Assembly (NCBI RefSeq): GCF_031759225.1
Contig: NZ_CP134494.1
Location: 870,001 to 934,000, forward strand
Source: Mesobacillus jeotgali
Lineage (GTDB): Bacteria > Bacillota > Bacilli > Bacillales > Cytobacillaceae
Reading direction: 5' to 3'
Length of the DNA: 64,000 nucleotides
Program-made: the position numbers and the translations under genes
In this document: positions 1 through 64,000 of the stretch, piece by piece
How positions within the stretch are numbered: the first letter of the stretch is position 1
Layout of the letters: every line of letters starts with the position of its first letter
Notes under the pieces: generated by a model
The model's database searches: none
Told to the model about the DNA's origin: nothing
The model's input: only the letters and a program-made list of their open reading frames with translations

Positions 1-1121
1 CGTCGACCCTGCCGATCGACACTTCGGAAATGGAGAGCATGACCGATGATATGTCGGCATTGTCAGAGGCAATCAGGGAATTGGATAATGGCGTTGGCGA
101 CCTGAAAAAAGGTGTTTCGGAACTGAATAATGGCGCAGCAAGCCTGCGCGATGGTTCGGCAAATTATAAAAGCGGCATGAGCGACCTGTATGGTTCATCC
201 TCACAAATCGTCGGAGCATCGAGTTCCATTGGCGATGCATTGAAACAAATCAGCACGTCACTTTCCGTAGATTCAGCTCAAATGGATGTAACGAGCTTGA
301 GTGAACTGCCTGCAGTCCTGACTCAATTAGCCAGTGGGATGGAGCAGGCAGCCGATGGACTGGCAACTTTGCGTGAAAATTATGCTATGGCATACGGTGC
401 ACTTGATGGCGCGATTAAAGGCATTCCGGCTCATCAGGTTTCAGAGAAAGAGATAGAAGCATTATACAGCAGCGGCGCTGATGCAAATGTTGTCAATAAG
501 CTGGTTGAGTCCTATACAGCTGCCCAGAAAGTCAAAGGGACTTATTCACAAGTACAGGAAGCATTTGCAGCCGTTGACCCAACACTGAAGCAAGTCAGCG
601 GATCGGTATCCGAAATGAGCGCAGGGCTTACAGCGATAGCCGATGAACTGTCTGCATCTCTTAAGGATATGGATATGAGCGGCTTGCAACAGCTGCAGAA
701 AGGGCTCGCGGAATTATCCTCTCAATACGGGGATTTCCACTCCGGTCTTGTTGGTTATACAGGAGGAGTGAGCAAGCTGGCAGCTTCCTATAATCAGCTG
801 CATTCTGGAGTTGCAGGTCTGGCAGATGGCACAGGTGAATTGAACAAAGGAGTCAGTGAACTCAACGACGGAACAAGTGAATTGCATCAGGAAACGAAAG
901 ACCTGCCTGAGCAAATGCAGCAGGAAATCAATGAAATGATCAAGGAGTATGACAAATCGGACTTCGTGCCAGTTTCTTTTGTGTCAGCGAAGAACGAGAA
1001 CATTACTTCCGTCCAATTCGTCATCAAAACAGAAGCTATTGAAAAAGAGGAACAAGAAGAGAAACAAGCAAAGCCTGAGAAGAAGAAAGGCTTTTGGGAT
1101 CTTTTGATGGATTTATTCTAG
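1..1121 (+). CDS. Heptad-repeat membrane/surface protein, C-terminal part (5' truncated by window edge)
   Basis: The reading frame is open to the left edge of the window (in frame from base 3) and the first ATG at 30 has no ribosome binding site, so this is the 3' part of a longer gene. The visible region is long, helical and rich in the x-x-x-L-x-x-G heptads typical of YhgE/Pip-type and some MMPL-type Gram-positive envelope proteins (for example LDNGVGDLKKGVSELNNG at the start, LNKGVSELNDGTSELH near the end). It finishes with a charged Glu/Lys stretch and a short aromatic tail (KKKGFWDLLMDLF). No membrane segment is visible in this part. The exact family (MMPL transporter or YhgE/Pip protein) cannot be decided without the N-terminal part. 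A terminator follows directly. Confidence 0.75.
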   Translation, partial: STLPIDTSEMESMTDDMSALSEAIRELDNGVGDLKKGVSELNNGAASLRDGSANYKSGMSDLYGSSSQIVGASSSIGDALKQISTSLSVDSAQMDVTSLSELPAVLTQLASGMEQAADGLATLRENYAMAYGALDGAIKGIPAHQVSEKEIEALYSSGADANVVNKLVESYTAAQKVKGTYSQVQEAFAAVDPTLKQVSGSVSEMSAGLTAIADELSASLKDMDMSGLQQLQKGLAELSSQYGDFHSGLVGYTGGVSKLAASYNQLHSGVAGLADGTGELNKGVSELNDGTSELHQETKDLPEQMQQEINEMIKEYDKSDFVPVSFVSAKNENITSVQFVIKTEAIEKEEQEEKQAKPEKKKGFWDLLMDLF

Positions 1122-1129
1122 TGGATGAA

Positions 1130-1180
1130 GGACAGTTCAGGAAGCTTGAAATTGGCTTCAGGACTGTCTTTTTTATTTTT
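1130..1180 (+). terminator. Rho-independent terminator after heptad-repeat gene
   Basis: An imperfect stem (GACAGT..AAGC pairing with GCTTC..ACTGTC) is followed by a long T-rich tract. It lies 9 bases after the stop codon. Confidence 0.7.
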
Positions 1181-1295
1181 GACCATTGGATAAACATGGT
1201 TTTAAACAGCACAAAAGGGTAAAATTCAAATGTGAAGGCAAAATAACTATGTTAGCGTACAAAGATAATGCTGCATGAATTGAGGAGGAATCACA

Positions 1296-1805
1296 ATGAT
1301 CAGCGACAAGTTGGTTAATGGTTTGGTTGAACAAATGAATTATGAATTTTATTCTGCACATGCGTATATGGCGATGGCTGCGTATTGCTCAGCGGAGAAT
1401 TTAGATGGTTTTGCGAATTTCTTTTTAGTACAAGCTGAAGAAGAACGCTTCCATGCGATGAAGTTTTACAATTTCATCAATGATATGGGTGAGCGCGTGA
1501 CATTCGATGGCTTCCATGCCCCGTCAAACGAATTCGAGTCCGTTCTTGATGTTTTTGAAAAAGGACTTGGGCACGAGAAGGAAGTCACACGCCGTATTTA
1601 CAAACTTGCGGATATCGCACTCGATGAGCGTGAACATGCCACGATGACATTCCTAAAATGGTTCATTGAAGAACAGGTTGAAGAAGAAGCCCTGTTCGAC
1701 AGCCTCATCCAGAAGCTGCGCCGGATTGACCAGGACAGCAACGCATTCTTCATGCTCGAAAATGAACTTGCTCAGCGTTCATTCACTGCTCCAGAGTCAA
1801 AATAA
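1296..1805 (+). CDS. ftnA: Ferritin (non-haem iron storage protein)
   Basis: The 169-residue protein has the length and four-helix signature of bacterial ferritins. Ferroxidase-centre residues are visible: Glu17 (NYE), Glu50 and His53 (EEERFH), and further Glu residues in the third and fourth helices. It oxidises Fe(II) and stores the mineral in a 24-mer shell in the cytoplasm. The start is set by GAGGAGG eight bases upstream of the ATG. The gene is flanked by terminators on both sides, so it is probably monocistronic. It lies 1.1 kb upstream of a catalase, fitting an iron/oxidative-stress neighbourhood, but no convincing Fur or PerR box was seen upstream. Confidence 0.93.
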   Translation: MISDKLVNGLVEQMNYEFYSAHAYMAMAAYCSAENLDGFANFFLVQAEEERFHAMKFYNFINDMGERVTFDGFHAPSNEFESVLDVFEKGLGHEKEVTRRIYKLADIALDEREHATMTFLKWFIEEQVEEEALFDSLIQKLRRIDQDSNAFFMLENELAQRSFTAPESK

Positions 1806-1815
1806 AGTGATACAG

Positions 1816-1848
1816 CAGGATTCCTCGGATGGGAATCCTGTTTTTTGT
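1816..1848 (+). terminator. Terminator of ferritin gene
   Basis: Perfect 9-bp stem CAGGATTCC/GGAATCCTG with a 7-base loop, followed by TTTTTT. Confidence 0.88.
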
Positions 1849-1977
1849 GCCGAAGAGGATGCTGGAATGGTTAAAAAGGCTTTGAAATAGGATTGCACGA
1901 GCCAGGAGAGGAGTGTTTTTTGACTATTTTGGAGATTCATTATCTGTTCATTCAATTGATTTAAAGGTTACGGGGAA

Positions 1978-2116
1978 AAAGCGTCATCCATAGGCTTGAT
2001 GGAGACATGAAAATGGGCTTCTAGTAAAATAAAGTGCTATCCATAAGCCTAATGGAGACGCGAAAAGAGGCGCCCAGCAGGGAAAGCGTGATCCATAGGC
2101 TCGATGGAGACGCGAA
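1978..2116. repeat. 52-53 bp tandem repeat array with internal inverted repeats (about 2.7 units)
   Basis: Three units begin at 1978, 2031 and 2083 with the core AAAGYGTYATCCATARGC. Inside each unit ATCCAT and ATGGAG face each other around a 7-base centre, extended by GCGTC and GACGC arms, so each unit can fold into a hairpin. The array sits in the roughly 530-base gap between the ferritin terminator and the lipoprotein gene. No convincing coding region overlaps it. Confidence 0.8.
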
Positions 2117-2332
2117 TAGTAACGACCATACGATTTAACAGTTATAAATTTTATGACGATTGAATTTGAATATCCATGTGGCAATTATAATCCCAGTTAT
2201 ACAAGTTTTAATACCAATTGATATTGAACTGTTGTGGTTTTACCAATTCCATCCAAAATGTCCCGGAAACTATTTTTGCCTGGTATTTAGGGTATAGGGA
2301 TGATAAGAGAATCTTACAACAAGGAGGATCTT

Positions 2333-2716
2333 ATGAAGAAACTACTGATATCTTTGGCAGCGGCTGGGATTCTTGCTGGATGCAGTGCTGATGATAGTGA
2401 AGTTGGCCAGGAGGGTCCGCCGGAAACGGAAGTGAAGACAGAGGAGGATCCGGTGACAACGGATTACCTGCAGGAAAGGTTTTACGAAGGAATGGATTAT
2501 GATGCCTACGCTGTTGAGGTACAGACCTGGGTAGATAAGGGCCAGGCGACTATTTCGGATACTGTCAAAATTGACGGGCAAGAAGAGGTGTCGGCCGATA
2601 TTATCCAGGTTGCAGACGGGTTCCTGGCGGTTGCGAATGACAGCAAGCAGATCACCTTGGTAAAACCATTTGCTTCACCTGAGGATGCGAAGCAATACTT
2701 GAATGAGAACTTATAA
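2333..2716 (+). CDS. Small secreted lipoprotein of unknown function
   Basis: The 127-residue product begins with a classical lipoprotein signal peptide (MKKLLISLAAAGILAGC), with lipobox LAGC at residues 14-17, so it should be lipidated on Cys17 and anchored outside the membrane. The mature part is acidic, starting with a low-complexity Glu/Thr-rich linker, followed by a small domain of about 85 residues (DYLQERFYEGMDYDAYAV onward). I do not recognise the family. AAGGAGG seven bases before ATG 2333 fixes the start; an in-frame ATG at 2300 has no ribosome binding site and would bury the signal peptide. A hairpin follows the stop codon. Confidence 0.85.
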   Translation: MKKLLISLAAAGILAGCSADDSEVGQEGPPETEVKTEEDPVTTDYLQERFYEGMDYDAYAVEVQTWVDKGQATISDTVKIDGQEEVSADIIQVADGFLAVANDSKQITLVKPFASPEDAKQYLNENL

Positions 2717-2721
2717 ATCGA

Positions 2722-2755
2722 GAGCCCGCTAACTAATCGTTTAGCGGGCTTTAGC
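2722..2755 (+). terminator. Hairpin after lipoprotein gene
   Basis: Stem AGCCCGCTAA/TTTAGCGGGCT six bases after the stop. The T-tract is short, so it may be a weak terminator or an mRNA-stabilising hairpin. Confidence 0.55.
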
Positions 2756-2870
2756 TTGTGGTATACGACCATATAGGGGCATGGTGTCTGTTGGTACGAT
2801 AAAAAGGCAGCCTGAGAGCGATTACATAGAAGTCCACATGCTCCCACATCTAGAACGGGAGGAATAATCG

Positions 2871-4949
2871 ATGAATAAAGACGAGAAGAATCATTCTGTG
2901 AACGAGACTTCCAAGGATCAGCAGCTTGAACAATTCAGATCTGGACATGATGGGGAGGCGCTGACTACGAATCAGGGAGTGCGTGTAACAGATGATGAGC
3001 ATTCCTTGAAGGCGGGAGTGCGCGGACCGACATTGATGGAGGATTTCCACTTCCGTGAAAAGATGACCCATTTTGACCATGAACGGATTCCTGAGCGTGC
3101 AGTCCACGCAAGAGGGTATGCGGCTCATGGATACTTTCAGGTGTACGAGCCAATGGCTGAATATACGAAAGCGAAATTCTTGCAGGATCCGGGCAAAAAG
3201 ACACCGGTCTTTGTGCGTTTTTCAACGGTGGCAGGTTCACGTGGATCTGGTGATACTGTCCGTGATGTACGCGGGTTCGCGACCAAGTTTTATACAGAGG
3301 AAGGCAATTACGACCTTGTCGGTAACAATATCCCTGTTTTTTTCATCCAGGATGCGATTAAATTCCCTGATTTGGTCCATTCCTTCAAACCTGAGCCGCA
3401 CAATGAAATTCCGCAGGCTTCGACCGCCCATGATACATTCTGGGATTTTGTTGTGAATAATCCGGAGTCCGCGCATACCGTCATTTGGGCGATGTCCGAC
3501 CGCGCCATTCCGCGCAGCTATCGGATGATGGAAGGGTTCGGGGTCCACACTTTCCGTTTTGTCAATGAACAAGGCAAGGCCCGTTTTGTAAAATTCCATT
3601 GGAAGCCGGTGCTGGGAGTCCACTCACTGGTTTGGGATGAAGCGCAAAAGCTTGCCGGGAAAGATCCGGATTTTCATCGCAAAGATCTGTATGAGGCTAT
3701 TGAGAAAGGCGATTATCCGGAATTTGAGCTTGGCGTCCAGATGATTGAGGAAGAAGATGAATTTAAATTCGATTTTGATGTGCTGGATCCTACGAAAATC
3801 TGGCCAGAGGAATTAGTACCCGTCAAGATCATCGGAAAAATGACTCTGGACCGGAACGTCACGAATGTTTTTGCTGAGACAGAGCAAGTCGCTTTCCATC
3901 CGGGCCATGTAGTGCCAGGTATCGATTTTACGAATGACCCGCTTTTGCAGGGAAGATTGTTCTCTTATACAGACACCCAGCTGACACGTCTTGGCGGTCC
4001 TAATTTCCATGAGATCCCGATTAATAGGCCAGTTTGTCCATTCCATAACAACCAGCGCGACGGCATGCACAGGATGACGATTGACCGAGGACAGGTTTCC
4101 TATCATCAGAACTCCTTGCAGAATAACAATCCAAAGCCTGTTCCTGCGAACGAGGGAGGCTTTGAGCATTATCAGGAAAAAGTGGAAGGCAGGAAGGTCC
4201 GTCAGCGCAGTGACAGCTTCAATGACCACTATTCCCAGGCGATCCTTTTCTGGAACAGCATGTCGGATGTGGAAAAACAGCATATTATCGACGCTTACAG
4301 CTTTGAGCTTGGAAAAGTGAAAAGCAAGGACATCCAAAAGAAGGTTGTCGAGATGCTGAGTAATATTGACTCCTTCCTTGCAGAGCAGGTGGCGGATAGT
4401 CTGGGCATGGAAGTTCCGGCAGACAGCAAGCCGATGGAAGTGACGCTGACTTCACCGGCGCTTAGCCAGATGAATACTGTGAAACTGCCAAATACAAGAA
4501 AGGTAGCGATCCTTGCTGACAATGGCTTCAATGGCGCTGAAATTTTCGGCTTGATGGAAATGCTGGAAAAAAGCGGCATCACCGCGGAAGTCATCAGCCA
4601 GAAACTGGGCATGCTTAAAGGCGATGACGGTAGAGAAATCGAAGTGAATCACACGTTCCTTACAAGCAGTTCCGTATTGTACGATGCCCTGTATGTAGCA
4701 GGCGGACAGCAAAGCGTGGAAAGCCTAAAGCAAAAGAAAGAAGCAGTATATTTCGTCGATGAAGCATACAGCCATTTCAAGGCAATTGGTGCTGGAATAG
4801 AGGGATCAGTTCTATTCGCAGCGGCAGGCATAAATGCTGAAGGTGCTCCTGGTGTAGTCGTTTTCGAGAGCAGCAAGGAAGTGACAGGCGACAGCCAGAA
4901 ATTCATCGATGCAGTTATTGCGCACCGCCACTGGAACCGAATGATGTAA
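2871..4949 (+). CDS. katE: Large-subunit catalase (HPII/KatE type)
   Basis: The 692-residue length is typical of clade II haem catalases, which dismutate hydrogen peroxide. The catalytic His79 lies in RAVHARG, the distal Asn in LVGNNIPVFF (about residues 152-153), and the proximal haem-ligand Tyr366 in RLFSYTDTQ. After the core (about 30-520) comes a flavodoxin-like DJ-1/PfpI-related domain (about 545-692, starting RKVAILADNGFNGAEI), the hallmark of the large-subunit class. GGGAGGAA seven bases before the ATG fixes the start. The gene stands alone between terminators. In Bacillus such catalases are often general-stress or spore genes; no clear sigma-B promoter was found here. Confidence 0.96.
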   Translation: MNKDEKNHSVNETSKDQQLEQFRSGHDGEALTTNQGVRVTDDEHSLKAGVRGPTLMEDFHFREKMTHFDHERIPERAVHARGYAAHGYFQVYEPMAEYTKAKFLQDPGKKTPVFVRFSTVAGSRGSGDTVRDVRGFATKFYTEEGNYDLVGNNIPVFFIQDAIKFPDLVHSFKPEPHNEIPQASTAHDTFWDFVVNNPESAHTVIWAMSDRAIPRSYRMMEGFGVHTFRFVNEQGKARFVKFHWKPVLGVHSLVWDEAQKLAGKDPDFHRKDLYEAIEKGDYPEFELGVQMIEEEDEFKFDFDVLDPTKIWPEELVPVKIIGKMTLDRNVTNVFAETEQVAFHPGHVVPGIDFTNDPLLQGRLFSYTDTQLTRLGGPNFHEIPINRPVCPFHNNQRDGMHRMTIDRGQVSYHQNSLQNNNPKPVPANEGGFEHYQEKVEGRKVRQRSDSFNDHYSQAILFWNSMSDVEKQHIIDAYSFELGKVKSKDIQKKVVEMLSNIDSFLAEQVADSLGMEVPADSKPMEVTLTSPALSQMNTVKLPNTRKVAILADNGFNGAEIFGLMEMLEKSGITAEVISQKLGMLKGDDGREIEVNHTFLTSSSVLYDALYVAGGQQSVESLKQKKEAVYFVDEAYSHFKAIGAGIEGSVLFAAAGINAEGAPGVVVFESSKEVTGDSQKFIDAVIAHRHWNRMM

Positions 4950-4963
4950 TGACTAAGTAATTC

Positions 4964-4998
4964 AAAAAGAGAAACGGATATTATCTGTTTCTCTTTTT
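4964..4998 (+). terminator. Terminator of katE
   Basis: Perfect stem AAAAGAGAAACGGATA/TATCTGTTTCTCTTTT (one G-T pair) running into TTTTTT. Confidence 0.9.
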
Positions 4999-5016
4999 TA
5001 CAAAGGAGGGAATGTA

Positions 5017-5646
5017 ATGAAGGTAATCGTTATTGGGGCTCATAGCAGCGTCGGGGAGTTTGTTGTCAGCAAGCTGATGGAAAATGGATATACATCCTGT
5101 GCGGTCGTCAGCGATGAGAATCAGATCGATCTGCTGAAAAAGAGAGGAGCTACAGAAGTAGTTCTATATGAAGAAAGAATCCTGCCGACATTATTCCAAG
5201 GATATGATGCCGCCATTTATCTAACTGGCACCAATCCGAGGGCCCAAACAGGCCGGACTGTAATGGTGGACCATGAGTCGGTCATTGAGACTGTAAAAGA
5301 AGCAGAGAAGCAGGGTGTTAAGCGTTTTGTGATGATGAGCGCCATCATGGCCAATGAAGCGGAAGGCGATGACAGCCGGGAAATTGGCGCGAAAGAGATG
5401 CCCGATGAGTTGCTGCGGCAATCCAATTTGACGTATACCATCGTGCAGCCGGGAGCTTTAACAGATAAACCCGGTCATGGGAAAGTATCTGCAGCTGAAA
5501 CGCTGGATTCAAATGAGCTTGAAATTTCAAATGAGGACATCGCGGAGGTATTAGTCATATCGCTGGAAAACGAGGCTGCTTTTAACAAAACTTTCGAAGT
5601 GGCAGAAGGAGATACAGTCATAACAAAAGCTTTATCTTCATTATAG
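5017..5646 (+). CDS. NAD(P)-binding SDR-type oxidoreductase (YhfK-like)
   Basis: The 209-residue protein is an atypical short-chain dehydrogenase with an N-terminal Rossmann nucleotide-binding loop (VIGAHSSVGEFV, residues 5-16), a serine-containing strand (RFVMMSAIMA) and the IVQPGALTD segment typical of NmrA/YhfK-like proteins. The canonical YxxxK catalytic pair is not obvious, as in other members of this subgroup, so substrate and direction are unknown. AAGGAGGG eight bases upstream sets the start. The stop is 15 bases before the next gene, whose ribosome binding site lies in the gap, so the two form an operon. Confidence 0.85.
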   Translation: MKVIVIGAHSSVGEFVVSKLMENGYTSCAVVSDENQIDLLKKRGATEVVLYEERILPTLFQGYDAAIYLTGTNPRAQTGRTVMVDHESVIETVKEAEKQGVKRFVMMSAIMANEAEGDDSREIGAKEMPDELLRQSNLTYTIVQPGALTDKPGHGKVSAAETLDSNELEISNEDIAEVLVISLENEAAFNKTFEVAEGDTVITKALSSL

Positions 5647-5661
5647 GAAAGGAGGATTTCA

Positions 5662-7278
5662 ATGGGTTTGACGGATTATCTAGTGATCGGCTTGTTTATT
5701 TTCATAGCATTGATTATCCTGGTCCCTGTCCTTCTCTTTATCTATTTATATTTTAAAGATGACAGGCAGCAGCAGCATTCCATTCTAAGGAATTTTCCTG
5801 TGCTTGGAAAGGTTCGGTATTTTACCGAGCACATTGGTCCGGAAATGCGCCAGTACTTATTCAATGCAGACAATGAGGGTAAGCCTTTCTCCCGAAAGGA
5901 GTACCAGGATGTCGTAAAGGCAGGCAAGTATAAAGAAAGATTGATTGGATTCGGATCGCTTCGAGATTTCGAGGCAGAAGGATTTTACATCAGGAATACG
6001 CTATTTCCTAAATTGACTGATGAAATGAAGGTCGATAACGCTGATAAAATTAAAACAAGAGTTTACAAGATTGATGGGGAAGGCCTTTTTACAAGGAAAG
6101 AGCATAGCGAGGAAAAACTGGCTGATCCTTATTATTTGAAGGATGATGATGCTGTTGTGCTTGGCGAGCATACCTGTCGCTATCCTTTCAGGGTGAAGGG
6201 GCAGGTAGGTCAGTCGGCAATGAGCTATGGGGCCCTAGGTGAAAAAGCGATCCAGGCACTTTCAAAAGGGCTTGGGCTGGCAGGCGGGACATGGATGAAT
6301 TCAGGGGAAGGCGGATTATCCGACCATCACCTTGCCGGGAACCCAGATATCATCATGCAAATCGGGCCAGACCTTTTTGGGGTGCGTAAACCGAGCGGAG
6401 AGTTTTCATGGGAAGAGTTCAAGAAGAAAAGTGAAATGCCCCAGGTAAAAGCGTTTGAAATTAAGCTAGCACAGGGAGCGAAGACGCGCGGCGGCCATGT
6501 TGAAGGTGAGAAGGTAACCGAAGAAATCGCCAAGATCCGTCTGGTGGATGTCGGGAAGACAATCAACAGCCCGAACCGTTTCTATGAGTTCAGCGATGTC
6601 CCATCGATGTTCGATTGGATTGAAGAATTACGCTCGGTTGGCGGCAAACCGATAGGAATCAAGATTGTCGTCGGTGATATGGACGCACTTGAAAATATGA
6701 TTGCTTACATGAAGGAAAGCGGGAAAGGTCCTGATTTCATCACCGTTGATGGCGGAGAAGGCGGTACGGGAGCAACCTACCAGGAGCTGGCGGACACAGT
6801 CGGACTGCCAATCCATTCGGCTTTGCCTGTTGTAGATGAAATGCTTCGCCAGTATGAAATCAGGGACCGGGTGAAGCTGATTGCTTCAGGGAAATTGATT
6901 ACTCCTGATAAAGTGGCGATCGCTCTCGCAATGGGAGCGGACCTCGTGAACATCGCCCGCGGGATGATGATCAGTGTCGGCTGCATCATGGCCCAGGTAT
7001 GCCACACAAATACTTGCCCGGCAGGAGTGGCGACCACAGACAAGAAGCTTCAGGATGGACTTGTCGTGGATGAAAAAATGTACCGGGTCGCCAATTATAT
7101 CATCTCATTGCGTGAAGGCCTGTACAATCTGGCAGCCGCTGCAGGCTTGGACAGCCCGACACAGTTTAAGCGGAAACATATCGTCCACAAAGATGAACTT
7201 GGGCGTGTGTCCCCAGTAGAAGATTTGATCATTGCTGCAAGGAGAACACAATTACAAAAGGAAAGAAAGATAGATTAG
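5662..7278 (+). CDS. yerD: FMN-binding glutamate synthase-like protein (YerD family)
   Basis: The 538-residue protein starts with one membrane segment (about residues 6-32, DYLVIGLFIFIALIILV), followed by a glutamate synthase-type TIM-barrel domain (about 90-510). The FMN site is suggested by the Gly-rich SGEGGLSDHH and TVDGGEGGTGA stretches. Iron-sulfur cluster cysteines are visible in GCIMAQVCHTNTCPAGVATT, as in the GltB core. It lacks the amidotransferase and C-terminal beta-helix parts of real GltB, so it is a stand-alone membrane-anchored relative (B. subtilis YerD has the same layout); its physiological reaction is not established. It is downstream of and co-transcribed with the SDR gene, and has AAGGAGG before its ATG. 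Confidence 0.92.
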   Translation: MGLTDYLVIGLFIFIALIILVPVLLFIYLYFKDDRQQQHSILRNFPVLGKVRYFTEHIGPEMRQYLFNADNEGKPFSRKEYQDVVKAGKYKERLIGFGSLRDFEAEGFYIRNTLFPKLTDEMKVDNADKIKTRVYKIDGEGLFTRKEHSEEKLADPYYLKDDDAVVLGEHTCRYPFRVKGQVGQSAMSYGALGEKAIQALSKGLGLAGGTWMNSGEGGLSDHHLAGNPDIIMQIGPDLFGVRKPSGEFSWEEFKKKSEMPQVKAFEIKLAQGAKTRGGHVEGEKVTEEIAKIRLVDVGKTINSPNRFYEFSDVPSMFDWIEELRSVGGKPIGIKIVVGDMDALENMIAYMKESGKGPDFITVDGGEGGTGATYQELADTVGLPIHSALPVVDEMLRQYEIRDRVKLIASGKLITPDKVAIALAMGADLVNIARGMMISVGCIMAQVCHTNTCPAGVATTDKKLQDGLVVDEKMYRVANYIISLREGLYNLAAAAGLDSPTQFKRKHIVHKDELGRVSPVEDLIIAARRTQLQKERKID

Positions 7279-7286
7279 AATCAAGC

Positions 7287-7332
7287 GAGGGTGTCCCAAA
7301 AGTATAAACTTTTGGGCACCCTCTTTATTTTT
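7287..7332 (+). terminator. Strong terminator after yerD-like gene
   Basis: Long stem GAGGGTGTCCCAAAAG/CTTTTGGGCACCCTC with a 6-base loop and a T-rich tail. Confidence 0.88.
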
Positions 7333-7352
7333 GAGACTACTTGTAAAAATGG

Positions 7353-7489
7353 TCCGTTGATTTCCGTTCCAGGCGCTTCGCTTTCCGCGGGGCTGGCGCT
7401 GAGCCTCCTCATCGCTTCGCTCTTGCGGGGTCTCACCTGACCAGCTGCGCCCGCAGGAGTCTACGCGCCTTCCACTCCAATCAACTCAG
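7353..7489. repeat. Long imperfect inverted repeat of the widespread Bacillaceae type
   Basis: The 137-base element is GC-rich compared with its surroundings. Its ends are inverted (GTTGATTTCC...AGGCGC at the left; GCGCCT...CCAATCAAC at the right), and it contains internal palindromic blocks around CGCGGGG/CCCGCAG. I recognise this general sequence from many Bacillaceae intergenic regions, where near-identical copies occur in large numbers. Its function is unknown; it could be a non-autonomous mobile repeat or a structured RNA. It directly abuts the IS1182-type element. Confidence 0.75.
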
Positions 7490-7585
7490 GTTTCTAAATT
7501 CATTTTTTGTGCAAAAAAATACAAGAAAAACCTCTTTTGTTATAATTAAGTCACCACAACCAACTATACAAAAGGAGAGATTTTC

Positions 7586-9139
7586 TTGTATAAAAATTAT
7601 AACACAAACCAATTGACCCTTCCAATGGACATTCAAGTTTTGATTCCTCAACAGCACCTTGTTCGATTGATTGATTTTGCCGTCGACCAGATGAACCCCA
7701 ATATCTTTCTCTCTCTTTATCCTGGTGGAGGACGGCCGCCTTACCATCCTCAAATGATGTTAAAAGTCATTCTTTATGCATATGCCAACCGTATTTATTC
7801 CTCTCGACAAATCGCGAAACAGCTAACAGAGAATATTATGTTCATGTGGCTCTCCGGCGAACAGAAGCCTGATTTTCGTACCATCAACCGTTTCCGTTCC
7901 GAACGCATGAAAGATGTCATCTATGAGACGTTCTTTTCCATAGTCGACCTCCTTCGGGAGGAAGGACTTGTGAAGCTAGAAGACTATTTCCTGGATGGGA
8001 CCAAATTGGAGGCAAACGCCAACAAGTATACTTTTGTTTGGAAGAAGTCCACTGAAAAATACGATAAAAAGTTGGACGAGAAATTCCGCCAGATTGTCTT
8101 TGGGATTGAACAAATCACCAAAGAAGATGAAGAAGCAGAAAGGGAACAAGATTTTCAGGAAAAGCTCGAAGAGACACCCATCTCTTCTGCAAAAATTGAA
8201 GAAACCATTAAAAAGCTGGAAGAGAGACTGGAACAGGATCCAAAAAACAAACCTTTAAAGAAGGCAAAGCGCCAACTGGAAAAAGACCTTCTACCTCGAA
8301 AGCAGAAGTATGAACTTCAGAAACAGACTTTTGGAGAGAGAAACAGCTTTTCTAAGACGGATACCGATGCCACTTTTATGCGAATGAAAGAGGACCACAT
8401 GATGAACGGGCAGTTAAAGCCTGGATATAATGTTCAGATTGGAACAGAAAATCAGTTCATCACCAACTTCAGCCTCCATCAACGGGCTGGAGATCCTGGA
8501 TGCATGATTCCCCATCTTGAACTTTTGGAAAAACATAACCGCCCGAAGCCAAAGGCCGTTATTGCCGACTCTGGTTATGGAAGCGAAGAGAACTATGCAC
8601 ATTGTGAAGAACAGGAAATAGAAGCGTACATTAAATACAATACTTTTGACAAGGAACAGACAAAGGCATGGAAGGAACAAATTGGCCGAGTTGAAAATAT
8701 GGAGTATGACGAAGAGCTAGATGAATGGATTTGTGCAAACGGAAAACGCCTGGTTTTCCAGTATGAGAGTCAAAGAAAGTCCGACAACGGTTACGATTCC
8801 GTGAAGCGCACGTACCGCTGTACCGATTGTATGAACTGTCCATTCCAAACAACCTGTGCCAAAGACAAAGATACAAAGACCGTACAGGTCTCAGTGAAAA
8901 ACCAACAACAACGAAAAGAAGTTCGGGAACGATTGGCTGCGGAAGAAGGAAGCCAAAGATACAGGCAGAGAAAAATAGATGTCGAGCCAGTATTTGGGCA
9001 GATTAAACACAATCGAGGGTTTAAAAGATTTGGGTTAAGAGGCCTCTCCAAAAATACCACGGATTGGGGTCTTATTTGCGCTGCACACAATCTTTTGAAG
9101 TGGGCAGCCAACAAGGAAAGCGAACAAAAATTAGGGTAA
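7586..9139 (+). CDS. IS1182-family transposase
   Basis: The 517-residue protein has the typical IS1182 order: an N-terminal helical domain (PMDIQVLIPQQHLVRLID, residues about 14-31), a Zn-free helix-turn-helix-like part ending in LSGEQKPDFRTINRFR, and a DDE nuclease core. Candidate catalytic acids are Asp in YFLDGTKLEANANKYTF, Asp in VIADSGYGSEENY and Glu in KIDVEPVFGQIKHN. A Cys-rich stretch (YRCTDCMNCPFQTTCAK) lies between the last two. Translation starts at TTG 7586 with AAAGGAGAG upstream. There is no internal stop or frameshift. Confidence 0.93.
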   Translation: MYKNYNTNQLTLPMDIQVLIPQQHLVRLIDFAVDQMNPNIFLSLYPGGGRPPYHPQMMLKVILYAYANRIYSSRQIAKQLTENIMFMWLSGEQKPDFRTINRFRSERMKDVIYETFFSIVDLLREEGLVKLEDYFLDGTKLEANANKYTFVWKKSTEKYDKKLDEKFRQIVFGIEQITKEDEEAEREQDFQEKLEETPISSAKIEETIKKLEERLEQDPKNKPLKKAKRQLEKDLLPRKQKYELQKQTFGERNSFSKTDTDATFMRMKEDHMMNGQLKPGYNVQIGTENQFITNFSLHQRAGDPGCMIPHLELLEKHNRPKPKAVIADSGYGSEENYAHCEEQEIEAYIKYNTFDKEQTKAWKEQIGRVENMEYDEELDEWICANGKRLVFQYESQRKSDNGYDSVKRTYRCTDCMNCPFQTTCAKDKDTKTVQVSVKNQQQRKEVRERLAAEEGSQRYRQRKIDVEPVFGQIKHNRGFKRFGLRGLSKNTTDWGLICAAHNLLKWAANKESEQKLG

Positions 9140-9213
9140 CTAAGGGGAGGAATATCCCTCTTTCCCTTATAAATCCATCAAATCCAAACCCATAAATTGG
9201 ATAAAAAGTAAAA

Positions 9214-9266
9214 GAGGCGACTCTCAGGTCGAATTTATTCAACCTTTTGAGTCAGCCTCGTTTTAA
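9214..9266 (+). terminator. Hairpin at right end of IS1182 element
   Basis: GAGGCGACTC (9214-9223) pairs with GAGTCAGCCTC (9249-9259), with one unpaired A, and is followed by GTTTT. It may serve as a terminator or as part of the element end. Confidence 0.5.
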
Positions 9267-9329
9267 GGTTAAAATATTCTTATCAGCAAAATTAGAAAGT
9301 ATTACGGTATGAATTAGGGGGTTACTTGC

Positions 9330-9992
9330 TTGGCGGGTAAAACAGCTTTGATTGTCGGTGCGACCGGTTTGATAGGAAAAGAGTTGCTGGAGTTTCTATT
9401 AAATGCGAACGAATATAATAAAGTCGTAGCGCTTGTAAGAAGATCGATTGGAATCGATCATCCTAAACTCGAAGAAAGAATCGTGGATTTCGATCATCTG
9501 GATCAGCACCAAGAGATTTTTGCTGTTAATGAAGTCTTCTGTGCCATGGGGACAACAATCAAGAAGGCGAAGACAAAGGAAGCAATGTGGAAAATAGATG
9601 TCGATTATCCAGTGGCGATTGCCAGGTTGGCCAGTTCACAGAGAGCAAAGAAATTTTTACTCGTCAGTTCGATGAATGCCAATCCTGAATCACCGATCTT
9701 CTATTCGAAAATGAAAGGGAAGCTAGAAGAAGAGATCAAACAAATTCCATTTGAGACAACCGCCATCTTCCGTCCATCTTTGTTATTGGGAGAGCGGGAT
9801 GAATTCAGGCTGGGTGAAAGAACGGCTGCTGCCATTTTTACGAAAGTCCCATTCCTTTTTGCTGGGCCGCTCAGGAAATTCAGAGCCATCGAAGGCAGGA
9901 CGGTAGCATCCGCCATGTATCAGGCAGCCCAGAAAGATGCGCCGGGACTTACGGTATATCCATCTGAAAAAATCCAGGAAATGGGCCAATGA
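9330..9992 (+). CDS. NAD(P)H-binding oxidoreductase (TIP30/YwnB-like SDR)
   Basis: The 220-residue protein has an N-terminal Rossmann motif GATGLIGKELLEFLL (residues 10-24), a strand ending in FCAMGTTIKKAKTKEAM and a serine-containing LLVSSMNANPES segment followed by FYSKMKGKLEEE, in which Tyr and Lys form a plausible YxxxK pair. This matches the extended/atypical SDR family that includes eukaryotic TIP30 (HTATIP2). The substrate is unknown. The start is TTG 9330, placed eight bases after AGGGGG. The next gene begins 24 bases after the stop, so the two may be co-transcribed. Confidence 0.85.
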   Translation: MAGKTALIVGATGLIGKELLEFLLNANEYNKVVALVRRSIGIDHPKLEERIVDFDHLDQHQEIFAVNEVFCAMGTTIKKAKTKEAMWKIDVDYPVAIARLASSQRAKKFLLVSSMNANPESPIFYSKMKGKLEEEIKQIPFETTAIFRPSLLLGERDEFRLGERTAAAIFTKVPFLFAGPLRKFRAIEGRTVASAMYQAAQKDAPGLTVYPSEKIQEMGQ

Positions 9993-10016
9993 TCAATCAA
10001 TTCTTGTGAGGTATAC

Positions 10017-11126
10017 ATGATGTTGAATCTATTCATATTCTTGGCGTTATTTTTATTGGCAGCTTATGCTGTACTGACCTACTATCCGGCTTTTGGCGGA
10101 AAACATACTCATGAAAGAAAATCCATTTACGCGAGCTCTACGCAATATCGAAACGGAAGGTTTATCAATCAGGTTGAAACTTCATGGAATACCAGTTTCA
10201 GCTCAATGATTTCGATGATGAGGGACTATATAAAAGGCAATCCAGAGAGAAGGCCGGTAGTCCCGATTCAGATGGCTTCATATGCACCTGGAGCAAAAGA
10301 AGATTCAGCAGCAAAAGTGACCTGGTTTGGGCACTCTGCCTTCCTGCTTGAAATAGAAGGCAAGACTATATTATTCGACCCGATGTTCGGGAAAGCACCG
10401 ACTCCGTTTCCGGTGAGAAACCAGCGGTATAGCAAGGAACTGCCTTTTAAGATTGAGGACCTTCCGGTTATAGATGCAGTTGTACTTTCGCACGATCATT
10501 ACGATCATTTGGATTATGGCTCGATCATGAAACTAAAGGGTAAGGTGAAGAATTTTATCGCTCCACTCGGAGTAGGAGCACATCTGCAGAGATGGGGAAT
10601 TTCACCTCAAATCATCCAGGAACATGATTGGTGGAATGAATTCTCCTTCGATGGGCTTCAGCTTGCCTGTACCCCTGCCCGCCATTTTTCTGGCCGAAGT
10701 CTTACCGACAGGAATGCCACCCTCTGGTGCTCCTGGGTGATCAATGGCAATGAAGCAAACATCTTTTACAGCGGAGATGGCGGCTATGGTCCACATTTTA
10801 AAGAAATCGGCGAAAAATATGGCCCATTTGATTTAACATTGATGGAATGCGGCCAGTATGACGCTCGATGGGCAGCGCTTCATATGATGCCTGAAGAAAC
10901 AGTTCAGGCACATCAGGACGTACAAGGAAAGCTGATGATACCAGTGCACTGGGGAGCTTTCACCCTTGCTCTCCACGCATGGCATGATCCTGTTGAAAGG
11001 GCAGTCCGGTCAGCGAAAGAAGCAGGAGTCCAGATAGCGACCCCGAGGATTGGAGAGACGTTCACGGTTGGACTTGATGATTATCCAGCAACAGTCTGGT
11101 GGGGGTTGACCAAAGTTAGAATGTAA
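10017..11126 (+). CDS. Membrane-anchored MBL-fold metal-dependent hydrolase (NAPE-PLD/RomA-like)
   Basis: The 369-residue protein has an N-terminal membrane helix (about residues 3-22) and then a metallo-beta-lactamase domain. The metal-binding motif is SHDHYDH (His159, His161, Asp163, His164). Later ligands are suggested by the GD of FYSGDGGYG and the His of PVHWGAF. The segment VTWFGHSAFLLEIEGKTIL is typical of the UlaG/NAPE-PLD-like subgroup, some of which cleave phosphodiesters of lipids, but the substrate here is not known. The start is ATG 10017 (an immediately following ATG at 10020 is equally possible). A terminator follows. Confidence 0.88.
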   Translation: MMLNLFIFLALFLLAAYAVLTYYPAFGGKHTHERKSIYASSTQYRNGRFINQVETSWNTSFSSMISMMRDYIKGNPERRPVVPIQMASYAPGAKEDSAAKVTWFGHSAFLLEIEGKTILFDPMFGKAPTPFPVRNQRYSKELPFKIEDLPVIDAVVLSHDHYDHLDYGSIMKLKGKVKNFIAPLGVGAHLQRWGISPQIIQEHDWWNEFSFDGLQLACTPARHFSGRSLTDRNATLWCSWVINGNEANIFYSGDGGYGPHFKEIGEKYGPFDLTLMECGQYDARWAALHMMPEETVQAHQDVQGKLMIPVHWGAFTLALHAWHDPVERAVRSAKEAGVQIATPRIGETFTVGLDDYPATVWWGLTKVRM

Positions 11127-11170
11127 AAGGGTGTCTGGTTTTGACACGCTTACATCAGTTTTATAAGTGC

Positions 11171-11205
11171 AAAGGATTCCATATTCAATTGGAATCTTTT
11201 TTTGT
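11171..11205 (+). terminator. Terminator after MBL hydrolase gene
   Basis: Stem AAAGGATTCC/GGAATCTTTT with a 10-base loop and a run of seven T. Confidence 0.8.
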
Positions 11206-11385
11206 AGATAGGATTGGAAACAGGTTGGAAGGTTTCTGGGTCAATAGATTCCTTTGTGATTGTTCACACTAGTTTTAAACTCCTTAAATAGAATCATTTT
11301 TCGTAAAATTTACAAAATCATCATATTTCGACAACTTTTTTACATTATGATTATCTTGGATTTATATTTGAGGAGGTAGTCAAAG

Positions 11386-13404
11386 TTGAAGAAAATGATT
11401 TCTGTTTTACCAGCAATGATTCTATTATTTTCAACTCTTTACCCGTCATTCATGACCAGTGCACCAACCGTGAATGCTGCTGAGACCGCGAATGTAGTCA
11501 TCAGTGAAGTTGCCTGGATGGGCACGAACAAAAGCTATAGCGATGAATGGATCGAACTTTATAACAATTCAGGTTCTGATGTAGTGCTTGACGGCTGGCA
11601 GCTGAATGCAGCCGATGGTGCACCTGCCATCACGCTGAGCGGCACTCTTCCAGCAAACGGTTATTTTTTGCTTGAAAAAACAGATGACCAATCCGTAACA
11701 GAAATCCAGGCTGATCTTATCTACAGCGGGTCGCTGGGAAACACAGCTGAACATCTTAAATTGATTGATGCATCCGGAGCGGTGATCGACGAGGTAGACA
11801 GCTGGTATGCGGGTGATAATACGGCGAAAGCGTCAATGGAACGAATTGACCCAGGTGTTTCGGGCCTCGATTCCACGAACTGGGCAACTGCCAGTGCAAG
11901 CTACGCTGATGGAATCGGAACTCCAAAGGCCTTCAATTCAACAGGTGCAGATGGCAGCGGTTCTGGCGGCGATGCAGGTGGTGGTTCGACACCTCCTGTA
12001 GCACCAAGCGTTTGTGATGACAGGACGCAGCGTGTGAATAATGTTTCCGAAGCTGAGGGTGCAATGAACGTTTATTTTAATAAATGCGCATTTCCACAGT
12101 ATGCTTCAGCAGGGAATGAGGCGAACTATAATGTGAACTTTGAGGATATTTTAATCAAGAGGCTGAACTCGGCAACAAAGAGCATTGATTTTGCTACATA
12201 TGAAATCAACCTTCCGCGAGTGGTTGATACTTTGATTGCGAAAGCGGCAGAGGGTATAGATGTGCGTGTGATTGCGGATTCAAAGGACGCAGCGGACCCT
12301 CACTATGCAGAACGCTTCGAAACGATGCGGCTTTACTTGGAAAAAATGGTGCGCGGAGAGGACCTGAAAATCGGCACCGCAGATGACATTGTTGTTTTTT
12401 CAGACTCACCAATGTTCGCAGTGGAAGACAGCGCGAAAAGAATGGAGAAAGGATTGCCGGCCAGTGTAAGCGATATTGCACAAGAAACTGCCACTGTCGG
12501 AAACAGTACGACGACTGGCAGACTGTTCGTTGATGCTGAGGCAAAATCGGAAGGGAGCTACTATAGTCCTGGAAACCAGATGCATAATAAATTCGCAATT
12601 GTCGATGACCGTTGGGTATTTACGGGAACATGGAATTTTACGGTCACTGGACTTTATGGTTCAGATGAAAATATGCAACAGGGAATCCTTGACGGCAACC
12701 AGAATCAGATTGTCGAAATCAACTGGCCACATCTGGCAGGTATCTATGAAACAGAATTCAATGAAATGTGGGGCAGCGATACAGTGAATCCAGATCCGGC
12801 ATCGTCGAATTTCAGCACACGAAAAACTGACAATACTACACATGTACTTGATATCAATGGGAAAAAGGTCGAAATCTATTTTTCTGCAGGGGATAACGCA
12901 GTGGGGAAAATGGCCGAGCTGATCCGACACGAAGCTGACTTCAATACATACTTTTCGATTTTTGCCTGGAGCGACCAGGCGTTAGCGGATGAATTGAAGA
13001 ATAAGTGGGAAGGATCCTACAATGATATGGAAGGAACCTTGACTGGTTTTGATGTGAAAGGGTTGTTCGACTCTGATTTTTGGAACCAGTGGTGGTCTGC
13101 GAGTGTCGATATGACAGGGCGGACTGCTTCACAGACAAGCGTGAACAATCCAAACACGCGCTGGAATAACCCAGCACCTGTTTATGCGGATGCAGAGACA
13201 CGCAAGCTCCACAGCAAAACAATGCTGATCGATGCCGATACAGACAGTGACCCGACTGTCATCGTCGGATCAACGAACTGGAGCAACAATGGCAACAATG
13301 TGAATGACGAGAACATGCTGATCATCCATGACGCAGCCATCACCAACCAGTTCGTGCAAGAATTCAACGCACGCTATGTCCAGGCTGGCGGAATATTGCA
13401 GTAA
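11386..13404 (+). CDS. Secreted protein: lamin-tail domain fused to phospholipase D-like nuclease
   Basis: The 672-residue product has a signal peptide (about 1-31, cleavage likely after VNAAE) and is probably secreted. Residues about 35-150 form a lamin-tail (LTD) beta-sandwich, recognisable from VVISEVAWMGT, DEWIELYNNSG and LDGWQL. A Gly/Ser-rich linker (about 187-207) follows. The rest holds two phospholipase D-type halves. The first HxK motif is MHNKFAIVDD near residue 400, with TGTWNFT downstream; the second is LHSKTMLID near residue 608, with GSTNWSNNG downstream. Both halves keep the catalytic pattern, so it is likely an active phosphodiesterase, perhaps an extracellular nuclease. The start is TTG 11386, eight bases after GAGGAGGT. 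Confidence 0.9.
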   Translation: MKKMISVLPAMILLFSTLYPSFMTSAPTVNAAETANVVISEVAWMGTNKSYSDEWIELYNNSGSDVVLDGWQLNAADGAPAITLSGTLPANGYFLLEKTDDQSVTEIQADLIYSGSLGNTAEHLKLIDASGAVIDEVDSWYAGDNTAKASMERIDPGVSGLDSTNWATASASYADGIGTPKAFNSTGADGSGSGGDAGGGSTPPVAPSVCDDRTQRVNNVSEAEGAMNVYFNKCAFPQYASAGNEANYNVNFEDILIKRLNSATKSIDFATYEINLPRVVDTLIAKAAEGIDVRVIADSKDAADPHYAERFETMRLYLEKMVRGEDLKIGTADDIVVFSDSPMFAVEDSAKRMEKGLPASVSDIAQETATVGNSTTTGRLFVDAEAKSEGSYYSPGNQMHNKFAIVDDRWVFTGTWNFTVTGLYGSDENMQQGILDGNQNQIVEINWPHLAGIYETEFNEMWGSDTVNPDPASSNFSTRKTDNTTHVLDINGKKVEIYFSAGDNAVGKMAELIRHEADFNTYFSIFAWSDQALADELKNKWEGSYNDMEGTLTGFDVKGLFDSDFWNQWWSASVDMTGRTASQTSVNNPNTRWNNPAPVYADAETRKLHSKTMLIDADTDSDPTVIVGSTNWSNNGNNVNDENMLIIHDAAITNQFVQEFNARYVQAGGILQ

Positions 13405-13405
13405 C

Positions 13406-13446
13406 AAAAAAGTGTCTAACCGAGTGGTTAGGCACTTTTATATTTA
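13406..13446 (+). terminator. Terminator of PLD-like gene
   Basis: Stem AAAAGTGTCTAACC/GGTTAGGCACTTTT (one mismatch) with a T-rich tail directly after the stop codon. Confidence 0.78.
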
Positions 13447-13527
13447 TAGCGATAGCAAAATGCCCTAGTGAAAATCTCGCGAGAAAATGTGAAAGGATCT
13501 AGATGTCCTGACACTCCTGAAAAAGCA

Positions 13528-13563
13528 AGAAGGCAAAACGATTCCAAAAATCGCTTTGCCTCC
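13528..13563 (-). terminator. Terminator of the swrC-like gene
   Basis: AGGCAAAACGAT pairs with ATCGCTTTGCCT, ten bases beyond the stop of the minus-strand gene. The downstream T-tract on that strand is interrupted, so it is moderately strong. Confidence 0.6.
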
Positions 13564-13572
13564 TATCGTTGT

Positions 13573-16500
13573 TTAGCTCAATACCTCTGGAACAGGTGTG
13601 ATAGTTTCTTTTCTTTTCTTAGCTCTCCTACTGAACCAGCTTCGCTTTTCAGCGCTTCTTGTGAAGATGCAGTAAACGGCTGGAATCAGCAGCAGGGTGA
13701 TCAGGGTTGCGAAACTCAGGCCGGCAATGATGGCAGTAGCCATTGGTGCCTGGTAGTTGCCTGATTCCCCTGAAGCCATTGCAAGTGGAAGCATGCCGCC
13801 AACTGTTGTCAGTGTTGTCATCAAAATTGGACGGATGCGGTTTTTACCAGCTTCAACGAGTGCTTCCTGGACTGTAAAGCCTTCATTGCGCAGTTGATTG
13901 GTGCGGTCAATCAATAAAATTGCGTTGTTCAGGACAATCCCGATCAGCATGATGATGCCCATTCCGGACATGATGCTCAATTCCTGCTGTGTCAGGAATA
14001 ATCCGAGAATGACGCCGACGATGGTCATCGGAATGACGGACATGACGATCAGCGGGTGTCCCAGATGGTTGAACTGGACAGCCATAACCAGGTATACAAG
14101 GAAGATGGAAATCGACAGGATCAGAACCATATCCTGAACCATTTCCTGCTGCTGCTCAAGATCCCCTGCAGGTGCAATACTGTAGCCTTCTGGTACGTCA
14201 TAGCTGTCCATCAGCTTCTGGACTTCTCGGTTGATGGTGCCCAGGTCTTTTCCTTCAATATCTGCAGAAATCGTGATATATCGTTCGCCATCCTTGTGAG
14301 AGATTTCGTTTGGATTTTCGACGCTCTTCAATGAGATGAACTCAGATAGCTTTTTCTCACCTGAAGGAGTTGGTACTTTCAGGTCAAGCAAAGCGGATTT
14401 AGTGTTCATCTCTTCGTCCCATTTCACTTTTAACGGAACGTTTTCCTCATTGATTTTCAGTTCCCCTACAGGCATCTGTAAAAAGGCCTGCTCAATGAAT
14501 TGCTTGATCTGCGGCTGTGACAATCCCGCTTTTTCAATTTCAGACTCATTCAGTTGGACGACTTGTTCAACTGAAGTTCTTTCAATGGAGTTTTCGACTG
14601 CTACAATTCCTTCAATAGACTTAAGCTCTTCAATAAACCCGTCAGCAGTAGATTGGAGTTCATCAAAGCTTTCACCTGAGATATTGACTTGAACAGGGGA
14701 ACCGCCGCCTCCAGACATAGCTGCTGCTGCGCTTTTCAAAGGTACCTTCTCTTCAAGACCTCGTAATGACTTAAGGATTTCTTCATTTACATCTTTTTGT
14801 TCTCTTGTGATTTCATCGCCTTTTGTCATGTTGATGATCGTGTAAAGCATGTTGCCGTTATCCATTACATAGTTTGATTCAACATCTTGAATTTCGTCTA
14901 ATGCTTTGTTCATTTCACTTACGATTTCCTGTTTTTCATCCAGGTTTAGACCCGGTTCGACGGTTACCATGAGCTCAGCATAGCGGTTCATCATGTCTGG
15001 CATGATGGTCATTGGAATCTTTGTTACAAGCATAAGCGATCCAATGAGCATCAGGAAGAAAAGGCCGATGACAGCAAAGCTGTGGCGTTTTTTCTTGATG
15101 GTCCATGAAATCATTTTGCTGTATCCACGTACAAGGCGGCCATCTTTGTTAATCTTTTCTTTCTTTTTCAGCTTCAGGAACTTCTCGGATAGAGAAGGAA
15201 TCAGTGTGAATGAAACAATCACAGAGCTGATGAGCGTGATGGCGACAACAACGGAAAGGATGATCATGAAGGAGCCCATCTCACCGCCAAGCAGGCCGAT
15301 TGGCACGAACACGACGATCGTCGTCAGCATCGAAGCCAGTACGGCAGTAGCTACTTCCTTGGTTCCGTTAATGACTGCCTCAAGACTCTTTAAACCTAGT
15401 TCTTTTTTGCGGTAAATGGATTCAAGAATAACGATGGATGAATCGACCGTCATCCCGATTCCGAGTCCGAGACCAATCAGGGTCAGCATATTGAAGCTGT
15501 AACCAAAAACCCACATTGAAGCGAAAGTGAGCAGCACTGATGTTGGGATCGATAGTCCGACAATCAATGTAGCACGGATATTTCTCAAGAACAGCAAAAG
15601 GATCGCAACGGCAATAGCGGCACCAAACAGGATGTTGCTTGTCACACCATCTATGGATTCCTTGACATAATCCGCCTGGGCAACCATTTCATTCAATTCA
15701 ACGCCGCTGACCAAGCCTTCTTTTCTGATTTGTTTGATTTCCTCACGCACTGCCTCCGCCATCTCGATTTGAGTGGCATCGGCTACTCTGCCTACCTGGA
15801 CAAAAATGAAATCCTTCGAGCCATTTTTCCAGACGAATGAGGAGCTTTCCAGGGGCTGCAGATTAACGTCTGCAATCTGTGTTAATTTGATAAAACCATT
15901 CGCTGCCGGGATTTGAAGGTTTTTAACATTCTCGACCGATTCTAGCTGTGTATTCCATCTAAGAGAAGGGGAGTTTGTTTCGTTGTTTAGCTGGCCCAGT
16001 GTTGCTTCATTGTTTGCCTGCTGGATTGCTCCAATCACCTGTGCGGCATCCAGCCCGTTTTTTAATAGTTCGTCACGCTTCAGTTCAACAGTCACTTCTT
16101 TTTCCAGGCTGCCTGAAAGCAAGACATCATGAACTTCAGGAAGAGCTTCCAGCCTTGGTTCCAGAATATTCTTAGTGAAGGCTGTCATCTTTTCCATGTC
16201 AGAGCCAGATACATCCATGAAAAAGTCGTAAGCCTGGCTAGTGCCAAATTGTCCGGTCATCACATCTTTGACACCGCTCATATCGGAGGTTGTGGAATTA
16301 ACAACTGACTCGACTTCCTTGAATACTTCCTCTCCACGGCCACGTTCAATTGTTAGCTGCATGGAACTTTTTCCGATGTTGCTGCTCGAAAGGACTTCCT
16401 CTACACCTTCAATGCCGAGGATCTTTTTTTCAAGCGGAGTAGTGATGGTTCTTTCCACTTCAATTGCCGGCATTTCCCCTGCATAGATTTCCACATAAGC

Positions 16501-16632
16501 ACCATCCATCTTGATTGATGGAAAGAGTTCCTTATCGAGTTTTAAAACTGAAAAGCTGCCAATCAATAAAACTAATACAACCATTAAACTGATCAAGATT
16601 TTCCTTTGAACAATAAATCTTAATAAATCCAT
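13573..16632 (-). CDS. swrC: RND-family efflux transporter (AcrB/SwrC-like)
   Basis: The 1019-residue protein has the full hydrophobic layout of RND permeases: a first membrane helix (about 10-30), a large external loop, a block of helices (about 330-520), a second loop and a final helix block (about 830-1000). Family motifs include the proton-relay-like region GLGIGMTVDSSIVILESIYR in helix 4 and the related NNAILLIDRTNQLR in helix 10. The Gram-positive SwrC (YerP) is its nearest known type and confers surfactin self-resistance and swarming in B. subtilis; the substrate here is inferred only. GGGGAGGAAC precedes the ATG. No adaptor-protein gene adjoins it. Confidence 0.9.
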   Translation of the reverse strand: MDLLRFIVQRKILISLMVVLVLLIGSFSVLKLDKELFPSIKMDGAYVEIYAGEMPAIEVERTITTPLEKKILGIEGVEEVLSSSNIGKSSMQLTIERGRGEEVFKEVESVVNSTTSDMSGVKDVMTGQFGTSQAYDFFMDVSGSDMEKMTAFTKNILEPRLEALPEVHDVLLSGSLEKEVTVELKRDELLKNGLDAAQVIGAIQQANNEATLGQLNNETNSPSLRWNTQLESVENVKNLQIPAANGFIKLTQIADVNLQPLESSSFVWKNGSKDFIFVQVGRVADATQIEMAEAVREEIKQIRKEGLVSGVELNEMVAQADYVKESIDGVTSNILFGAAIAVAILLLFLRNIRATLIVGLSIPTSVLLTFASMWVFGYSFNMLTLIGLGLGIGMTVDSSIVILESIYRKKELGLKSLEAVINGTKEVATAVLASMLTTIVVFVPIGLLGGEMGSFMIILSVVVAITLISSVIVSFTLIPSLSEKFLKLKKKEKINKDGRLVRGYSKMISWTIKKKRHSFAVIGLFFLMLIGSLMLVTKIPMTIMPDMMNRYAELMVTVEPGLNLDEKQEIVSEMNKALDEIQDVESNYVMDNGNMLYTIINMTKGDEITREQKDVNEEILKSLRGLEEKVPLKSAAAAMSGGGGSPVQVNISGESFDELQSTADGFIEELKSIEGIVAVENSIERTSVEQVVQLNESEIEKAGLSQPQIKQFIEQAFLQMPVGELKINEENVPLKVKWDEEMNTKSALLDLKVPTPSGEKKLSEFISLKSVENPNEISHKDGERYITISADIEGKDLGTINREVQKLMDSYDVPEGYSIAPAGDLEQQQEMVQDMVLILSISIFLVYLVMAVQFNHLGHPLIVMSVIPMTIVGVILGLFLTQQELSIMSGMGIIMLIGIVLNNAILLIDRTNQLRNEGFTVQEALVEAGKNRIRPILMTTLTTVGGMLPLAMASGESGNYQAPMATAIIAGLSFATLITLLLIPAVYCIFTRSAEKRSWFSRRAKKRKETITPVPEVLS

Positions 16633-16958
16633 AAGTTCCTCCCCATTATTATCGCAAAATAGGATTGTAAAAAATTTCTAATTTATTCACCCGAAAACAG
16701 ATTATACACATATTCATAGGAAAAAATAACTATTTATTTGCGTTTTTATTAATATTTTTCCATATAAATACCTATCTGTGTATTAATCATCTGAAGAAAG
16801 TAAGAAATTTTCCATGTCCTTTAAGATATTTCCATTTTATCCCTCGTGTGGGATATTCATAATGAGCCAGAGACAGATTTTCATATAGGGCTTAAGACTG
16901 AGAAGGAATAGGCATATAAAACGAGAATATAGTTTTGTAAAAAAACGAGGTGAGTTTC
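16633..16958. other. Divergent intergenic region between swrC-like and comB genes
   Basis: This AT-rich 326-base stretch holds the divergent promoter regions. I could not assign any -35/-10 pair with confidence, and no RNA gene or repeat was seen. Confidence 0.6.
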
Positions 16959-17708
16959 ATGTTCAGTCAGGCTCCTTTTAAAGTGAAAATGGAATGGGGA
17001 AGAAGAGGGGCAAGGGAAGCAGCCGGCCGAGGGGATATTGTCATCATTATCGATGTACTAAGCTTTTCCTCAACAGTTGTCGCTGCATTGAATGCAGGGG
17101 CAGTGATCTTTCCATACCCTCCAAATCTCGATGGCAAAAAATATGCGAGCGGCATTGGAGCAACATATATACTTGGCAGGGCAGAAGCAGCAAGGACGGG
17201 AAATCCCACCTTGTCGCCGGTAACATTTAATCAGGAGCATCGCAACCAGCGTTATGTATTATCTTCACTCAATGGTGCATATTGTTCGTGGATTGCTTCC
17301 AAAGTGCCAGCACTATTGATTGGGTCATTGCTCAATGCTTCTGCGGCTGCGGTGGTTGCGGATACACTGCAGCAGGAAACAGGAGCAGACATCACGGTCG
17401 TGCCATGTGGGGAACTGTGGAATGATGCCCATGAAAATGAAGACCGGCTTAGGCCGTCCATAGAGGATTATTTAGGAGCAGGGGCCATCCTTGCAGCTCT
17501 TGGCGGCAGCAAGTCCCCGGAAGCAGAGGTATGCGCTGGAGCTTTTAAAAGTTCGGAATCTCGATTAAGAGAATTGGTTTGGGATTCAGGCAGCGGACGT
17601 GAATTGAGAGAAAGAGGATATGAGGAAGATGTGAAGTTTTGCAGCCAATTAAATCTGACGGACATCGTGCCCGTTTTAAATGAAGGAAGGTTTATTATAT
17701 ATAAATAG
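16959..17708 (+). CDS. comB: 2-phosphosulfolactate phosphatase (ComB family)
   Basis: The 249-residue protein matches the ComB family, Mg-dependent phosphatases that convert 2-phospho-3-sulfolactate to 3-sulfolactate. The characteristic early motif is IIIDVLSFSSTVVAALNAGA (about residues 26-45), followed by the Gly-rich LSSLNGAY region and a conserved VPCGELWND. Sulfolactate is a known constituent of Bacillus spores, and the next gene encodes a spore-cortex type enzyme, so a sporulation role is plausible. Start: GAGGTGA precedes ATG 16959 by six bases; an in-frame GTG at 16950 overlaps that ribosome binding site and is rejected. Confidence 0.88.
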   Translation: MFSQAPFKVKMEWGRRGAREAAGRGDIVIIIDVLSFSSTVVAALNAGAVIFPYPPNLDGKKYASGIGATYILGRAEAARTGNPTLSPVTFNQEHRNQRYVLSSLNGAYCSWIASKVPALLIGSLLNASAAAVVADTLQQETGADITVVPCGELWNDAHENEDRLRPSIEDYLGAGAILAALGGSKSPEAEVCAGAFKSSESRLRELVWDSGSGRELRERGYEEDVKFCSQLNLTDIVPVLNEGRFIIYK

Positions 17709-17738
17709 AAAGTGCCTGGCTTGGAGCCGGGCACTTTC
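17708..17738. terminator. Shared hairpin between convergent comB and LysM-GH18 genes
   Basis: Stem GAAAGTGCCTGGC/GCCGGGCACTTTC with a 5-base loop. The minus-strand side has a better U-rich tail. Confidence 0.65.
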
Positions 17739-17741
17739 AAA

Positions 17742-19160
17742 CTATGTCAATTTTTTAATATTGAAGTTATCCTCCAGCAAAGCCCAGTTTTGCGGGAATG
17801 GGTAGCCGAGCACCCAGTAGCTGACGCCACGCAGGTTGTATTGCTTGATCAGGTCAAACTTAGCCTGGGCGCTTCGGGCGTCTTCGAACCATACCTCGTG
17901 CTGTCGGCTCTGTTCATCGGTGTAGCGGAAATAGGGTGATGCTGCCACTGTATCATATTGGATTGCAGCTCCATATTTGATGGCTCGGCTGACAGCTTCC
18001 TGAGGGCTGTATGTTTCAGCTTCCTGGCCCTGGACATGGGGGATGATCCAGTCTCTGGCATATAGCTGGAAGCCCATCAGGATCTTATTCCTTGGAATCG
18101 CAGTAACTGCATAATCAAGCACTCTTCTGATTTCATTCAATGGTGAAACAGCCTGCGGCGAACCAAAGCGGTATCCCCATTCGTAGGTCATCAAAACGAC
18201 GAAATCCGCTATTCTGCCATGTGCGGGATAATCATGGGCTTCGTATAATAAACCTTTTTGGTCAGCCCTGACTTTCGGCGCAAGCGAAGTTGAAACGAAA
18301 TAGCCTTCTTTATGGAGTGCATCAACAGCTTCTTGAAGAAAGGTATTATAAAACTCTCGGTCTGCAGGCAGTACATTTTCAAAATCAATATTCAAGCCGC
18401 GGTAACCTTTTTCTCGCATGACAGAAAGGATATTGTTGAGCAATGTATTACGATTCGCTTCACTGGCGAGAACTGCATGGGCTATGTTCTCTCCGGCTTC
18501 TGTCGATGTAAAGTTGGTGATCGACATCATTGGCAATGCCCCTTGTGCCAGTCCTGTCTGGATAGCTTCGGTATCGTCCTTCATGTAAAGGATTAGGGAA
18601 CCATCAGGTTGGATGACATATGCGAACGGAGCGATATAGGTCATCAGGTCAGCAACTTCACCGACAAGTTCTATCGCCTTTTCGTCAGAATGGTAAGTGA
18701 AGGAATTTGATTCAATCGTCGGTTTCGGTTTTGGAATGACGAGGATCGTCCCTGGATAAAGAAGATTAGGATTTTGAATCTGATTAGCCTTGATGATTGC
18801 CTGTACGGTTACACCATAGCGCTGGGAAATTTGCCATAAGGTCTCGCCGCGTTGGATGATGTGGCGGGAAGCAGGTATGCGGAGTACGGTCCCAGGGTAG
18901 ATCAGAGCAGGGTTGGTTATGGCATTAGCACGGATGATGGCATCCACGGTCGTTCCGTAACGCTGGGCAATGGACCATAGTGCCTCACCGTATTGAACCG
19001 AATGAAATGCATCATAAGATGGAATAAGCAATGCCTGGCCCACTGCCAATTGATTTGGATTTTCAAGGTCATTTATTTCGCTGATTTGTGTTACACTCAC
19101 CTGGTATCTGTTTGAAATCTGCCACAGAGCTTCCCCTCTTTGCACAACATGAATGATCAT
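17742..19160 (-). CDS. sleL: Three-LysM glycoside hydrolase family 18 (SleL/YaaH-like cortex enzyme)
   Basis: The 472-residue protein has three consecutive LysM peptidoglycan-binding modules (about residues 2-48, 52-97 and 99-144), each opening with a V/I-x-x-G-E-x-L-W pattern, then a GH18 chitinase-like barrel (about 155-472). The catalytic motif is GLNIDFENV with Asp259 and Glu261. SleL/YaaH of Bacillus is an N-acetylglucosaminidase that degrades cortex fragments on germination; it normally has two LysM modules, so this protein carries one extra. It has no signal peptide, as usual for spore-assembled proteins. GAGGGGGTT precedes the ATG. Confidence 0.9.
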   Translation of the reverse strand: MIIHVVQRGEALWQISNRYQVSVTQISEINDLENPNQLAVGQALLIPSYDAFHSVQYGEALWSIAQRYGTTVDAIIRANAITNPALIYPGTVLRIPASRHIIQRGETLWQISQRYGVTVQAIIKANQIQNPNLLYPGTILVIPKPKPTIESNSFTYHSDEKAIELVGEVADLMTYIAPFAYVIQPDGSLILYMKDDTEAIQTGLAQGALPMMSITNFTSTEAGENIAHAVLASEANRNTLLNNILSVMREKGYRGLNIDFENVLPADREFYNTFLQEAVDALHKEGYFVSTSLAPKVRADQKGLLYEAHDYPAHGRIADFVVLMTYEWGYRFGSPQAVSPLNEIRRVLDYAVTAIPRNKILMGFQLYARDWIIPHVQGQEAETYSPQEAVSRAIKYGAAIQYDTVAASPYFRYTDEQSRQHEVWFEDARSAQAKFDLIKQYNLRGVSYWVLGYPFPQNWALLEDNFNIKKLT

Positions 19161-19271
19161 AATGAACCCCCTCAGGAAAAAGTCCTACAATATGCTATGA
19201 GAAAAAAAGTTATTATATGTTGAAGGAGGATGTTTATCGGCCTGTACATAAGAGTTTGATAAATATCTGCC

Positions 19272-19492
19272 GGGTTCGCACAGAATTACTGGAGAATCCG
19301 ATTGAAATGGCCGAAGTAGGTACGAGTTCGGACAAAATTAGAGGAGAAGCTGATTGAAATGTCCGAAGTAGGTACGAGTTCGGACAAAATTAGAGGAGAA
19401 GCTGATTGAAATGTCCGAAGTGGGTGCAAGTTCGGACAAAATTAGAGGAGAAGCTGATTGAAATGTCCGAAGTAGGTGCAAGTTCGGGCAAA
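19272..19492. repeat. 52 bp tandem repeat array, CGGACA/TGTCCG family (about 4.2 units)
   Basis: Units begin at 19272 (diverged), 19324, 19376, 19428 and 19480 (partial), exactly 52 bases apart. Each full unit contains TTCGGACAAAATTAGAGG at the left and AAATGTCCGAAGT at the right; TTCGGACA and TGTCCGAA are inverted, so hairpins are possible in each unit and between units. The array lies between the start of the GH18 gene and the terminator of queT. The middle units are nearly identical, suggesting recent amplification. Confidence 0.88.
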
Positions 19493-19543
19493 TCGCAGTT
19501 GAAGCTTAAGTCGGTATCTAGAATTTCAATTTTGAGACATAGC

Positions 19544-19578
19544 AAAACGCATGGACTCTCTTATCCATGCGTTTTCAT
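19544..19578 (-). terminator. Terminator of queT
   Basis: Perfect stem AAAACGCATGGA/TCCATGCGTTTT on the minus strand, followed by T-rich sequence, just beyond the queT stop. Confidence 0.8.
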
Positions 19579-19583
19579 CTATC

Positions 19584-20069
19584 TTATACTAATTTTTCAA
19601 GGTTTACGCGTTTGTGGATTGCAAGCATGACAGGTATACCAACAGCCATTACCGTGAATTCGCCTGCAGCCGTTGTCAGCCATGTGAACCAGAATGGCAA
19701 TTGGAATGCCAGGTTCAGTTCAATCGCAATCAGGAACATCGTGAATGTGAAGACCAATGTGTTCACAAGCATGCGGCCAATGATGCTCTTAATATATTTG
19801 GCTGTGAAAATCGTGATCAACAAGGATATCACTGACTGCCCCACTCCAAAGACGAGGTCATATGCGACCATTGGTGAAAAGAGCAGGTTTGTTAAAAATA
19901 CTCCCAAAACGATTCCAAAGAAATATTTTTTATTGAAAACGATCAGGTGGTTGAACATTTCTGACACACGGAATTGCACATTAGTGAAGCCAAATGGCTG
20001 GATGACGGCGGAAACGGCAATGTATAAAGCCGCCAGAATCCCATTCCGGACAATCGTTCTAGTATTCAT
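19584..20069 (-). CDS. queT: QueT-family queuosine-precursor ECF transporter S component
   Basis: The 161-residue, very hydrophobic protein has five to six membrane helices and matches the QueT family of substrate-binding components for energy-coupling-factor transporters importing queuosine precursors such as preQ1. Conserved stretches include AALYIAVSAVIQPFGF and NVQFRVSEMFNHL near the N-terminus. A preQ1-I riboswitch directly upstream supports this substrate. Start: AGGAG of the riboswitch tail lies only about 4 bases before ATG 20078 but about 13 bases before the second in-frame ATG at 20069; I prefer 20069, which gives the usual N-terminus (MNTRTIVRNG), but 20078 remains possible. The shared ECF module must be encoded elsewhere. 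Confidence 0.88.
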   Translation of the reverse strand: MNTRTIVRNGILAALYIAVSAVIQPFGFTNVQFRVSEMFNHLIVFNKKYFFGIVLGVFLTNLLFSPMVAYDLVFGVGQSVISLLITIFTAKYIKSIIGRMLVNTLVFTFTMFLIAIELNLAFQLPFWFTWLTTAAGEFTVMAVGIPVMLAIHKRVNLEKLV

Positions 20070-20079
20070 TTTTTTCATC

Positions 20080-20119
20080 TCTCCTAGTTTTTTTACGTGG
20101 GATGGTTACGAACCACGTT
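20080..20119 (-). promoter_or_regulatory. preQ1-I riboswitch upstream of queT
   Basis: On the minus strand a stem ACGTGG/CCCACGT encloses TTCGTAACCAT and is followed by an A-rich tail, AAAAAAACTAGGAG. This is the compact class I preQ1 aptamer layout: a stem-loop plus an A-rich 3' tail that pairs back into the loop. The tail's end contains the Shine-Dalgarno AGGAG of queT, so preQ1 binding should hide the ribosome binding site and repress translation. Confidence 0.85.
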
Positions 20120-20138
20120 ATTTAAAAGCCAATTTAAT

Positions 20139-20167
20139 ATTATATAGGATAGAAGGCCTTCTCACAA
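20139..20167 (-). promoter_or_regulatory. Probable sigma-A promoter of queT
   Basis: TTGTGA (20167-20162) and TATAAT (20144-20139) on the minus strand are separated by 17 bases. Transcription would start roughly 12 bases before the riboswitch aptamer. Confidence 0.65.
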
Positions 20168-20306
20168 TATAATTTTCTTAGAATAATAGTTGTTGGGCCA
20201 ACCACAGGATATCTCAGTTTAAAGTATCTTTATTTTAAAATATTACATAGGATTGTTATAATTTAATGATAGTAATGTAAGCTAGTTCGATAAAGGGGAT
20301 ATGAAG

Positions 20307-21152
20307 ATGTTCATAAGAGATATCAAGAAGCATTGGACAGTCCAATATGAGGAAAGAGGGATGCCGCATGTCCAGGCAGGGCTTGTGCTGAATCCCCAAG
20401 ACTGGAAGGAACTAGATCCTTTCATTTTAATGGCGGAGGATTGGTTTAAGCGCGGGACCTTCTCCGATCACCCGCATCGTGGTTTCCAGACCATCACGTA
20501 TATCATTGATGGCAGGCTGGAGCACATTGACAACCATGGAGGACACAGCATCCTGGAGTCTGGTGATATCCAGTACATGAACGCTGGCAGCGGCGCGCGG
20601 CATGCAGAAGAGGCAGTGGATAATGACATAGCGCATACACTGCAGCTCTGGCTGAACCTGCCGAAGGAGCTGAAGGGCACAACCACTTCTTATCAAAATG
20701 TGTATTCCGAACATGCACCGGTTGTCCAGTTCGAAGGCGGCACTTTAAAGGTTTACTCAGGCGAAACAGCTGGAGTGCAAGGGCCTCTAGAGCCACTGGT
20801 GCCTTTTACCTTATCAGAAATCCAGCTGGATGAGGGCGCTGACTTCTCATATGCATTGCCTGAGTCACATAACGCCTTCCTGTATGTACTTTCAGGTGAT
20901 ATAGAGGCCGGTTCAAGCCGTACAAACCTTAAAAAGTCTGCTGCAGCGACATTGACTTTCAATGACGGAGGCGAGGGAACAAGCGAACTAAGCCTGAAAG
21001 CAAACCAGCGATCAAGAGTGTTGGTCTATTCAGGAAGGCCGATCAAAGAAGAAGTCGTTGCCTACGGTCCTTTCGTGATGAATTCAATGGAAGAGATTCG
21101 CCAGGCTTACCGTGATTACCAGGAAGGTAAGTTCGGAGAGGCGGCAAAATAA
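20307..21152 (+). CDS. Pirin family protein
   Basis: The 281-residue bicupin matches pirins. The N-terminal cupin carries the metal-site residues in FSDHPHRGFQTITY and a later His in GSGARHAEEA. The C-terminal half (about 150-280) is the second cupin-like domain of the family. Bacterial pirins may act as quercetin dioxygenases or interact with metabolic enzymes; the role here is open. Start: AAAGGGG ends eight bases before ATG 20307 but only two bases before ATG 20301, so the second is preferred; the earlier ATG adds only two residues. The gene stands alone. Confidence 0.9.
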   Translation: MFIRDIKKHWTVQYEERGMPHVQAGLVLNPQDWKELDPFILMAEDWFKRGTFSDHPHRGFQTITYIIDGRLEHIDNHGGHSILESGDIQYMNAGSGARHAEEAVDNDIAHTLQLWLNLPKELKGTTTSYQNVYSEHAPVVQFEGGTLKVYSGETAGVQGPLEPLVPFTLSEIQLDEGADFSYALPESHNAFLYVLSGDIEAGSSRTNLKKSAAATLTFNDGGEGTSELSLKANQRSRVLVYSGRPIKEEVVAYGPFVMNSMEEIRQAYRDYQEGKFGEAAK

Positions 21153-21312
21153 GGAAGTCTGGCCTTCAAGCTGAATAATTGACGTATGCTATTCAGTCAT
21201 GTATCATAACAGTATAAATTCGAATACTTCTCCTAAAGGGGAGTAGCTTTCACAACAGAGTCGTCATTACGGAGAATCCCTCCCGGCTTTGTTGGCAACG
21301 ACAGTTGTTAGC

Positions 21313-21345
21313 AAGACCTTTACCAATTCGGTGAAGGTCTTTATT
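21313..21345 (+). terminator. First of two tandem hairpins after pirin gene
   Basis: AAGACCTTTACC pairs with GGTGAAGGTCTT and is followed by TATTTGTTT. Confidence 0.7.
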
Positions 21346-21351
21346 TGTTTC

Positions 21352-21390
21352 GAGACCTTCACCAGGTTAGGTGAAGGTCTTTTCTTTATT
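21352..21390 (+). terminator. Second tandem hairpin, diverged copy of the first
   Basis: AGACCTTCACC pairs with GGTGAAGGTCT and is followed by TTTCTTTATT. Its arms share the same GACCTTCACC sequence as the first hairpin, so the pair looks like a duplication. The stretch between the pirin gene and the next small gene (21153-21565) holds nothing else I can support. Confidence 0.7.
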
Positions 21391-21565
21391 CTATTGGATA
21401 ACCGGCGGAAGTGAACACTGACCTGATTGAGAAGTGGTAAAGCTTGCGAGGATTGCCATGATCCGTGCATATGAAAAAATGAAGGCAAATCTTCAGCTAT
21501 TTATAAATAGAAAGAGACATTTTACGATGTACGAACATAAATTTAAGTATTGGAGTGTGGATAGT

Positions 21566-21694
21566 ATGAGAAAAACACAGCTTAGTTTTAATGAATTAAT
21601 TAAAAAGAATAAGGAAGAATTGCTAGCAGACGAGAAGAGGATCGAGCTAATTGAGAAGCGGCTTGATGAGAAATACACCAATCCAAAAAAGTGA
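21566..21694 (+). CDS. Small basic FbpB-like protein
   Basis: The 42-residue product (MRKTQLSFNELIKKNKEELL...) is short, charged and helical, and resembles the FbpB family of small Fur-regulated basic proteins known in Bacillus, which help the regulatory RNA FsrA in iron sparing. GGAGTG eight bases upstream supports ATG 21566; the frame is open further upstream but has no ribosome binding site there and no family resemblance. I did not find a convincing Fur box, so the functional link to iron is tentative. The next gene follows 15 bases later. Confidence 0.75.
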   Translation: MRKTQLSFNELIKKNKEELLADEKRIELIEKRLDEKYTNPKK

Positions 21695-21709
21695 ATACGG
21701 AGGAACAGG

Positions 21710-22102
21710 ATGTTATTACGAAAGTATATGTCTTTGATGGGGGTAGGCTCAGCCCAGATTGACTTGATTTTGGAGAAGGATGTTTTAATCCCAGGTGAGT
21801 CAGTGAATGGAAAGTTCTTGATTAAGGGTGGGACGGTAGACCAGGACCTCCAGATGATTGAGTGTGCCCTTGTCATGGTTAACTTAAAGACTGAGGAAGA
21901 AAGCGTACTGGATACTGTAATAATCGATGTGCAGTTAAAGATCCAGCCGGATGGGGATGATGACGTGCCGTTCAGCTTCCTGCTCCCGGAAGATGTTCCT
22001 CCTTCAAATAAAGATATCTCTTATCACTTTAAAACAAAGTTAGTCTTTAAACAGGGCATAGAGAGCTGGGACGAAGATTTGATCAAGGTTGTAAAGGGCT
22101 GA
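21710..22102 (+). CDS. Short Spo0M-like sporulation-control protein
   Basis: The 130-residue protein corresponds to the N-terminal arrestin-like half of Spo0M (normally about 250 residues): note LILEKDVLIPGESVNGKF near residues 19-36 and FSFLLPEDVPPSNKDISYHF near the end. It lacks the C-terminal half, and the stop is followed by unrelated sequence, so it is either a naturally short family member or an old truncation; I see no remnant of a longer frame downstream. GGAGGAA precedes the ATG. It may be co-transcribed with the FbpB-like gene upstream. Confidence 0.8.
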   Translation: MLLRKYMSLMGVGSAQIDLILEKDVLIPGESVNGKFLIKGGTVDQDLQMIECALVMVNLKTEEESVLDTVIIDVQLKIQPDGDDDVPFSFLLPEDVPPSNKDISYHFKTKLVFKQGIESWDEDLIKVVKG

Positions 22103-22167
22103 TTCTGGGAATCAGTAATGAACAAACCTTTGCAGCCTTTTGGAAATAAAGGGAAAGGGGCATGAGA

Positions 22168-22782
22168 ATGAATCAATATGAACATCTTGCAAACAGTGTA
22201 GTCTATTCAATCCGTGGATCAAAAGCAGCTTTGGTTCATAAAGATTCATCATTAAGACTTGTTGGAGAGGGCAGGAGTGCGTTTGCGTTCAGGATTAACG
22301 GTACAAATCTTGTTCTGAAGGTATTTTTTCCACAGTTTGAGAAGATTGCAGCAGAAGAAGCGGAAATTTATAAGGAGCTTGCCGGAAATCCATTTTTCCC
22401 TGCTCTCCATGAATCAGGACGGAATTATTTAGTCATGGATTATGTCCGGGGCATGACGCTCTATCAATGTTTGGCAAATGGCATGCCGATCGCTGCCGGA
22501 CATATTGAGGAAGTCGATCATGCCCTTAAGCTTGCCAGAGAAAAAGGCTTGAATCCATCCGACATCCACCTGCGGAACATTATCATCACGCCTGATGATC
22601 AAGTCAAGCTGATCGATGTGGCGAGATTTAGGCAAACGAAGCGATGCTCCCAGTGGGAGGACTTGAAAAACGCGTTCTACAAATATTACAGGCATGAACG
22701 TTTTCCCAAGAAAATGCCAGAGCCTGCGATCAATTTAATTGCATTTTTCTATAAGAAAGGACTGCTGCCATCAATTAATTAA
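22168..22782 (+). CDS. Small protein-kinase-like protein (YrzF type)
   Basis: The 204-residue protein shows the core of a minimal kinase fold: a Gly-containing start (LVGEGRSAFAFRI), a Lys-containing strand (TNLVLKVFF) and a hinge-like YLVMDYVRGMTL. The catalytic-loop region reads NPSDIHLRNIII rather than HRDLKxxN, and VKLIDVARF stands where DFG is expected. The residues thus partly match: Asp and Asn in the loop and Asp in LID are kept. Relatives such as B. subtilis YrzF are annotated as Ser/Thr kinases, but activity is unproven. Start: GAAAGGGG lies seven bases before ATG 22168; ATG 22162 is too close. Confidence 0.8.
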   Translation: MNQYEHLANSVVYSIRGSKAALVHKDSSLRLVGEGRSAFAFRINGTNLVLKVFFPQFEKIAAEEAEIYKELAGNPFFPALHESGRNYLVMDYVRGMTLYQCLANGMPIAAGHIEEVDHALKLAREKGLNPSDIHLRNIIITPDDQVKLIDVARFRQTKRCSQWEDLKNAFYKYYRHERFPKKMPEPAINLIAFFYKKGLLPSIN

Positions 22783-22802
22783 CGGCTGCAGTCTTTTTTT
22801 TG
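22759..22802 (+). terminator. Terminator overlapping the end of the kinase-like gene
   Basis: GGACTGCTGCC pairs with GGCTGCAGTC (small mismatch) and is followed by TTTTTTTT. The left arm is inside the coding region. Confidence 0.8.
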
Positions 22803-23006
22803 CTATCAATGGCTTGTTATAGTTTATAATTCATGACTGCGAAAATGGCAGTCGAGTAAGATTCCTTGTATGTGGAGGCCCATAAGTGCAAAAACTTGTC
22901 CTGAATTCTAAAACTGCGTTATGATGGATTATAACAGTGAATTTTGAAATCTAATCCGTAGGAAAAATATATATCATACTGTCAGTGAACATATGGAGGA
23001 ATCTAA

Positions 23007-23855
23007 ATGACCACAGAACTGCAAGCATTGGGAGAAGCTATTGTCAGCAGGAAGCACGAAATCGCAAAGGCTGTCCATGAAGACCGCTATTCTGACGCCG
23101 TTTTGACAGAGGCGCAGAAATATGAACTTGGTAAAATTGAACTTCAAATCCTTGAAATCCGTGCTAACTTCATCGAATTATTCGGCCAGGCTTTGATAGA
23201 GCATGAGGACAAGAGCAAGGTTTTTGAAAAAATTACTAACTGGGGCAAGGAAACCGGTGAGTATATCTATAGACTTGGTGCATCACTCGATGAGGCACTT
23301 AAAGATACGAGCTATTATCGTGAGCATATCTGGAAGGCGCTCAAACATGAGGCCAAGGAGATGTCTGCAACAGTAGTCTTTGATGTACTGGATATTATTG
23401 ATCCTTTAATGGACCATGCAATATACAGCTTCAGCCTGACTTTTGTCGACGCGCACCAGAAGAGCCTTGAAAACGCAAAAACAGCATTATTGGAATTGTC
23501 AGTACCAGTCGTTCCATTAATGCCTGGGGTAGGGGTATTGCCGCTAGTAGGGAATGTTGATACGGAAAGAGCCCAGCTGTTGATGGAAGAAACGCTGGAC
23601 CAGGCTGTGAAACTCAAGCTTTCTCATCTTATCTTTGACGTATCAGGAGTCATGATCGTCGATACAATGGTTGCGGACCAGCTTTTCAAGGTTATCAGTG
23701 CCCTATCACTAGTAGGTGTTAAGACCATCATGACCGGAATCCGTCCTGAGGTTGCACATACAATGGTTACACTTGGTCTCAACCTCGAAGGTATCATGGT
23801 AAAATCAAATCTGCACCAGGCATTCAAAGAGATCCAGACTCTGCAAAATGCATAA
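23007..23855 (+). CDS. RsbR-family stressosome protein (RsbRD-like)
   Basis: The 282-residue protein has an N-terminal helical sensor domain (about 1-150) and a C-terminal STAS domain (about 165-278), recognised from PLVGNVDTERAQ, HLIFDVSGVMIVDT and VGVKTIMTGIRPEVA. STAS phosphorylation sites in RsbR are Thr/Ser residues in these loops; Ser in DVSGV and Thr in MTGIR are candidates. RsbR paralogues form the stressosome with RsbS and feed the sigma-B cascade. It stands alone, as RsbR paralogues often do. The ATG follows GGAGGAATCTAA. Confidence 0.9.
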   Translation: MTTELQALGEAIVSRKHEIAKAVHEDRYSDAVLTEAQKYELGKIELQILEIRANFIELFGQALIEHEDKSKVFEKITNWGKETGEYIYRLGASLDEALKDTSYYREHIWKALKHEAKEMSATVVFDVLDIIDPLMDHAIYSFSLTFVDAHQKSLENAKTALLELSVPVVPLMPGVGVLPLVGNVDTERAQLLMEETLDQAVKLKLSHLIFDVSGVMIVDTMVADQLFKVISALSLVGVKTIMTGIRPEVAHTMVTLGLNLEGIMVKSNLHQAFKEIQTLQNA

Positions 23856-23858
23856 ATC

Positions 23859-23890
23859 CAAAAGCTGCCGCGGCAGCTTTTTTATTTTTT
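23859..23890 (+). terminator. Terminator of rsbR-like gene
   Basis: Perfect palindromic stem AAAGCTGCCG/CGGCAGCTTT with TTTATTTTTT following. Confidence 0.85.
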
Positions 23891-23988
23891 ATAAAGAGGA
23901 ATTACCAAATAAAAAGAGAATTTCAGTTTAACTGATAGAAAAGATGTTTTGGATTGTAAAGGAAAATATATTTTTCGGAGGAAAGATA

Positions 23989-24438
23989 ATGGAACTGACA
24001 ATTAGGAAAGCTGAAGAAGGGGATATTTCGGAGCTATACAACTTAATGACCCAGTATATTGTTGGTTTTTACAAAAAACCTGAACCCAATGAAGCTGATC
24101 TGAAAAAATTGATTCAACATTTGCAGGAACATCCAGAATCGGGTATTCAGTTTGTGGCAGAAATAGAGGAGGAAGTTGTCGGATTTGCAACGCTGTATTT
24201 TACCTTCAGTACTCTTCAGGTAAAACGGGCGGCGATTCTGAATGACTTATTCGTTTCTGCTGGGGCAAGAGGCCAGAAGGCAGGAGAGCAGCTATTTGCG
24301 AAGTGCCTGGCATATATAAGGGAGAATGACTTCGCTTATATGACTTGGGAAACGGCAAAGGATAATGATGTTGCCCAGAGCCTTTACAATAAAATGGGCG
24401 GTATGCAAACAGACTGGATGGTTTATGAAATCGAATAG
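23989..24438 (+). CDS. GNAT-family N-acetyltransferase
   Basis: The 149-residue protein has the GNAT order: an N-terminal strand (MELTIRKAEEGDISEL), a central strand pair (VVGFATLYFTFS), the acetyl-CoA loop region LFVSAGARGQKAGEQLF (a Q/R-x-x-G-x-G/A-like pattern) and a C-terminal AQSLYNKMGG helix. The acceptor is unknown. GGAGGAAAG precedes ATG 23989; an upstream in-frame ATG at 23944 lacks a ribosome binding site. The FrnE-like gene starts about 100 bases downstream. Confidence 0.85.
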   Translation: MELTIRKAEEGDISELYNLMTQYIVGFYKKPEPNEADLKKLIQHLQEHPESGIQFVAEIEEEVVGFATLYFTFSTLQVKRAAILNDLFVSAGARGQKAGEQLFAKCLAYIRENDFAYMTWETAKDNDVAQSLYNKMGGMQTDWMVYEIE

Positions 24439-24543
24439 AGATCACGGCATTGGCAGGCCTTCGTTCTGCGAGTCGAATTTCGTGTAATTTACAGGGTTAA
24501 CACCTATACTATAGTGTGAAATAACTAACTGGAGGGATCCAAC

Positions 24544-25248
24544 ATGCAGATTGAAATGTGGACTGATTTTGCTTGACCGTTCTGCTATATTGGCAAAAGG
24601 CGTCTGGATGACGCTATCAAACAGATTGATCACCCGATAGAAGTGACGTATCGCTGCTTTGAGCTAGATCCGAACATGAAACGGGATATTGATTATAATA
24701 TGTATGAGGGTCTTTCGAAGAAGTATGGAATGAGCATTGCCCAGGCAAAAGCAAGCACGCAAAATATGGTGCAAATGGCAAAGGAATCCGGCCTGGAATA
24801 TAATATTGATACACTCATCTTGACCAATACATTCGATGCGCACCGTCTGACGATGTTTGCGAAAAAGCATGGATTGATGGCAGAGATGACGGAAAGAATT
24901 TTAAGGGCTTATTTTACCGAATCAAAGCACATAGGAGACCATGAAACTTTGACAGAATTGGCTGTCGAAGTGGGACTCGACCGTGAAGCAGTAGAGAAAA
25001 TGCTTGCCAATGGTGAAATGGCCGATGAAGTCCGTGCTGATGAAAGCACCGGGCAGCAGTATGGCATTACTGGTGTGCCATTCTTCCTTATCAATAAGAA
25101 ATACGCCATTACAGGCGCACAGCCGACGGATGTGATCGTCCAGTCATTGAAAAAGGTTATTGCCGAGAATGAAATTACCGTTTTGAACAGCGATGATGAA
25201 ATGATTTGTGATGACGATGGCTGTGAAATCCCTAATAAAAAGAACTAG
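24544..25248 (+). CDS. FrnE/DsbA-family oxidoreductase with in-frame TGA at catalytic Cys (possible selenoprotein)
   Basis: The frame from ATG 24544 to TAG 25248 encodes a 234-residue FrnE-like thioredoxin-fold protein and is open except for TGA 24574-24576, which is residue 11. It sits at the first Cys of the CPFC motif: the sequence reads WTDFA-[TGA]-PFCYIGKRRL, where relatives have WTDFACPFC. The second Cys (residue 14) is kept. Downstream the fold is intact, including the cis-Pro loop GVPFFL. GGAGGG seven bases upstream of ATG 24544 is an excellent ribosome binding site, whereas the first usable start after the TGA (GTG 24643) has none and would lose the active site. A SECIS-like hairpin lies at 24599-24615. 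I interpret TGA as a selenocysteine codon if the genome has sel genes; otherwise it is a pseudogene. Confidence 0.75.
24599..24615 (+). promoter_or_regulatory. Candidate bacterial SECIS hairpin
   Basis: GGCGTC and GACGCT pair (six pairs, the outer one G-U) around the loop TGGAT, whose second base is G. The loop starts 28 bases after the TGA. Bacterial SECIS elements are short hairpins inside the coding region with a G early in the apical loop, about 16-37 bases after the UGA; this one fits those limits. Confidence 0.5.
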
Positions 25249-25270
25249 TCTGAGGACTAGTTCTTTTCTA
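25239..25270. terminator. Bidirectional terminator between FrnE-like and nitroreductase genes
   Basis: AAGAACTAGTC pairs with GACTAGTTCTT around TGAG, with A-tract and T-tract on the two sides. Confidence 0.88.
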
Positions 25271-25275
25271 TACTC

Positions 25276-25902
25276 TTATATAAACTCCACGATTTCCTCG
25301 ACTGGAATGCGGGTCGTTGGGTGCCCAGGTGAAGCAGCCTTTCCAAGAGCCAGCAGGAGGACAGGCATATAGCGCTCATCAATGTTGAATTTTTCGATGA
25401 ATTGCTGCTTGTTGAATCCGCCCATTGGAACAGTATCATAACCTCGGGCTCTGGCAATCAGCATAAGCTGCATCGTAACAAGTCCGGTATCGAAAGACGC
25501 GATGTTCTCCCTTATCGCAACAGGTGCAGAAGAGTATAATTTATTGGTGTTCTCAATCATTCTGTTCATTATTGATTCGTCCATATAGCCAGCTTCATAT
25601 GAACTGCGGTATACTTTTTCGCCATTACGGTACATTTCTCTGTCGCCTAGAACCGCAATAACCGCTGAAGAAGTTTCGACCTGCTCCTGATTATTGGCAA
25701 TCATTCTTAGTTCTTGTTTGGTTTCCTCGTCCTGGATGACGAGAAACTTCCATGGCTGGAGATTGCTTGAAGAAGGTGCCAGGGCAGCTTCTCTTAAAAT
25801 ATCTATAATCTCTTCTTGTGAAATCTTGAAGTCGGGATCATATTTTCTGACAGAACGCCGTTCACGTATGACACTGGACAGGCTAGTCTCAGAAGTGTTC
25901 AT
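25276..25902 (-). CDS. mhqN: Nitroreductase family protein (MhqN/YodC-like)
   Basis: The 208-residue FMN-dependent nitroreductase shows RERRSVRKYDPDFKIS at the N-terminus (FMN phosphate contact), LAPSSSNLQPWKF in the first third and PMGGFNKQQF later. B. subtilis MhqN and YodC are close types, induced by quinones and diamide. Start: GGAGG lies eight bases before ATG 25902, and an in-frame ATG 15 bases earlier falls in the ribosome binding site. Upstream, two near-identical palindromic sites resemble operators of YodB/HxlR-type MarR-DUF24 regulators, supporting electrophile-responsive control. Confidence 0.88.
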   Translation of the reverse strand: MNTSETSLSSVIRERRSVRKYDPDFKISQEEIIDILREAALAPSSSNLQPWKFLVIQDEETKQELRMIANNQEQVETSSAVIAVLGDREMYRNGEKVYRSSYEAGYMDESIMNRMIENTNKLYSSAPVAIRENIASFDTGLVTMQLMLIARARGYDTVPMGGFNKQQFIEKFNIDERYMPVLLLALGKAASPGHPTTRIPVEEIVEFI

Positions 25903-25925
25903 TTTGAATTCCTCCAAAGTTGTAG

Positions 25926-25967
25926 TTACTTTTAGTAAGCAGTATTCAGGTTACTATTAGTAAGTAA
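25926..25967 (-). promoter_or_regulatory. Twin YodB/HxlR-type operators of the nitroreductase gene
   Basis: TTACTTTTAGTAAG (25926-25939) and TTACTATTAGTAAG (25951-25964) are palindromes 25 bases apart. They resemble the TTACTATTTGTAA box of YodB-type regulators. The upstream copy lies just downstream of a TTGACT (minus strand, 25976-25971) that may be the -35 element, so binding would block transcription. Confidence 0.65.
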
Positions 25968-26052
25968 TTAAGTCAAACAGTATGACCTGAACCTTTCAAT
26001 CCAATAACTGGACTTTAGGGGGCTTTTAAAATTTTTTAAGGGAGACAGAAAG

Positions 26053-26081
26053 AAAGGATGCCCGTTTCCACGGTACATCCT
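26053..26081 (-). terminator. Hairpin after the PH-domain-like gene
   Basis: GGATG(TA)CCGT and ACGG(GC)ATCC pair on the minus strand around GGAA, followed by TTTCTTTC. Confidence 0.6.
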
Positions 26082-26803
26082 CATTTAGTCTTTTCAGTCA
26101 CTAACTCATACCATTTCGCCGTTTGTTTAGAATTCTTGCTATTGATAAAGATCTTGTCTTGATCCGTTTTTATGAATAAATAAGGCTGGGAATCTTTGTG
26201 GATAAAGAGCAGGCTGCTCCCGTAATCCGTTACTTTGAACTGTCCCTTTGCCAACGTTGCAAGGCCGAAGCCATTTTCCTTCCAGGTCACTTCGGGCATT
26301 TCCTCGAGAAGTTCCACATGCCGAATTTCTGCGTAGTCCCATTCCTCGCCATACATGCCTGTAATTTCAAAAGAATCACCATTGTCCTTTAGTTCAAAGT
26401 CCTGATACCCCAAAATGTAAAGGCCGACGACAAACCCAATCGTTCCAATGGCGAGAAGGCTACTGAAGATGTAGCTTCGCTTCCGCTTTTCCCTGACTTC
26501 ATATTTTGACAGATAAACTAGACCGCCGAGTAAGAATAACATCATGAAGCCAAACTGGACTTCCAGCGAATATGGAAAAGAGGTAAAGCTTAAAGGCAGC
26601 AAAATGACCATTCCCGCTGCTGTGGCGAGCATCAGCTTCCCGACCCTTTGTGGATAGCCATTCATGATTAATTGCTTCTGCTCATCCTTCGGTTTGCCAT
26701 TGAAATTGGATATCAGCCAGTACCATTCCCTTTTCACAATCGCCCAGCCGAAGAACAGGAACAGAAGGATCATAAACAGCTGGATCCCAATGAATAATGT
26801 CAT
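26081..26803 (-). CDS. Membrane protein with DUF3784-like helices and soluble C-terminal domain
   Basis: The 240-residue protein has membrane helices at about residues 3-23, 52-74, 78-95 and 107-128, and a C-terminal soluble part (about 135-240) with alternating strands reminiscent of a bacterial PH-like domain (ELKDNGDSFEITGMYGEEW). The N-terminal half resembles DUF3784. No enzymatic motif is visible, and function is unknown. GGAGGTG seven bases before ATG 26803 fixes the start; the frame extends 21 codons further upstream without a ribosome binding site. Confidence 0.75.
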   Translation of the reverse strand: MTLFIGIQLFMILLFLFFGWAIVKREWYWLISNFNGKPKDEQKQLIMNGYPQRVGKLMLATAAGMVILLPLSFTSFPYSLEVQFGFMMLFLLGGLVYLSKYEVREKRKRSYIFSSLLAIGTIGFVVGLYILGYQDFELKDNGDSFEITGMYGEEWDYAEIRHVELLEEMPEVTWKENGFGLATLAKGQFKVTDYGSSLLFIHKDSQPYLFIKTDQDKIFINSKNSKQTAKWYELVTEKTK

Positions 26804-26868
26804 CAAAAACACCTCCAGAACAATTCCTTTTCTAATAATACGGATTGCAAGGAACACAAGTTTCACTT

Positions 26869-27020
26869 ACGGACAAAAATTAGGTGATTGAGGGGAGAAG
26901 TGTCCGTCATGGTCCCGATGACGGACAGAAATTTGATATTTATGAACAGAAGTGTCCGTAATACCCATGATGACAGACAGAAATTTGATTTTTAAGAAGA
27001 AAAGTGTCCGTCATAGAATC
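26869..27020. repeat. 52 bp tandem repeat array, ACGGACA/TGTCCGT family (about 2.9 units)
   Basis: ACGGACA-type boxes start at 26869, 26921 and 26973, and TGTCCGT-type boxes at 26901, 26953 and 27005; both series step by exactly 52 bases. Each unit reads ACGGACAGAAATTTGAT...GAAGTGTCCGT, so the arms are inverted within the unit, and TGTCCGTCAT/ATGACGGACA form a second palindrome between units. The CGGACA(A/G)AATT core is shared with the array at 19272. It lies between a membrane-protein gene start and the MFS gene end. Confidence 0.85.
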
Positions 27021-27060
27021 ATTACGTTGCTTCTCCATACTTGCTAATTCATTTTATGCT

Positions 27061-27098
27061 AAAAAATAAAAGCTGCCGGTTACAAGCGGCAGCTTTTA
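27061..27098 (-). terminator. Terminator of MFS gene
   Basis: TAAAAGCTGCCG pairs with CGGCAGCTTTTA, and on the minus strand is followed by TTTTTT. Confidence 0.82.
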
Positions 27099-27109
27099 CA
27101 GTTAGTGAT

Positions 27110-28318
27110 TCATGAGCTTATGCTTTGCTCGGTTTCCGCGGAGGCTCTTAGATTGCGTGAGCCCAGGAAGAAGATTGCGGTCATGACGATCGACAATGCA
27201 CCGAACATGACGCTCATATTCTGGAGCCCGACTGCATCGAGAAGGAATCCGGTCATCAACAGGACAACCTGGAAGAAGACACGGTCCATCATATTCCGGA
27301 ACGAGAAGAAACGGCCGTGGAAGTCTTTAGGCACTCTTGTCTGGAAAATGGTCGCGGCCGTCGGGAAGAAGCAGCCTACAGAAAATCCGAACATCAGAAA
27401 AGAGATGATTGTCAGGATTGGCTGATTGGCAAAATAGAGCATTAGCTGGGAGAAGCCAATCAGCATCGAGCTTGCAAACAAAATTTTGTATGGTGAGAAT
27501 TTATAGCTGATTCGTTTGATTAAAAAAGCACCGCTCATGAAGGCAAGTCCTTCGGCAGTATAGATCCAGCCTTTTATGGCGCTGCTGTCCTGGAGTTCAC
27601 TGATATTGATGACAACCAGGTTGAAACCTCCCAGGAAAATGAGTGGAATCAGGGTCAAAATAAGGGTCATCATGACGATCGGCAGCTTGACGATGATAGG
27701 GAATACATCTTTGAATCCTTGCTTTTGCTGGCTGCCTTTGACTGAAGAATCCTTTTTATTTTCGGCAAAATCTAAGAACCAGGTCAGTCCGAAAAGGACG
27801 ATATATGCCGCCATCGATAGCAGATACACAGCATTCAAGGGAATGACCACAAGTAAAATCCCTGCAGCGGCAGTTCCGATAATCCGCGATAATGTGGACA
27901 CATTCATATGGACTCCGTTCAGCTGCAATAAGTCCTTCTCGTCGACAACAAGCGGAATCGCTGCCTGTAATGCCGGAAAGTAGAAAGCAGCGGAAATTTG
28001 CAGTAAAACGAGAAATACAAGCATCCACCATACTGAACTGGTTTGAATGGCAATCAGCATGAAAACGACACTGATGACCCGTACGAAGCCTGAAATCAGC
28101 ATGACCGTCCTTTTGCTGTATTGATCCGTCAATCTCCCTGCGAGCGGGCCAACGGCTATCCCGGCCAGCAATCCCGCGGCAAGCAACAGTGATTTTAAAA
28201 AGTCAGAAGGAATCTGTTCCTGCATGAATTCAAGGTTACCAATGATCCCAAGCCACAGTCCTAAACCGGCAATAAACTCTCCGGTCAATAAAATCCAGAC
28301 ATTCTTATTTCTCCACAT
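27110..28318 (-). CDS. MFS transporter
   Basis: The 402-residue protein has twelve hydrophobic helices in two halves and the MFS loop 2-3 signature GPLAGRLTDQYSKRTVML after helix 2. It resembles the YfmO/enterobactin-exporter (EntS)-like group of drug or metabolite exporters; the substrate cannot be read from sequence. Start: GAGAGG lies seven bases before ATG 28318; a more upstream ATG in the same frame (28339) overlaps no ribosome binding site. It is transcribed alone, with a terminator behind it. Confidence 0.87.
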   Translation of the reverse strand: MWRNKNVWILLTGEFIAGLGLWLGIIGNLEFMQEQIPSDFLKSLLLAAGLLAGIAVGPLAGRLTDQYSKRTVMLISGFVRVISVVFMLIAIQTSSVWWMLVFLVLLQISAAFYFPALQAAIPLVVDEKDLLQLNGVHMNVSTLSRIIGTAAAGILLVVIPLNAVYLLSMAAYIVLFGLTWFLDFAENKKDSSVKGSQQKQGFKDVFPIIVKLPIVMMTLILTLIPLIFLGGFNLVVINISELQDSSAIKGWIYTAEGLAFMSGAFLIKRISYKFSPYKILFASSMLIGFSQLMLYFANQPILTIISFLMFGFSVGCFFPTAATIFQTRVPKDFHGRFFSFRNMMDRVFFQVVLLMTGFLLDAVGLQNMSVMFGALSIVMTAIFFLGSRNLRASAETEQSISS

Positions 28319-28596
28319 ATCTATGCCTCTCGGTTTCATTTATTTTTATCCTCTACACCATTATGAAATAATTACAAATCTTCGTAAAGCTAAATATTTT
28401 TACTGTGCATGTTAATAACGTTGAGAATGTAAAAAAAGATATGGGCATATGAAATTTACACTATGAAAAGGATATAATTTCATTCTTTTGTACGAGTTTC
28501 CAGTGTTGATTTCCGGGAAATGTATATGGATATGAAAAAAAGGAGGTGCTACTTTCAAGACCGCTGGAGTTGATCATACATACAAGTTGAATAGAA

Positions 28597-29232
28597 ATGG
28601 GAGTGGAGTTTTTGAAGAAGTATTTGAAAAGCCTGACAGCTGCTTTCTGTGCTTTGGCTGTGCTTGGTTTTGGGCAGACAGGAGCACAGGCAGCCACGAT
28701 CGGAATGGGGTCGGTCGGGTCAGACGTTACATATGTTCAATCGGTTTTGAAGAAGCTCGGGTATTTTAATGCGGCGACAACGGGATACTTTGGACCAGTT
28801 ACTACTGAAGCGGTGAAGGAGCTGCAAAGGGACTTTGGTCTCGAACAGGTTGGAGGCGTCGGCCCGAAGACATTAAGGCTTATCCAGGAAATCGAGACGA
28901 TGGCCCATGTGGTTTATGGAGAAGCCAGGGGTGAGAGTTATCAGGGACAAGTAGCTGTAGCTGCAGTGATTTTAAACAGAGTTGATTCTGCTGACTTCCC
29001 TGATAGCGTCCATGATGTCATTTTTCAGAAAAATGCTTTTACAGCGGTGAATGATGGACAGTTCAATCTTCAGCCGAATGATACAGCGTACCAGGCTGTA
29101 AAGGATGCTCTTCTTGGTTGGGATCCTTCTTATGGTTCTGTTTATTATTATAATCCTAAGCTTGCGACAGATCACTGGATTTTTACGAGGACAGTGACCA
29201 AACAGATAGGCAATCATTCCTTTGCATATTAA
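28597..29232 (+). CDS. SleB/YkvT-like cell wall hydrolase
   Basis: The 211-residue protein has a signal peptide (KKYLKSLTAAFCALAVLGF, cleavage near GAQAA), a peptidoglycan-binding type 1 domain (about residues 38-98, GSVGSDVTYVQSVLKKLG) and a C-terminal hydrolase_2 domain (about 103-211). The catalytic-type Glu lies in HVVYGEARGES, and NRVDSADFP follows. Spore germination enzymes SleB and CwlJ share this domain; the short PG-binding version resembles B. subtilis YkvT. The start is unclear: ATG 28597 has no ribosome binding site, whereas TTG 28612 (MKKYLK...) has GGGAG eight bases upstream and gives a cleaner signal peptide. Confidence 0.88.
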   Translation: MGVEFLKKYLKSLTAAFCALAVLGFGQTGAQAATIGMGSVGSDVTYVQSVLKKLGYFNAATTGYFGPVTTEAVKELQRDFGLEQVGGVGPKTLRLIQEIETMAHVVYGEARGESYQGQVAVAAVILNRVDSADFPDSVHDVIFQKNAFTAVNDGQFNLQPNDTAYQAVKDALLGWDPSYGSVYYYNPKLATDHWIFTRTVTKQIGNHSFAY

Positions 29233-29238
29233 AGCGTT

Positions 29239-29275
29239 AAGCATCGGTTTCCTTAGAAACCGGTGCTTTTTATGC
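29239..29275 (+). terminator. Terminator of SleB-like gene
   Basis: AAGCATCGGTTTC pairs with GAAACCGGTGCTT (G-T pairs allowed), followed by TTTATG. Confidence 0.82.
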
Positions 29276-29416
29276 ATTCAGAGGTAAAAAAAGGCACAGA
29301 ATACTGTTAAGTAAGGACGACTCGAATTTCGCTGCCCGGATGTGCAAAACAGATTCTTTAAAAAGCTAAATCAGCGAGGACGGCGTTGTAAGTATTTCAA
29401 TCTAGGAGGAATCGGG

Positions 29417-29545
29417 ATGGAAAAGAAGGACAAACAATTCAAGTTAAGTTATGAATCCGATGGAAAAATGAATAAGAAGAAAAACGAGGAAAAGAAGAAG
29501 AACAAGAGTGCAAACTTTTTTAATTCAACGCCTGACAGTGAATAA
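29417..29545 (+). CDS. Small lysine-rich hydrophilic protein
   Basis: The 42-residue product is almost entirely charged or polar (MEKKDKQFKLSYESDGKMNKK...), with no hydrophobic core, so it is likely disordered and may bind nucleic acid. AGGAGGA six bases before ATG 29417 is a strong ribosome binding site, which is the main support for it being real. I do not recognise the family. The acetyltransferase gene follows 21 bases later, so the two are probably co-transcribed. Confidence 0.6.
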   Translation: MEKKDKQFKLSYESDGKMNKKKNEEKKKNKSANFFNSTPDSE

Positions 29546-29566
29546 TGGCATCGAAGGAGCGCGAAA

Positions 29567-30085
29567 ATGGCTGAAGAACGGATTGAAAGGGCTACAGAAA
29601 AAGATTTGCCTGTCATCGGCTCAATGTTTGCGGATTGCAAAGAGTACCTTGAGTCGAGAGGCATTCTGCAATGGGATGAACAGTATCCCAACCATGAGTA
29701 TTTTGAGAACGCAATGCAGGGGGAAGAGTTGTTTGTATTGAAAAAAGGAGAGAACACCATTGGAGTGATGGTTCTCGACGAGTGGCAGGCTCCGGAATGG
29801 GAGAATGCTGATTGGTCTGAAACAGAAGGCATGCCGCTGATTCTTCATTCATTCTGTGTAGACCCATCTGCACAGGGCGGCGGGTATGGCAGCAAAATGC
29901 TGCAGTTTGCCGAGGACTTTGCAAAGGATCACGGATATGGTGCGCTCCGGCTTGATACATATTCCGGAAACGAAGGAGCAGTCAGCTTTTACGAAAAAAG
30001 GGGTTATAAGGTTACCGGAAAAGTAATGATGAATGGAAAGCCGGAAGGACATGAGTTGTATATTTGCTTTGAAAAATTGTTCTAA
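29567..30085 (+). CDS. GNAT-family N-acetyltransferase
   Basis: The 172-residue protein has GNAT features: IERATEKDLPVIGSM at the N-terminus, a central LILHSFCVDPSAQGGGYGSKML, in which Q-G-G-G-Y-G forms the acetyl-CoA pyrophosphate loop, and the C-terminal SGNEGAVSFYEKRGYK pattern. The substrate is unknown. AAGGAG precedes the ATG. A bidirectional terminator separates it from the convergent DUF2089 operon. Confidence 0.88.
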   Translation: MAEERIERATEKDLPVIGSMFADCKEYLESRGILQWDEQYPNHEYFENAMQGEELFVLKKGENTIGVMVLDEWQAPEWENADWSETEGMPLILHSFCVDPSAQGGGYGSKMLQFAEDFAKDHGYGALRLDTYSGNEGAVSFYEKRGYKVTGKVMMNGKPEGHELYICFEKLF

Positions 30086-30093
30086 AATAGATA

Positions 30094-30140
30094 AAAACCC
30101 TGGCTTCACTATAAATGGAGTGGAGTCAGGGTTTCTTTGT
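30094..30140. terminator. Bidirectional terminator between acetyltransferase and DUF2089 operon
   Basis: AAACCCTG(G)CT..CACT pairs with AGTG..AGTCAGGGTTT, with A- and T-rich flanks. Confidence 0.78.
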
Positions 30141-30141
30141 T

Positions 30142-30432
30142 TTATAGTTTTACCATGACTTCAGTACCGTCATGTAAACGGGCATCAACAAGCACGGTTC
30201 CTTTATGATTGCCCAGTTCGCGGATCATTTCATTCATCAGCTGCTTGTTCAATATAGTATCGAAAATTGCAACGGGAACATGTCTATGTTCAAGATCCTG
30301 ATCCGCCCATTTGTGCATATGGTTCCTGAATTTTTCAGATGCAAGAATGGAACTGGCCGCTTTTAAAATTGTGTAAGGAATAGGGAGGGAGAATGCAATC
30401 TTGTTAGAGGTTCTGATTTTTATTTTCATCAT
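30142..30432 (-). CDS. Paralogue of the SHOCT-like protein C-terminal domain
   Basis: The 96-residue protein is not a named family I know, but it aligns by eye with the C-terminal part of its upstream neighbour: both run K-I-R...(V/L)PI...LKA, then MxxxIRELxxxxGxxVDxxxxDGxxVxVxx. It lacks the neighbour's N-terminal SHOCT-like segment. The start ATG 30432 lies four bases after the neighbour's stop and has no strong ribosome binding site of its own, so translation is probably coupled. It is the last gene of a three-gene operon headed by a DUF2089 putative regulator. Function is unknown. Confidence 0.78.
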   Translation of the reverse strand: MMKIKIRTSNKIAFSLPIPYTILKAASSILASEKFRNHMHKWADQDLEHRHVPVAIFDTILNKQLMNEMIRELGNHKGTVLVDARLHDGTEVMVKL

Positions 30433-30436
30433 GGTT

Positions 30437-30820
30437 TTATTCAATGACGACTTTAACTGTATCGCCGTTTGCTGATTGGATGTCAACGATGTTCCCGTCC
30501 AGCTCATTTTCGATTGCATCGATCAGCATGTTGATATCGAGATCTTTGACGTATTGTTGGGATTGAGGGATGCTTGAAGCGATGCTGTGTCCTGTTTTGA
30601 GAAGGGCTTTTACTAGCTTGATCGGTACATTGACATTAACATTGTCACTTTCCTTGGATACAACACGGATTTTTAGTGTTTTATCTAAGTATTTATTTTG
30701 TTTGCCAGGTAAGACAGAGGTTTCTTTTTCCTTGAGCACAGCGATCAGCTGGGCACCTTTTTCGGAATCGATTTTTCCTTCTTGTACCATCGTTAATATC
30801 CTTGAAATTTCTTCACTCAT
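30437..30820 (-). CDS. SHOCT-like domain protein
   Basis: The 127-residue protein starts with a short amphipathic SHOCT-like module (EEISRILTMVQEGKIDSEKGAQLIAVL), similar to the N-terminus of YvlB-type proteins, followed by a linker and a C-terminal domain (about 48-127) with V-N-V-N-V-P-I and GNIVDIQSANGDTVKVVIE. Such proteins accompany DUF2089 regulators in Bacillaceae operons; the mechanism is unknown. ATAGGAGGAA eight bases before ATG 30820 is the ribosome binding site; a GTG directly before the ATG is rejected. The stop of the preceding gene overlaps this ribosome binding site. Confidence 0.82.
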   Translation of the reverse strand: MSEEISRILTMVQEGKIDSEKGAQLIAVLKEKETSVLPGKQNKYLDKTLKIRVVSKESDNVNVNVPIKLVKALLKTGHSIASSIPQSQQYVKDLDINMLIDAIENELDGNIVDIQSANGDTVKVVIE

Positions 30821-30832
30821 CACAATTTCCTC

Positions 30833-31198
30833 CTATTCACCTTTTAAGAGTTTGATTGCATCTTCTGGAGATATTTCACCCTTCTCCAGCATCGTAACAA
30901 TTTTCTTTTCATCCGTTTCATTTTTCTTTTGAGTGTCATATCCTAGGGCAGTGATAATATCGTTAAGCTTTCCCCGGACAGTCGGATAGGAAATTCCGAG
31001 CTCTTTTTCCACTTCTTTAATATTTCCTCGGGATACAAGGAAGATTTCGACGAAATGAAGCTGTTCCTTTGTTAAAGAAGCAAGTCTTGATAGTTCAAAT
31101 TCATTTTCAATGGTTGTATCACAGTGATTGCATTTTAGCTTTGTGATTTTTAGGGTTTGGCTGCAAACAGGGCAATTTGTTAGTACAGGATATGCCAT
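30833..31198 (-). CDS. DUF2089 domain protein (zinc-ribbon plus HTH putative regulator)
   Basis: The 121-residue protein has an N-terminal zinc ribbon (Cys9, Cys12, Cys23, Cys26) and a helix-turn-helix-like middle (GNIKEVEKELGISYPTVRGKLNDII). It ends in a SHOCT-like tail (VTMLEKGEISPEDAIKLLKGE) that echoes the start of the next protein. It probably binds DNA and may regulate its own operon, which continues with two SHOCT-related genes. AAGGAGG nine bases before the ATG sets the start. An AT-rich promoter region of about 100 bases lies upstream. Confidence 0.85.
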   Translation of the reverse strand: MAYPVLTNCPVCSQTLKITKLKCNHCDTTIENEFELSRLASLTKEQLHFVEIFLVSRGNIKEVEKELGISYPTVRGKLNDIITALGYDTQKKNETDEKKIVTMLEKGEISPEDAIKLLKGE

Positions 31199-31404
31199 GA
31201 CTGCCTCCTTTCGGTGTTATTAAACTTATAATATATATCATAATTAAAAATGTAAATATAATTTTAAAAAATAATTAATAAATTCAATTTTATTATTAAA
31301 AATATAAAAACCTGTCCTATGATATTATCCCCTTTAAGTAGACATTCAAAAAAACCTCCATGGTACCATGGAGGTAAGAATGGATACTTGGAGGGGATTT
31401 TTCT

Positions 31405-31761
31405 ATGGCTAAGAAAGGACAACAGTTTCAACGTTATACAAATGAATTCAAACAGAAAGCAGTATTAACATACGTTAATGGATCTAAAAGTTATAAGGTA
31501 GTGGCCGAAGAGTTAGGGATCCGCAATTGTACACAGCTTAAAGTATGGGTAAAGAAGTGGATGAACGGACAGTCATTTGATGAGCGGCGTGGAGTATCAA
31601 ACCCTTTAAAAGGAAGGCCACGTACTAACTTTAAAACGGTGGAAGAAGAAAGAGATTATTTGAAGGCACAGGTAGAATACTTAAAAAAGCAGTATCCAAA
31701 TCTGGTAAAGGAGGAGAAGACATCACCCGTCAGGCAAAATATGAAATCATTGAAGGGTTAA
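31405..31761 (+). CDS. IS3-family transposase OrfA
   Basis: The 118-residue protein has an N-terminal helix-turn-helix for terminal repeat binding (NEFKQKAVLTYVNGSKSYK to LKVWVKKW, about residues 12-53) and a C-terminal coiled segment (VEEERDYLKAQVEYLKKQ) typical of OrfA. The slippery heptamer A AAA AAG at 31683-31689 is in the correct phase, and the -1 frame is open from there into OrfB, so a fused OrfAB transposase is expected. A GGAG-rich stretch downstream of the heptamer (AAAGGAGGAGAAG) could act on frameshifting or start OrfB. The ATG follows TTGGAGGGG. Confidence 0.92.
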   Translation: MAKKGQQFQRYTNEFKQKAVLTYVNGSKSYKVVAEELGIRNCTQLKVWVKKWMNGQSFDERRGVSNPLKGRPRTNFKTVEEERDYLKAQVEYLKKQYPNLVKEEKTSPVRQNMKSLKG

Positions 31762-31787
31762 GGGGGAAATACCCTGTCACCTGGTTA

Positions 31788-32585
31788 ATGGAAATCGCCA
31801 GAATCAAGCGTGCCTCTTACTATAAGTGGAAAGCAACTCTGCCACAACGCGAGGAAAGGTTCAAACAAGAACAGGATGTACGAGAACATATAATGGCCAT
31901 TCATTTTATTCATCCAGAGTTCGGGCGTCCTCGAATAACAGATTGGTTAAAGGAAAGTGACTTTTTGATCAACCATAAAAAAGTGTACAGGTTGATGAAG
32001 GAGATGGGCATACAGTCGGTGATCCGGAAGAAAAGGAAACGCCATGGCCATACACCTTCAGTTATATGTCCAAATCGCCTAAAGAGAAATTTCAAAGCGG
32101 TGGGTCCAAATCAGAAAATGGCAACAGATATCACATATGTTTCTGACGGCAAAGAGTTTTATTACCTGTCGGTCATTCAAGATCTATTCAACAATGAAAT
32201 CGTGGCATGGCAAATATCCAAACGAAATGATTTAGAACTCGTATTAAAAACTGTTGATGAATGGACAAATAAAAAGGACGTAGCTGGAGCCGTTCTCCAT
32301 TCGGATCAAGGCTTCCAGTATACGTCCAAGACATACAACAATAGGTTAGAGACATTCGGCGTCAAGGGCAGCCACTCTCGCAAAGGAAACTGCCTTGATA
32401 ACGCATGCGTAGAATCATTCTTCTCACATCTCAAATCCGAAAAGTTGTATATAGCACAGTGTAAATCAGAAGAGGAAATACGGCAAGCAATCGAAGAATT
32501 CATCTATCATTACAATTACAAACGGACTCAAAAGAAATTAAAGAAACGCGCGCCGATTGAGTATCGACACGCGTTAGCTGCGTAG
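31788..32585 (+). CDS. IS3-family transposase OrfB (integrase core)
   Basis: The 265-residue part from ATG 31788 holds the whole rve-type DDE catalytic core: Asp in MATDITYVSD, Asp in VLHSDQGFQYTS and Glu in DNACVESFFSHLK, 35 residues after the second Asp as usual. A HTH_21-like segment (HPEFGRPRITDWL to YRLMKEMGIQS) precedes it. In vivo it is probably made as the C-terminal half of an OrfAB fusion through -1 frameshifting, since the frame is open upstream to 31690. It is intact and plausibly active. Confidence 0.93.
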   Translation: MEIARIKRASYYKWKATLPQREERFKQEQDVREHIMAIHFIHPEFGRPRITDWLKESDFLINHKKVYRLMKEMGIQSVIRKKRKRHGHTPSVICPNRLKRNFKAVGPNQKMATDITYVSDGKEFYYLSVIQDLFNNEIVAWQISKRNDLELVLKTVDEWTNKKDVAGAVLHSDQGFQYTSKTYNNRLETFGVKGSHSRKGNCLDNACVESFFSHLKSEKLYIAQCKSEEEIRQAIEEFIYHYNYKRTQKKLKKRAPIEYRHALAA

Positions 32586-32649
32586 CTTTTTTGTCTTGTC
32601 TACTTGACGGGGTCATGACCACTAATTAAATCAAGACAGGTTTTTTATA

Positions 32650-33477
32650 TTAATTGCGAGGATCGACATAATCCGGGTAATCCGTAATAATGCCATCCAC
32701 CTTCATATCAATCAGGAATTGAGCTGCTTCCGGGCTTCGTACTGTCCAGGATTGGATCTCCATTCCAAGACTGTGGACTTTATCGACAAGTTCCTTTGAA
32801 ACGAGTCCATAACTTGGATTGAACAAATCAGCGTATTTTGCGAATTCCAGAAGGGCGGCTTCCGTTGTATGGAGACTTGAAGAGGTTAAGACGCCAATCG
32901 GTACTTTTGGAAGCAATGCATCCATCTTTTTCATGGATTCAAAGTTAAAAGATTGGATGATAATCTTGTCATTTTGCGGCTTGTCCAGGTTTCTTTCCTT
33001 CAATTCATGCGCAACTGCTTCTTCGATTCCAGGATAAAGCTCAGGTGCCTTCAATTCTATCAATATGCCAATTTTCCCGTGATAGCGGTCGAGTATTTCA
33101 TCGAAGGTAGGAATCTTTTCACCGGCAAATTGCTCGCCTTTGAAGCTCCCGGCATCAAGGCTGCGTAGTTCTTCAATTGTCAGCTCGCCAACTTTGCCAG
33201 TGCCATCTGTTGTCCGATCTACAGTAGTATCATGAATGACAACCAATTCGCCATCCTTGCTGCGCTGAACATCAATTTCAATGTAATCAGCCTTCATTTC
33301 CAGTCCCTTATCAAATGCGGCGATTGTGTTTTCTGGTGCATAACCTGCAGCCCCGCGGTGGGCGACAGTGTCGAACTGCCTTAATTCACCTGTTGTAGGT
33401 TCGGCAGCTAGTGCCTGCTGGAATGGACTCAGCATTAGGGTTAGTGCAAATCCTGTTCCGATTAATGTTCTCTTCAT
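32650..33477 (-). CDS. glpQ: Secreted glycerophosphodiester phosphodiesterase
   Basis: The 275-residue protein has a signal peptide (MKRTLIGTGFALTLMLSPF, cleavage near ALAAE) and a GDPD TIM barrel. Conserved residues are visible: His in VAHRGAAGYAPENT, the metal ligands in IEIDVQRSKDG and the general acid His in VIHDTTVDRTTDG. It hydrolyses glycerophosphodiesters to glycerol-3-phosphate and alcohol, feeding glycerol-P and phosphate uptake outside the membrane. Start: GGAGGAGATGG lies close before ATG 33477; the frame extends 11 codons further without support. Its own terminator seems to have been split by the IS3 element downstream. Confidence 0.92.
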   Translation of the reverse strand: MKRTLIGTGFALTLMLSPFQQALAAEPTTGELRQFDTVAHRGAAGYAPENTIAAFDKGLEMKADYIEIDVQRSKDGELVVIHDTTVDRTTDGTGKVGELTIEELRSLDAGSFKGEQFAGEKIPTFDEILDRYHGKIGILIELKAPELYPGIEEAVAHELKERNLDKPQNDKIIIQSFNFESMKKMDALLPKVPIGVLTSSSLHTTEAALLEFAKYADLFNPSYGLVSKELVDKVHSLGMEIQSWTVRSPEAAQFLIDMKVDGIITDYPDYVDPRN

Positions 33478-33632
33478 TTCTCCATCTCCTCCGCATAATT
33501 TATGTAACAATGCTAGTTTAGCGGAGAAATGTTTAGCGCCTATGTCATTTCTGTTTAAAAAGAGTAATGGAATTATGAATTTATTCAGTTATATTTTCTT
33601 AGTTTCATTTACATTGGATGGGTAAATTGTGC

Positions 33633-34079
33633 CTATAGTTCAATCCGCATCAATTTGCTGACGTCTTTGAATCCAAGTTTTTCGTACAAGTGAATGGCTT
33701 TTTCGTTAAAGGAAAAGACATTCAGTCGGACATCATCATAGCCAAGGTGCTTGAATTCCACCAGGCTTTGTTCAATCAAAGATTTTGCGATACCATTCTG
33801 CCTGTACTCTTGTTTTACATACACATCATTGATCCAGCCGATCTCCTTATGCGTGAACCAGTCCAGGCTTCGGTCGATCAGTACCCAGCCAGCCAAAGAC
33901 TCCTGACTTCTGGCAACAAGGAAGTAAGCTCCATGTTCGAGGGAATCCTTATAGGATGCTATCATCTTTTCTTTGTTATCATCTGCCTGAATCCTCGTAG
34001 CCTCTGATCTATTAACACCCGCCATGCTAAAAATCTCCTGTAATTCAGGTCCGTTTGCTTTGCCGTATTCTATTTCCAT
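33633..34079 (-). CDS. GNAT-family N-acetyltransferase
   Basis: The 148-residue protein shows GNAT motif A as WINDVYVKQEYRQNGIAKSLIEQ (Q-x-x-G-x-A-like, residues about 85-107) and motif B as NEKAIHLYEKLGF. The substrate is unknown. AGGTGAT before the ATG is a moderate ribosome binding site. It is monocistronic, divergent from the pcp operon. The gap between it and glpQ (33478-33632) holds no feature I can support. Confidence 0.86.
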   Translation of the reverse strand: MEIEYGKANGPELQEIFSMAGVNRSEATRIQADDNKEKMIASYKDSLEHGAYFLVARSQESLAGWVLIDRSLDWFTHKEIGWINDVYVKQEYRQNGIAKSLIEQSLVEFKHLGYDDVRLNVFSFNEKAIHLYEKLGFKDVSKLMRIEL

Positions 34080-34216
34080 TTGATCACCTATATTTATTGG
34101 AATATTTGGATTAAACCCAATTTTACGAGTTTAAAAGGTATATATCCAGAGTTAACTATAGTAGAATTTTTAATACATCATATTACATATAAAAACTGAG
34201 AAACGAGGTCTGCTAC

Positions 34217-34849
34217 ATGAAAGTTCTTATCTCCGGCTTTGAGCCGTTTGGCAAAATGAAGATTAATCCAACTAAGGAATTGTTGCTGGAAGCTGAAAAG
34301 TTTGAAATTGAAAATGTGGTAATCTCCACGATCCTATTGCCGGTTAATTACGATGAGTGTGCGGAAGTGTTAATCAATAAGATCGGCGATATCCAGCCTG
34401 ATGTAGTGATTTCCTGTGGACTGGCAGCAGGCAGGGCGGCGATTACTCCAGAGCGAATCGGGATCAATGTGAAGGATACAGGTTCCGGTGATCCTTATCC
34501 AGATAATAAAGGCAAGATCCCAACAGATGAAATGATCGACGAAGAGGGACCGGACGGCTTGTTCGCAACCTTGCCCAACCGTCTTATTGAGAAGAACCTA
34601 AAGGAAATGAACATTCCTGCTGCGGTGTCGAACAGTGCCGGTACATTTATATGCAATAACACCTTATATGCTGTTTTAAATCATATCCGGAAAAATAATC
34701 TGCACATCAAGGCTGGATTTATCCATTTTCCTGCATCGACTAAAATGTCAGCACTTAATCCATCATTGCCTTCATTGCCCCAGGAAACAATGACTCAAGC
34801 ATTGAAGGCAATTGTTAAAACCTGTGCCATGGTTGGAGTGCGGGAGTAA
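34217..34849 (+). CDS. pcp: Pyrrolidone-carboxylate peptidase
   Basis: The 210-residue cysteine peptidase removes N-terminal pyroglutamate from peptides. The catalytic triad is visible: Glu79 in PERIGIN, Cys146 in AGTFICNNTLY and His170 in GFIHFPAS. Length and order match peptidase family C15. It opens a four-gene set with pxpB, pxpA and pxpC, so the pyroglutamate it releases can be converted to glutamate by the next enzymes. The gap to pxpB is 39 bases with no terminator. AAACGAGGTC before the ATG serves as ribosome binding site. Confidence 0.95.
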   Translation: MKVLISGFEPFGKMKINPTKELLLEAEKFEIENVVISTILLPVNYDECAEVLINKIGDIQPDVVISCGLAAGRAAITPERIGINVKDTGSGDPYPDNKGKIPTDEMIDEEGPDGLFATLPNRLIEKNLKEMNIPAAVSNSAGTFICNNTLYAVLNHIRKNNLHIKAGFIHFPASTKMSALNPSLPSLPQETMTQALKAIVKTCAMVGVRE

Positions 34850-34888
34850 GAGAAAGTACTTTAACATTTTTAGAAAAGGAGGGTTGGC

Positions 34889-35605
34889 ATGGAGTTTGTA
34901 ATCTCTCCTCTGGGTGACTTGGCGGTAGTGTTGTCATTTGGTAATGAAATTAATGAAAAAACGAATAGGCAAATACAACTCTTCGTTAACAAATTGGAAA
35001 ATGAAAAGGTTAGAGGCATTGTAGAATGGGTGCCAGCCTATACGTCCCTGACTATTTATTATCAACCAGAAGTCATCACCTATGATTCTCTCAAAGCTGA
35101 GCTGGAAAGTGTCGGCAAGTCCACTTGGCAATCTGAACCAGACAGGCCGTTAGTCTATGAAATCCCTGTCTGTTATGGAGGCGAGTGGGGACAGGATTTG
35201 GCGTATGTCGCTGAATACCATGGCCTCGACGAACAGGAAGTCATTCATCTGCATTCAAATAGGGAATACCTCATCCATATGATGGGATTCATGCCGGGGT
35301 TCCCGTATCTTGGAGGCTTGCCGGAAAATCTGGCTGTTCCAAGACTTGAGATTCCCAGGAAGAGCGTGATCCCTGGTGCTGTCGGGATTGGCGGGAACCA
35401 GACTGGTATCTATCCTGATGACGTTCCATCTGGCTGGAGAATTATCGGCACCACACCTGTTTCCTTCTTTGATCATGAAAAAGAAAACCCATTTTTGTTC
35501 AGTTCCGGGCATTATATAAAATTTGTGCCAATCAATCAGGAGCAATTTACTGCGATAAAGCAAATGGGGAGAGATTATCAGGTGAAGACTTACAACAAGG
35601 GGTGA
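34889..35605 (+). CDS. pxpB: 5-oxoprolinase subunit PxpB (KipI family)
   Basis: The 238-residue protein belongs to the KipI/PxpB family. Typical stretches are GDLAVVLSFGNEI at the N-terminus, VCYGGEWGQDL in the middle and GFMPGFPYLGGLPE with PRKSVIPGAVGIGGNQTGIYP in the C-terminal half. With PxpA and PxpC it forms the ATP-dependent 5-oxoprolinase that opens pyroglutamate to glutamate; KipI was first known as a KinA inhibitor in B. subtilis. AAAGGAGGG precedes the ATG. The stop overlaps the ribosome binding region of pxpA. Confidence 0.94.
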   Translation: MEFVISPLGDLAVVLSFGNEINEKTNRQIQLFVNKLENEKVRGIVEWVPAYTSLTIYYQPEVITYDSLKAELESVGKSTWQSEPDRPLVYEIPVCYGGEWGQDLAYVAEYHGLDEQEVIHLHSNREYLIHMMGFMPGFPYLGGLPENLAVPRLEIPRKSVIPGAVGIGGNQTGIYPDDVPSGWRIIGTTPVSFFDHEKENPFLFSSGHYIKFVPINQEQFTAIKQMGRDYQVKTYNKG

Positions 35606-35612
35606 TGGAGAA

Positions 35613-36380
35613 GTGTTATCAGTTGATCTGAACAGTGATTTGGGAGAAAGCTATGGATTATATAAAATTGGGAATGACAAGGAAGTATTGCAACATATCA
35701 CTTCCGCCAACGTTGCCTGTGGATACCATGCTGGCGACCATAATGTCATGATGGAAACCGTGAAAATGGCCGCAGCATATGGAGTGAAAATCGGCGCCCA
35801 TCCCGGCTTCCCAGACCTGCACGGCTTTGGCAGGAGAGAAATGAAGCTTGATGCCGGGGAAATATACAATTTGACAGTCTATCAAATTGGCGCACTGACA
35901 GCAGCAGCGAAGGTTTGCGGTACAAAGGTAGCTCATGTGAAGCCGCATGGTGCACTGTACAATATGGCTGTGAAGGATAAAACTGTAGCTGAGGCAATTG
36001 CGCAGGCAGTCGCTGATGTCGATTCGTCCCTGGTGCTGTTCGGCCTGGCAAACAGTTGGCTGGTTAAGGCTGGAAAAGAAAAGGGGCTCATTGTGGCTCG
36101 AGAGGTGTTCGCAGACCGTACCTATCAGGCTGATGGCAGTCTGACACCCCGCTCCCAGGCCAATGCAATGATCCATGATGCAGATGTTGCCATCAAAAGG
36201 GTGATCCGGATGGTGAAGGAGGCAAAAGTTGAGGCTATTGACGGAACTGTAATTGACATCAAGGCAGATACAATCTGCATCCATGGCGATGAACCACAGG
36301 CATTGGATTTTGCTGTGAAATTGAAAACTGCTTTATCAGCAGAAGGAATTAAAGTCGGCAAAGGCTGGGATACCCGATGA
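35613..36380 (+). CDS. pxpA: 5-oxoprolinase subunit PxpA (LamB/YcsF family)
   Basis: The 255-residue protein shows the LamB/YcsF signature: VDLNSDLGESYG at the N-terminus, SANVACGYHAGDH, GAHPGFPDLHGFGRREM and VKPHGALYN. It is a TIM-like subunit of 5-oxoprolinase acting on pyroglutamate together with PxpB and PxpC. The start is GTG 35613 with GGAG just upstream. The end overlaps the start of pxpC by four bases (ATGA), indicating coupled translation. Confidence 0.95.
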   Translation: MLSVDLNSDLGESYGLYKIGNDKEVLQHITSANVACGYHAGDHNVMMETVKMAAAYGVKIGAHPGFPDLHGFGRREMKLDAGEIYNLTVYQIGALTAAAKVCGTKVAHVKPHGALYNMAVKDKTVAEAIAQAVADVDSSLVLFGLANSWLVKAGKEKGLIVAREVFADRTYQADGSLTPRSQANAMIHDADVAIKRVIRMVKEAKVEAIDGTVIDIKADTICIHGDEPQALDFAVKLKTALSAEGIKVGKGWDTR

Positions 36381-37309
36381 CAGAGCCTCTTTTCAAAGTC
36401 CTCAAGCCTGGCCTGCAGACAACTGTACAGGATATTGGGAGAACAGGCTATCAGCAGTATGGCATCAGTCCTTCTGGAGCGATGGATCCTTACTCCATGC
36501 AGATGGCCAATCTGTTGGTCGGAAACTCGTTTGGAGAAGCGGTGCTGGAATCAGCTGTCATCGGACCGAGGCTTGAAGCCTTGGCTGAGGCTTCAATCGC
36601 CATCTGCGGGGGTGACCTTGAGCCGATGGTGAATGGCAGCAAAGCGCCGATGTGGAAAAGCTTTGTTTTAAAAAAAGGAGATATCCTTTCGTTTGGAACA
36701 GCTAATAGCGGTGCAAGAGCATACATAAGTTTTGCCGGTGGAATCGATGTTCCGCTCGTATTAGGCAGCAAGTCGACCTTTATAAATGGAAAGCTGGGCG
36801 GCTTCAAAGGCCGTGCGCTGGAGGCGGGAGATTTAATATACGGGAACCCCTTTGTCAGGAAAAATCGCTTTCTACATAAAAGCCTGATTCCTGAGTACGC
36901 GAAGGAGATTGAAATTCGTGTGATCATCGGGCCCCACCAGGATAAATTTGCAGAGGCTGAAAAGGATCGTTTTTTATCAAGTGAATATAAGGTAACTTCA
37001 CAATCTAACAGAATGGGATATCGGCTTGAAGGCCCCAGGCTGGAGACAATCGGCGGTTCTGACATCATATCCGATGCCATCCCGCTTGGAGGGATACAGG
37101 TGCCGGCCAACGGGCAGCCGATCATCCTCATGTCAGACCGGCAGACAACCGGTGGGTATGCCCGGATTGCTACCGTGGTCTCTGTTGATATTCCGCTGCT
37201 TGCACAGGCGATGCCTGGAACAAAGATCACCTTTAAAGAAATCACGGTAGGCGAAGCACAAGAACAGTACCTGAAACAGAAAAAACTATTCAAATACATG
37301 ACTCATTAA
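36377..37309 (+). CDS. pxpC: 5-oxoprolinase subunit PxpC (KipA/biotin-dependent carboxylase-like)
   Basis: The 310-residue protein matches the KipA/PxpC family: VLKPGLQTTVQDIGRTGYQ at the N-terminus, the ISPSGAMDPYSMQMANLLVGN block and SNRMGYRLEGP followed by GGIQVPANGQPIILMSDRQTTGGYARI. It completes the three-subunit 5-oxoprolinase. The start ATG overlaps the pxpA stop. A terminator ends the operon directly afterwards. Confidence 0.95.
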   Translation: MTEPLFKVLKPGLQTTVQDIGRTGYQQYGISPSGAMDPYSMQMANLLVGNSFGEAVLESAVIGPRLEALAEASIAICGGDLEPMVNGSKAPMWKSFVLKKGDILSFGTANSGARAYISFAGGIDVPLVLGSKSTFINGKLGGFKGRALEAGDLIYGNPFVRKNRFLHKSLIPEYAKEIEIRVIIGPHQDKFAEAEKDRFLSSEYKVTSQSNRMGYRLEGPRLETIGGSDIISDAIPLGGIQVPANGQPIILMSDRQTTGGYARIATVVSVDIPLLAQAMPGTKITFKEITVGEAQEQYLKQKKLFKYMTH

Positions 37310-37345
37310 AAATCCCTGCCCAATTGGTGCAGGGATTTTTGTTTA
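37308..37345 (+). terminator. Terminator of pcp-pxpBAC operon
   Basis: AAAATCCCTGC pairs with GCAGGGATTTTT around a loop of nine bases, with a T-run. Confidence 0.88.
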
Positions 37346-37440
37346 GGTCAAATATAGTATCAAGTTATATAAAGAGACTGTATAAAAAAGCTTCTCCCGG
37401 TAATAACTGATAAAATCAGGGTTTATGGGGAGAGAGGTAT

Positions 37441-37956
37441 ATGTATCTATTACTGGTAATCGCAGTCTGGATTTTTTTCGCTTATAAATTTGTTGATTGG
37501 TCACAATGGAAGAAACAGTACTCAACCATCTTGTTTTTTATGATGGTCAACCTTCTATACAACACTCTTTATTATAATCACACTCTATGGGCATTCCGCG
37601 GAATCACAGCTGATTGGCTGAACCACTCGATCATCAATATCGCGTTTACGTTTTTCATTTGTCCGGTAGGGTTGATGATCTATCTTCAGCGGTTTCCGGC
37701 AACAAGAAGAAACCAGGTGATCTATGTTGGTATATGGGTTACCTTTTACACAATTATCGAAGCTCTATTCGCTCACCGAGGGATGTACGTATATGATAAT
37801 GGCTGGAACAGCTGGCATAACATTTGGCTGAATTTAATTTTGTTTGTGGTCCTATGGATACACTACCGAAAGCCGGTGATCGCATGGATCATTTCAGTCC
37901 CGCTTGCGATCATTTTTTATTTATTTTTTCCGTTTCCGCTGGATAGCCTAAAGTAA
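37441..37956 (+). CDS. CBO0543-family membrane protein
   Basis: The 171-residue protein consists of about five membrane helices with a short connecting loop (LQRFPATRRNQV). The pattern LLYNTLYYNHTLW near residue 36 and HNIWLNLILFVVLW near the end fits the CBO0543 family of uncharacterised membrane proteins common in Bacillaceae and Clostridia. Function is unknown. GGGAGAGAGGT precedes the ATG. A tiny membrane protein gene follows after 15 bases and is likely co-transcribed. Confidence 0.8.
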   Translation: MYLLLVIAVWIFFAYKFVDWSQWKKQYSTILFFMMVNLLYNTLYYNHTLWAFRGITADWLNHSIINIAFTFFICPVGLMIYLQRFPATRRNQVIYVGIWVTFYTIIEALFAHRGMYVYDNGWNSWHNIWLNLILFVVLWIHYRKPVIAWIISVPLAIIFYLFFPFPLDSLK

Positions 37957-37971
37957 AAGAGGTGACTTAAC

Positions 37972-38094
37972 TTGTTGATACAGAATGTATTGTCAGCACC
38001 GGTGTTTCTGGTGCTGCTATTCCTGACATATATCGGCATGTGGCTGTATATCAGCAGGCACGAGGTCAGGCGGGAAAATAAAGATAAATATTAA
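37972..38094 (+). CDS. Small single-pass membrane protein
   Basis: The 40-residue product has one membrane helix (about residues 9-28, APVFLVLLFLTYIGMWLY) and a charged C-terminal tail (SRHEVRRENKDKY), so the tail is probably cytoplasmic. AAGAGGTGA six bases before TTG 37972 is a good ribosome binding site. It sits 15 bases after the CBO0543-type gene, suggesting a joint role. I do not know a named family for it. Confidence 0.65.
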   Translation: MLIQNVLSAPVFLVLLFLTYIGMWLYISRHEVRRENKDKY

Positions 38095-38108
38095 AGGTTT
38101 GCTGATTT

Positions 38109-38244
38109 GGAATAAATATAAAAATTAAGGAATACCAAGCTGAAATTCAGGAATAAATCCAAAAATTAAGGAATAAATAGCCTGGATTCAGGAATATATC
38201 CAAAAAATCAGGAATATCCAAGGTTCATGTTCCCTTATGAACGG
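38109..38244. repeat. Six-unit tandem array, alternating 20/21 bp, core GGAATA
   Basis: GGAATA occurs at 38109, 38129, 38150, 38170, 38191 and 38211, so steps are 20, 21, 20, 21, 20. The 20-base units end in AAAAATTAA or similar and the 21-base units in TGAAATTCA or CTGGATTCA, so the higher-order period is a 41-base pair of units. The last unit runs into a small hairpin (GTTCAT/ATGAAC, up to 38241). It lies between the small membrane protein gene and the terminator of the MFS gene. Confidence 0.85.
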
Positions 38245-38245
38245 C

Positions 38246-38281
38246 AAAAAACACGGCGGAAATGTTTCCACCGTGTTTTTT
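38246..38281 (-). terminator. Terminator of MFS gene (YfkF-like)
   Basis: AAAAAACACGG pairs with CCGTGTTTTTT around a 14-base region with further pairing (CGGAAA/TTTCCA). It is adjacent to the minus-strand stop. Confidence 0.88.
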
Positions 38282-39485
38282 AATATCCAATTTCTTCTGA
38301 TGTTTTAACAAATCGATCTTCAGGCTTCTTTTTCAGAACGAAAATGAGAGTGTAGGCAAGCAGCAGTCCAACCAGGAACACGACCGAGAATCCGTAAATG
38401 AAATGGTAACTTGTGTAGGCTGCGAGCAGCCCCAGTCCAGATGAACCTAAAGCCATTCCCAGATCCATGGAGGAGAAGTACATCGCATTTGCTGTTCCTT
38501 GTTTCTCCTTTGGCACCGCGCTTACCGCAAGTGCCTGAAGAGTCGGTGCTACTGTCCCGTATGCCAGCCCGTAAAATACCGCAGCGATTAGAAGTGTCAT
38601 GGTATTTTGGGTGACGGCCAAAAGTGTCAGCCCAATGATCCCCGAAATTACAGCAGGGTAGATGATGAATTTGTGTCCAAATCGATCATATATCCTTCCG
38701 GAGAACGGCCTGATGACGACCATCACAATTGTCAGAACAAGAAAGAACAGTGAGATTGTTGCCCCTAAGCCCGCCTCTTTGCCTAACTCCCGCAGAAAGC
38801 TTACCACTCCGCCAAGCGTAATGGAGAAAAACGCTGTAAGAATTGCTGGTGTAAAAGCATGGCGGTCAAAGGCATGCTCCCTAAAATGGCCTTTCTGGAT
38901 TGTCGCCATCTTTTTAGCTGGTTTACGCGGATCTTTAATAAAAAGGTTCAAAAGCAAGGTAAGGAGAGTCAGTCCAACCGAAAGAACGATAAGCAGGTTA
39001 AACGAAAACACCTGCAGCAAAGCCAGCGCCAGCATCGGTCCAAGACTTGTCCCTACACTGGTGGCCATTCCGTAATAGCCAATTCCCTCGCCCAATCGGT
39101 GGGCAGGGATGATATTCGTTGCCATGGTCGAGAATATCGTCGTGATGATCCCAAAACCAATGCCGTGGAAAATACGGAGCAGGAGCAGCAGAACCAGTGA
39201 ATCCTGACCAAAGCTCAGGGCTACAGAAACGGCAATAAAGCCAAGAGAAATAAGGCTTAATTTCTTATTGTCCATCTTCTGCATCAAGGAAGGAACAAAA
39301 GGCCGGATTGCAATGGCGGAAACCATAAAGACAGTTGTCATCAGGCCTCCCTGGGCAGGATTGTTTTTAATGTCCGTGATGAAAGCGGGGAAGCCGGCAG
39401 TTAAAAGCTGCAGGCATAGGAAAAATAAAAAAGCCATTATCACAATGGCCGTAAACTGTGCTGTCCATAACTTGGATGTATTCAC
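38280..39485 (-). CDS. MFS transporter
   Basis: The 401-residue protein has twelve predicted membrane helices with the family loops RPFVPSLMQKMDNKKLSL after helix 2 and RPFSGRIYDRFGHKF after helix 8. It resembles multidrug or sugar exporters of the YfkF/YnfM kind; the substrate is not determinable. The start is GTG 39485, after AAGAAGG. A MarR-type regulator gene lies 15 bases upstream on the same strand and probably controls this pump, a common pairing. Confidence 0.88.
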   Translation of the reverse strand: MNTSKLWTAQFTAIVIMAFLFFLCLQLLTAGFPAFITDIKNNPAQGGLMTTVFMVSAIAIRPFVPSLMQKMDNKKLSLISLGFIAVSVALSFGQDSLVLLLLLRIFHGIGFGIITTIFSTMATNIIPAHRLGEGIGYYGMATSVGTSLGPMLALALLQVFSFNLLIVLSVGLTLLTLLLNLFIKDPRKPAKKMATIQKGHFREHAFDRHAFTPAILTAFFSITLGGVVSFLRELGKEAGLGATISLFFLVLTIVMVVIRPFSGRIYDRFGHKFIIYPAVISGIIGLTLLAVTQNTMTLLIAAVFYGLAYGTVAPTLQALAVSAVPKEKQGTANAMYFSSMDLGMALGSSGLGLLAAYTSYHFIYGFSVVFLVGLLLAYTLIFVLKKKPEDRFVKTSEEIGY

Positions 39486-39500
39486 TTTATTGCCTTCTTT

Positions 39501-39947
39501 CTATTTGTTTTCCTCCAAAAGTTTCTCGATATTGGATTCGAGGATGAGTGAAACATTCCTGAATATCTCAAGGCGTTCCTCATCAATTCCATGTGTAATC
39601 TTCGTAAAAATCTCCTCCAGATAAGGAGTCACTTCCGCAGCGATTCTGGCGCCCTTTGGTGTGATCTTCACCAGGAAAGATCTCCGGTCCAGAGGATTTG
39701 CGATTCTTTCAACATTTTCTTGTTTGACGAGCAAATCCAAAATTTTTGTCAAAGTTGCCTGATCCTTATCGGATCGAAGCGATAATTCCTTTTGGGAAAT
39801 CTCATCGGACTCGCTCAAAGTGCGCAGCACACTCCATTGTTCCGTTGTAATTTGATAAGGCTTTAAGTATAAGTTAATGATCCGCGTCAGTCTCTTGCTC
39901 AACCGAACCGAAGCAGAGCCGATTGCTTTATCCATAGAGTAATCCAT
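39501..39947 (-). CDS. MarR-family transcriptional regulator
   Basis: The 148-residue protein is a winged-helix MarR regulator: TTEQWSVLRTL, the recognition-helix region SQKELSLRSDKDQATLTKILDLL and the wing IANPLDRRSFLVKITPKG. It probably represses the MFS transporter gene downstream in the same operon. AGGAGG eight bases before ATG 39947 fixes the start; a TTG two codons earlier is rejected. An imperfect palindrome, TAGTTTGTATACTA (about 40009-40022), upstream is a candidate operator. Confidence 0.9.
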   Translation of the reverse strand: MDYSMDKAIGSASVRLSKRLTRIINLYLKPYQITTEQWSVLRTLSESDEISQKELSLRSDKDQATLTKILDLLVKQENVERIANPLDRRSFLVKITPKGARIAAEVTPYLEEIFTKITHGIDEERLEIFRNVSLILESNIEKLLEENK

Positions 39948-40302
39948 AATCAAGTCCTCCTTAGTGCCTTTAAAAATAATATCATATTAAACTGGTTTGT
40001 GTAAATATAGTTTGTATACTAAATATATTTGTGTAAAAAAAGAATCGTATCCTTTGCCCCGGCCAGAAGGATGCTTAATAAATCTTCACCTCTTCAGAGA
40101 TTCCTTTTGTTTCCTAATTCTAATTTTAAAAGGAGGAAAAAAGTACTTATTCATTAAATTTTTGTAACAGAAGAGGGGCTGAAAATGCATTGCATGCCAT
40201 AGTGCTGCCGGGATGGACTTAGTCTGTTTACGGTAGGATTTATCGCTTCTGCAGGGAAAGGCCACATAGGACAGCTTCGACATAAGAAATAGCGATCAAC
40301 AT
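39948..40302. other. Intergenic region without supported genes
   Basis: This 355-base stretch contains the marR promoter region and, near 40130, an AAAAGGAGG sequence not followed by a start codon. The open frames on either strand lack ribosome binding sites and family resemblance. I see no repeat or structured RNA here. Confidence 0.5.
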
Positions 40303-40334
40303 AAAAAAGGATGAGCGGAGTCGCTCATCCTTTT
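40303..40334 (-). terminator. Terminator of rluF-like gene
   Basis: AAAAGGATGAGCG pairs with CGCTCATCCTTTT around GAGT. Confidence 0.88.
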
Positions 40335-41040
40335 ACCATTCTTTAGGCTCGTAATCCAGGTCGCTGAAAAGCTGCCTTTTTTCTTTCTTATTCAAATCAC
40401 GCCATTGACCAATTGGCAGGTTCCCGAGATGGATATTCATGATTCGGATACGCTGAAGTCTGACAACTTGATATCCGAGGGTTTCGCACATGCGGCGGAT
40501 CTGCCTGTTCAATCCTTGTGTAAGGATGATATTGAACTCGTATTTTGATAGTTGGACAACCTTAGCTGGAAGTGTTTTTGTCCCAAGGATCCTCACTCCT
40601 TCTGACATCGCCTTGACGAATTCTGGGGTGATCGGTTTGTCCACAGAAACGATATATTCCTTTTCATGCTTGTTTTCAGCCCGGAGGATTTCATTGACGA
40701 TGTCCCCGTCATTCGTAAGAAGAATTAAGCCTTCGGAATCCTTATCAAGTCGTCCAATATTGAAAATCCTCAGCGGGTGATTGACGAGGTCGATGATATT
40801 GCCCTTCACATGCCTTTCCGTCGTACTTGTGATACCGACCGGTTTATTCAAAGCAATATATACATAATTTTGCGCCACCCTGATCTCTTCGCCATTAAGC
40901 TTAACGACATCGCCTGGCTCAACCTGGCTGCCGATTTTCGCTACTTTTCCATTGATTGTCACGCGGCCTTCCTCGATGAGACGGTCAGCTCCGCGCCTCG
41001 AAGTTTTTCCTGTTTCGCTGATGAATTTATTGATACGCAG
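40333..41040 (-). CDS. rluF: RluF-type 23S rRNA pseudouridine synthase, probable CTG start
   Basis: The catalytic part has the family core with Asp in [19 protein letters not shown] and the [15 protein letters not shown] segment. The first ATG/GTG/TTG in frame (GTG at 40962) would cut off most of the S4 RNA-binding domain. Upstream of it the frame continues without stop and encodes [20 protein letters not shown], the expected S4 N-terminus. The residue before it is CTG at 41040-41038, so the product would be MRINKF..., the usual start in this family, with AAGGATGGG about ten bases upstream. I infer CTG initiation giving 235 residues; the alternative is a one-base indel after ATG 41052. Enzymes of this type modify U2604 in 23S rRNA or its neighbours. 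Confidence 0.82.
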
Positions 41041-41138
41041 GGTAATCCCATCCTTAAATATGAAGTATATATTTAAGGATATTCCACTGCAGATACATTT
41101 TCAAGCTTTCCTAATGTCAGCCATAATAAATACATACA

Positions 41139-41166
41139 GTGACTTCGGTGCGATTTATATTATAAT
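41139..41166 (+). promoter_or_regulatory. Probable sigma-A promoter of SRPBCC gene
   Basis: GTGACT (41139-41144) and TATAAT (41161-41166) are 16 bases apart and lie about 30 bases before the start codon region. Confidence 0.5.
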
Positions 41167-41198
41167 GTAAAAAAATGCTTGGATATGGAGGAACTATA

Positions 41199-41633
41199 TT
41201 GGTAGACGTCCTGACAGAAATAGTAATTAAATCCCCGGTTGAAACGGTATCAGAATATGCAGCGAATCCTGATAACGCCCCCGAATGGTATGTGAATATT
41301 GATCGTGCTGAATGGCTTACAGAGAAACCGCTGAATCTGGGTTCGAAAATCGCTTTCAAGGCAAAGTTCCTTGGCCGGGAACTGTCATATGTCTATGAGG
41401 TCATAGAGTATGTACCGGGCAAAAAATTGGCGATGCAAACCTCAGAAGGCCCATTTCCTATGAAGACGACATATATATGGACTATAATTGATTCAAACAC
41501 AACAAGGATGACACTGAGGAACCAGGGGGAGCCATCAGGTTTTTCAAAACTGGTTTCACCTTTTATGGCTTCGATGATGAAAAAAGCAAATAGGAAGGAC
41601 CTAAGAAAATTGAAAGAGATAATAGAAGGGTAA
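41199..41633 (+). CDS. SRPBCC-family (START-like) protein
   Basis: The 144-residue protein has the helix-grip fold pattern: VLTEIVIKSPVETVSEYAANPDNAPEWYVNI at the start, a run of strands with LGRELSYVYEVIEYVPGKKLAMQTS and a long C-terminal helix (PFMASMMKKANRKDLRKLKEII). Such proteins bind hydrophobic ligands. TTG 41199 is preferred as start because GGAGG lies seven bases upstream; the ATG at 41175 in the same frame lies before that ribosome binding site. A terminator follows. Confidence 0.85.
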   Translation: MVDVLTEIVIKSPVETVSEYAANPDNAPEWYVNIDRAEWLTEKPLNLGSKIAFKAKFLGRELSYVYEVIEYVPGKKLAMQTSEGPFPMKTTYIWTIIDSNTTRMTLRNQGEPSGFSKLVSPFMASMMKKANRKDLRKLKEIIEG

Positions 41634-41635
41634 AG

Positions 41636-41680
41636 AAAAGCATCAAAGAAGGGAATGACTTCTTTGATGCTTTTTTACTG
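41636..41680 (+). terminator. Terminator of SRPBCC gene
   Basis: AAAAGCATCAAAGAAG pairs with CTTCTTTGATGCTTTT, followed by TT. Confidence 0.88.
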
Positions 41681-41722
41681 TCCCGTGCATACCTTACTAA
41701 AAAACAGAAGGTGTGTGCTGGG

Positions 41723-42793
41723 ATGAATGACGAAAGGTTAGACAGAATTTCACTGCCAAAGGATGCTGGGCCACACGGAGACTCAAATATTGAATGGTGG
41801 TATTTTTTCTCTTTTTTGAAGGGGGACAGAGGCGGCAGGTATGCGGTGATGGCATCTTTTTTCCGCGTAGGCGAGCTTGAGATTGGCAAAGGGCATTATA
41901 TCATCCATACTTTGATCGACCTGAACAGGAAAAAGCGCTTCAATTTTTCAAGTTTCGATTCAAAGGTGAGGCTTGCGATGCTAGCCATGTATCTGCCTTT
42001 TTACCTAGTGCTCCATCCTGCTGATAAAAGGATCTGGAGATTATATAAACAATTGCTTAAGGGCGATATACCTGCACCTCATAAAATGTTGGAGACTGCG
42101 AGAATCAATCAGCATCCCCCTGAATTGACTTATGGAAGCCACAAGCTTAGCTTCAAAGGGGAAGAGGCTATTGGCTTCGAGGTGCTTTTGAAAGAAGGGA
42201 ATTCAGAAGTGGGGCTTGAATTCACACCAATGAAGCCTGTGGCAATGATAGGCGGTGATGGAAAGCCTGATGATTTGTACTATTACTCTACTACCAGGAA
42301 TTCTGTGAATGGAAGAATCAATCTATCTTCGGTAACAGAAAATGTAAGCGGCACCGGCTGGTTTGACCATCAATGGGGGCGTGATTATTCCTTAGTAAAA
42401 GGAGCAGGCTGGGACTGGTTTGGGATCCAGCTTAGCGATGGTCGTGAGCTGCTGCTCAATCAAATGTCATCCGGTAAGCCGATGGCGAATGTCATTGAAA
42501 AGGACGGAAGTATTCGTTTTACAAGGAACATATCTTTTCAAAAAATAAAGTACTGGAAAAGCCTGAAGACAAATGCCAGGTATCCAGTAGAATGGGAGAT
42601 TCGCATTCCCGATTTCGGCATAGAACTTCATGTCGAAGCAGAATTCCCTAACCAGGAAATGCTGATCATTGGCCCCATACAGGCTATTTGGGAAGGAACA
42701 TGTAAAGTAATCGGCAGGGAAAAGCTGTCTGATGGAAAGAGCAGGCCGCTGCACGGAAGGGGTTTTATGGAGCTTGTGGGATATGCGAATTGA
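41723..42793 (+). CDS. CrtC/AttH-like lipocalin-type protein
   Basis: The 356-residue protein matches the AttH/CrtC (hydroxyneurosporene synthase-like) double-barrel family. N-terminal GDSNIEWWYFFSFLKG and the central GTGWFDHQWGRDYSLVKGAGWDWFGIQLSDGREL are its hallmarks. Some members hydrate carotenoids; Bacillaceae homologues have no proven role, so this name describes fold only. ATG 41723 follows GAAGGTG by nine bases; a GTG four codons earlier overlaps that site. A terminator follows. Confidence 0.85.
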   Translation: MNDERLDRISLPKDAGPHGDSNIEWWYFFSFLKGDRGGRYAVMASFFRVGELEIGKGHYIIHTLIDLNRKKRFNFSSFDSKVRLAMLAMYLPFYLVLHPADKRIWRLYKQLLKGDIPAPHKMLETARINQHPPELTYGSHKLSFKGEEAIGFEVLLKEGNSEVGLEFTPMKPVAMIGGDGKPDDLYYYSTTRNSVNGRINLSSVTENVSGTGWFDHQWGRDYSLVKGAGWDWFGIQLSDGRELLLNQMSSGKPMANVIEKDGSIRFTRNISFQKIKYWKSLKTNARYPVEWEIRIPDFGIELHVEAEFPNQEMLIIGPIQAIWEGTCKVIGREKLSDGKSRPLHGRGFMELVGYAN

Positions 42794-42798
42794 AATGG

Positions 42799-42830
42799 GA
42801 ACCTTGCCTCCTGCAGCAAGGTTTTTTGTT
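42799..42830 (+). terminator. Terminator of CrtC-like gene
   Basis: AACCTTGC pairs with GCAAGGTT around CTCCTGCA, with TTTT. Confidence 0.85.
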
Positions 42831-42938
42831 TTCCTGTTGATGAAGAGTTTTGGTGGATTCGCTCAATAAAGGATTAAAGATCCCCGAAATGGTCTAAATA
42901 AGTAAGGAAAGAGTTGGTAACTGAGGGGATGGGAAGCT

Positions 42939-44243
42939 TTGGTGAGAAAAGTTGTTTTGCGAATTAGGGAAAGTATGTGGCTGAAGCCGGTTATTTATAG
43001 TGTGGTGGCTTTCCTGCTGGCATTGGCCGTGATTTATATTGATCACAATGAACTGGCACAGGGAATAGTTCCTTCGTTTTTGCTGACGAATGTAGATTTG
43101 GCCCAGACGATTTTGGGTTCAATTTCTGGTGCTTTGCTTACGATGACGACGATTACTTTTTCAACCATCATGGTTGTGCTGACTACATATTCATCTCAAT
43201 TTTCCCCAAGGACACTGAGTAATTTCGTTGAAGATCCTGTTACGCTGCGGGTGCTTGGTATCTTCATGGGAGGCTTTGTCTACTCCATTCTGTCGCTCCT
43301 GTTCATGAGTGAGACTTGGTATGAGAGCGAGGTGATCTCGGCTACAGTTGGAGTTGTCATTGCGTTCATTTGTCTCGCATTCTTCGCCTATTTTATCCAT
43401 AATGTCGCCACATCCGTCCAGGTCAGTACGCTGATCAGGGAGATTACGGAAGGCGCATTAAAAGTTATCAAAAGGCAGGAGGAGACACTGGATAGTGAAT
43501 ACACAAACGTGATTGATGACAGGAAGGATGCAGGTTTCACCTATGAATTTGTTCGGGATGTAAAATGCAGAGGGTTCGGTTATGTCCAGTTGACGGACTA
43601 TCAGGGACTATTGGGATATGCAACTGAAAACGAACTTGGGGTTGAAGCCAATTTCCTGAACGGTGATTTTCTGACAGAAGACAGCATTGCCTTCAGGGTC
43701 CACCATAGTGGCAAGGTGGATGAGGATATTGAAGCTATCTTGAATCAATACTTGAGGCTGGGGAAAGAACGGTCATCAATCCAGGATCCTGAATTTGCGC
43801 TCCAGAAGATCGTGGAGGTAGCCTTGAGGGCCATCTCACCTGCTGTTAATGACCCGAATACCGCCAGAGTCTGTATTTCCTATTTAGGTATGGCATTGTC
43901 GCATCTTTGTCGAGTCCGTTCCAACGGACGGTATATAGCTTATTATGATCAAGGTCTGCAGCCAAGAATAATCGGGAAGCAGAAACGCACGATGGATATT
44001 TTATATTTATCCTTTTATCAAATTGTCCATTATGGGAGCCAGGACTTTTCCATTCTTACTGCTTTGATTGACGCTTATCTGCTGATTGGAAAAACGGCGG
44101 ATGAATCCTTGAAGAAGCACGTATGGGAGCTGTATATTTACAGCATGCAAAAGTTCGATTCAAGTGAGTTGAAGGAACTTGACCAAATCTATCTGAATGA
44201 GAAAAAACAGCAACTATCTACAGTGCTGGGAATCGCACTATAG
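42939..44243 (+). CDS. DUF2254 membrane protein
   Basis: The 434-residue protein has four membrane helices in the first third (about residues 16-36, 55-75, 105-125, 140-160) and a soluble C-terminal domain. The stretch ILGSISGALLTMTTITFSTIMVVLTTYSSQFSPRTL and the later ISPAVNDPNTA are typical of DUF2254, a family of uncharacterised predicted membrane proteins. TTG 42939 (or the GTG three bases on) follows GGGGATGGGA. Function is unknown. Confidence 0.85.
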   Translation: MVRKVVLRIRESMWLKPVIYSVVAFLLALAVIYIDHNELAQGIVPSFLLTNVDLAQTILGSISGALLTMTTITFSTIMVVLTTYSSQFSPRTLSNFVEDPVTLRVLGIFMGGFVYSILSLLFMSETWYESEVISATVGVVIAFICLAFFAYFIHNVATSVQVSTLIREITEGALKVIKRQEETLDSEYTNVIDDRKDAGFTYEFVRDVKCRGFGYVQLTDYQGLLGYATENELGVEANFLNGDFLTEDSIAFRVHHSGKVDEDIEAILNQYLRLGKERSSIQDPEFALQKIVEVALRAISPAVNDPNTARVCISYLGMALSHLCRVRSNGRYIAYYDQGLQPRIIGKQKRTMDILYLSFYQIVHYGSQDFSILTALIDAYLLIGKTADESLKKHVWELYIYSMQKFDSSELKELDQIYLNEKKQQLSTVLGIAL

Positions 44244-44407
44244 AGTCATATGGTTTTTTTAGACAGGAAATGACAAAATTCATCATTTTTCCGTGTCATT
44301 TGTAATAATCTCGTTGTGCCCTACTGCGGTTGTTTGTTATTTTAGTAGTAGAACTTTTTAAAATTTCCAACAGATATTGCGGTGTGGTACAGGAGGATCT
44401 ATTTTAA

Positions 44408-46648
44408 ATGGGCAATGAAGGAAAGATACAACGATTGACCGGCTTTTCGATAATTATATTTCTTCTGTTAGCGGAGCTGGTTGATTGGTCAACTTCGTTT
44501 TATTTTTCCATTAGTGAAATGGAAGGGTTCTTGATTGATCTGGCCGTGTCCATTGTTTACATCTCAGTGGTCTTCCTTGTGATTAAAGGATTAAGAACTG
44601 GAGCAGAGGATCTGGATGGCCACAAAAAACGGCTGAAAAACATATTTGATACCCTGGATGTTGCAATTTGGTCCCATGACCTGAAGACGGACACACTTCT
44701 GATCACAAGTGGAATTGAAAAATTATACGGACATTCATCTGAGGAATTTTATCACGATAATACACTATGGAAAAAGGTCATTCACCCTGAGGATATCCAC
44801 ATTTTAGCGCAAAGGGAAGAGGGATTGTCGAGAGGGGAAGCAGTCACCAGTATCTATCGGATCATACGGCCTGATGGAGAGGTGCGCTGGATCCAGGACA
44901 GAGGCATTCCTGTCATTGATGAGAACGGAAACTTCGTGGATTTTACGAGTGTCCTTTTCGATATAACCAACCGAAAGGAAAGTGAGGGACGATATCGCAG
45001 CCTTGTGGAAATGTCCCCTGATTTGATCGCGGTGTACAGCAGAGGGAAGCTGGATTATATCAATGAAGCCGGCTGCAAGCTTTTTAAAGCGAAAAGCCCC
45101 GAAGAACTGGTCGGGCAGCCGATTTCAAGGCTGATCCCGCCTGAAGTTCTTTCTCATATAAAAAACCGAGAGTTGACAATAGGCGAAGAATTTGAAGAAA
45201 AATTGTGGTTCGAATTCAAGGCAACCCAGTTGGATGGACAAGCAATCGAGGTAGAGATGTCGGCGATGCCGATTTTATATGAAGGAAGGATGGCTGAACA
45301 GATTGTCGGCCGGGACTTGACGCAGCGGAAAAAGGCGGAAAAAACCATCAAATATATGGCTTACTACGATGTGCTTACCGGTCTGCCGAATCGGAACATG
45401 GTCAGGAAGCACCTGAAAGATTCGCTATCAAAAGGGAATGAAAGGGTCGCTATACTGTTCCTTGACCTTGACCGTTTCAAGATTATCAATGATACAAAGG
45501 GCCACCGTTTTGGCGACTTATTGTTAAAGGTCGTCGCGAGCAGACTGAAAAATGCAGTCAAAGAGCAAGGCCTTGTTTCACGCCAAGGCGGTGATGAATT
45601 CATCATCGTCCTTAAAGATCTTGGGAAAGATCAAGTCAGTAAAATCGCTGATAGGATTCTTGAAGAATTTGGTAGGGGAATTACAATCGAAGGCCAGGAA
45701 TTCTTTGTGACCCCAAGTATTGGCATCAGCATGGCACCAGAAGATGGCCAGGATGAGGAAACACTGATCAAGCATGCGGATACGGCAATGTATCTCGCAA
45801 AGGATAGCGGGAAGAACAATTACCAGTTTTACACGAACCAGCTCCACGGTCTTTCCTCACGTAAAATGGAGCTGGAGAACGGCCTGAGGAAAGCGCTGGA
45901 GCAAAATCAGCTAGCACTTCATTATCAGCCACAGATTCATCTGGAAACTGGGGAAATCATTGGTGTGGAAGCACTTGTGCGTTGGATCCATCCGGAGAAA
46001 GGGATTATTTCACCAGCTGAATTCATTTCCCTTGCTGAGGAAACGGGATTGATCGTCCCGCTTGGGAAATGGGTGCTGGAAAATGCGGCATTCCAAAACA
46101 AAGCGTGGCAGGAGAAAGGCTATAGCCCGATACCGATGTCAGTCAATATTTCAGTGCGACAGCTCCAGGAAGATCGTTTCATTGATAGTGTAAAACAGGT
46201 GCTGAGCGATACGCAGCTGTCTCCAAAGTTTCTTGATTTTGAAATTACAGAAAGCGTCATGCAGAACAGTGAGAAGACAGCGTTGATCCTTGGTCAGCTG
46301 AAGGAGCTGGGCATTACGCTTGCGATTGATGATTTTGGCACCGGATATTCATCCTTAAGCTTACTAAAACATTTTCCAATAGATAAAATAAAAATCGATA
46401 AATCCTTCGTTGACGATATCATCCACCATTCCAACCAGGGAGCGATGGTCAAGACCATCATTGACATGGGGCATAATCTGCAATTCGATGTTATTGCTGA
46501 AGGCGTCGAGGAACAGGAGCAGGTTTCATTTTTACTCAAAAATGGCTGCAAGGTCGGACAAGGCTATCATTTCAGCAGGCCGCTTCCAGTCAAGGAAATG
46601 GAAGAGTTGCTTCATAAAAATATGAGACATGTAGACATTCTGCAATAG
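44408..46648 (+). CDS. Membrane PAS-PAS-GGDEF-EAL cyclic-di-GMP protein
   Basis: The 746-residue signalling protein has two membrane helices (about 9-30 and 42-62), two PAS domains (about 72-195 and 196-315), a GGDEF domain (about 325-480) and an EAL domain (about 490-735). The GGDEF signature is intact (SRQGGDEFIIVL), with no obvious RxxD inhibitory site in front. The EAL domain keeps its catalytic residues: GVEALVRW, NISVRQLQED, FEITESVM, IDDFGTGYSSL, IKIDKSFV and VIAEGVE. Both synthesis and breakdown of c-di-GMP are possible; in tandem proteins EAL activity often dominates. GGAGGAT precedes the ATG. Confidence 0.93.
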   Translation: MGNEGKIQRLTGFSIIIFLLLAELVDWSTSFYFSISEMEGFLIDLAVSIVYISVVFLVIKGLRTGAEDLDGHKKRLKNIFDTLDVAIWSHDLKTDTLLITSGIEKLYGHSSEEFYHDNTLWKKVIHPEDIHILAQREEGLSRGEAVTSIYRIIRPDGEVRWIQDRGIPVIDENGNFVDFTSVLFDITNRKESEGRYRSLVEMSPDLIAVYSRGKLDYINEAGCKLFKAKSPEELVGQPISRLIPPEVLSHIKNRELTIGEEFEEKLWFEFKATQLDGQAIEVEMSAMPILYEGRMAEQIVGRDLTQRKKAEKTIKYMAYYDVLTGLPNRNMVRKHLKDSLSKGNERVAILFLDLDRFKIINDTKGHRFGDLLLKVVASRLKNAVKEQGLVSRQGGDEFIIVLKDLGKDQVSKIADRILEEFGRGITIEGQEFFVTPSIGISMAPEDGQDEETLIKHADTAMYLAKDSGKNNYQFYTNQLHGLSSRKMELENGLRKALEQNQLALHYQPQIHLETGEIIGVEALVRWIHPEKGIISPAEFISLAEETGLIVPLGKWVLENAAFQNKAWQEKGYSPIPMSVNISVRQLQEDRFIDSVKQVLSDTQLSPKFLDFEITESVMQNSEKTALILGQLKELGITLAIDDFGTGYSSLSLLKHFPIDKIKIDKSFVDDIIHHSNQGAMVKTIIDMGHNLQFDVIAEGVEEQEQVSFLLKNGCKVGQGYHFSRPLPVKEMEELLHKNMRHVDILQ

Positions 46649-46778
46649 CAGAGTATCTTTATTTTGTCGTCGTTAACGGACATTTTTTCGAACAGATTGT
46701 AAATAATAATCTGGATGTTTAACAGAAGACCGTTTAGGCTATTACACTTTCGTAAACTAAAGAAGGAGGAGTACATTC

Positions 46779-47903
46779 ATGAATGAAAAATACAGACCAT
46801 TATTTGAAACTTTTACTTTTCGGAATGGGATTAAGCTGAAAAATAGACTTGTCATGGCTCCGATGACCAATTTTTCATCGAACGAGGATGGAACTGTGAC
46901 AGAAGCAGAGGCAGAATACTACGCCCGCCGATCGCAAGGCGTCAGCATGGTAATAACTGCGTGTACATATGTAACCCGAAATGGGAAAGGGTTTCATGGA
47001 GAATTCGGTGCCGATACCGATGAAATGATCCCAAGCCTTAAGAAGCTGGCAGCTGCGATTAAAGCTGAAGGTGCTAAAGCAGTGCTGCAAATTTTCCACG
47101 GCGGCCGTGAGTGTCCTCCTGAGCTTGTGCCAAACGGTGATATCGTCAGTGCGAGCGATGTTCAGTCAGAGCGTAACAATGCGAAAGCACCACGAGCATT
47201 GACTGGGGAGGAAATTGAACACATTATTGCCGCGTTCGGCGAGACAACACGCCGGGCAATTGAAGCAGGCTTTGATGGTGTCGAGATCCACGGAGCCAAC
47301 GGCTATTTGATTCAGCAATTCTTTTCACCTCATTCAAACAGACGTGATGATCAATGGGGAGGCTCCCTGGAAAAAAGAATGGCATTTCCATTGGCGATTG
47401 TTGATGAGGTAAAAAGAGTGACCGCAAAGCATGCAAAGGAACCGTTTATTGTCGGATACAGATTTTCGCCGGAAGAGCCTGAGGAGCCGGGTATTACGAT
47501 GGCAGATACTCTGGAGTTGATAGATGCCCTGGCAGACAAGGATCTGGACTATTTGCATGTTTCTTTAAATGATTTCTGGTCGAAGCCAAGACGGGGTGTC
47601 GACGATGATCGTTCCAGAATGGAAATCATCCACGAGCGGGTCGGCAGCAAAGTCCCAGTCATCGGCGTTGGTTCACTATATAGTGCAGAAGATGTAATCA
47701 AAGCATTTGGTACAGGAGTCCCATTGCTTGCCTTAGGCCGCGAACTGATCATTGATCCAGATTGGGTAGAAAAAGTTGGAACGGGCCGTGAAGATGAAAT
47801 TGAAACAAAGATCGACCCAGGAGCACAGGCCCGGCTTGTCGTTCCTGATCCATTATGGCAGGCAATCATCAATACACCAGGCTGGTTTCCAGGTATTCAA
47901 TAA
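46779..47903 (+). CDS. yqiG: NADH-dependent flavin oxidoreductase (old yellow enzyme, YqiG-like)
   Basis: The 374-residue FMN-dependent barrel enzyme matches OYE-family proteins: LKNRLVMAPMTNFSS at the N-terminus, GFDGVEIHGANGYLIQQFFSPHSNRRDDQWGGS in the middle (catalytic His-Asn type pair in IHGANGY) and GVGSLYSAEDV with LALGRELIIDPDW near the end. It probably reduces activated alkenes; the physiological substrate is unknown. AAGGAGGAG precedes the ATG. A terminator follows. Confidence 0.9.
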   Translation: MNEKYRPLFETFTFRNGIKLKNRLVMAPMTNFSSNEDGTVTEAEAEYYARRSQGVSMVITACTYVTRNGKGFHGEFGADTDEMIPSLKKLAAAIKAEGAKAVLQIFHGGRECPPELVPNGDIVSASDVQSERNNAKAPRALTGEEIEHIIAAFGETTRRAIEAGFDGVEIHGANGYLIQQFFSPHSNRRDDQWGGSLEKRMAFPLAIVDEVKRVTAKHAKEPFIVGYRFSPEEPEEPGITMADTLELIDALADKDLDYLHVSLNDFWSKPRRGVDDDRSRMEIIHERVGSKVPVIGVGSLYSAEDVIKAFGTGVPLLALGRELIIDPDWVEKVGTGREDEIETKIDPGAQARLVVPDPLWQAIINTPGWFPGIQ

Positions 47904-47915
47904 AATAATTGTGAT

Positions 47916-47952
47916 GAAAAGAACCAAAGCTGCTGTTTTGGTTCTTTTTTCG
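47916..47952 (+). terminator. Terminator of old yellow enzyme gene
   Basis: AAAAGAACCAAA pairs with TTTGGTTCTTTT around a loop, then TT. Confidence 0.85.
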
Positions 47953-47990
47953 TTTATTTTTAATGATAATTCCCCTGCTGGATCATCTTA

Positions 47991-48131
47991 TTGGCGAAAA
48001 ATCGATTTTATTGGCGAAGTTCACAAGTTTATTGGCGAAAAAATAAATTTATTGGCGATAATCCCTCGTTTATTGGCGAAAATCAAATTTTATTGGCGAA
48101 CTGGAAATTTTCAATGATTTTTTCCAGTTCG
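47991..48131. repeat. Six-unit tandem array, alternating 20/21 bp, core TTGGCGA, with end hairpin
   Basis: TTGGCG occurs at 47991, 48011, 48032, 48052, 48073 and 48093 (steps 20, 21, 20, 21, 20), each preceded by TTTA or similar. The last unit merges into a hairpin at 48097-48131 with arms CGAACTGGAAA and TTTCCAGTTCG. The array lies between the yqiG-like terminator and ptb. The same capping hairpin ends the array at 55757. Confidence 0.88.
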
Positions 48132-48273
48132 AATTGCCATAAAAGTGTAAGATATATCACCGTAAGCAGCAGGTGAAGTCTTTATAATAAAAATATGTAA
48201 GGGCTTACGATGTCTGGATAGAAGAGAAGATTGAAAAGATCAGCCGTATTCAGAACAACAGGAGGTGATAAGC

Positions 48274-49194
48274 ATGCGCTATAAAAGCTTTACAGATGTC
48301 ATTGATATTGCACGAACAAGGCCGCCTGTAAAAATGAGCGTTGCAGCAGCGCACGACCTGGATGTGCTTCAAGCGGTTAAAACAGCTGTAGAAATCGGCA
48401 TCATCGAACCTTATCTAGTCGGCGACCCGCAGAAGATCTTTGAACTTTCGAGGGAAATAGACTTTTCTGTAGAGGACTATCCTGTTCATCCTGCCTATAC
48501 AGAAAAGGAGAATGCGTTTGTTGCTGCTAAACTGGCTAGCGAGGGACATGTGCAGATTATCATGAAAGGCTTCGTGAATAGCACGCCATTTTTAAAAGGG
48601 GTGCTGCATAAGGAGCTTAATTTAAAAACTGGCACAGTCATCAGCCATCTTTCTGTTTTCGATATCCCGGGGGCAGATCGGCTGATCAGTATGAGTGATG
48701 GCGGCATCAATATAGCGCCGGATTTTCAGCAGAAAAAGAAGATCATCTTGAATGGAATCGAGTTTCTAGAAAGGATTGGGGTCGACTCGCCGCGGATTGC
48801 GATTTTAGCAGCTAATGAAAGAGTCAGCGAAAAGATGCCTGTGACCGTGGAAGCCGATCATCTGGCCATGGTGATAAAAAATGAATATAGCCAGGAACTG
48901 CTGATAGAAGGACCGCTTCCGCTCGACCTTGCCATCAGCAGGGAGTCGCTTCTCCATAAAGGATTGGAGAGCGAGCTTGAGGGCGCGGCAGACCTGCTCA
49001 TTGTCCCAACGATTGAGGCAGGAAACTTCCTTGGCAAGGCGATCACGTATTTTGCGAAAGGGACGATGGCGGGAATCGTGCTGGGTGCGAAAGTGCCGCT
49101 CGTATTGAACTCACGGTCAGATACTGCAGAGGCAAAATTGGCCTCGATTGCACTCGCTGTCGTTGCCGCATCCAATACAACGGTCAGCGTCTGA
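48274..49194 (+). CDS. ptb: Phosphate butyryltransferase
   Basis: The 306-residue protein belongs to the phosphate acetyl/butyryltransferase family: MSVAAAHDLDVLQAVKTAVE at the N-terminus, MKGFVNSTPFLKGVL in the middle and GTMAGIVLGAKVPLVLNSRSD near the end. It exchanges CoA of butyryl- or branched acyl-CoA for phosphate. The next gene encodes butyrate kinase, so together they make acid plus ATP or run in reverse. AGGAGGTGA ends five bases before ATG 48274; a GTG at 48265 lies inside that site. No bkd dehydrogenase genes follow, unlike the B. subtilis operon. Confidence 0.92.
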   Translation: MRYKSFTDVIDIARTRPPVKMSVAAAHDLDVLQAVKTAVEIGIIEPYLVGDPQKIFELSREIDFSVEDYPVHPAYTEKENAFVAAKLASEGHVQIIMKGFVNSTPFLKGVLHKELNLKTGTVISHLSVFDIPGADRLISMSDGGINIAPDFQQKKKIILNGIEFLERIGVDSPRIAILAANERVSEKMPVTVEADHLAMVIKNEYSQELLIEGPLPLDLAISRESLLHKGLESELEGAADLLIVPTIEAGNFLGKAITYFAKGTMAGIVLGAKVPLVLNSRSDTAEAKLASIALAVVAASNTTVSV

Positions 49195-49211
49195 TAGATA
49201 GGAGAGCTATT

Positions 49212-50270
49212 ATGAAAATCCTAGCGGTAAATCCAGGATCCACTTCTACCAAGCTAGCAGTTTATGAAAATGAAAATCTGCTTTTTGAAAAGACGATTAC
49301 CCATCATGATGAAGAAATCATGAAGCTTTCGGAATTGGAAGACCAGTTGCCATACAGGCTTGAGTCCATCATGGAAGCTTTACGGGATCAGGATTTAAAT
49401 CCTTCAGGGCTTGCTGCTGTCGTTGGCCGGGGAGGAATGCTGAAGGCGATGGATAGTGGGACATATCTTGTTGATGATTCTATGCTGAATGATGCGGAAA
49501 CAGGCAAGTATGGAAATCATGCCTCAAACCTGGGTTCAATGATATCAGCAGAAATAGCGGGCTCTCATCACATACCGGCCTTTATCGTTGACCCAGTGTG
49601 TGTGGATGAACTGGTCCCGGAAGCAAGGGTTTCCGGCCTGGCTGATATAGAAAGGAAAAGCCATGTCCACGCACTGAATATCAAAGGTGTTTCTCGTAAA
49701 ATTGCAGCACATCTTGGAAAGGATTTGGAAGGTGCCAGCTTCGTTGTTGCCCATCTTGGTGGCGGGATATCGGTAGCAGCGGTGCGAAATGGACAAATCA
49801 TAGACGTCAATAATGCAGAAAATGAGGGGCCGTTCTCTCCTGAAAGAGCGGGCGGGCTGCCAGCAAAACAGCTGGTACAGCTTTGTTTTTCAGGGAAATA
49901 TACTGAAAAAGAATTGCTTCTAAAAATGACCAAGCAGGGTGGGGTGTATTCCTATCTCGGCACTAAGAATCTCATAGACGTTGAGAGCCGGGCCGCTGAG
50001 GGTGACTCGGAGGCTGGCCTGATATTAAAGGCAATGGTACATCAAATCGGAAAAGAGATTGGCGCGATGGCCACCGTTCTGGAAGGGCAGATGGACGGAA
50101 TCATCATTACCGGTGGAATCGCCCATTCAGATAGGATCGTAGGCTTAATTAAGAAGAGAATCAGTTTTTTGGGAAAAGTGTTTATCCTCCCTGGTGAAAC
50201 GGAAATGGAAGCATTGGCAACAGGGGCTTTACGAGTGATGAGAGGACTCGAGGACGCGAAAATCTATTAA
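49212..50270 (+). CDS. buk: Butyrate kinase
   Basis: The 352-residue acetate/butyrate kinase family protein shows the ATP-binding fold motifs: ILAVNPGSTSTKLAVYE at the N-terminus, VVAHLGGGISVAAVRNGQIIDVNNA in the middle and GIIITGGIAHSDRI in the C-terminal part. It converts butyryl-phosphate plus ADP to butyrate plus ATP. The start lies 17 bases after the ptb stop, with AGGAGAG upstream, so the two genes form an operon ended by a strong terminator. Confidence 0.94.
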   Translation: MKILAVNPGSTSTKLAVYENENLLFEKTITHHDEEIMKLSELEDQLPYRLESIMEALRDQDLNPSGLAAVVGRGGMLKAMDSGTYLVDDSMLNDAETGKYGNHASNLGSMISAEIAGSHHIPAFIVDPVCVDELVPEARVSGLADIERKSHVHALNIKGVSRKIAAHLGKDLEGASFVVAHLGGGISVAAVRNGQIIDVNNAENEGPFSPERAGGLPAKQLVQLCFSGKYTEKELLLKMTKQGGVYSYLGTKNLIDVESRAAEGDSEAGLILKAMVHQIGKEIGAMATVLEGQMDGIIITGGIAHSDRIVGLIKKRISFLGKVFILPGETEMEALATGALRVMRGLEDAKIY

Positions 50271-50316
50271 AAAATGCCTGAGCCGTTGATTTACGTGAGG
50301 CTCAGGCATTTTTTGC
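50267..50316. terminator. Bidirectional terminator between buk and panE-like genes
   Basis: AAAAATGCCTGAGCC pairs with GGCTCAGGCATTTTT, a perfect 15-bp stem with A- and T-runs. Confidence 0.9.
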
Positions 50317-50337
50317 ATTGTGCGTAAGGGAATCAAT

Positions 50338-51270
50338 TTAGACTTTTTCAGGTAAAAGCAGGCCTTCATAAACTTTTACATTTGCATAAATGGCAGATAA
50401 AATTGAGGCCTCCAAACCTGATTTCTTGGCATTCTCCAGTAAATAGCCAAAAAGGTGATCAGCTTCAGTCAGGAGTGATTTTTCCATATCCCGCTGCAGG
50501 GAGGATTTCATTCCATGTCCGATTTCATTCATTTTTCCAAGGGTGGCATCAATAGCTCCTTCAGCGAGCGGTGCGCCAATTTTCTCCATAATCGCCGCAG
50601 CTTCATTCACGAGTTTCTCAATTGTATTCCAGCCATGTTCTTGATCGCGAATGGGCCCGATTGGCGATCTGAAGAGGGAGGTAATGCCGCTCAGTGAAGT
50701 GATGAATAAATACTTATGCCACATTTCCTGCTGGATTTTTTCGGAAAGGCGGAAGCTTGCCTTCGTTCCGCTGAACGCTTGTTCAAGCTGTAAAATCCGT
50801 TGCGTTTTTTCGCCAGTTCGCTCACCAAAAACAAGGTCATGGATTGGGCTTGTTTGAATGATTTTTCCATCTTGAGCCAGAGTAGTTTCGATAAAGCATA
50901 AACCGCCAATTACATTTTCAGTCCCGAATGCCTCTTCAAGTGCATCTACATGCGCAATGCCGTTCAATAATGGAAGGACCATCGTCTTGTCTCCGACATA
51001 GGGTGTGATGTCCTTGATGGCACCCTCCAGATGGTAGGACTTCGTTGAAACAAGAATTACGTCATATGGCTCCACATTTTCTCCTGTCAAAACAGTCTTA
51101 GGTTCTGTAAAGTGCATATTTCCATGGATGCTTTCCACTACCAATCCAAAGGAACGAAGCTGCTGCTGGCGCTTTTCACGCACCAAAAATGTGACATTTT
51201 CTCCTTTTTCCAAGAGGCGTCCGCCAAAGTAGCCGCCAATTGCACCTGCACCGACAATCAGTATTTTCAT
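50338..51270 (-). CDS. panE: 2-dehydropantoate 2-reductase family protein
   Basis: The 310-residue protein has the N-terminal Rossmann motif ILIVGAGAIGGYFGGRL and the C-terminal helical domain of ketopantoate reductases: the Lys of QEMWHKYLFITSLSGI is the family's catalytic-type Lys, and EIGHGMKSSLQRDME carries the S-S-L-Q-x-D motif. It uses NADPH to make pantoate for CoA synthesis; Bacillaceae carry several paralogues, so the assignment to pantothenate synthesis is probable only. AGGAGG eight bases before ATG 51270 is optimal; an ATG two codons earlier is too near. Confidence 0.86.
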   Translation of the reverse strand: MKILIVGAGAIGGYFGGRLLEKGENVTFLVREKRQQQLRSFGLVVESIHGNMHFTEPKTVLTGENVEPYDVILVSTKSYHLEGAIKDITPYVGDKTMVLPLLNGIAHVDALEEAFGTENVIGGLCFIETTLAQDGKIIQTSPIHDLVFGERTGEKTQRILQLEQAFSGTKASFRLSEKIQQEMWHKYLFITSLSGITSLFRSPIGPIRDQEHGWNTIEKLVNEAAAIMEKIGAPLAEGAIDATLGKMNEIGHGMKSSLQRDMEKSLLTEADHLFGYLLENAKKSGLEASILSAIYANVKVYEGLLLPEKV

Positions 51271-51296
51271 ATCCATAACCTCCTTGGTATGTAAAA

Positions 51297-51322
51297 GTGC
51301 ACGCCTGGGTTCAAGCGTGCAC
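51297..51322 (-). terminator. Terminator of cstA operon
   Basis: Perfect stem GTGCACGC/GCGTGCAC on the minus strand followed by TTTTACAT, 14 bases after the stop of the small protein gene. Confidence 0.72.
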
Positions 51323-51335
51323 AGTCCTTGTCTTA

Positions 51336-51491
51336 TTAGTATACAAGAAAGGCTGCGAGCAGCCCTCCTGCAGTAATGAGAACAATGATTATTTTTGCGA
51401 AAAGGGGAAGCTGCTCTTTCCCTTTGTCATTAACCTGAGCTTCTTTCTCATTGACCGTTTTGCGATATTCCGGACTGCAGCACCCGCTCAT
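51336..51491 (-). CDS. Small Cys-Cys membrane protein coupled to cstA
   Basis: The 51-residue product begins MSGCCSPEYRKTV, has a charged stretch and ends in one membrane helix (about residues 31-51, FAKIIIVLITAGGLLAAFLVY). Its ATG lies two bases after the TAA of cstA, so translation is almost certainly coupled. In enterobacteria CstA/BtsT-type transporters are followed by a small partner protein (YbdD/YjiX); this one is unrelated in sequence but has the same position. The vicinal CysCys could bind metal or form disulfides. I know no named family for it. Confidence 0.75.
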   Translation of the reverse strand: MSGCCSPEYRKTVNEKEAQVNDKGKEQLPLFAKIIIVLITAGGLLAAFLVY

Positions 51492-51493
51492 CG

Positions 51494-52945
51494 TTATGCT
51501 ACCTTGTTGTAGTTAGAGATATCTTCATCAAGCGGGATGTTTTTAGCACGAGCTTTTTTAGCAGCGTTAAAGAAAATAACCGTGATGACAGCTGTTACAA
51601 TTAACGCTCCAATATTGGAAATTGTCAGCGACTGGCCGAATCCGATTTGGGCATTAAGGATATAGGAAGTCGTTGCTGCTGTCATGAACATACCAGGAAT
51701 GATCGCGATCCAGTAGTTCTTCTTGGCGATGAACAGGTACATGGCACCAACCCAAAGTGCGATAACTGCAGTTGATTGGTTAGCCCATGAGAAGTATCTC
51801 CAAAGAATGGTGAAATCCACTTTTGTCAGTGCGAAAGAGATCACGAACAATGGAACTGCAATCCAAAGGCGGCTAGTGATTTTCTTTTGTGAAAAATTGA
51901 AGTAGTCAGCGATGATCATACGTGCGCTTCGGAATGCAGTGTCACCAGATGTGATTGGAAGTACAATTACACCAAGAACTGCAAGAGTTCCACCGATTGC
52001 TCCAAGCATCGCTGTTGAAGCCTCACTTACGATGGCAGCAGGTCCGCCGTTTGCAAGCATGTCATTCAAGCCGTTGTAGCCATCGAACAAACTCATTGCT
52101 GCAGCTGCCCAGATCATGGCGATGACACCTTCAGCAATCATCATGCCGTAGAAAATCTTGCGGCCTTGCTTTTCATTTTGCGTTGTACGTGAAATGATCG
52201 GTGTTTGTGTAGCATGGAAACCTGATAGCGCTCCGCAAGAAATTGTTAAGAACAAGAGCGGGAAAATCGCGGCATTATCAGGGTGGAAATTTGTCAATGA
52301 TAATTCAGGAATCGGTGCTCCAGTGATGACAAGCATTGCGCCCACTCCAACGGCACTGATTAACAGCAATGCGCCGAAGATTGGGTAGAAGCGGCCGATG
52401 ATTTTATCAACAGGAAGCAGTGTCGCTAAAATATAGTAAACAAAGATTGCGGCGATGATGATGCCCATTGTTACTTTTCCGTCCATCAAGGTGTGAAGCA
52501 AACCAGCTGGAGCAGTTACGAAAACGGTTCCAACCAATAGTAAAAGAAGAATCGCAAATGCATTGACCACATGCTTCATGACTTTACCGAGGAATTTTCC
52601 TGCAAGTTCAGGAAGGTGTGCGCCTCGGTTACGGATTGAAATCATACCTGTTAGGTAATCGTGGACAGCACCAGCGAAGATGGCGCCAAGAACGATCCAA
52701 AGGAAAGCTACCGGTCCATAAAGCGCTCCCATGATCGGCCCGAAAATAGGACCAACACCAGCGATGTTAAGAAGCTGAATCAAAGAGTTTTTCGCTGTGG
52801 ACATTGGCACATAGTCAACGTCATCTTTATGTGTATAAGCCGGAGTGTGACGGCCTTCGTTCACCCCGAAAACCTTTTCTACAAACTTGCCATACGTAAA
52901 ATAACCAATAATTAAAAGTGCGATACCAGCTAGAAAGGTATACAT
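51494..52945 (-). CDS. cstA: CstA-family transporter (probable pyruvate/peptide uptake)
   Basis: The 483-residue protein has many membrane helices and the CstA N-terminal domain pattern: YFTYGKFVEKVFGV, MSTAKNSLIQLLNIAGVGPIFGPIMGALYGP and later ISCGALSGFHATQTPIISRTTQNEKQGRKIFYGMM. It is shorter than E. coli CstA (about 700), like other Firmicute versions. CstA/BtsT proteins import pyruvate under carbon limitation. AGGAGG lies six bases before ATG 52945; five further upstream codons are unsupported. Adjacent lytS-lytT genes and 21-bp direct repeats upstream suggest LytT control. Confidence 0.9.
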   Translation of the reverse strand: MYTFLAGIALLIIGYFTYGKFVEKVFGVNEGRHTPAYTHKDDVDYVPMSTAKNSLIQLLNIAGVGPIFGPIMGALYGPVAFLWIVLGAIFAGAVHDYLTGMISIRNRGAHLPELAGKFLGKVMKHVVNAFAILLLLLVGTVFVTAPAGLLHTLMDGKVTMGIIIAAIFVYYILATLLPVDKIIGRFYPIFGALLLISAVGVGAMLVITGAPIPELSLTNFHPDNAAIFPLLFLTISCGALSGFHATQTPIISRTTQNEKQGRKIFYGMMIAEGVIAMIWAAAAMSLFDGYNGLNDMLANGGPAAIVSEASTAMLGAIGGTLAVLGVIVLPITSGDTAFRSARMIIADYFNFSQKKITSRLWIAVPLFVISFALTKVDFTILWRYFSWANQSTAVIALWVGAMYLFIAKKNYWIAIIPGMFMTAATTSYILNAQIGFGQSLTISNIGALIVTAVITVIFFNAAKKARAKNIPLDEDISNYNKVA

Positions 52946-53028
52946 ATGAAACCTCCTCAAAGAAAATTGTATGCGTTTTCATTAAGTATAATAGAGAAGG
53001 TGAAATTATGGCTGTTTTGTGAACAAGA

Positions 53029-53076
53029 TGCAAGAAAATGAGTGTGAAGTGCAAAATATGTCGATTGAAATGCAAA
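53029..53076 (-). promoter_or_regulatory. Candidate LytTR operator repeats upstream of cstA
   Basis: TGCAA (plus strand) occurs at 53029, 53050 and 53071, exactly 21 bases apart; on the cstA strand these read TTGCATCTTG, TTTTGCACTTC and TTTTTGCATTTC. LytTR regulators bind short direct repeats two helical turns apart. The third copy abuts the lytT terminator. Confidence 0.5.
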
Positions 53077-53100
53077 AAAGCACCCTTAAGATGCTTTAAT
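53073..53100 (-). terminator. Terminator of lytST operon
   Basis: AAGCATC and GGTGCTT pair on the minus strand just after the lytT stop and run into TTTTTT. Confidence 0.55.
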
Positions 53101-53106
53101 GAAAAC

Positions 53107-53838
53107 TTATAATTCCAGTTGGGTCCTCAGCGCTTTTACGTAATTCCGGCTTACTGACAGCATTTCATCCCGGCCTTGTATTTCCAGTTGATAGGCGCCG
53201 TTGAACCATGGAGTGAGGCGGGTGACATAATCGAGGTTGACAATATAGCTTTTATGAATCCGGAAAAAAGAGTATGCCGTCAGCCGGGCTTCAAGGTCTT
53301 TTAAAGGAATCTTTGTTTCGAATTCCCTTGTTCTCGTGATGATTTTTGAATTCTTTTCTTCTCTTGATATGTAAAGGATATCCTTTGGATCGAGATAAAA
53401 GATCTCGCCATCACCTTCGACGGCGAGCTTTCCAGTCTGCTTGCCCGAGTCTTGCTCGGCAGGCATCATGAAATTCTTCTCAATTCTTTGAACCGTCTCC
53501 TTCAGTTGATTTTCGTCATAGGGTTTTAGCAAGTAATCCACAGCATTGTATCTGAAAGCCTCGGCAGCAAATTGCGGATAGGCCGTTGCAAACACAATCA
53601 GCGGTGTTTTTTTTAGTTCCATCAACGCTTTCGCTGCTTCCATACCATTCATTTTCGGCATTTCGACATCCAGGAATATGACATCAGGATGAAACTGCAA
53701 AGCCTTCATGACTGCAGCCTCACCTGACTCTGCTTCCCCAACAACCTGGATGGAGGGGAAGGATTGCAATAAGTGCTTCAGTTCATCCCGGCTGTATAAT
53801 TCATCATCTACGATTAGAGTACGTATCATCTTGTCCAT
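53107..53838 (-). CDS. lytT: LytTR-family response regulator
   Basis: The 243-residue protein has a receiver domain (about 5-120) with acidic pocket Asp11/Asp12 and phospho-acceptor Asp57 (VIFLDVEMPKMNG), and a LytTR DNA-binding domain (about 145-243) with FRIHKSYIVNLDYVTRLTPW and a final SVSRNYVKALR. It pairs with the sensor kinase immediately upstream, whose stop lies three bases before this ATG. In Bacillus LytST senses pyruvate and controls pyruvate transport; cstA next door is the likely target here. Confidence 0.94.
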   Translation of the reverse strand: MDKMIRTLIVDDELYSRDELKHLLQSFPSIQVVGEAESGEAAVMKALQFHPDVIFLDVEMPKMNGMEAAKALMELKKTPLIVFATAYPQFAAEAFRYNAVDYLLKPYDENQLKETVQRIEKNFMMPAEQDSGKQTGKLAVEGDGEIFYLDPKDILYISREEKNSKIITRTREFETKIPLKDLEARLTAYSFFRIHKSYIVNLDYVTRLTPWFNGAYQLEIQGRDEMLSVSRNYVKALRTQLEL

Positions 53839-53841
53839 CCA

Positions 53842-55575
53842 TCATTCCTCCGCTTGTGGAATCGTAAAGGAAACCTTCGTGCCTTTTCCTGGCTCACTAT
53901 CAATCCGCAGTGAGGCTGATTCCCCAAAGTTCATCGTAAGTCTTCTATTTACATTAAAAAGCGCAATTCCGCTTCCGGTCTCAGAATCTATGATTTGTTT
54001 GCCTAGCTGATTGATCCGTTCCTGATTCATTCCCTGCCCGTTATCGTGAACAGCTACAATCGTGCTTTTAGCGCCCTTGCGAATGGATATATGAATCTGG
54101 CAGTCATGATCCATATTCTTGATTCCATGTTTTACGGCATTTTCTACAATTGGCTGCAGCGTCAGCGGCGGGATTTTTACAGGCAAAGCGCCCTCATCAA
54201 TATCATAGGTAACCCGAAGCTTTTCTACAAACCGCGTCTCCTCAATGGATAGATAGGCTTTCACATGAGCCAATTCCTGTTCAAGAGTCGTCATTGACAA
54301 GGTAGTGGCGTTCAAGTTCTGCCTCAGGAAATGAGACAGAGAAACCAGTAGCATCCTCGCTTTTGCAGGATCAATCCTGATCAATGAGGTGATGACATTC
54401 ATTGTATTGAAAAGGAAATGAGGACTGATTTGGGCCTGAAGGGCCTTAATCTCAGCTTCCTTGGCAAGCTGATAGGCTTTATCGGCTTCAGCGATTTCAA
54501 GCTGGTTGCTGAGCAGATTACTGAGCCCGGCTATCAGCTCAATGACGACATTGGTAATTTCTTTTTCCGATTTAAAATAAAACTTCAGCGTGCCGATCGT
54601 CTCGTCGCGCAGTTTCAGTGGAGCAATCACCGCAGCGCCAAGAGGGCAGCTTTGCTCGCGGCAGTGGATCGTTTCATCATTGGCGACAACGAGCTTGCCG
54701 CTTTTCAGCACATCCCTCGTAATCTGGGTCTGGATAGGGCTTGTTGAACGATGATGGTCATCAGCAAGACCGATATGGGCGAGGATTTCATGTTGATTGG
54801 TAATTGCAACCGCGCTAGTTTGAACCTCGGTGTGTAAAATCTGGCATACAGCCCGCGCTGAATCCTGATTGATTCCCTTGCGCAGATATGCGAGTGTCTG
54901 GTCGGCGATTCGCAGTGTTTTTTGCGCAAGCATCGCTCCAGTCTTTTCCTCCTCGGAAACGACATTCTTGATCACCATCAAAAATAGTGCAGAACCGAAC
55001 CCGTTTGCGATGATCATCGGAACACCAATGATCTCAACCAGTGTTTGCGCTTGCTCATAAGGCTTGGCAATCAAAAGGATAATCAGCATTTGCACTGTTT
55101 CGGCAATCGCCCCGACGAGGAAGGCGGTCCGTAGGTTGACATTATTTTTCTTCTTTTGAAAACGGCCGGCGATGATTCCGGCAACGATGGCAGCAAGCCC
55201 GCAGGCAAGAGCGGTGAACCCTCCGAGCGTGAAACGATGCAGACCAGCGATAAGGCCGGCCCCAATCCCCACTTTGTAGCCGCCAAGCATTCCGGCAATC
55301 ACAATCCCGATGACACGGGAATTGGCAATGGCTTCATCCGATGCCAGATCAGCAGCCCAGGGATTAAACTGGAGATTGTCCGTTGAAAAACTCATCCCTG
55401 AGTACGTACCGATGATCCCGAAAAAACCAAAGAATAGAATGGCGAAATATTGCTGTCGCCTGTTCAGTGAATCATGGTAAATCAATCCCCTGAAGAAGCG
55501 GAACCTCGTTAAAATAAATGCAATCGTCACGATGATGCCAAGCCGTTCAAGCATCGTAATGAGTAATTCAAACAT
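53842..55575 (-). CDS. lytS: LytS-family sensor histidine kinase
   Basis: The 577-residue protein has the 5TMR-LYT membrane domain (about 1-195, six hydrophobic stretches), a GAF-like domain (about 225-350, with a Cys pair in HCREQSCPLGAAVIAP) and a histidine-kinase block: ALQAQISPHFLFNTMNVI carries the phospho-His, and the ATPase follows with ENAVKHGI and DNGQGM, then GSGIALFNVNRRL. It phosphorylates LytT. GAGGAG seven bases before the ATG sets the start. The 20-bp repeat array at 55757 lies in its upstream region. Confidence 0.94.
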   Translation of the reverse strand: MFELLITMLERLGIIVTIAFILTRFRFFRGLIYHDSLNRRQQYFAILFFGFFGIIGTYSGMSFSTDNLQFNPWAADLASDEAIANSRVIGIVIAGMLGGYKVGIGAGLIAGLHRFTLGGFTALACGLAAIVAGIIAGRFQKKKNNVNLRTAFLVGAIAETVQMLIILLIAKPYEQAQTLVEIIGVPMIIANGFGSALFLMVIKNVVSEEEKTGAMLAQKTLRIADQTLAYLRKGINQDSARAVCQILHTEVQTSAVAITNQHEILAHIGLADDHHRSTSPIQTQITRDVLKSGKLVVANDETIHCREQSCPLGAAVIAPLKLRDETIGTLKFYFKSEKEITNVVIELIAGLSNLLSNQLEIAEADKAYQLAKEAEIKALQAQISPHFLFNTMNVITSLIRIDPAKARMLLVSLSHFLRQNLNATTLSMTTLEQELAHVKAYLSIEETRFVEKLRVTYDIDEGALPVKIPPLTLQPIVENAVKHGIKNMDHDCQIHISIRKGAKSTIVAVHDNGQGMNQERINQLGKQIIDSETGSGIALFNVNRRLTMNFGESASLRIDSEPGKGTKVSFTIPQAEE

Positions 55576-55756
55576 AATGATGCTCCTCAGGAAGTGTTTG
55601 CACTTATTTTAAATGAATGCTAGTGAAAAACAAAGACACACTGTCTGAGTTTTATATAAAAATAAGCCTGGCGTGCTGCTGCCAGGCTTTGAAAATCCAG
55701 TTTCGCTTCTGAAATAGGGTGGAAGGGAGTGAGTTAGTAACGAAAATTTTTTTATA

Positions 55757-55895
55757 TAGCGAGTATTTGATTTTTATAGCGACTTATTGATTATTATAGC
55801 GAGTTTCAATTTTATATAGCGACTTTTTCAATTTTATAGCGACTTTTTCAATTTTATAGCGAACTGGAAATTCTAGCTTGTTTTTTCCAGTTCGC
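55757..55895. repeat. Six-unit tandem array, 20 bp period, core TAGCGA, with end hairpin
   Basis: TAGCGA occurs at 55757, 55777, 55797, 55817, 55837 and 55857, exactly 20 bases apart, with A/T-rich filler close to CTTTTTCAATTTTA. The last unit becomes the left arm of a perfect 12-bp hairpin at 55859-55895 (GCGAACTGGAAA and TTTCCAGTTCGC). The array at 47991 ends in the same hairpin. It lies between the lytS start and the end of the DUF4097 gene. Confidence 0.9.
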
Positions 55896-55910
55896 CACCC
55901 CTATAAAAAC

Positions 55911-56774
55911 CTACTTTATATTAATATTCCCGCTTGATACATCAGCGTCGATTTCAAATTTGCCGCTTCCGTGCTTGCCGCCCAGGCGGTTGTCAGACTG
56001 TTCTTTGTCCTGAAGCGGAAAATCGCTTGATATGTTCCCGCTGCTTACTTTTCCATTCAATGTGAAGCCGGCATCTTCGGGCAGATCCAATCCGATATAG
56101 CCGGAGCTGACGTCGAGGCTGACATCATCGAACAACTGGTCCATCTGGATTTCCAGCTCACCGGAGGAAACATCTGCATCCAACTTTCCAGAATAGTTTT
56201 TGACATGGACGCTTCCGGAGCTGACATCAAATGAACCGGCTTCAGCATTAATGGAATTCATTTCAACCTCACCAGATGAGCTATGGTTTACCAGTTCTTC
56301 AACGACAAAATTTTCCAATGCGGCCCTTCCCGAACCGATATTGAGTGAAAGATCTCTTAGCTTCATAGGGTTATCAGCAGATTCACCTTTAAAAACAATC
56401 TCCCCGGAACCGAGCTCGATGTTCATATCCTTTTCATAATCTTCTGGGATATAAACTGTCATAGTAGTTTTATCCATCTCAAACCAGTTGAACCAGAAGA
56501 AGCCTTTCCGTTTCACAGAAACCTTAATTTCATCACCGTGCTTCTTAACTTTAACCGTTCCTTCGCCCTCCAGCTCGGCGCGGACATCATCGCGCTCCTC
56601 TGGCACAATCACTGTCTCGACGCTTGATACATCAATACTGATTTTATCCGTATCATTGGTCACCTTCACTGCGTCTTCCGCCTGTGCAAAGTTCACTCCA
56701 CTTCCATCGAACATATAATTCCAACCAATATAAGCCCCGGTAATCACCAGGAAAATAATTAAAATCTTTTTCAT
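55911..56774 (-). CDS. DUF4097 family protein (YvlB-like beta-repeat)
   Basis: The 287-residue protein has one N-terminal hydrophobic helix (about 4-22, possibly a signal anchor) and then a repeating beta-strand region with the motif DVSSG or SSGE/SSGS recurring at least seven times (e.g. SFDVSSGSVHV, LDADVSSGELEI, SLDVSSGYIGL, GKVSSGNISS, DADVSSGNINI). This is the right-handed beta-helix-like DUF4097 pattern. Function is unknown; homologues are linked to envelope stress in Bacillus. GAGAGGAG precedes the ATG. Confidence 0.88.
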   Translation of the reverse strand: MKKILIIFLVITGAYIGWNYMFDGSGVNFAQAEDAVKVTNDTDKISIDVSSVETVIVPEERDDVRAELEGEGTVKVKKHGDEIKVSVKRKGFFWFNWFEMDKTTMTVYIPEDYEKDMNIELGSGEIVFKGESADNPMKLRDLSLNIGSGRAALENFVVEELVNHSSSGEVEMNSINAEAGSFDVSSGSVHVKNYSGKLDADVSSGELEIQMDQLFDDVSLDVSSGYIGLDLPEDAGFTLNGKVSSGNISSDFPLQDKEQSDNRLGGKHGSGKFEIDADVSSGNINIK

Positions 56775-56935
56775 TTTTAAAAACTCCTCTCAAGTCTCGT
56801 TCTTCTATATCCAGAATAAGGGTAATCGCTCTGAACCCCAATGCACCTCCGATTTAAATCTCGATAGGACCTGAGGCGGATTTTGGGTTAGGTCGCTCAT
56901 CGAGGCTTCTTTCGAGAACTTCAGTAATAGGCTCT

Positions 56936-56981
56936 AAAAAAAGAAGCCAGATTCCGTACGGCTTGGGAATCTGGCTTCTGG
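56936..56981 (-). terminator. Terminator of pepT
   Basis: GAAGCCAGATTCC pairs with GGAATCTGGCTTC, with seven T on the minus strand. Confidence 0.9.
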
Positions 56982-56992
56982 TTGTATAATGG

Positions 56993-58225
56993 TTAGGCCT
57001 TTGCTTCAAAAAGTTTAGCTATTTCTACAATTGTTTCTACTGATTTCATCATGTTATCAACAGAGATATATTCGAATCTTCCGTGGAAATTCTCTCCGCC
57101 TGTAAAAATATTCGGTGTCGGCAGTCCCATATAGCTAAGCTGGGAACCGTCTGTACCGCCGCGGATCGGTTTGACGATCGGCTTTATGCCGAGGTTTTCC
57201 ATTGCTTCATAGGCGATGTCGACGATTTCCTTCACCGGCTCGATTTTATCCTTCATATTATAATACTGGTCATTCATTTCAAGTTCGACTCGTGTCTCGC
57301 CGTAAGTCAGTCTCAATTCATTGGTGATCTTCTGCATCAAGTCCTTGCGTGCCTGGAAGCTGTCAGACTCAAAGTCACGGATAATATAGTGAAGCGTTGT
57401 TTCCTCCACATCACCGTTGATCGAGCTAAGGTGGAAGAAGCCTTCATACCCTTCCGTATGCTCTGGTGCTTCTTCGGCAGGAAGCTTGCTGTTGAATTCC
57501 ATTGCTATTTTGGCTGAGTTCACCATTTTCCCTTTTGCTGTTCCCGGGTGGACGTTCTTGCCTTTAAAAGTAACCTTGGCGCTTGCGGCATTAAAGCTTT
57601 CATACTCCAGTTCGCCAAGCGGTCCGCCGTCAACAGTATAAGCGAATTTCGCATTGAATGCTTCAACATCGAACTTATGCGGGCCTCTGCCAATTTCCTC
57701 ATCTGGCGTGAATGCAACACGAATCTTCCCATGCTTGATATCAGGATGCTGAATCAAGTAATCCATTGCTGTCATGATTTCAGCAATTCCTGCTTTATTA
57801 TCCGCACCGAGGAGTGTCGTTCCATCTGTGGTGATCAGCGTATGCCCTTTATATTGAGGCAGCTCCGGAAAATCCGCAGGAGACAGAATGATATTCTGTT
57901 CCTCGTTCAGGATGATCTGGTTGCCATCGAAGTTTTCCACAATCTGTGGATTCACATTTTTGCCGGTAAAATCGGTTGCTGTATCAACGTGAGCCAGGAA
58001 GCCAATGGTTGGCACATTTTTATCCGTATTGGCTGGAAGGGTGGCCATTACATAACCATTGTCGTCAATACTGACTTCTTCCATGCCGATTGATTTCAAT
58101 TCTTCGACCAGCATATTGGCAAGAGTGAGCTGGCCTTCTGTTGAAGGAGTGGTTTCACTGTTTTCATTCGATTGAGTATCCACTTTTACATATGAGGTGA
58201 ATCTTTCGATAATCTCGTTTTTCAT
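56993..58225 (-). CDS. pepT: Peptidase T (tripeptide aminopeptidase)
   Basis: The 410-residue M20-family dizinc aminopeptidase removes N-terminal residues from tripeptides. Zinc ligands and catalytic residues are recognisable: His and Asp in [12 protein letters not shown], Asp in [12 protein letters not shown], Glu pair in TPDEEIGRG, and later [13 protein letters not shown] and [33 protein letters not shown] lies nine bases before ATG 58225; an ATG three codons earlier overlaps the site. It is a single gene with a strong terminator. Confidence 0.95.
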
Positions 58226-58348
58226 TTCTTTCATCTCCCATTACTATGTATATTTTCATATTAGCATAGTTCGTCCGAAACACCATTTGAAAAAGAATGA
58301 AAATTCCATTTATTACATGTATAATGGATGAAAAGGAGGATGGGGAAT

Positions 58349-58486
58349 ATGGGTTATGTGTTCACGGCTATTGTGCTGTTTGTTGTTTTTTATTCGATCT
58401 ACAAAATAATCACATCCGGAAAATTGCCGAGCAATAACTATACTCCTTTCGACGATCTTGCCGAAGGAAAAAAGAAAGAGGATTGA
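58349..58486 (+). CDS. Small DUF3951-type membrane protein
   Basis: The 45-residue product has one membrane helix (about residues 3-20, YVFTAIVLFVVFYSIYKI) and a short tail with NNYTPFDDLAEGKKKED; the YTPFDD motif matches DUF3951 proteins of Bacillaceae. Function is unknown. AAAAGGAGGATGGGGA before ATG 58349 is a good ribosome binding site. It sits between the divergent pepT start and the TPP leader of the thi operon. Confidence 0.75.
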   Translation: MGYVFTAIVLFVVFYSIYKIITSGKLPSNNYTPFDDLAEGKKKED

Positions 58487-58601
58487 TATCGGAGTCCCCC
58501 TGCTTATTTCGAGGGGCAATCACGATTCTAATTCTGCAAATATATCTTAAGCTTCGGGAAAACAAATAGACTGGAAAAATGGCAGAATATGTACTTTTCA
58601 C

Positions 58602-58630
58602 TTTACATATATAAGAGTTAAGGCTAGGAT
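58602..58630 (+). promoter_or_regulatory. Probable sigma-A promoter of the thi operon
   Basis: TTTACA (58602-58607) and TAGGAT (58625-58630) are 17 bases apart. Transcription would start about 15-20 bases before the TPP aptamer. Confidence 0.6.
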
Positions 58631-58651
58631 AAAGACAATTGAATATCGATG

Positions 58652-58748
58652 TACTACTAGGGGTGCCCTGCTGCGGGCTGAGAGGAAGACGCTAAGTCTT
58701 TTAACCCTTCGGACCTGATCTGGGTAATACCAGCGTAGGAAAGTAGTG
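58652..58748 (+). promoter_or_regulatory. TPP riboswitch (THI element)
   Basis: The aptamer shows the conserved segments: GGGGTGCCC, GGGCTGAGAGGAAG, CCCTTCGGACCTGATCTGG and GTAATACCAGCGTAGGAAAG, flanked by pairing CTACT/AGTAG ends. It precedes thiM and is followed by a terminator, so TPP binding should stop transcription. Confidence 0.97.
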
Positions 58749-58775
58749 TAAGAGAAGTTTTCTTACTTTGCTTTT

Positions 58776-58812
58776 AAGCCAGGTCCATTAACGGATCTGG
58801 CTTTTTATATTT
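58776..58812 (+). terminator. Riboswitch-controlled attenuator of the thi operon
   Basis: AGCCAGGTCC pairs with GGATCTGGCT around ATTAAC, then TTTT, between the aptamer and the thiM start. Confidence 0.85.
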
Positions 58813-58828
58813 TTAAGGAGGGATCAGG

Positions 58829-59638
58829 ATGGAAAAAAGGGAGATTGCTGGCTTGCTAGAAAGAGTCAGGAGGGAGAATCCGCTCGTACATAATATCACC
58901 AATGTTGTGGTCACCAATTTTACCGCTAATGGACTGCTGGCTTTGGGCGCATCTCCTGTGATGGCTTATGCACACGAGGAAGTCGCTGAAATGGCAGGCA
59001 TGGCTGGGAGCCTTGTACTGAACATCGGAACATTGCGCCCTGAAGTTGTAGAGTCGATGCTGATTGCCGGAAGTGCGGCAAATGAAAAGGGCGTGCCAGT
59101 GATCCTTGATCCGGTGGGCGCTGGGGCAACTGCTTATCGAACTGAAACAGCAAGAAGGCTGATGGAGGAATTAGAGATTTGTATTATCAGGGGAAATGCT
59201 GCGGAAATAGCGAATGTGGCCGGTGAAACCTGGAGCATACGCGGCGTTGACGCAGGAAACTCAGATGGGGATGTAATCGAGCTGGCTGAATCCGCAGCGC
59301 TAAAATTGAACACGATTGTGGCGCTGACAGGGAAGGAAGATGTTATTACAGATGGGAAATCAACGTTTGTCGTCAGCAATGGACACCCCATCCTTACGAA
59401 GGTAACGGGTACAGGATGCCTGCTGACTTCGGTCATTGGGGCATTCACAGCTGTGGAGAAGGATTTTCTGAAAGCAGCAAATGCTGCACTGATTATTTAT
59501 GGAGTAGCAGCAGAAGTTGCCGCTGACAAAAGCGCCATGCATGGACCGGGAAGTTTTCAAGCAGAGTTCCTGAACCAGCTGTACCACTTGGATACTGAGG
59601 AAATCTTTAAAAGAAGTTCTTTTCATAAAAGGAGGTAA
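58829..59638 (+). CDS. thiM: Hydroxyethylthiazole kinase
   Basis: The 269-residue ThiM phosphorylates hydroxyethylthiazole in thiamine salvage. Typical parts are [29 protein letters not shown] at the N-terminus, [12 protein letters not shown] in the middle and [15 protein letters not shown] with the catalytic Cys near the end. AAGGAGGGATC precedes the ATG. It is the first gene of a TPP-controlled operon; thiD starts three bases after its stop. Confidence 0.96.
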
Positions 59639-59641
59639 TTG

Positions 59642-60481
59642 ATGATGAAAAAAGCACTGACAATCGCAGGATCGGACAGCGGAGGCGGAGCGGGTATCCA
59701 GGCAGACCTGAAAACATTCCAGGAGCTGGGTGTATACGGGATGTCCGCGTTGACAGCAGTAACAGCGCAAAACACTCTAGGTGTCCAAGGAGTTTTTCCA
59801 ATGACCGCAGAGGCTGTGGCAAGGCAAATCCAATCCGTTGGTGAGGACATTGGGGCCGATGCCGTGAAAACCGGGATGCTTTTTAACGCGGAAATCATCG
59901 AAGTGGTCGCGGAAAAAATAAAGGAGTTGAGCTGGGAGAAGGTCGTGATCGATCCTGTCATGATTGCGAAAGGCGGAGCCTCACTGCTTCAGCAGCAGGC
60001 TGTTTCAGCCCTCAAAAAACATATGCTTCCGCTCTGTCTTATCATCACGCCGAACATTCCCGAGGCAGAAGTACTGACCGGAATGTCAATCAGCACTATG
60101 GATGAGAAAAAGGATGCTGCAAAACGCATCCATGAGCTTGGAGCGAAAAATGTAGTGTTAAAAGGCGGACATGATGAGGAGGCAGCTCAATCTGTTGATG
60201 TCCTGTTCGATGGCAGGGATTTTACCTTTTTTTCCTCTCCAAGAATCAATACTAAGCACACCCATGGTACAGGTTGTACTTTTTCAGCTGCGATTACGGC
60301 ACAGCTGGCGAAAGGGGCTTCGGTCCAAGAAGGAGTTTCTGTTGCAAAGGAGTTCATCCAGGCTGCCGTAGCCAACCCGTTGGATATCGGAAATGGGCAT
60401 GGACCTACCAACCATTGGGCCTACAAGATGAAAAAGGAAAGCGGGGTCAGCTCATGGCGAGAATCAGTCCTGAACAAATGA
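59642..60481 (+). CDS. thiD: Hydroxymethylpyrimidine (phosphate) kinase
   Basis: The 279-residue ribokinase-like ThiD phosphorylates HMP and HMP-phosphate. The start [27 protein letters not shown], the central [10 protein letters not shown] and the ATP/anion-hole part [17 protein letters not shown] are family hallmarks. AGGAGG lies before ATG 59642; ATG 59645 is a close alternative. The end overlaps thiE by 28 bases. Confidence 0.95.
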
Positions 60482-61110
60482 GAAGTTTGCTTAAGCTTTA
60501 TTTTATTGCTGGCAGCACGAACTGTTTGGTGGAACCAGTCAAAGTGCTTGAAGACGCGATTCGCGGAGGAATAACGCTTTTTCAGTATCGAGAAAAAGGC
60601 GAAGGGTGTCTAGATGATCTCGAGAAGCTAGAACTGGGCAAGAGGCTGCAAGATGTTTGCAGGGAAAGCGGCATTCCCTTCATTGTGAATGATGATCTTG
60701 AACTTGCCCTGGAGCTTGATGCAGATGGTATTCATATTGGCCAAGAGGATGAGGAGGCCGCACAGGTCCGCGAAAAAATTGGCGATAAGATACTTGGAGT
60801 TTCTGTACACAATCTGGAGGAAGCTGAAAAAGCTAAGCTCGCAGGTGCAGATTATTTTGGGGTTGGGCCGATTTTTCCGACGGCAACAAAGAAGGATACA
60901 AGGCCAGTCCAGGGAACAGCATTGCTGGAGCAGCTAAAAGACTTTGGCGTCCCGATTGTCGGAATTGGCGGTATCAATGCGGATAATGCAGCAGCAGTAA
61001 TAGAAGCTGGAGGTGATGGTGTTTCTGTGATTACAGCGATCAGCCAAGCGGAAGACATCAAGGAAGCTGCAGCAAGATTAAAAGATACATTAAACGGAGG
61101 TGAAAAATGA
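60454..61110 (+). CDS. thiE: Thiamine-phosphate synthase
   Basis: The 218-residue ThiE joins HMP-PP and thiazole phosphate. It shows LFQYREKGEG, FIVNDDLELALELDADGIHIGQED, VSVHNLEEAEKAKLAGADYFGVGPIFPTATKKD and IGGINADNAAAVIEAGGDGVSVITAI, all standard for the family. The start is ATG 60454 inside the end of thiD; only a weak ribosome binding site (GGGGTC) is visible, consistent with coupling. The frame continues upstream within thiD but has no family resemblance there. Confidence 0.96.
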   Translation: MARISPEQMRSLLKLYFIAGSTNCLVEPVKVLEDAIRGGITLFQYREKGEGCLDDLEKLELGKRLQDVCRESGIPFIVNDDLELALELDADGIHIGQEDEEAAQVREKIGDKILGVSVHNLEEAEKAKLAGADYFGVGPIFPTATKKDTRPVQGTALLEQLKDFGVPIVGIGGINADNAAAVIEAGGDGVSVITAISQAEDIKEAAARLKDTLNGGEK

Positions 61111-61610
61111 GACAGACACAAAAGCTTACCCTCACCGCCATGATGATGGCGATTGGTACATTGACCAGCCATATGTTATTCATCCCGCTCGGAATCGTCA
61201 AGGTGTTCCCGGTGCAGCATTTTATCAATGTTTTGTCAGCCGTGCTGCTTGGACCCTATTACGCCGTTGCCCAGGCATTTGGCATCTCTTTACTGAGGAA
61301 TATGATGGGGACCGGCTCAGTTTTCGCTTTTCCTGGCAGTATGATCGGCGCTCTTCTGGCTGCTTATTTGTATAAAAAGACGAGGAAAATGGAGTTTGCC
61401 TTTGCGGGGGAGGTAGTGGGCACCGGAATCATTGGAGGGATTGCCAGCTATCCGATTGCTACATTGTTCCTTGGTAAAGAAGCAGCATTGTTTGGGATGG
61501 TACCGGCATTTTTGGCCAGCTCGCTTGCTGGTGCGGCAATTGGCTTCGTGCTTCTGAAGATTTTCATGAAGAATGCAGCTGTTCGATTAGAGATGACCAA
61601 CAGGATGTAG
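61107..61610 (+). CDS. thiW: ThiW, ECF S component for thiazole uptake
   Basis: The 167-residue hydrophobic protein has five to six membrane helices and is a typical ThiW: LTLTAMMMAIGTLTSHMLFIPLG, PVQHFINVLSAVLLGPYYAVAQAFGISLLRNMMGTGSVFAFPGSMIGA. It is the substrate-specific part of an ECF transporter for thiazole. Its ATG overlaps the thiE stop (ATGA). It completes the salvage operon: import of the thiazole moiety, kinases and coupling. Confidence 0.94.
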   Translation: MRQTQKLTLTAMMMAIGTLTSHMLFIPLGIVKVFPVQHFINVLSAVLLGPYYAVAQAFGISLLRNMMGTGSVFAFPGSMIGALLAAYLYKKTRKMEFAFAGEVVGTGIIGGIASYPIATLFLGKEAALFGMVPAFLASSLAGAAIGFVLLKIFMKNAAVRLEMTNRM

Positions 61611-61713
61611 TTTGGAAATGATTTCATCCTCTTGCCTTTAGCTGGAAAACGGAGAAGACCTGCTATATGATTAAAGATAGATTCATATATACCAGCTGAA
61701 AAGGGTGACATTT

Positions 61714-62328
61714 TTGAACAAAGAGAACAAGCTTGGATTGGTAGTGGACGTCGAGACAACAGGACTGGGACCGGATTCGGATGAAATCATAGAATTAGCG
61801 CTGAAGCTGTTTTCTTTCCATGAAGAAACAGGGGAAATTATTGATATAGTAGATGAAGATTCATATTTGAGGGAGCCGCTGTCGACAACGGCACAAAGAA
61901 ACTATGACAGGGCTTACCGAATCCATGGAATCCATTATGACATGGTGCGCGGCAAAACATTTTACGATGAGAAAATCATGGAATTCTTCACTCGTACTGA
62001 TGCGATTTTTGCTCATAATGCTTCCTTTGACAGAAGCTTTTTATTCAGGATGTATCCGGAAGTCAATGAGATGAAATGGTATTGCACGATGAAGAATGTA
62101 CAATGGAAGAACCATGGTTTCCCGAACAGCAAGCTGCTCACCTTATTGCAGGCACATAATATCTCGAAGTTCCAGACCCACAGAGCGATGGATGATATTA
62201 CATATTTGACGGAACTCTTGAAGCAGCAAAATCCGAACGGCGATTATTATTTAAAAGAAGTGCTGGACTATGGCCCGATGCGCAAATACCAGCCTGCCCA
62301 AAAACAGAGAAGAAGGATGTTCTACTAG
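61714..62328 (+). CDS. DnaQ-like 3'-5' exonuclease
   Basis: The 204-residue DEDDh exonuclease has the three motifs: VVDVETTGLGPDSDEIIEL (Asp, Glu), FAHNASFDRSFLFRMYP (Asp) and HRAMDDITYLTELL (His, Asp). It is related to the epsilon-type proofreading exonucleases, but as a stand-alone protein its role is probably nucleic-acid repair or turnover. TTG 61714 is preferred because AAGGGTGA lies about six bases upstream; the GTG at 61705 falls inside that site. A terminator follows. Confidence 0.9.
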   Translation: MNKENKLGLVVDVETTGLGPDSDEIIELALKLFSFHEETGEIIDIVDEDSYLREPLSTTAQRNYDRAYRIHGIHYDMVRGKTFYDEKIMEFFTRTDAIFAHNASFDRSFLFRMYPEVNEMKWYCTMKNVQWKNHGFPNSKLLTLLQAHNISKFQTHRAMDDITYLTELLKQQNPNGDYYLKEVLDYGPMRKYQPAQKQRRRMFY

Positions 62329-62360
62329 GAAAGGTGCCTGATTGCAGGCACCTTTTCAAT
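62328..62360. terminator. Bidirectional terminator between exonuclease and hemolysin III-like genes
   Basis: AAAGGTGCCTG pairs with CAGGCACCTTT around ATTG. Confidence 0.85.
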
Positions 62361-62362
62361 AT

Positions 62363-63010
62363 TTATAGGACATATACGTATACGCTAAGGAAATGGGCGG
62401 TGCTTCCGAGCATGATGAAAATGTGGAAGATTTCATGGAATCCCAGGTGCTTGGATCGAAGGAAATCGGGCTTCAAAGCATAAATGACACCGCCGATCGT
62501 GTACATGATTCCCCCGATGACCAGCAAGGAAATTCCTCCCGTGCTCAGCACAGAGGAGAGTGGGGACACGACGAAAATGACCATCCAGCCCATGACAATA
62601 TAAATAGAGGTCGACAGCCATCTTGGGCTCTTGAACCAAATCATCTTAAAAAGGATTCCGCACACTGCAGCGAATGTGATGATGCCGAACAGTGTCCAGC
62701 CTGTCACTCCGTTGAGACTGATCAGGCAAAACGGAGTATAGGTTCCGGCTATCAGGACGAAAATCATTGAATGGTCAATTTTTCTAAGGAAGGCGATGAC
62801 GCTATCTTTGCTGATGACCATATGGTAGGTAGCGGATGCCGTATAAAGCAGGATCATGCTGATGCCAAAAATCGTGACGGAAGTAATTGCGAGTGCTGAA
62901 CCTGTAGTAATTGAAGCTTTGATAACGAGTGCAAGCAGTCCCGCAAAGGATAGTAAGGCACCAGCAAGATGGGTGAGGCCATTGATTGGTTCGCGGATGT
63001 AGCTGTTCAT
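62363..63010 (-). CDS. yplQ: Hemolysin III family membrane protein (YplQ-like)
   Basis: The 215-residue seven-helix protein belongs to the PAQR/hemolysin III superfamily: EPINGLTHLAGALLSFAG at the N-terminus, YTASATYHM, LRKIDHSMIFVLIAGTYTPF in the middle and HEIFHIFIMLGSTAHF at the end. The conserved His, Ser and Asp residues that bind Zn are present (SATYHM, KIDHSMIF, HEIFH). Function is unknown in Bacillus. GGAGG eight bases before ATG 63010 sets the start; 25 further codons of open frame upstream are unsupported. Confidence 0.91.
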   Translation of the reverse strand: MNSYIREPINGLTHLAGALLSFAGLLALVIKASITTGSALAITSVTIFGISMILLYTASATYHMVISKDSVIAFLRKIDHSMIFVLIAGTYTPFCLISLNGVTGWTLFGIITFAAVCGILFKMIWFKSPRWLSTSIYIVMGWMVIFVVSPLSSVLSTGGISLLVIGGIMYTIGGVIYALKPDFLRSKHLGFHEIFHIFIMLGSTAHFLSVYVYVL

Positions 63011-63141
63011 TTTTAAACCTCCATATCGTTTAATGTAGTTTTGATAACTATATATAATAATATATGCATAATGGTATGTAGTCAATGTTTACGACCTTGT
63101 TTTTTTGCATTATAATAAAATAAAAACATGAGGAGTTTATA

Positions 63142-63726
63142 GTGGATAATTTAGAACAGTTGCTAACTGAACTCAATCTTGAAAATAATATCGCACTGGA
63201 AGACATTCCGGAGATTGACTTGTATATGGATCAGGTCATCCAGCTATTCGAAAAGAACTTCGGCAGTTCCACGAGGAATGAGGATGAGAAGGTCCTCACG
63301 AAAACAATGATCAATAATTACGCTAAGGGGAAGCTGTTTTTCCCAATCAAGAATAAGAAGTATTCGAAGGAACACTTGATCCTGATCAGCCTGATTTATC
63401 AGCTGAAGGGCGGTTTATCCATTCAGGACATCAAGCAGACACTCGAAGGAATCAATGAGAAGACTGTGTCAGGAGAAATTCAGCTTGGCCAATTTTATCA
63501 AAGTTTCTTGAATCTACATGGGAAAAACATAGAGATTTTTAATGAGGATGTCCTCAAGACCGAGCAAGAAGTGAAACGAGAAGTGGAGAGGCTTGAGGTA
63601 GATGAACCAGAGGAGCTTGAAACGGTCCTTCTGATTGCATCCCTCATTAATATAAGTAATTTTTACAGAAAGACAGCGGAAAAGCTAGTTGACAGAATTG
63701 CAGCTGAAAAAAAGATAAAGGACTGA
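63142..63726 (+). CDS. DUF1836 domain protein
   Basis: The 194-residue protein matches DUF1836: LTKTMINNYAKGKLFFPIKNKKYSKEHLILISLIYQLKGGLSIQDIKQTLEGI is characteristic and resembles a MerR-like winged helix-turn-helix region. It probably binds DNA; targets are unknown. The start is GTG 63142 with GAGGAG upstream. The gene is followed seven bases later by a small helix-turn-helix gene that carries a frameshift. Confidence 0.87.
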   Translation: MDNLEQLLTELNLENNIALEDIPEIDLYMDQVIQLFEKNFGSSTRNEDEKVLTKTMINNYAKGKLFFPIKNKKYSKEHLILISLIYQLKGGLSIQDIKQTLEGINEKTVSGEIQLGQFYQSFLNLHGKNIEIFNEDVLKTEQEVKREVERLEVDEPEELETVLLIASLINISNFYRKTAEKLVDRIAAEKKIKD

Positions 63727-63732
63727 ATCAGG

Positions 63733-63964
63733 GTGTATTTGACAGTAAAAGAAGCAGCGGAATATTTATCGATATCGGAAAAACAGGTAGAAAACATGAT
63801 TTTCCAAAAAAAAAATACGATCCATTCATGATGGTGAACAATATTTGATCTACAAGGATCAATTCAACACGCATATGAAACAGGTAGAGAAGTATAAAAA
63901 GCTCGTTGAGGAAATAATGAATGAGCCTGTGCCAGAGGATATCGACATTAAAGATGAGGATTAA
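63733..63964 (+). pseudogene. Small excisionase-like HTH gene, frameshifted in an A10 run
   Basis: From GTG 63733 (or TTG 63739) the frame reads YLTVKEAAEYLSISEKQVENMIFQKK, a MerR/excisionase-type helix-turn-helix start, then enters a run of ten A (63806-63815) and stops a few codons later. With nine A instead of ten, the frame continues as IRSIHDGEQYLIYKDQF... to TAA 63964, giving a complete 76-residue protein ending before a terminator. It may be a sequencing or assembly error in the homopolymer, a real mutation, or slippage-dependent expression. AGGG just upstream is a weak ribosome binding site. Confidence 0.7.
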
Positions 63965-64000
63965 AAAAACGCGAAAGGACTTATCCTTTCGCGTTTTTAA
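63965..64000 (+). terminator. Terminator at the window end
   Basis: AAAAACGCGAAAGGA pairs with TCCTTTCGCGTTTTT around CTTA. Confidence 0.9.

Follow-up and report, generated by a model that had tools for sequence, protein, structure and literature searches.

Genes and features at the locus

The window analysed here, a stretch of 64,000 nucleotides of the Mesobacillus jeotgali genome (assembly GCF_031759225.1, contig NZ_CP134494.1, positions 870,001 to 934,000), carries a frnE-type gene in which TGA occupies codon 11 and is the sole in-frame stop between the ATG and the terminal TAG (Table 1). The initial annotation, made from the letters of the sequence, had described this 234-codon frame behind a strong ribosome-binding site and had proposed a candidate selenoprotein. 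The coordinates of the frame and of the GGAGGG sequence were confirmed, and a GGAGG-like sequence also lies 5′ of the gene in most relatives inspected. The promoter-like site further upstream carries little weight, since a sigma-70 scan found 5 sites where 2.2 ± 1.7 were expected. A terminator-like hairpin extends over the stop codon towards the nitroreductase gene; it was not among the matches of a pattern scan of the region. The gene appears to stand alone, as an acetyltransferase-family gene ends on its 5′ side and a convergent nitroreductase-family gene lies on its 3′ side, and these neighbours point to no pathway.

Table 1 Features of the frnE-type locus, in positions of the window
Feature	Position	Strand	Basis
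Promoter-like site TTTACA-16-TATAGT	24488–24515	+	10/12 consensus match
Ribosome-binding sequence GGAGGG, 7 nt 5′ of the ATG	24531–24536	+	Sequence
frnE-type gene with putative selenocysteine codon	24544–25248	+	234 aa and TAG (25246–25248); matches to Pfam DSBA (PF01323) and PDB FrnE
TGA at codon 11, very likely selenocysteine; first residue of UPFC	24574–24576	+	Conserved in relatives
Cys14, second active-site position of UPFC	24583–24585	+	Sequence
Putative SECIS hairpin, 6-bp stem (24599–24604 with 24610–24615), loop TGGAT (24605–24609)	24599–24615	+	Covariation, fixed synonymous codons
C-terminal CX4C motif (Cys222, Cys227)	25207–25224	+	Counterpart of FrnE 239-CXXXXC-244
Terminator-like hairpin over the stop codon	25238–25267	+	Fold −16 kcal/mol, z −4.28

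The genome, one contig of 4,634,919 bases, contains selA, selB, selC and selD, the four genes that the initial annotation had suggested looking for, and thus the machinery expected of a bacterium with selenoproteins. Profile searches of the genome returned 560 bits for selA, 368 bits for selB and 393 bits for selD, and selC was recognized as a tRNA-Sec with anticodon TCA (58.3 bits, over the Rfam cut-off). The selD gene (L014:13752-14918), divergent from selA, has an in-frame TGA of its own at a UGCK site, and two genes of the formate dehydrogenase (FdhA) type (L099 and L102) have an in-frame TGA at the Sec site, in contexts resembling UHAPS and UHSS. Counting these three genes and the frnE-type gene, the genome holds at least four candidate selenoproteins.

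The TGA codon among relatives and in public records

Searches of 101 genomes, including that of M. jeotgali, gave a match of any kind in 92. All 41 genes read in the close clade (L020–L060, the window's own among them) encode UPFC with TGA at codon 11. A 42nd genome (G004, a draft) has TGA at the same codon and was dropped because of frame breaks in the gene and stops in selA; its locus, L063, is excluded from the 41, from the codon set and from the tree. L058 was cut at a frame break near residue 189, and these two draft loci are the only ones in which frame breaks were met; the initial annotation had named additional stops and frameshifts in relatives as the mark of a simple pseudogene. In a scan of named genomes, TGA was found in 79 of the 80 loci kept (80 of 114 matched) and TGT in one, L162; the nearest named records belong to Mesobacillus and to Bacillus sp. 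ISL strains. The sets of 41 and 80 are not independent, as the same genomes occur in both (L022 and L106, for instance, share a contig of 125,319 bases).

Cysteine occurs at residue 11 in five members of the clade (L162, P0015, P0030, P0033, and P0100) and in 16 more distant relatives, and TGG occurs in no locus read. The UGA aligns with the catalytic Cys of homologues, as expected of a bacterial selenoprotein. In the 101 genomes, selA passed its cut-off in 76, among them all 41 of the close clade, and none of the 25 genomes without such a gene has the TGA form (Fisher p 1.9e-7, a statistic that ignores kinship). The selA of G015 (C1:1845480-1846866) is divided between two frames that overlap, by a frameshift that is either real or due to sequencing; this genome is a single contig and retains the TGA gene. 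In the 66%-complete draft G009, selA is partial with two stops.

Public protein records mostly begin after the catalytic residue, which makes the enzyme invisible to ordinary annotation: among the best 120 of 7861 records, 101 have their start beyond residue 11, and the others show Trp (15) or Cys (4) at that position and in no case selenocysteine (Sec), although a record bearing U might escape this search. The truncated call from GTG 24643 that the initial annotation had anticipated does exist, as a protein of 201 aa; close relatives are more often started elsewhere, at the ATT of residue 16 (217–219 aa).

The hairpin downstream of the TGA

The hairpin GGCGTC-TGGAT-GACGCT, which the initial annotation had placed 28 bases after the TGA, is present; the 28 nt reach to its apical loop, and the stem already starts 22 nt after the TGA. 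Published limits for bacterial SECIS elements comprise a loop of 3–9 nt, a stem of 4–16 bp, an MFE of at most −7.5, a G in the first two loop positions and a distance of 16–37 nt from the UGA (PMC13188914). The window's hairpin lies within all of them (6 bp, loop TGGAT, 28 nt, predicted −8.4 to −9.4 kcal/mol when folded alone), including the apical G to which the initial annotation had pointed. The same holds for 77 of 95 distinct hairpin regions, a second Sec family and L062 included, and a further 17 fall short in energy alone (12 of the window's clade and 5 of the second Sec family); among the 95, L062 has no hairpin within the published limits. The window's 60-nt region is not exceptional against shuffled versions (z −1.52; 11 of 200 shuffles fold as well). 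Single-sequence folding is thus not decisive, and the case for the hairpin being real is comparative.

The covariation alignment comprises 80 elements, 67 of them distinct, with L162 excluded because it encodes Cys. Base pairing is kept in 98.3% of 402 cells, and double-sided changes occur in 21 cells, compared with 6.0 ± 3.2 in shuffles that ignore kinship (0 of 500 as high) and 0–1 in slid controls. Compensatory changes are seen in two pairs of the hairpin: at columns 29/39, 12 distinct sequences have A-U in place of G-C and 3 have G-U, and at columns 26/42 A-U occurs in 9. Two of the five covariation measures are not above the shuffles, namely pairs changed on both sides (2 vs. 1.6; 285 of 500) and further pair types (5 vs. 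5.0; 486 of 500). RNAalifold independently recovers the same stem, together with a small stem at columns 10–22 without covariation.

Synonymous codons over the hairpin are unusually fixed in the Sec genes. After removal of 19 of 120 Sec coding sequences as identical, the dominant-codon fraction was 0.83 at residues 12–24 (10 codons scored) vs. 0.58 elsewhere (115 codons; p 4e-4), compared with 0.56 in both places and no such fixation in the Cys genes (p 0.37). The hairpin region of the Cys-encoding L162 folds at −1.8, where 30 distinct Sec regions average −9.3; energy alone does not separate Sec from Cys, as the 16 Cys relatives average −4.7 and reach down to −12.8.

Protein family, fold and cysteines

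The assignment to a FrnE/DsbA-type protein made in the initial annotation is borne out by the Pfam DSBA domain (PF01323; residues 2–202, E 4.6e-46) and by the best solved structure found by sequence, FrnE of Deinococcus radiodurans (5cnw; residues 2–234, E 1.7e-55), with Streptomyces SCO1869 (3gl5) as the other closest structure. An AlphaFold model, built for the Cys11 form (mean pLDDT 91.5), led a Foldseek search to the same two proteins, with FrnE 5cnw at rank 1 (E 3.6e-23, TM 0.88). No NCBIfam model was over its cut-off for the window protein or for five proteins of these families that were submitted.

The sequence and the Cys11-form model thus combine the DSBA domain with the FrnE fold that defines the FrnE subfamily. 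The N-terminal CP(W/F)C of that subfamily is represented by UPFC if Sec is counted as replacing the first Cys, and the C-terminal CXXXXC, present in many FrnE members though not all, by Cys222 and Cys227. With Sec at position 11, the thiol and selenol residues of the protein would be Sec11, Cys14, Cys38, Cys222, and Cys227.

Deinococcus FrnE (DR_0659; PDB 5cnw, 5co3, 5coh, 5e59, 5xwh, and 5cp1) resembles the window protein in having its active-site motif and its C-terminal CX4C at corresponding places, and differs in the motif itself, which is CPWC with Cys22 in FrnE and UPFC with predicted Sec11 here. In FrnE, the published description assigns Cys22 and Cys25 to the active site and places the C-terminal 239-CXXXXC-244 tail at the active site of another molecule; crystals grown with DTT contained a Cys244-Cys22 bond, and the authors proposed that the tail helps to regenerate the active site (PMC8945050). 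In the monomer model of the window protein, the C-terminal tail is unstructured (pLDDT <50 for residues 216–234). Several Sec FrnE members end near residue 210 without the CX4C (e.g., L055, L056, L170, L175, L178, L180–L183, and L185), and the frames of L177 and L184 run into a TGA at residue 215.

Proposed mechanism and alternative readings

The machinery, the conserved TGA and the comparison of hairpins support the selenoprotein proposal, and taken with the protein family they make it very likely, on the evidence of the sequences compared, that the TGA codes for selenocysteine. We are highly confident in the reading that the gene encodes a probably cytoplasmic FrnE-type thiol:disulfide oxidoreductase in which Sec11 would replace the nucleophilic first Cys (Sec11-Pro-Phe-Cys14). 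SelB carrying Sec-tRNA(UCA) would bind the hairpin at 24599–24615, causing the ribosome to read UGA 24574–24576 as Sec. By likeness to FrnE, Sec11 would then attack substrate disulfides and Cys14 would resolve the resulting intermediate. By analogy with Deinococcus FrnE, the Cys222-X4-Cys227 tail may help to return the active site to its reduced state, perhaps acting from an adjacent subunit, with electrons that could come from thioredoxin reductase; as some clade members have no such tail, this step cannot be general.

What the protein does with this active site is the part of the reading with the most serious competitor. In vitro, Deinococcus FrnE shows isomerase activity and also reduces insulin, and cells mutant for it show sensitivity to cadmium and diamide (PMC8945050), so the Sec protein could serve chiefly as a disulfide isomerase or chaperone, or take part in defence against peroxide or metals, instead of acting as a reductase. 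We regard this as possible but rather unlikely; the acetyltransferase- and nitroreductase-family neighbours indicate no pathway.

The late starts of the 101 records mentioned above would be accounted for if translation really ended at the TGA and a functional protein of reduced length were made from the ATT of residue 16 or from GTG 24643. Such a form would, according to the model, be without the first strand and the active site, and the ribosome-binding sequence and start codon lie 5′ of the TGA. Each of residues 3–10, also encoded 5′ of the TGA, is unchanged in at least 87 of the 88 distinct sequences compared. Low dN over codons 1–33 points in the same direction, as weaker evidence because codons of the short form are included. 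A downstream restart is therefore very improbable and was rejected on account of the conserved residues and of the start signals before the TGA.

The interrupted frame and the shortened public protein could also suggest an ordinary pseudogene, truncated by a nonsense mutation and drifting thereafter. The recurrence of the TGA at one codon throughout both overlapping sets of genes, save for L162, speaks strongly against this, as do the frame breaks restricted to two draft loci. The initial annotation had noted that the rest of the frame is free of decay, and dN/dS after the TGA is indeed 0.026–0.08 in 11 of 12 ungapped pairs, with the twelfth saturated; several of these ratios are rough because synonymous distances exceed 1. 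We rejected the pseudogene, to which we assign hardly any probability. Equally negligible, and likewise rejected, is a reading of UGA as tryptophan or by general suppression, which the 15 records with Trp could suggest as the presumable product of a TGA=Trp code. TGA terminates 8 of the 34 stop-to-stop frames of at least 250 codons in the window; the one alternative codon in the named loci (80 of 114 matched) is TGT, the 16 more distant relatives have Cys, and no locus read has TGG. Covariation in the hairpin and the presence of selA in the genomes also speak against it.

Evolution of the predicted selenocysteine form

A tree of 84 proteins was built by a quick method with a midpoint root and carries a long-branch warning; close copies and broken, odd or distant sequences were excluded (L021–L034, L038, L050, L058, L078, L192, L200, and L208–L211 among others). 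The clade, represented by 33 Sec and 5 Cys rows, is recovered as a single branch next to Cys FrnE proteins (SH-aLRT 100); its five Cys members lie within it, and the second Sec family and the Sec proteins of other classes of the phylum fall outside it. Over the entire tree the Sec/Cys label has to change 7 times, and the starred branches force 2 of these changes. The simplest reading is a single Cys-to-Sec change at the base of the clade followed by reversions; the midpoint root and many open inner branches leave the number and direction of reversions unfixed, and the deep joins between Sec families are not relied on, given the quick method and long branches.

One of the Cys members, the TGT form L162 (L162:3001-3696) from a metagenome-assembled genome, sits inside the Sec clade with both the hairpin and the codon bias gone. 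Conversely, L062 (L062:501-1208, genome G092) is a lone UPFC/TGA protein inside a clade of Cys-type FrnE, without a hairpin in the published limits, and its TGA stems either from a recent change of Cys to Sec or from an error in sequencing.

On balance, we lean slightly towards a broader scenario in which the gene represents a seleno-disulfide reductase, hidden and widespread in Bacillaceae and neighbouring families and mis-started in public calls, that would have arisen from a Cys FrnE inside the order, separately from the distant Sec DsbA families and perhaps again in L062, with several later reversions to Cys accompanied by loss of the SECIS. Independently of this scenario, a sizeable set of very likely selenoprotein genes is mostly started beyond the catalytic residue in present records, and the Sec clade, its Cys relatives and the hairpin-less Cys form offer a natural experiment on the benefit of selenium to a disulfide reductase. 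The scenario, if true, would tell against the idea that reversion from Sec to Cys hardly occurs outside FdhA and SelD. The Bacillaceae and neighbouring families are mostly aerobic or facultative, and the scenario would likewise be at odds with the notion that selenoproteins are seldom retained by aerobes. A 2026 review states that aerobic bacteria seldom keep them (PMC13188914). As selA passes its cut-off in 76 genomes of the 101 searched, which belong mostly to the window's genus and family or order, this rarity is worth re-examining.

Relation to known DsbA-like selenoproteins

DsbA-like selenoproteins with a UxxC motif belong to the same domain family (PF01323) and have Sec at the same motif position; they are assigned to COG2761, which we take to be the FrnE group. 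The initial annotation had rightly counted FrnE-like proteins among the bacterial Sec families, and because such proteins are already reported, the frnE-type Sec gene adds to a known kind. Nine DsbA-like Sec sequences of COG2761 were described from the Sargasso Sea (PMC1088965), a 2006 survey lists four, with three selenoproteins in all Bacillales (PMC1794560), and a 2016 count gives 45 in 41 organisms (PMC5029168). Within the open-licence literature, taken by title or the start of the abstract and without supplements, we found no account of a Sec FrnE/DsbA protein in Bacillaceae, and the main text of the deep-Sep paper (PMC12013277) has no mention of DsbA, FrnE, Bacill-, Firmicutes, or Mesobacillus.

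Eight Sec forms from other classes of the phylum are 27–34% identical to the window protein. The Cys-type FrnE proteins of the same order (L064–L069 and L081–L089) are closer, with 45–55% identity, similar length and mostly a CX4C tail, and differ in having TGT or TGC at codon 11 and no fixation of the codons in the hairpin region. The second Sec DsbA family in relatives (L070–L080), which has no match in the window's genome, is 25–32% identical to the window protein, and all 11 of its loci that were read encode UPFC, with TGA in the corresponding place of the motif. This family has a near-invariant hairpin of its own, GCGGAGNNTCCGC, which lies nearer to the TGA and whose stem varies so little that covariation is uninformative.
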